From contig JADGJH010000613.1 of assembly GCA_027596945.1 (NCBI GenBank), positions 1 through 16,104 on the forward strand: DNA of 16,104 nt, given 5' to 3'. A program made the translations under genes and the position numbers. The notes beneath the pieces were generated by a model. The model was not told the DNA's origin. It searched no databases and saw nothing but the letters and a program-made list of their open reading frames with translations. Below are positions 1 through 16,104 of this stretch, piece by piece; position 1 is the first letter of the stretch, and each line of letters opens with the position of its first letter. Source of the stretch: Physocladia obscura (taxonomy: Eukaryota; Chytridiomycota; Chytridiomycetes; Chytridiales; Chytriomycetaceae).

Positions 1-109
1 CCCCAATTCCCCCCATTCAACAAAAAAAAAAAAAAAAAAAAGTAGATGTTAGAAAAAAGAAGTAAGATTTAGAATTATTAATGTTTTTTATGTAAAATTT
101 TTCACACAG
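1..109 (+). other. 3' part of an intron of the first, partial gene
   Basis: This A/T-rich stretch holds a 20-odd A run near position 21-41, a branch-point-like TTATTAATG around 77-84, a T-rich tract and a CACACAG acceptor ending at 109. In the reading frame of the downstream exon there is a TAA at 93-95, and no ATG between it and position 321. The most economical reading is an intron whose 5' end lies outside the window. It would splice in phase 2, with the A at 110 completing a codon. Confidence 0.5.
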
Positions 110-1046
110 AACTATCAAAGAAGATGCAGCAAACAATACTCGCGCTAAACACACACTGTTGTTGCACAACTTGGCAACGCTACTCACCCCACACTTTCTC
201 CGTCCGTCGGCGGAATCAATCGACACACTCCAAACTCATACCCATGCTTACAAATTCACCCTCGACCTCCTCACTCACCACGACATCTTGTTCCCCACAG
301 CCCCACCATCAGACGCATACATGCCACCGCGCACTCCTTCGCCAGACCTCTATGCAGATGACGATTCCACCGACCCACTCGTCGACGACCACCATGTTCT
401 CCGCAGTAGCAGCCGCTTGAGCCGCCGCGAAGGAATTGATCGCTCATACACCATCATTGACGAGGTAGTCAGCAGCTGGCGCGGGCTTGTGCGCAGCGTT
501 GGCGAGATGATTGCCGACGGAGTCAACAATGCATCTAACAACAACAATGGTAACGGCACAACAAGTAACGGCACCACTACGGGAGAGTCAGCGTCATGGC
601 GGAGTTCAAAGCGGCGGAGTTTTCCAGTGCATGTGGAAACGCAGCGGCAGCTTGCTGAGAAACATATCCAGCAGCATCAGCAGTTGCAGCAGCATTTACG
701 CGGAGTTCCGCCGTCGCCAATTCAGGCTGCATCTTCTATGGCGTTGCGGGGATGGAATAGTGGGTATATGAGTGAAGACGAAGATGAAGAGGATGACGAT
801 GGGTTTGGTTTTTTCGGGGCGGGGTTTCGCGATGATACTGTTGCGGAGAAGGTGCAGTGTAATTGGGATGCATGTGGGCAGTATTTTGATGGGAAAGTTG
901 GATTGATGTTGCATATTGCGATGGTGCATATGGGACGGGGCGGTAGTGGAAATAGTGGGAGCAGTGGAAGTGGAGTTGGTGTTGGTGGATCTACTGTGAC
1001 CGACACTGGATTTGTAGTGGTGCCGAATGTTGGTGGTAGAGTTTAA
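110..1046 (+). CDS. C2H2-type zinc-finger-containing hypothetical protein, 3' exon (5' end outside window)
   Basis: Not recognised as a named family. The frame is open from the acceptor at 109 to TAA at 1044-1046, about 312 residues. It has no ATG before 321, so the start is probably in an upstream exon; a start at 321 would give a shorter protein. The N-terminal part (110-320) looks like folded helical protein. Next come an Asp-rich stretch, an Asn/Gly/Thr-rich low-complexity stretch (about 525-590), a Gln/His-rich helix (about 640-700) and an acidic run of Ser, Glu and Asp (770-800). A single zinc finger then follows (858-929) with spacing C-x4-C-x12-H-x4-H, which fits the C2H2 class. The tail is Gly/Ser-rich. 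An isolated finger plus an acidic region is compatible with a DNA- or protein-binding nuclear factor, but that is inference only. The gene is followed by a T-rich 3' UTR and a poly(A) signal. Confidence 0.6.
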
Positions 1047-1915
1047 TGTTTTTTTTTTTCTCCATTTTTCTGCTGCTACCCAGGACTTTTTTCTCATTTT
1101 CTGGTTCTTTGTTTTTTTCTCTGGCTTATTTTTTTGCTTCTTTTGCTTTTTTTTCTTCCTCCTTTTTTTTTTTAACCTTTTTTTTCGTACGTGTGTTTTA
1201 TTTTTTCACGTGCTGTTTTGAATAAAGATTGAAATTGTAATGTGAGTCACCAATAAAATTTGATTTTTTTTGTTTTTTCTTTTGCCAATAATTCCAAAAT
1301 CTTGAGAAAAAAAAAACAAAACAATATTTTCTGACTCACTATGCTCCAAAACCAAAATCTTCCGAAAGCCTCTGACTGCCCCACAAAAACAAACATTGAA
1401 TTCAACCAAAAACTAATGATATTGAGGTTTTTTCATACAGAAACGAATTGAAAAAATAAAACAAAAATCAACTTCCAAAATTTCCCGTTTATCAAATTTC
1501 GACGACTCGTGTACTTGCCGATAAGAACAAGTGGCTGATTAGTAAAGACGGTGTGATATAAATAAAGTAAATAAACAAACAGCACCCTTGAAAAGCATAG
1601 ACACATGGGAGATCCTTTCTTCTCACAGAATTTGACTATAAAATGCATACAACTCAAACCAAAAAGACCCGCTTTGTTCCATTCACGAAACAGATTCATA
1701 CTCCAGCTCAACAGCTCGTAAACCAGAATCAAAACAACAACGGCAAGAACGAAATCCAAGCCCCGATTACAATCCTGCAAACACGCACAACACGCATCCA
1801 TATCCGGAACCCACTTCTCACAAAACTATTCCATCCTAATAAACAAACACAAGAATCTGCTCCAAAACTATTGTCGCCAACGCAACTTTCCAAGATCCCA
1901 ACACTCCGCACAACA
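1047..1915. other. Intergenic region between zinc-finger gene and HAM1-like gene
   Basis: The first 170 bases are an almost pure T-rich 3' UTR. From about 1230 to 1640 the sequence is A/T-rich with no convincing ORF or RNA. From 1643 to 1915 it becomes A/C-rich and stays open in the frame of the next gene, beginning with an ATG at 1643. This part is either 5' UTR or an N-terminal extension. No TATA box or repeat could be supported. Confidence 0.5.
1221..1226 (+). terminator. AATAAA poly(A) signal of the zinc-finger gene
   Basis: A perfect AATAAA lies 175 nt after the stop codon of the upstream gene, behind a very T-rich 3' UTR. Position and sequence fit a cleavage/polyadenylation signal. Confidence 0.5.
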
Positions 1916-4900
1916 ATGGCAATGCAAAGAACAGCAGCGGCAGCATCAGCTGCCGCGCCGCCTTCAATGTCCAACGACGGACGCTACATTGATGTATTTT
2001 CATTCCTCCGTAGTCTTGCGTCCACATCCGAGCGCCTGTCGATGGGAATCGCACCAACAAACCGAATGATCCGCGGGTACTCGCGCAGCGCCAAAACACT
2101 TGTTGGTGCGTTCATGGAGCGGCTTGATGAAGACGAATCGGGGGTGGCTGTTTCGGGCGAGTATGATGGCAAGAATCGGAGGTTGACTGCCGATGGGTTT
2201 GCGGCTGTTGAATGCTTTATTCAGTTGAGTGTGGGTCTTGATTCTTCTTTTTTGTTTTTTTTTTTTTTCTTTTTGATTTTTCTTTTACTCAAATTTTTTT
2301 TAAAAATAATTGTTTTTTTTAGAACTTTGGATTGGGTTGATCGTTTCTTGGATGAGAAAAATCGCGGCGATGAGCTGCAGCGGACTCTTGAAAACGTTCG
2401 CGGCGCTATCGTCGACTTCAAAATGCAATCTGGAAACAATGGTGGCGTTACACCTGGCGATGGCGTTGTTGACGGTATGTGAACAGTTGCCTTTAATTTA
2501 GTTTGCATTTACTTACACTTTGTTTTTTTTTTAAGCCGTCATGGGGCTCCTTGGACTATTTTCACGCGTGCTTGTCAATAAATCATCCGCAACTAATTTA
2601 ATTACGTTTGGACACGTTTTGTACGACGTTCTTTTTGGCTCTGAGCTTCCAACTTCTGTAGTCGTTCAGACGTTTTCTATGGCTGGTCTTACTGTGGCTT
2701 CATCAACTACTACATTTGGAGAGAGCGACTCTGATATGTGAGAGTTGGAGCTGGGTTTTTTTTTTTTTTTTAATTTTATTGCTTTACTTTTTATGCTGAA
2801 AAATTTGCTAAAAAATTTTTTTTTCTTCTCAGGATTGTTCCAAGCCTTCCGAAAAAATCTGAAATGGCAAACACCCCTGGAAGAGTAACACCTTTCAAGT
2901 CCCATGACCGTATCAGAGCAACAAGTGCGGCATCGTCAGCACCTTCTTCCGCTGCAGCAGCGCCTAACGCAACTCAAATGTCAGGGTCACCTTTCAAGCC
3001 CAAACCGCACGATCAGTCATCATCCTCTGCGTCCTCATCCTCATCGTCTACTGCAGTTCCGAAAAAGACTCACGCTGGATCCCCACCACCAGATACACGT
3101 GTTCCTGCCGAGATGCTTGCTGAGATTATGCGTGTGCTTGCAAAGCACTTGCTACCAGACGTGAATATTTTTCCAAGCAAGCTCATGATGACGCCATCGG
3201 ACGCATCGCAGAAGCTTTCTCCAGACATGGAATCCTCGAATGTTGACGACACTTTATCGACGTCTGGCAACACGTTCCAGGACGTGTTTGCTCGCGTCCG
3301 TCGTGAATCGCATATGCGTTGTTCCTCCATGCCAGCCGCGGCGACTGCAGAGGCAGCAGCGCTTGGCGTAAATTCAACTGAGTGGAATAATAACGACGAT
3401 GAAAAAATTTGTGGGGTGAATATGGAGGTTGCGCAAATTCATTTGAAGCAACTTATGCACGCGATTCGGGACGAGACGGACTCGCAGGCTGCGGATTTGC
3501 GAGCACAGTGTTTGGAGGTTCTGGAAGCGTTTAATTGCTTGGCATTATATAGCTACCGATTGGGTGAAATTACCATGCCTGGGGGTATAGTTGGTGTCGA
3601 TGACGCGGTGTCGGAAAAGATCAGCAATGCGATTGCGTTGTTTGCAGTTGCGTTTTTATTTATTTTTTTTATTTTAATTTCTTTAATTTTTTAACTTTTT
3701 TCTGAAAAAAATATTTGGTTTTTTTTTTTTCACAGGAATTTTTACACTCGTTCACCCAAACCCCAATTGACCCGCTTCTCACGATTTTGAGAAACCTGCA
3801 TGCAACACTCGTTGAAATCCTTGGCATGCCCGCGTCGCCCGTCTCCAGCGCAATGGAGCAGCTTCTTTCGGCTCTTTTCAACTCCCTGTCCGTGACAAAC
3901 GAAAACATTGACCCCAATGTGGATTCCCAGCTTCAAGACGCTGTCGCAAACTTCCGTAGAATTGTTGTGCATGGGCTGAAGGATGTGCAATTGAACATTG
4001 TAGACGAGAGTGAAGAACGTGTCGGGACGCTTGGTGAAGAAACGTCGAAGGCAAATGAAATCATTGGACAGATCTGGGATGCGGTTGAAAAAGATCAAAC
4101 TATGGTTGAAGCAAAAAATCTGGCGGCTAAATGGTGGTCGTGTTTATTTTTGAACGAGTTGAGTTTCTTTTTCTATTATATCTCGCCGAGTAATTTTTTT
4201 CATATTCATTCTGCTCAGGAACGGAGCTTTTGTTTTTAAAAAAAGCTTGTGGTTTGATTTTGTCAAACATGTTGTTCCGGTTAACTCTTTCATTTTATGC
4301 AATCTGGCGTGAAATTCAAATTTTTTTTTTTTCATAAGGGTATTATGGGCGATTTTTCAACTATGACAATTCCACTGATTGAGTATTCGGACGGAAAATA
4401 CGAAATCTCTGTACAAGATGTGGTTATTTCAATGAATCTTATCATGCCATCGTTATACAAGATAGAGGTTTATTTTTTTCCGTTATTTTTGACGTGTTTG
4501 GTATTTTAAATACTCACTCACAAGATTACAGTTGGGAAATAGTGTCATGTTCGGACTGGATTCAGACGTTGACGTTGAATATGGTCACTCCATCAAGCTT
4601 AAATTGTCAGTTTCTTTGTTTTTTTTTCTCCAGTATTTTTTCTGTCTTTTCTTACAAAAAAATACTTCAGCTACCAAATCAACTTGGATTTACGCGAGTT
4701 ACCCGTTTCAATCAAAAAATTAACGTTTCCGAAAATTGCCGATAGTGGATTCGCGGATGTTGTGGTAACCTGAAAATCGTTATAAAATAAATTATTGACA
4801 ATCCTTGCTACCCTCATTATAGCTTCCAGAACATGGAATCACAATTTCAATCGAGTTGACCATCAACAAACGCGACTCAACATGTAATGTTTTCTCCTGT

Positions 4901-5204
4901 GATAATGTGCAAGTTGATATCACAGATATGGCACTTAAAATCCATGGAACCAAAAATGAGTTGAGTGATTTTTTTTTCTTTCCTTGTCCATTACGAAAAA
5001 AATACAAACCATGCATAAATTAGTTCTTTATACGGGATGCTCAACATTCTCCTATTGAAGAAAATCAAGACCGAAGTTCAAAAAAACATGGAGCGTGAAA
5101 TTCGCAATGTAATTGAAAAGTGGGATCATGATTTGGGAAAAGCTAAGAAGGTGTTTACCGGACGCAAAAGATTTGGTGCCGGAGTTGAAAAGCCCGAAGT
5201 TTGA
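1916..5204 (+). CDS. HAM1-like fungal protein (HAM1-like N- and C-terminal domains), 11 exons
   Basis: Exons deduced: 1916-2223, 2323-2474, 2536-2737, 2833-3646, 3736-4157, 4219-4279, 4339-4467, 4532-4605, 4671-4764, 4823-4959, 5024-5204. They sum to 2574 nt, an unbroken frame of 857 aa. The N-terminal 220 residues are helical, followed by a Ser/Ala/Pro-rich linker (about residues 240-305) and a long helical domain (about 305-635). The C-terminal part carries the recognisable signature. It has a hydrophobic WFDFVKHVVP segment, then IPLIEYSD (664-671) and an N-x-x-x-P element as in HAM1-like N-terminal domains. Next come FPKIADSGFADVV (740-752) and an amphipathic EREIRNVIEKWD-type helix near the end, as in the HAM1-like C-terminal domain. 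Family proteins are fungal and of unknown biochemical function; a lipid-binding TULIP-like fold is my inference. The fifth intron donor is least certain: 4140 also keeps the frame. A start at 1643 would add 91 residues. Most introns are T-rich and 58-99 nt long. Confidence 0.75.
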
Positions 5205-5533
5205 TTTGTTTTGTTTTTTCTGTTTTTTTTTTTGATTGTTTTTTTTTTTTGATCATCTTAGTATTTCGTGTTCGTTGTATTAAAAATCTGTAACTTTATT
5301 ATTGTTGTTTCATCTTGTGGGAGGCTTACCTTTTTTAAAAACGCAAAATTTTGCGAAAAAAAAAGTGTGTTCAATTTTTTTCTATTGCCGTTATTATTTA
5401 TTTTCATTTTTCTCAGTATTTCTCCTGTGTCACCCGAATCTGCGCAAATATACTGATGGCACAAAACAGAAAAAAAAATTGTGAAATCGAAAACCGGAGA
5501 ACAGGTGGTTCGCAGCAAGTTTGGCCCGCTCCA

Positions 5534-5560
5534 TATCTACCCAGACCCAATAGGTAGATA
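5534..5560. repeat. Perfect 8-bp inverted repeat (hairpin)
   Basis: TATCTACC (5534-5541) and GGTAGATA (5553-5560) are exact reverse complements separated by 11 bases. They sit in the most GC-rich part of the intergenic region. I see no C/D or H/ACA box set that would make it a recognisable snoRNA. It may be a regulatory hairpin or chance. Confidence 0.4.
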
Positions 5561-5695
5561 AAGAAATGGTTCAAGTCGCTGCAAACCATATCATTACCCT
5601 GATGCCACGATTTTTGGAGCATGGAGTAGGTTGTTAAGAAGTGAAAATGCATTCAAATATATGAAAAAAAAAGAAAAAGAAAAGTAACGAAACGG

Positions 5696-5718
5696 AGAAG
5701 AGAGAGAGAGAAGAGAGA
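5696..5718 (+). repeat. GA-rich simple repeat upstream of SCAI
   Basis: An imperfect GA/AGAG microsatellite of about 23 bases lies about 90 nt before the SCAI start codon. Polypurine tracts are common in fungal promoters and 5' UTRs; no specific binding site is claimed. Confidence 0.6.
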
Positions 5719-5804
5719 ATAATCCCAAAGAGGGAAATCACCAACGCTCTTCTTTTAGTGGATGAGTTCTTCATAGAAAATAAAAACAAAAAAAATCAAT
5801 AAAA

Positions 5805-8487
5805 ATGGATGATATGACAACACTTCCAGTCGCCTTGGCGCCCGACACAGCATCAATCGTTTCCCAGCCGCAGCCGCATCCCGCAAATCCCAACGCCAAA
5901 ATCGTCGAGGGTTTGTTCGCAGCCCACAACTATCCCCTACTGCCGTTGTTTGTTTTTTTGCTAAAAATCTGGACATGAATAAAAAATAATTAAAAAAAAA
6001 AATAACAAACACAGAGTTCCAGTATCTTCTCGAAAAGTCGCAGCAGTTATTTTCTGGTCTTCGGTGAGTATTTGCGTTTTTGGGCCGCCTGCCGCGCCGC
6101 CGTCCGTCTTCTTTGTGCCAAACTTGAGGATCAAAATTCTGACTCCGATTTCATCTGAATGTTTGTTCGATAGGGACCTGCCTCCAACTGGAAAAAACTG
6201 GCAACCGTATTTCCAAAGAACTTTTGAAGTTTACACAAAGCTATGGAAGTTCCAGCAGACGCATCGGTGAGCATAATCTATGTCTTATTTCCTAGGTTGC
6301 TGATTATTATTTCAGACTCGTTCTCGAAAACAAAGACTTGTATGGCTTGAAGCGGTACGAAATCGGCGAAATTGCGTCAAAAATTGGGCGTAAGTCTTCA
6401 ATATTATTATTCCTATTTTTTTTTGATGTCTTATCGTTGTGATTAACAACCGAAACCCGCTCATAAAAAAGAATTATACTACCATTATTACCTTAGAACA
6501 TCCGAAACCAACTATTTGTACGAATCATATGTCTTTTACGAAGCGATTCGCGAACGACAGTACTTTCGCGACGTTTTAGATGCTAAAAAGTAATAGTCTC
6601 TTTGTGTTTGTTCGTTCGTTTTCCGCTGAGTTCCCAAATTAGTCCGCCACTGATGATCAAAAAACTTCGATACTACGCTCGTTTTATTGTTGTTTGCTTG
6701 CTGCTCAACTCTAATGACACCATCATGAAGCTGATGGAAGAATTGACTGGTCTCATCGATGAATACACAAAAACTTTTAAACCGAGTGACAGTGGAGAAT
6801 GGAATGTGGTATTAAGCGAAATCACAACATTTTTGGACGTAAGTAGAAAATTTGTTCTGTTTTATTTAAATATTTTGCATTTTCTTCTTGTCATCATAAT
6901 ATTATCTTACGTAAAAAATAAAAAACAAAGGCCGAGAGACGTTTAACTCCCCTTCCAATTGACAATTCGCACGGATCTTCAGTGATTCCTACACAGTCCC
7001 GTCTTGTTGCTGGACTTCACTCAATCGTCGCAACAGCTCCTGGCGACGCACAGCCACGCTTGAAACTTCAGGAGGCGATTCTCGTAGGAAATTATGCGAA
7101 TCAAATTAAATTCAGCGAATTGACTCTCGATATGTACCGCATGCTTCAAAGTCTTGAGCGCGAGCCAAATGCACCTGGTGTGATTAAAAGCGGTGGAGGT
7201 GTTGGTGGCGGTATTGGAGGTGGAAATTCCGGAAATGGAGGTGGTGATGCGATGGTTGTTGATGGGGACACGGTGAGTGCTGCTGCTGAAAGTGGTGCTG
7301 AAAAAGGTGGTAGTACTGGAAAGAGGTTGAATCCGCACAAATATTTACTTTACAAACCGACATTGGCGCAATTGATGCTGTATATTGCTACCGCATATAA
7401 GGTTTGTTTGAAGTGTTCTTTTATTTGTATGCATTTATTAACTGTATGATGGCATTGTAGGATATAAATGAAAACTCTGCGTTGATGTTGTATGTAAGTG
7501 CCGATGGAAGCAAACATCAGGGAGATTCGATCTCGACGGCAGCTGGATACAGCGGAGGTGTTGCCACAGCTGTTAATTACAGTCGAAAGAATGCCGATAA
7601 AGTGGATATTGACAGCACAAATTTGATTCACAGTTTGCACCCAGGAGATTTGGTGCCGTTTACCAGAAAACCACTGTTTGTCGTTTTGGACAGCACGAAC
7701 TCTGTTGCATTCAAGGTATAGGAAAAAGGCTATAATTAATATTTGATTCTTACTTTATATCTTTCAACAGCAAACTCCTCGGATCTTCAATCAAGCATTT
7801 GTTTGCCTCATGAGTCCGGTTGAATACCCTTCCATCCTCAAAGGTAACAATTTCAACAAGAAAACAACGACTTTTTCACTTGTTATTTTTTTTGCTCTTT
7901 GATGTGTATTTTATATATATGTTTTTAGAGACGGCCCAAATAGGCAGCTTGTTCACTTTATTCTTGCACAGTCCTCTTAAAGCTTTTGGGTTTGTGAGTG
8001 ATATTCCCACAAACCAACCAGATATTTGGGCAAAATGTTTTCCTGTTTTTAACGCGATCGAAAAATTGGTGACTGATGCACTGGAAACTTCGATAAATTT
8101 GGGTAAGAACGAAATCGTTTCACTATTGTTACTATTTTTTTTAGCAGACGTTTTAATTGGGCGTGGTTTTTGTTTCGTTAAACAACAGACAAATCTTTCA
8201 AGCGATTTTTGCAAGATGAATTTTTAAGACAGATTATTGTTCGATATGCGATTTGCAGTGGATTACTTTGCTCGCATTCTGGATTCAAAGAAGCAAAGGT
8301 GTGGTTTTGTATTTTTTTTTAAAATTTTTTTTAAAACTCAAATGCATTACAGTATTTGCCATCATCGCAACCTGTTCTTCAATCAGTAAATTACATGACT
8401 CCGGATGTGATTACAAAGTTCCAAGAACTTGCAGGCTTGGCAAACTGCGCACAATTATATACATTTGCACCTGATGTTGTCCAATGA
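5805..8487 (+). CDS. SCAI: SCAI family protein (suppressor of cancer cell invasion orthologue), 12 exons
   Basis: Exons deduced: 5805-5910, 6015-6063, 6174-6266, 6316-6389, 6472-6589, 6643-6838, 6931-7401, 7461-7715, 7771-7843, 7929-8102, 8189-8298, 8353-8487. They give 1854 nt and 617 aa, against about 606 aa in human SCAI. Family landmarks occur in order: FQYLLEKSQQLFSGL, YFQRTFEVYTKLWKFQQ, GLKRYEIGEIASKIGQLYYH, YLRTSET, KKLRYYARFIVVCLLLN, VKFSELT-like IKFSELTLDM, NPHKYLLYKP, LHPGDLVPFTRKPLF (from residue 428), GSLFTLFL and DEFLR. In animals SCAI represses MRTF/SRF-driven transcription and binds 53BP1 in double-strand-break repair, in the nucleus; the fungal role is unknown. A Gly-rich, low-complexity insertion (about residues 299-343) just before NPHKYLLYKP is the main difference. 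Start codon: first ATG after an A-rich leader. Every junction keeps frame and conserved sequence with GT-AG ends, so the model is well supported. Confidence 0.93.
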
Positions 8488-8691
8488 TTGGGAAGACTGA
8501 GCTTGGGGAGAATGATGGATGAATATTATGAGATTTTCGTTGTTTTTTTTTTCTTCTTGTTTTATTGGAATGCCGTCGATTTGAGACAGCTGAGAGGATG
8601 TTGCGTTCCTTGGTGGTAAAAAGGCGCTGGATGAAAGTCCCCGACAGAGACTTTTGCTTTTTGACTTTGTACTTTTCTTTTTTTTTTCTTT

Positions 8692-9024
8692 GGGAAACAA
8701 GGTGGATGAATCGAGACACGAAGCAACATACGGAGAAGCTGCCACTGCCCGTGGCAGATATTCTCGCATCTGCTTTGGGGAAAGTCCTCGGACATGGGGC
8801 TGAAAGAGCCGGCGCTGACTGCGCGCCAGCCCTCCCGCCGGTTGTGTGCCTGGAGTGGCGAGGTGGCGAAGACGGAGTCTGTTTGGCTCCCAGCCCTTTT
8901 GCCCGCTGCTCCGGGCGACCGACGGGACGACTTCTCTGCGGAGATAATGGCTGTTCGTCATAGCAAAGTTATTCGATTGGTCTTCTAGACTAACTCAACG
9001 AGGCTTACATTTACCTTGTTTCTC
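8692..9024 (+). ncRNA. RNase MRP RNA
   Basis: RNA component of the RNase MRP endoribonuclease, which cleaves pre-rRNA in the nucleolus. Conserved region I, GGGGAAAGTCCTCGGAC (8777-8793), closely resembles the animal MRP core. CCUCG (8786-8790) pairs with CGAGG (8999-9003) inside a region-V-like AACTCAACGAGGCTTACAT, forming the P4 pseudoknot helix. Directly after region I, GGCU/AGCC (8798-8801, 8807-8810) closes a GAAAG loop. This is the GARAR loop typical of the MRP P8 hairpin, and it favours MRP over RNase P. The ends pair as P1: 8692-8708 with 9008-9024, 17 consecutive pairs including G-U. P2 is 8720-8725 with 8771-8776. P3 is 8733-8737/8761-8765 plus 8739-8745/8751-8757, with a 5-nt loop. 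Domain 2 contains further hairpins (for example AUGGC/GUCAU around 8946-8960). Length about 333 nt is in the family range. It starts 204 nt after the SCAI stop, on the same strand; exact ends are inferred from P1. Confidence 0.87.
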
Positions 9025-9028
9025 CCTC

Positions 9029-9043
9029 TTTTCTCCATTTTTT
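9029..9043 (+). terminator. Oligo-T Pol III terminator of the MRP RNA gene
   Basis: T4 at 9029-9032 and T6 at 9038-9043 follow the 3' strand of the P1 helix by 5-14 nt. Runs of four or more T terminate RNA polymerase III, which transcribes MRP RNA genes in animals and fungi. Confidence 0.55.
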
Positions 9044-9312
9044 CCTAATACCTGCGTATCACACTCTGGTTTTTTTTTTACCTGAGTCTGATTTTCTCAA
9101 CTGCTTTTCTACCTTGTTGCATCATACACTCTGTATCCTTTCCTCTCCATGAAAGGTTTCAATTTTTAATTGTTGCTAGAGTTATGTTTTTTTGAGGGTC
9201 GCGATTCTGTCGTAACTTTTCTGTATATTTGTTCTTCTGCTATGCAAAAAAAAACTCGTTGACCCAACATTCTCCACTACCCCCTTTTTTTATTTTTTTT
9301 ATGGGGACGGAT

Positions 9313-9420
9313 AGTGTGGGAAAAATGGAGTGGGCATGCGGTGCAATAGGCTAACGTTGAAACAACCTCCATATTTGGCGTTTTCCTAATGCGCCGTTGT
9401 CGGTTCCATTTTTCCACACT
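9313..9420. repeat. Long-range inverted repeat, candidate structured RNA or miniature repeat element
   Basis: AGTGTGGGAAAAATGGA (9313-9329) pairs with TCCATTTTTCCACACT (9405-9420): 16 base pairs with a single bulged G. Inside, ACAAC (9362-9366) pairs with GTTGT (9396-9400), and GGCG (9377-9380) pairs with CGCC (9392-9395). Just downstream are a CACCT-ATC-AGGTG hairpin (9426-9438) and a T9 run (9455-9463). The nested folding plus oligo-T end would fit a Pol III small RNA on the + strand. The same pattern would also fit a roughly 108-bp miniature inverted-repeat element, but I see no clear target-site duplication. The family is not recognised. Confidence 0.5.
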
Positions 9421-10251
9421 CTTCTCACCTATCAGGTGTTATTTGCTACCACTGTTTTTTTTTAATTCACTTTTACTTCTAAATAAAAAACTTTGAAATG
9501 TGCTGTGAACAACTGCAGACATTTTTCGTATGTGAAATGTCTAACAATTCAAATCTGAAGTGCCTTATTCGAAAAAAATTCAGTGGACATTTTATGATAT
9601 GAAGCAACGCTTCGTTTCCAATGAAAAATCCACTCGCGCTTTTTTGAAAATAAACAATAAAAGAGTTTATGGAACTTAGATATCTGGTTGCATGTTTCAG
9701 CTTTTTAATAACAATCACTTTGATTTGTGCAAGTTGACAAAAAACAGATGGTGGCGCCAGCTGTGGTCTCTTGGCACTTGGGATATCAAATAATTCAAAT
9801 TTTTATTTTTCAACTAAACTGTTGAAGCACATTATTGAAGTTTGAAATTCATCAGCTACTTCCAAAATATCCACTTTGCAGTCGCGGTGTCAATCTGCAT
9901 CAAAATTAAGAACAAGTTCGGGTAACAGCTGAACATAAATGCAGAACAAGGAAAGATATAAAAAAATAATTACAAGACTTCGAAACCCAAACAAAAATTT
10001 GTGAGAAAATATTTATAAACAATCCTCACAAGTCAATCTGGCTTCCAGTGAACTAACTGATTATCGGTGACATGGACGTTAAAAAAATGTTGTTTGGATT
10101 TGCGAAAGAATTTGTGAGAACACAAATTTTTTGATATTTTTGATGAAAATTACCGAATTGAAATCCAATTGGCCAATTACAATTAGCAATTTGAAAAAAA
10201 GAAAAAAAATGAAAACCAGCAACGAAATAATCACATAAAGCAAAAAACATT

Positions 10252-12264
10252 ATGCAAGAAAAACACAGTCGTGAAGCTCATCCTCAGCCAAAATCGCAAG
10301 ACGAGAACAATACGTCCTTCATAATGACAAATACTGCGATTACCAACAACAATGGCGTCGCTATTTCCATCCAAGACGTTCACGACGGCGATAATGACTC
10401 TGATTCTCCTCCAGTATCTTCGCCAGCAAAGCAGCAGCAACATGACGTAAATGTCCCACTCTCTGGAATTCAATTTATTCTAGTATTTATTGGACTGACA
10501 CTCGCGGTTCTTATGGCGGCTTTGGATCAGACTATTGTCTCAACGGCACTCAAGTCCATTGTTGCCGATTTTGGCCATCAAGTAAATACAACGAAGACAT
10601 TTTTATTCATACACTTTTTTATTTGTATTTTAATAACGAACAAAAAAAGGATCTTGTGCCATGGATTGGAAGCGCTTATTTTATGACATCCGCAACATTT
10701 GGGGTAATTTATGGAAAATTTGCGGACCTGTTTGGCAGGAAATGGGTTTTTGTTTTCGCACTTACTATCTTTGAAGTTGGTTCATTTATTTGTGGAATTG
10801 CACCGTCAATGAATGTTTTGATTGTTGGAAGAGCTGTTGCTGGTGTTGGCGGTGGAGGAATATTTTCGTGCGTACTTATTATCATTTCGGATATTGTTTC
10901 TATCAAAGACAGAGGTTTCTTTCGGTGTTTTTTTTTTTTTATATTAAAAAAAAAATATTTTTTGGAAAGTATCAAGGAATGATCGGTGCATGTTTCGGCC
11001 TTGCTTCTGTCATTGGTCCACTTTGCGGTGGCGCTCTGAGCGACGAAGTTTCTTGGAGGTTAGTTGCCAGAAAAAAAAAAGAAAAATTCTTCAATCACAT
11101 TAAAAAATATTTTTCTAATACCTAGATGGTGCTTCTATATTAACTTACCTCTTGGAGCCGTTACTGTCGCAACAGTAATATATTTTCTCAAGTTTCCCTC
11201 AACAAAAGGAAAATTCATTGATAAAATCCGACGTGTAGATGTTATCGGAACTGCTGTACTATTTGCAGCAGTTATATGCCTTATTACACCTCTACAACTT
11301 GGTGGAACAGTTTGGAATTGGAATTCTGCTCAAGTCATTACCTTGTTTGTTTTGTTTCCATTTTTGGTTGGCGCATTTGTGTACGTTGAGCTCAGGGTTG
11401 CCAAAGAGCCCATTGTTCCTGCGGCATTGTTTTGCAATTCGAGCGTGCCAGCTTTACTTGTTGTTGCGTTTGGCCTCGGTGCAATTATGTTCACTGCAGC
11501 ATATTATACTTCTCTGTTTTTCCAAATTGTGAATGGTGACACGGCAACGCAAGCTGGTATCCAATCGATTCCGTTAGTTTTTGGAGTCTCATCTTTTTCG
11601 GTATTGACAGGCTTCTATATTTCAAAGACAGGTAAATACCATTAAAAAACACACTAAAAATAGCAAAAATAAAAATAAATAAAAAACAAACCAAACAGGG
11701 AAGTACAAGCAAGCCCTTTGCCTTGGTCCAATTGTTCAGATTGTCGGATGCTCTTTAATCGCAACCTTGACATCCGACTCTAACCAAGCACAGAAAATCA
11801 TGTATCTTCTAATACTTGGAATAAGTTGCGGGTTAATGCTGCAAACCCGTACGCTCGCAATCCAAGTTTCAGTTCCACGCAACTTGATTGCAATTGCCAC
11901 CGCCGTTGCACAAACATTTCAAACTCTCGGCGGCGCTTGTGTGATTTCAATCACTGGAACAATCATCAACAACACCGTTTCAGCGCGAATTTATGCGGGA
12001 GGCAATGGCGAGGAGCAACTCCTCAATGCGGTGGAAGCGTTGCAGGCGCATGGAGTAGTTGTTAGTTTGTCGGATGTTTTGGTTTTATCAGAAACGATTT
12101 TGGGGTCGGCCGCGTCGGGGATCGTTGTGAATGCGACAGCAGCGAATTCAGAGTTGATTGAAGCGTTTAATTATGCTTATAAAGTTGCGGATTTGGCGTT
12201 GTTGGTTTATCCGATTTTGACGTTTGCGGTTGTGATTTTTTTTGTTGAACAGTTTCGTTTTTGA
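10252..12264 (+). CDS. MFS transporter, DHA2-like drug/H+ antiporter family, 5 exons
   Basis: Predicted plasma- or vacuolar-membrane exporter of drugs or metabolites, driven by protons. Exons: 10252-10581, 10650-10914, then from 10965 or 10977 to 11058, 11126-11631, 11699-12264; 586 or 582 aa. A hydrophilic N-terminus of about 70 residues precedes the first membrane segment. Family marks: [10 protein letters not shown] at the end of TM1, motif [11 protein letters not shown] between TM2 and TM3, [12 protein letters not shown], motif [13 protein letters not shown], and [15 protein letters not shown] long hydrophobic C-terminal half is consistent with the 14 membrane segments of DHA2. The substrate cannot be read from sequence. 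The acceptor of the second intron is anomalous. Continuity with the family consensus DRGKYQG needs an intron ending in TG at 10964, whereas the nearest in-frame AG (10976) removes K-Y-Q. Other introns are 67-68 nt with good borders. No transporter-specific regulator gene is adjacent. Confidence 0.88.
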
Positions 12265-13143
12265 GTCCTGTTGAATATGATATGTGATTGTCTTGAAGAA
12301 GCAACTTAACCACATCCCAAAATTTGCAAAACATTGTTTTTTAGGTTGTGTCAACTGTTCCTGTTATTTTATTATATAATAAGATAGCCAACAGCCACTG
12401 GATTTGAAAAAAGCTTCTGGTGTAGCATAGATGGGAGGCTTGCTTCGTCAGCCGCATTTGAAATGCCATCACAGATTCGAGTCTCAAAATAACAGCTATC
12501 TGTTTTCAGTACGAAATTTCCCCTCTTATTACTTGTAGCTCGTATGACAAAAATTTTTTTCGTTCATTTCCAAAATAAACAACTTTTATTTTACTTTCTT
12601 TTTACAAAACCTATCAATATTCTTTATTTTTCTTATTTCTGATTGTTTTTTCTTTTCGGAAATTGAGAAAGGGTTTGACAATGTCAAAAATAATATAAAC
12701 AAGGTTTTTTGTTTGAGGAAATATTTCTCTAAATTTCTTCAGTGGCTTTGCCCTGGATTTTGTGGCAAAAGATCCAGCCCTTTTCGGTCTAAGACAAAAA
12801 TATGACAGTGCCGGAAGCAAATTTTGAGAGTGGATTCGTTTACGAAATGGTATTAATGATTACAATCAGAGCATATCAGAGATAAACAGGAGTGAAAGTG
12901 GTGATTTAATATTAGATAGCGATAATGCTGTGCTTAGTTGATAGGGTGATTAAAGATAAGGGCTGAAGGGTTGGTGTGAGTTGAGAGAAATCAGGGTTTT
13001 GGACGATTGGTGAAAAACAAACCAAAAAAAAAAGAAAGAGAAAAAATTGATCAGAAAGTGCCACAGACGTTTACTTACGCTCTCTTGACAAGCACAGCAC
13101 ACGCATACATTCGCATACATACAATTACATAGGATAGATCACA
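12265..13143. other. Intergenic region between MFS transporter and glycogen synthase
   Basis: Contains a tRNA-like A/B-box element around 12423-12484 (separate entry) and an AATAAA at 12574-12579, about 310 nt after the transporter stop, which might be its poly(A) signal. The stretch 12600-12830 is A/T-rich; its reverse-strand ORF (12614-12820) has no recognised relatives. From about 12840 to 13143 the sequence is purine-rich and then A/C-rich, the likely promoter and leader of the glycogen synthase gene. No TATA box was identified with confidence. Confidence 0.45.
12423..12484 (+). other. tRNA-like Pol III A-box/B-box element (tRNA relic or SINE head)
   Basis: TAGCATAGATGG (12423-12434) fits the A-box consensus TRGCNNARNNGG at every position. 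GATTCGAGTCT (12474-12484) fits the B-box consensus GGTTCGANTCC with two differences. The spacing of 51 nt between box starts is in the tRNA range. The arms do not fold as a functional tRNA: I find no matching acceptor stem, and the T stem has an A-C mismatch. A GCATTTGAAATGC hairpin lies between the boxes. It may be a degenerate tRNA, the head of a SINE, or chance. Confidence 0.33.
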
Positions 13144-16042
13144 ATGAACGGTACCAGCAAGAGAGCCAGCGAGTCGCCGATTCTGCTGTACGAGATCGCG
13201 TGGGAGGTGGCCAACAAGGTTGGCGGCATCTACACAGTCATCAAGACCAAGGTGCCAGTGACGGTTAATGAGTACGGCGATCGCTATACGCTGATCGGCC
13301 CGCTGTCGTGGAAAACTGCGCCGCTCGAGGTCGAGGCTGTGCCGCTCGAATCGCTGCCAAAAACTTCTCCCATGCGCCAGGCCCTCGAGTCGCTGCGCGC
13401 AAAGGGCGTCGGCTTCCTGTTTGGCCGCTGGCTGACAGACGGTAACCCGCAGGTGCGTGCACCGTCTCCATCTACACCGTGCGTGCGCTTAGACTTTATT
13501 CCCCTATTTTTCCTCCAGGTCCTCCTTCTCGACGTCGCCTCCGCGCGTCACCGCATGGACGAGTGGAAGGCCGATCTGTGGAACGTTGCCGCTATTCCAT
13601 CGCCTCCCGATGACCCTGAAACCAATGAGGCTATTGTCTTTGGCTACCTGGTTGCCTGGTTTCTGGGCGAAGTCAAGCATCTGCACGACATCAGCGTATG
13701 TTTAGCCATCCCACTTCTCACCACAAAACAACTCACTCACCACAAACTCAATACTCACTATCCTACAACTCACTCACTTAAATCCCGCTATACTTACTAT
13801 ACTCACTGCGTGTACATGTGACTCATTTTTGATTTCATAGGCTACGTCTGAAGCTGAAAAGCCTCATTTCATTGCCCATTTCCACGAATGGCTCGTCGGT
13901 GTTGCCTTGGTATTGCTCCGCAAGCGCAACTTTGACATAGCCACAATATTTACTACCCACGCGACTCTCCTTGGTCGTTACCTCTGTGCTGGCGATGTCG
14001 ATTTTTATAACAATCTTAAATACTTTGACGTGGATGCAGAAGCCGGAAAGCGTGGCATATATCACAGGTTTCGTGTTACCCCCCAACTTTTTTTTTTGGC
14101 TTTCTCCCTCAGTAGTTGAAAATAAACAAAAAAAAAAAATTCATTATTCCAGATATTGCATCGAACGAGCTGCTGCTCACTGCGCCGATGTTTTCACCAC
14201 TGTTTCCCATATTACTGCATTGGAATCAGAATGGCTGTTGAAGAGGAAACCTGACGGCGTTCTTCCAAACGGTTTGAATGTCGTGAAATTCAGTGCCTTG
14301 CACGAATTCCAAAATATCCATGCTCAGTCGAAGGAAAAAATTACCGAATTCGTGCGCGGCCATTTCTATGGCCATTTAAACTTTGATCTTGATAATACTC
14401 TGTACTTTTTCACAGCTGGAAGGTATGAATATCGTAACAAGGGCGTTGATATGTTTATTGAGTCGTTGGCACGTAAGTTGAATTGATGAGTGAGAATAAA
14501 CAAGAGCGAATCAAAAAACAACCAGAAAACTAAAAAACAATCGCCATATTCAAATGTATTGATCTATATTCAATTTACCCTTGTTTGAAATACGCAACAC
14601 CTAATACCTAAAATTTCAGGTCTTAATGCGCGTTTGAAGGCCTCAAATTCAAAAACGACTGTTGTTGCTTTCATAATTATGCCCGCTAAAACGCACTCTT
14701 ACACCGTCGAGGCTCTCAAAGGCCAGGCAGTTACGAAACAATTGCGGGATACCGTTCATGAAATCCAACTCACCCTTGGAAAACGTATTTTTGAGTCAGC
14801 TGCCAAAGGAAACCTTCCATCTGATGCTACCACTATTCTTACTCCCGAAGATCTATCACAACTCAAGCGACGCGTCTATGCGCTCAAACGCGATTCTCTT
14901 CCACCAGTTGTTACTCACAATCTTGTGGATGATTCAACCGATCCAATTTTGAACCAAATCAGAAAAGTGCATCTGTTTAATGATGATTCTGATCGTGTCA
15001 AGATTGTTTTTCATCCAGAGTTTCTGAATTCAAGCAACCCTGTACTCGGGATGGATTACGAAGAGTTTGTAAGAGGGTGCCATTTGGGTGTGTTTCCATC
15101 ATATTATGAGCCATGGTAAATTTCATTCAACTTTTTCCTATCCTTGTTGAATTTTTTCCTAAATCAAAATTAACTAGGGGATATACACCTGGAGAGTGCA
15201 CCGTCATGGGTGTCCCATCAATCACAACGAACTTGTCTGGTTTCGGTTGTTTTATGGAAGAAATGATCAGCATTCCATCGGACTACGGAATCTACATTGT
15301 TGATCGCCGTCTCAAATCCATTGACGAGTCATGCAACCAGCTTGCTGGATACATGGAAGAATTCTGCGGTAAGACTCGTCGCCAGCGCATCAACCAACGT
15401 AATCGCACTGAAAGACTTTCGGACCTTCTCGATTGGAAACGCATGGGCCTCGATTACGTCAAAGCGCGTTGGGTAGCGCTGCGCCGAAAGTTTCCCGAAT
15501 TTGCGGCGCGGTTACAACAACTGCAAGAAGAAGAAGAAGATGGTGACAGTAACAGCTACTATGACGACGAAGAAGTTGCAGCCAGGCTCTACCACCAAAA
15601 CAATGGCGGCGTGTCAATCCCCGAAGGCGATTTGGGCCAAGGCTATGAAAGTGACGCCAACAGCGTTGTTCGAAACAATGGCGACTTGTCAGCGCTCAAG
15701 TATAATTCCAAGGTACCGCGCCCCGCATCTGTTCCTGGCAGTCCAAAGTTGTTCAAAAATGGCGGTGGATATGAGGATTTGGATGAGGAGGAGTTGAGGG
15801 TTGCGAATGTTACGAATCCGGCCGGTTTGTTTTACGACGCAGGGCCGGATGGATATGATGAAGAGTATTTGACGAATGGTGGAGGAGGATCTGGGGCTGT
15901 CCACGGGAAAGTTGATCTTGCGAATGTGATGGATACTTTGAGAGCTATGGGGTTGAAGGGTACTAACGGTGATTATATTGCCGCACATCCTCGTCGTAAC
16001 AGTAGCGTAAGAAGTGAGGACGGAAGGTTGAACAAATTTTAA
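13144..16042 (+). CDS. GSY: Glycogen synthase (GT3 family, UDP-glucose dependent), 6 exons
   Basis: Transfers glucose from UDP-glucose to the non-reducing end of glycogen; cytosolic. Exons: 13144-13452, 13519-13695, 13841-14067, 14153-14472, 14620-15115, 15178-16042. They total 2394 nt and 797 aa, longer than yeast Gsy2 (about 705) because of the C-terminal tail. All borders are GT-AG and restore family sequence. Marks in order: KVGGIYTVI nucleotide-binding loop (25-28), [85 protein letters not shown] with the E-x7-E pair (508, 516) split by the last intron, and the arginine cluster RRQR-x3-R (577-584) that senses glucose-6-phosphate. The acidic tail holds [10 protein letters not shown] (690-699), like the proline-directed kinase sites of yeast and animal enzymes, and an RRNSS site near the end, suggesting regulation by phosphorylation. 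The first intron is 66 nt and has no stop in frame. Confidence 0.97.
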
Positions 16043-16104
16043 GGAGGTGGGTATGAAGGAAAGAAAAGAAAAACGACAGAAAAAAAATCATGTCTCTCCT
16101 CTCT

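Follow-up and report, generated by a model that had tools for sequence, protein, structure and literature searches.

The DNA at positions 8692 to 9024, plus strand, is almost certainly the gene for the RNase MRP RNA of a chytrid fungus; positions are those of the window, that is, the whole 16,104-nt stretch of DNA that was analysed. RNase MRP is an old eukaryotic enzyme that aids the maturation of ribosomal RNA, and the chytrid RNA is a further member of this known family. The discovery is useful as annotation but was an expected one: standard Rfam picks up this RNA immediately, and a fungus should have a member of the family.

Family match and host

The window was searched with cmscan, and the Rfam RNase MRP model (RF00030) was found to match positions 8695-9020 of the plus strand with 94.5 bits (E 1.2e-25), the alignment running from model position 1 to 266 of 266. 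The score is nearly twice the gathering score of 50 bits, RF00030 was the best member of its clan at this place, and the match was the sole one above a gathering score in the window. The first-pass annotation had called an RNase MRP RNA gene at 8692..9024, and both the significant, full-length covariance match and the helices that it named, which lie where it had put them, bear this call out. With the threshold relaxed, the span 8500-9200 gave four further Rfam matches, each under its own cut-off. One of them, to the Giardia RNase MRP RNA (RF02472), lies at 8778-8810, covers CR-I and P8 and has a score of 17.9 bits, far under its cut-off of 60 bits.

The whole assembly (21,758,710 bases in 1222 contigs) yielded one RF00030 match, with 24 of the 104 first-look candidates scored, and among the 14 control genomes for this search a single one, a bacterium, gave a match, which lay below the cut-off. 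A 2014 paper (PMC4133162), whose available passage does not name the genomes, reports RNase MRP as single-copy in basal fungal genomes, and the part available of a 2022 paper states that no species without RNase MRP is known so far (PMC9849065). A search of the open-licence literature on RNase MRP gave no paper for Chytridiomycota or Chytriomyces and a single one for Batrachochytrium, and the one exact pattern used to look for the loci of relatives had no match among viral contigs and none among genome contigs.

The host was placed through a glycogen synthase gene at 13144-16042 (plus strand), whose six exons were joined by hand and whose product shares 81% identity with that of Rhizoclosmatium sp. 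JEL0117, 80% with that of Obelidium mucronatum and 81% with that of Chytriomyces hyalinus. Rhizoclosmatium belongs to the Chytriomycetaceae, Chytridiales, and this comparison puts the window in a chytrid close to Rhizoclosmatium, Obelidium and Chytriomyces. Elsewhere in the window, ORFs at 10252-12264 (plus strand) resemble transporter exons, and the ORF at 11064-11645 resembles TRI12 with 20.8 bits, the Pfam cut-off being 23.2. Pfam gave nothing at E 0.001 for a 295-aa ORF at 159-1046 (plus strand), which towards its end has what looks like a C2H2 zinc finger.

Helices, conserved regions and support from pairing

The elements of the RNA are collected in Table 1. Region I, GGGGAAAGUCCUCGGAC, was found at 8777-8793, where the first-pass annotation had put it, and its proposed P4 partner CGAGG at 8999-9003 forms five of five pairs with 8786-8790. 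P4 gains three further pairs (8782-8784/9004-9006) beyond the unpaired U8785, giving 3 + 5 pairs between CR-I and CR-V around that base. An unpaired U in P4 is a criterion of the family. The GGCU-GAAAG-AGCC hairpin was likewise present, starting four bases after region I, and the 17-bp helix joining the two ends was recovered in full, with three of its 17 pairs being G-U. All seven pairs of the P2 helix are possible, but the helix is missing from the free fold; its last pair, G8715-U8972, is a wobble that touches CR-IV. The P3 helix, also claimed earlier, has 7, 5 and 7 bp in the free fold, and G8777 both belongs to CR-I and ends P3.

Table 1. Elements of the chytrid RNase MRP RNA gene, in window positions.
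Feature	Positions	Strand	Remarks
RNase MRP RNA gene	8692..9024	+	Ends placed by the P1 helix; RF00030 at 8695-9020
P1 5' strand	8692..8708	+	Pairs with 9008-9024; helix 17/17, also in free fold
P1 3' strand	9008..9024	+	Pairs with 8692-8708
P2 5' strand	8709..8715	+	7/7 possible pairs with 8972-8978; absent from free fold
P2 3' strand	8972..8978	+	Pairs with 8709-8715
P3 domain	8719..8777	+	8719-8725/8771-8777, 8733-8737/8761-8765, 8739-8745/8751-8757; from free fold and RF00030 alignment
CR-I	8777..8793	+	Holds the 5' strands of P4 (8782-8790, with U8785 unpaired) and P5 (8791-8793)
CR-V = P4 3' strand	8999..9006	+	5/5 and 3/3 pairs, also in free fold
P5 3' strand (GUC)	8957..8959	+	3/3 pairs with 8791-8793; absent from free fold
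P8 hairpin	8798..8810	+	GAAAG (GARAR) pentaloop 8802-8806, 4-bp stem; from alignment, pairing and free fold
P9-like hairpin	8811..8827	+	5/5 pairs, 8811-8815/8823-8827; name inferred by position
Variable domain	8827..8953	+	P10-like helix 8827-8831/8949-8953 closes a long GC-rich stem; inner fold predicted
CR-IV	8967..8972	+	AGUUAU, six bases; gapless against RF00030 consensus AGUUAu
P19 hairpin	8979..8991	+	5/5 pairs; name inferred by position
Candidate Pol III terminator	9029..9043	+	T4 9029-9032, T6 9038-9043; function inferred

The free minimum-energy fold, computed from the sequence alone, contained P1, P3, P4 with its unpaired U, P8 and the P10-like helix, with P4 arising unaided. The P9-like stem was drawn there with 4 bp (8812-8815/8821-8824) and the P19-like stem with 7 bp (8977-8983/8987-8993), P2 and P5 were missing, and CR-IV was put in a competing hairpin (8960-8964/8968-8972). 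Note that P2 and P4 form a pseudoknot, and the folding program used can therefore show only one of the two. All five pairs of the P10-like helix can form, and the helix was not formed in the constrained fold; C8827 is counted in both this helix and P9 and can pair in one only. Several hand-set registers were rejected: the one for the inner P3 arm paired at two of seven positions, the fold giving a 7-bp register instead, three of the four for the proximal part of P3 gave 2/8, 2/7 and 3/7 pairs, and a candidate for P12 was dropped with two of four pairs.

The 8692-9024 strand was calculated to fold at -145.1 kcal/mol, whereas its shuffled versions averaged -117.18 (sd 6.11), corresponding to a z of -4.57, and none of the 100 shuffles folded as low. 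The 17-bp helix taken alone is weaker in this respect, as 1 of 100 shuffles of 8490-9200 held one of 17 bp or more with a span of 200-450. The G+C content is 57% in the RNA gene and 41% in the window.

Compensatory changes were judged against the Rfam consensus only. Comparison of 63 pairs with the RF00030 consensus gave 23 that were unchanged, two with a change in one partner, 25 in which both partners had changed yet still paired, six broken and seven gapped, with 50 of the 56 lettered pairs being standard, a count that favours the structure in that the cmscan alignment is itself fitted to it. The changes in P4 are free of this alignment bias because the RF00030 model leaves CR-I and CR-V unpaired. 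In this helix the consensus CCCC/GGGG is CCUC/GAGG in the chytrid, which represents a matched change from C-G to U-A (U8788-A9001), and a consensus G-U pair has become G-C (G8790-C8999), the consensus U before GGGG being C here.

Taken together with the RNAs of the RF00030 family, which include human RMRP and yeast NME1, the chytrid RNA can be drawn with the same P1, P2, P3, P4, P5, P8 with GARAR, six-base CR-IV and P19. It differs from them in its 17-bp P1 and, relative to the model, in a 17-base insert in the distal arm of P3 and in further inserts in the GC-rich variable domain.

RNase MRP RNA or RNase P RNA

The first rival reading is that the locus encodes the RNA of RNase P, the enzyme of tRNA 5' processing, and not that of RNase MRP. 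Nuclear RNase P RNA (RF00009) has the same P1-P4 core with CR-I, CR-IV and CR-V. In the part available of PMC13184271, which appeared in 2026 and deals with human RNase MRP, the features listed as conserved in MRP are a 3-bp P5 adjacent to CR-I, the GARAR pentaloop of P8 and a six-base CR-IV, while RNase P instead has P7 and an eight-base CR-IV. All three of the MRP-specific features listed in that excerpt can be drawn in the chytrid RNA. In contrast to nuclear RNase P RNA as described by the criteria of the same excerpt, the chytrid RNA has P5 and not P7, carries the GARAR pentaloop, and has six and not eight bases in CR-IV. The P5 helix (8791-8793/8957-8959) forms all three of its pairs, although three pairs are weak evidence alone and the helix is absent from the free fold. 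In the part available of a 2007 survey (PMC1796607), GARAR is given as a defining feature of P8, with some ascomycetes and others being without the motif, and the CR-IV consensus is given as AnAGUnA; positions 8965-8971 read AAAGUUA. According to the available passage of PMC3737539, no P8 stem was observed in the yeast holoenzyme.

The assignment to MRP over RNase P, made earlier, is upheld by these features and by RF00030 topping its clan with 94.5 bits; note that where members of a clan overlap, cmscan reports just the best one, and a weaker RF00009 match at the locus would be hidden. The accompanying statement that the assignment rests mainly on the GARAR hairpin has been overtaken, since P5 and the six-base CR-IV now add to it. 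RF00009 was moreover unmatched in the genome at E values up to 10, with 15 of 1046 candidates scored. An RNase P RNA at this locus is consequently considered very unlikely.

A separate RNase P RNA was sought in the assembly; according to the available part of PMC9849065, an RNA-containing RNase P is used by all fungi. With 15 of 1046 candidates scored, RF00009 was unmatched both at E up to 0.001, a setting at which no control matched either, and at E up to 10, at which weak matches turned up in four of the 14 control genomes, none of them above the cut-off. A pattern joining CR-I and CR-V gave 0 matches, this pattern being poorly built as the two regions lie far apart. The CR-I pattern was found at 35 places in the genome, all 35 of which were run against Rfam, yielding no RNase P and one tRNA. 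The CR-V pattern, with one mismatch allowed, was found at nine, and all nine gave nothing against Rfam at E up to 0.1, two of them also being inspected by eye. The CR-IV/CR-V pattern was found at 28 places, of which 27 were run against Rfam with no RNase P detected, the 28th starting 12 bases from a tested place. The reversed patterns gave 19, 5 and 11 matches for CR-I, CR-V and CR-IV/CR-V, respectively, indicating that a large share of the forward places are there by chance. Among the CR-IV/CR-V places, a 35-base stretch was seen in contigs C168, C662, C794 and C955, three copies being the same and the other differing at one base, and is perhaps a dispersed repeat.

SRP RNA (RF00017) was not found in the genome either (26 of 175 candidates scored), and because it too was missed, a missing family match in this genome search says little. 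Among protein partners, POP1_N gave two adjacent matches in contig C441; the weaker one is interrupted by a stop codon, which an intron boundary could explain. NEPRO was not found in the genome (no candidates; no control matched), and nor was the Rpr2 domain (no candidates; four of 14 controls matched); split exons or divergence could account for these two absences. The misses of RNase P RNA, SRP RNA, NEPRO and Rpr2 may stem from divergence, introns, assembly gaps or a loose first look. It is very improbable that the canonical RNase P RNA is missing from this chytrid, or has changed so far that it escapes recognition, with the MRP RNA or another enzyme covering tRNA 5' processing.

Genomic setting and proposed function

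Pieces of the SCAI domain were identified at 6982-7449 and 7820-8227, and the SCAI frame, read by hand, stops at 8487, which is 204 bases before the RNA gene and agrees with the earlier placement of the gene downstream of SCAI. Two runs of T follow the 3' end of the RNA (Table 1). A further T4 lies inside the RNA at 8897-8900 and would end Pol III transcription early if four T suffice in the chytrid.

No TATAWA was found between 8462 and 9024, the nearest upstream lying at 8456, inside SCAI, and a search for the B box from 7829 to 9608, with as many as two mismatches allowed, gave nothing. The genome yielded a single U6 snRNA gene, with 47 of 1849 candidates scored; this gene lies at positions 6830-6945 of contig C451, scores 72.4 bits and is followed by a T8, and no upstream element common to it and the MRP RNA gene was found, 185 of 200 shuffles doing as well. 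A similar promoter failure seems to be reported for Lichtheimia in the passage available of PMC4133162. The failure to recognise a promoter element by any of these three comparisons could be taken to mean that the locus is an MRP RNA pseudogene or a copy in decay. However, it is the only copy found and is full length, its core helices pair and P4 carries a matched change, making decay extremely unlikely.

Two ORFs overlap the gene, one of 168 aa on the minus strand (8455-8961) and one of 132 aa on the plus strand (8565-8963), but protein coding here has a negligible likelihood, with no Pfam match for the 168-aa ORF and, for the 132-aa ORF, three matches, all under their curated cut-offs (best E 0.082). 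Both ORFs are probably there by chance, and a gene finder may call them.

As an RNase MRP RNA, the transcript would fold into the P1-P2-P3-P4 core common to RNase P and, going by the family, would bind Pop/Rpp proteins. The second domain would be of the MRP type, with P5 and with the P8 pentaloop docked on P4. The particle would cut single-stranded pre-rRNA, and the analogy with yeast and human puts this cut in ITS1. Its transcription, protein binding and cleavage activity are those that we infer from the family. Knowledge of the RNase MRP enzyme itself is unchanged by the chytrid gene. As a well-resolved MRP RNA from the Chytridiales, it can serve as a starting point for searching related genomes, and it supplies a case of the reported MRP-specific features, namely P5, GARAR and the six-base CR-IV, in a fungal lineage that branched early.
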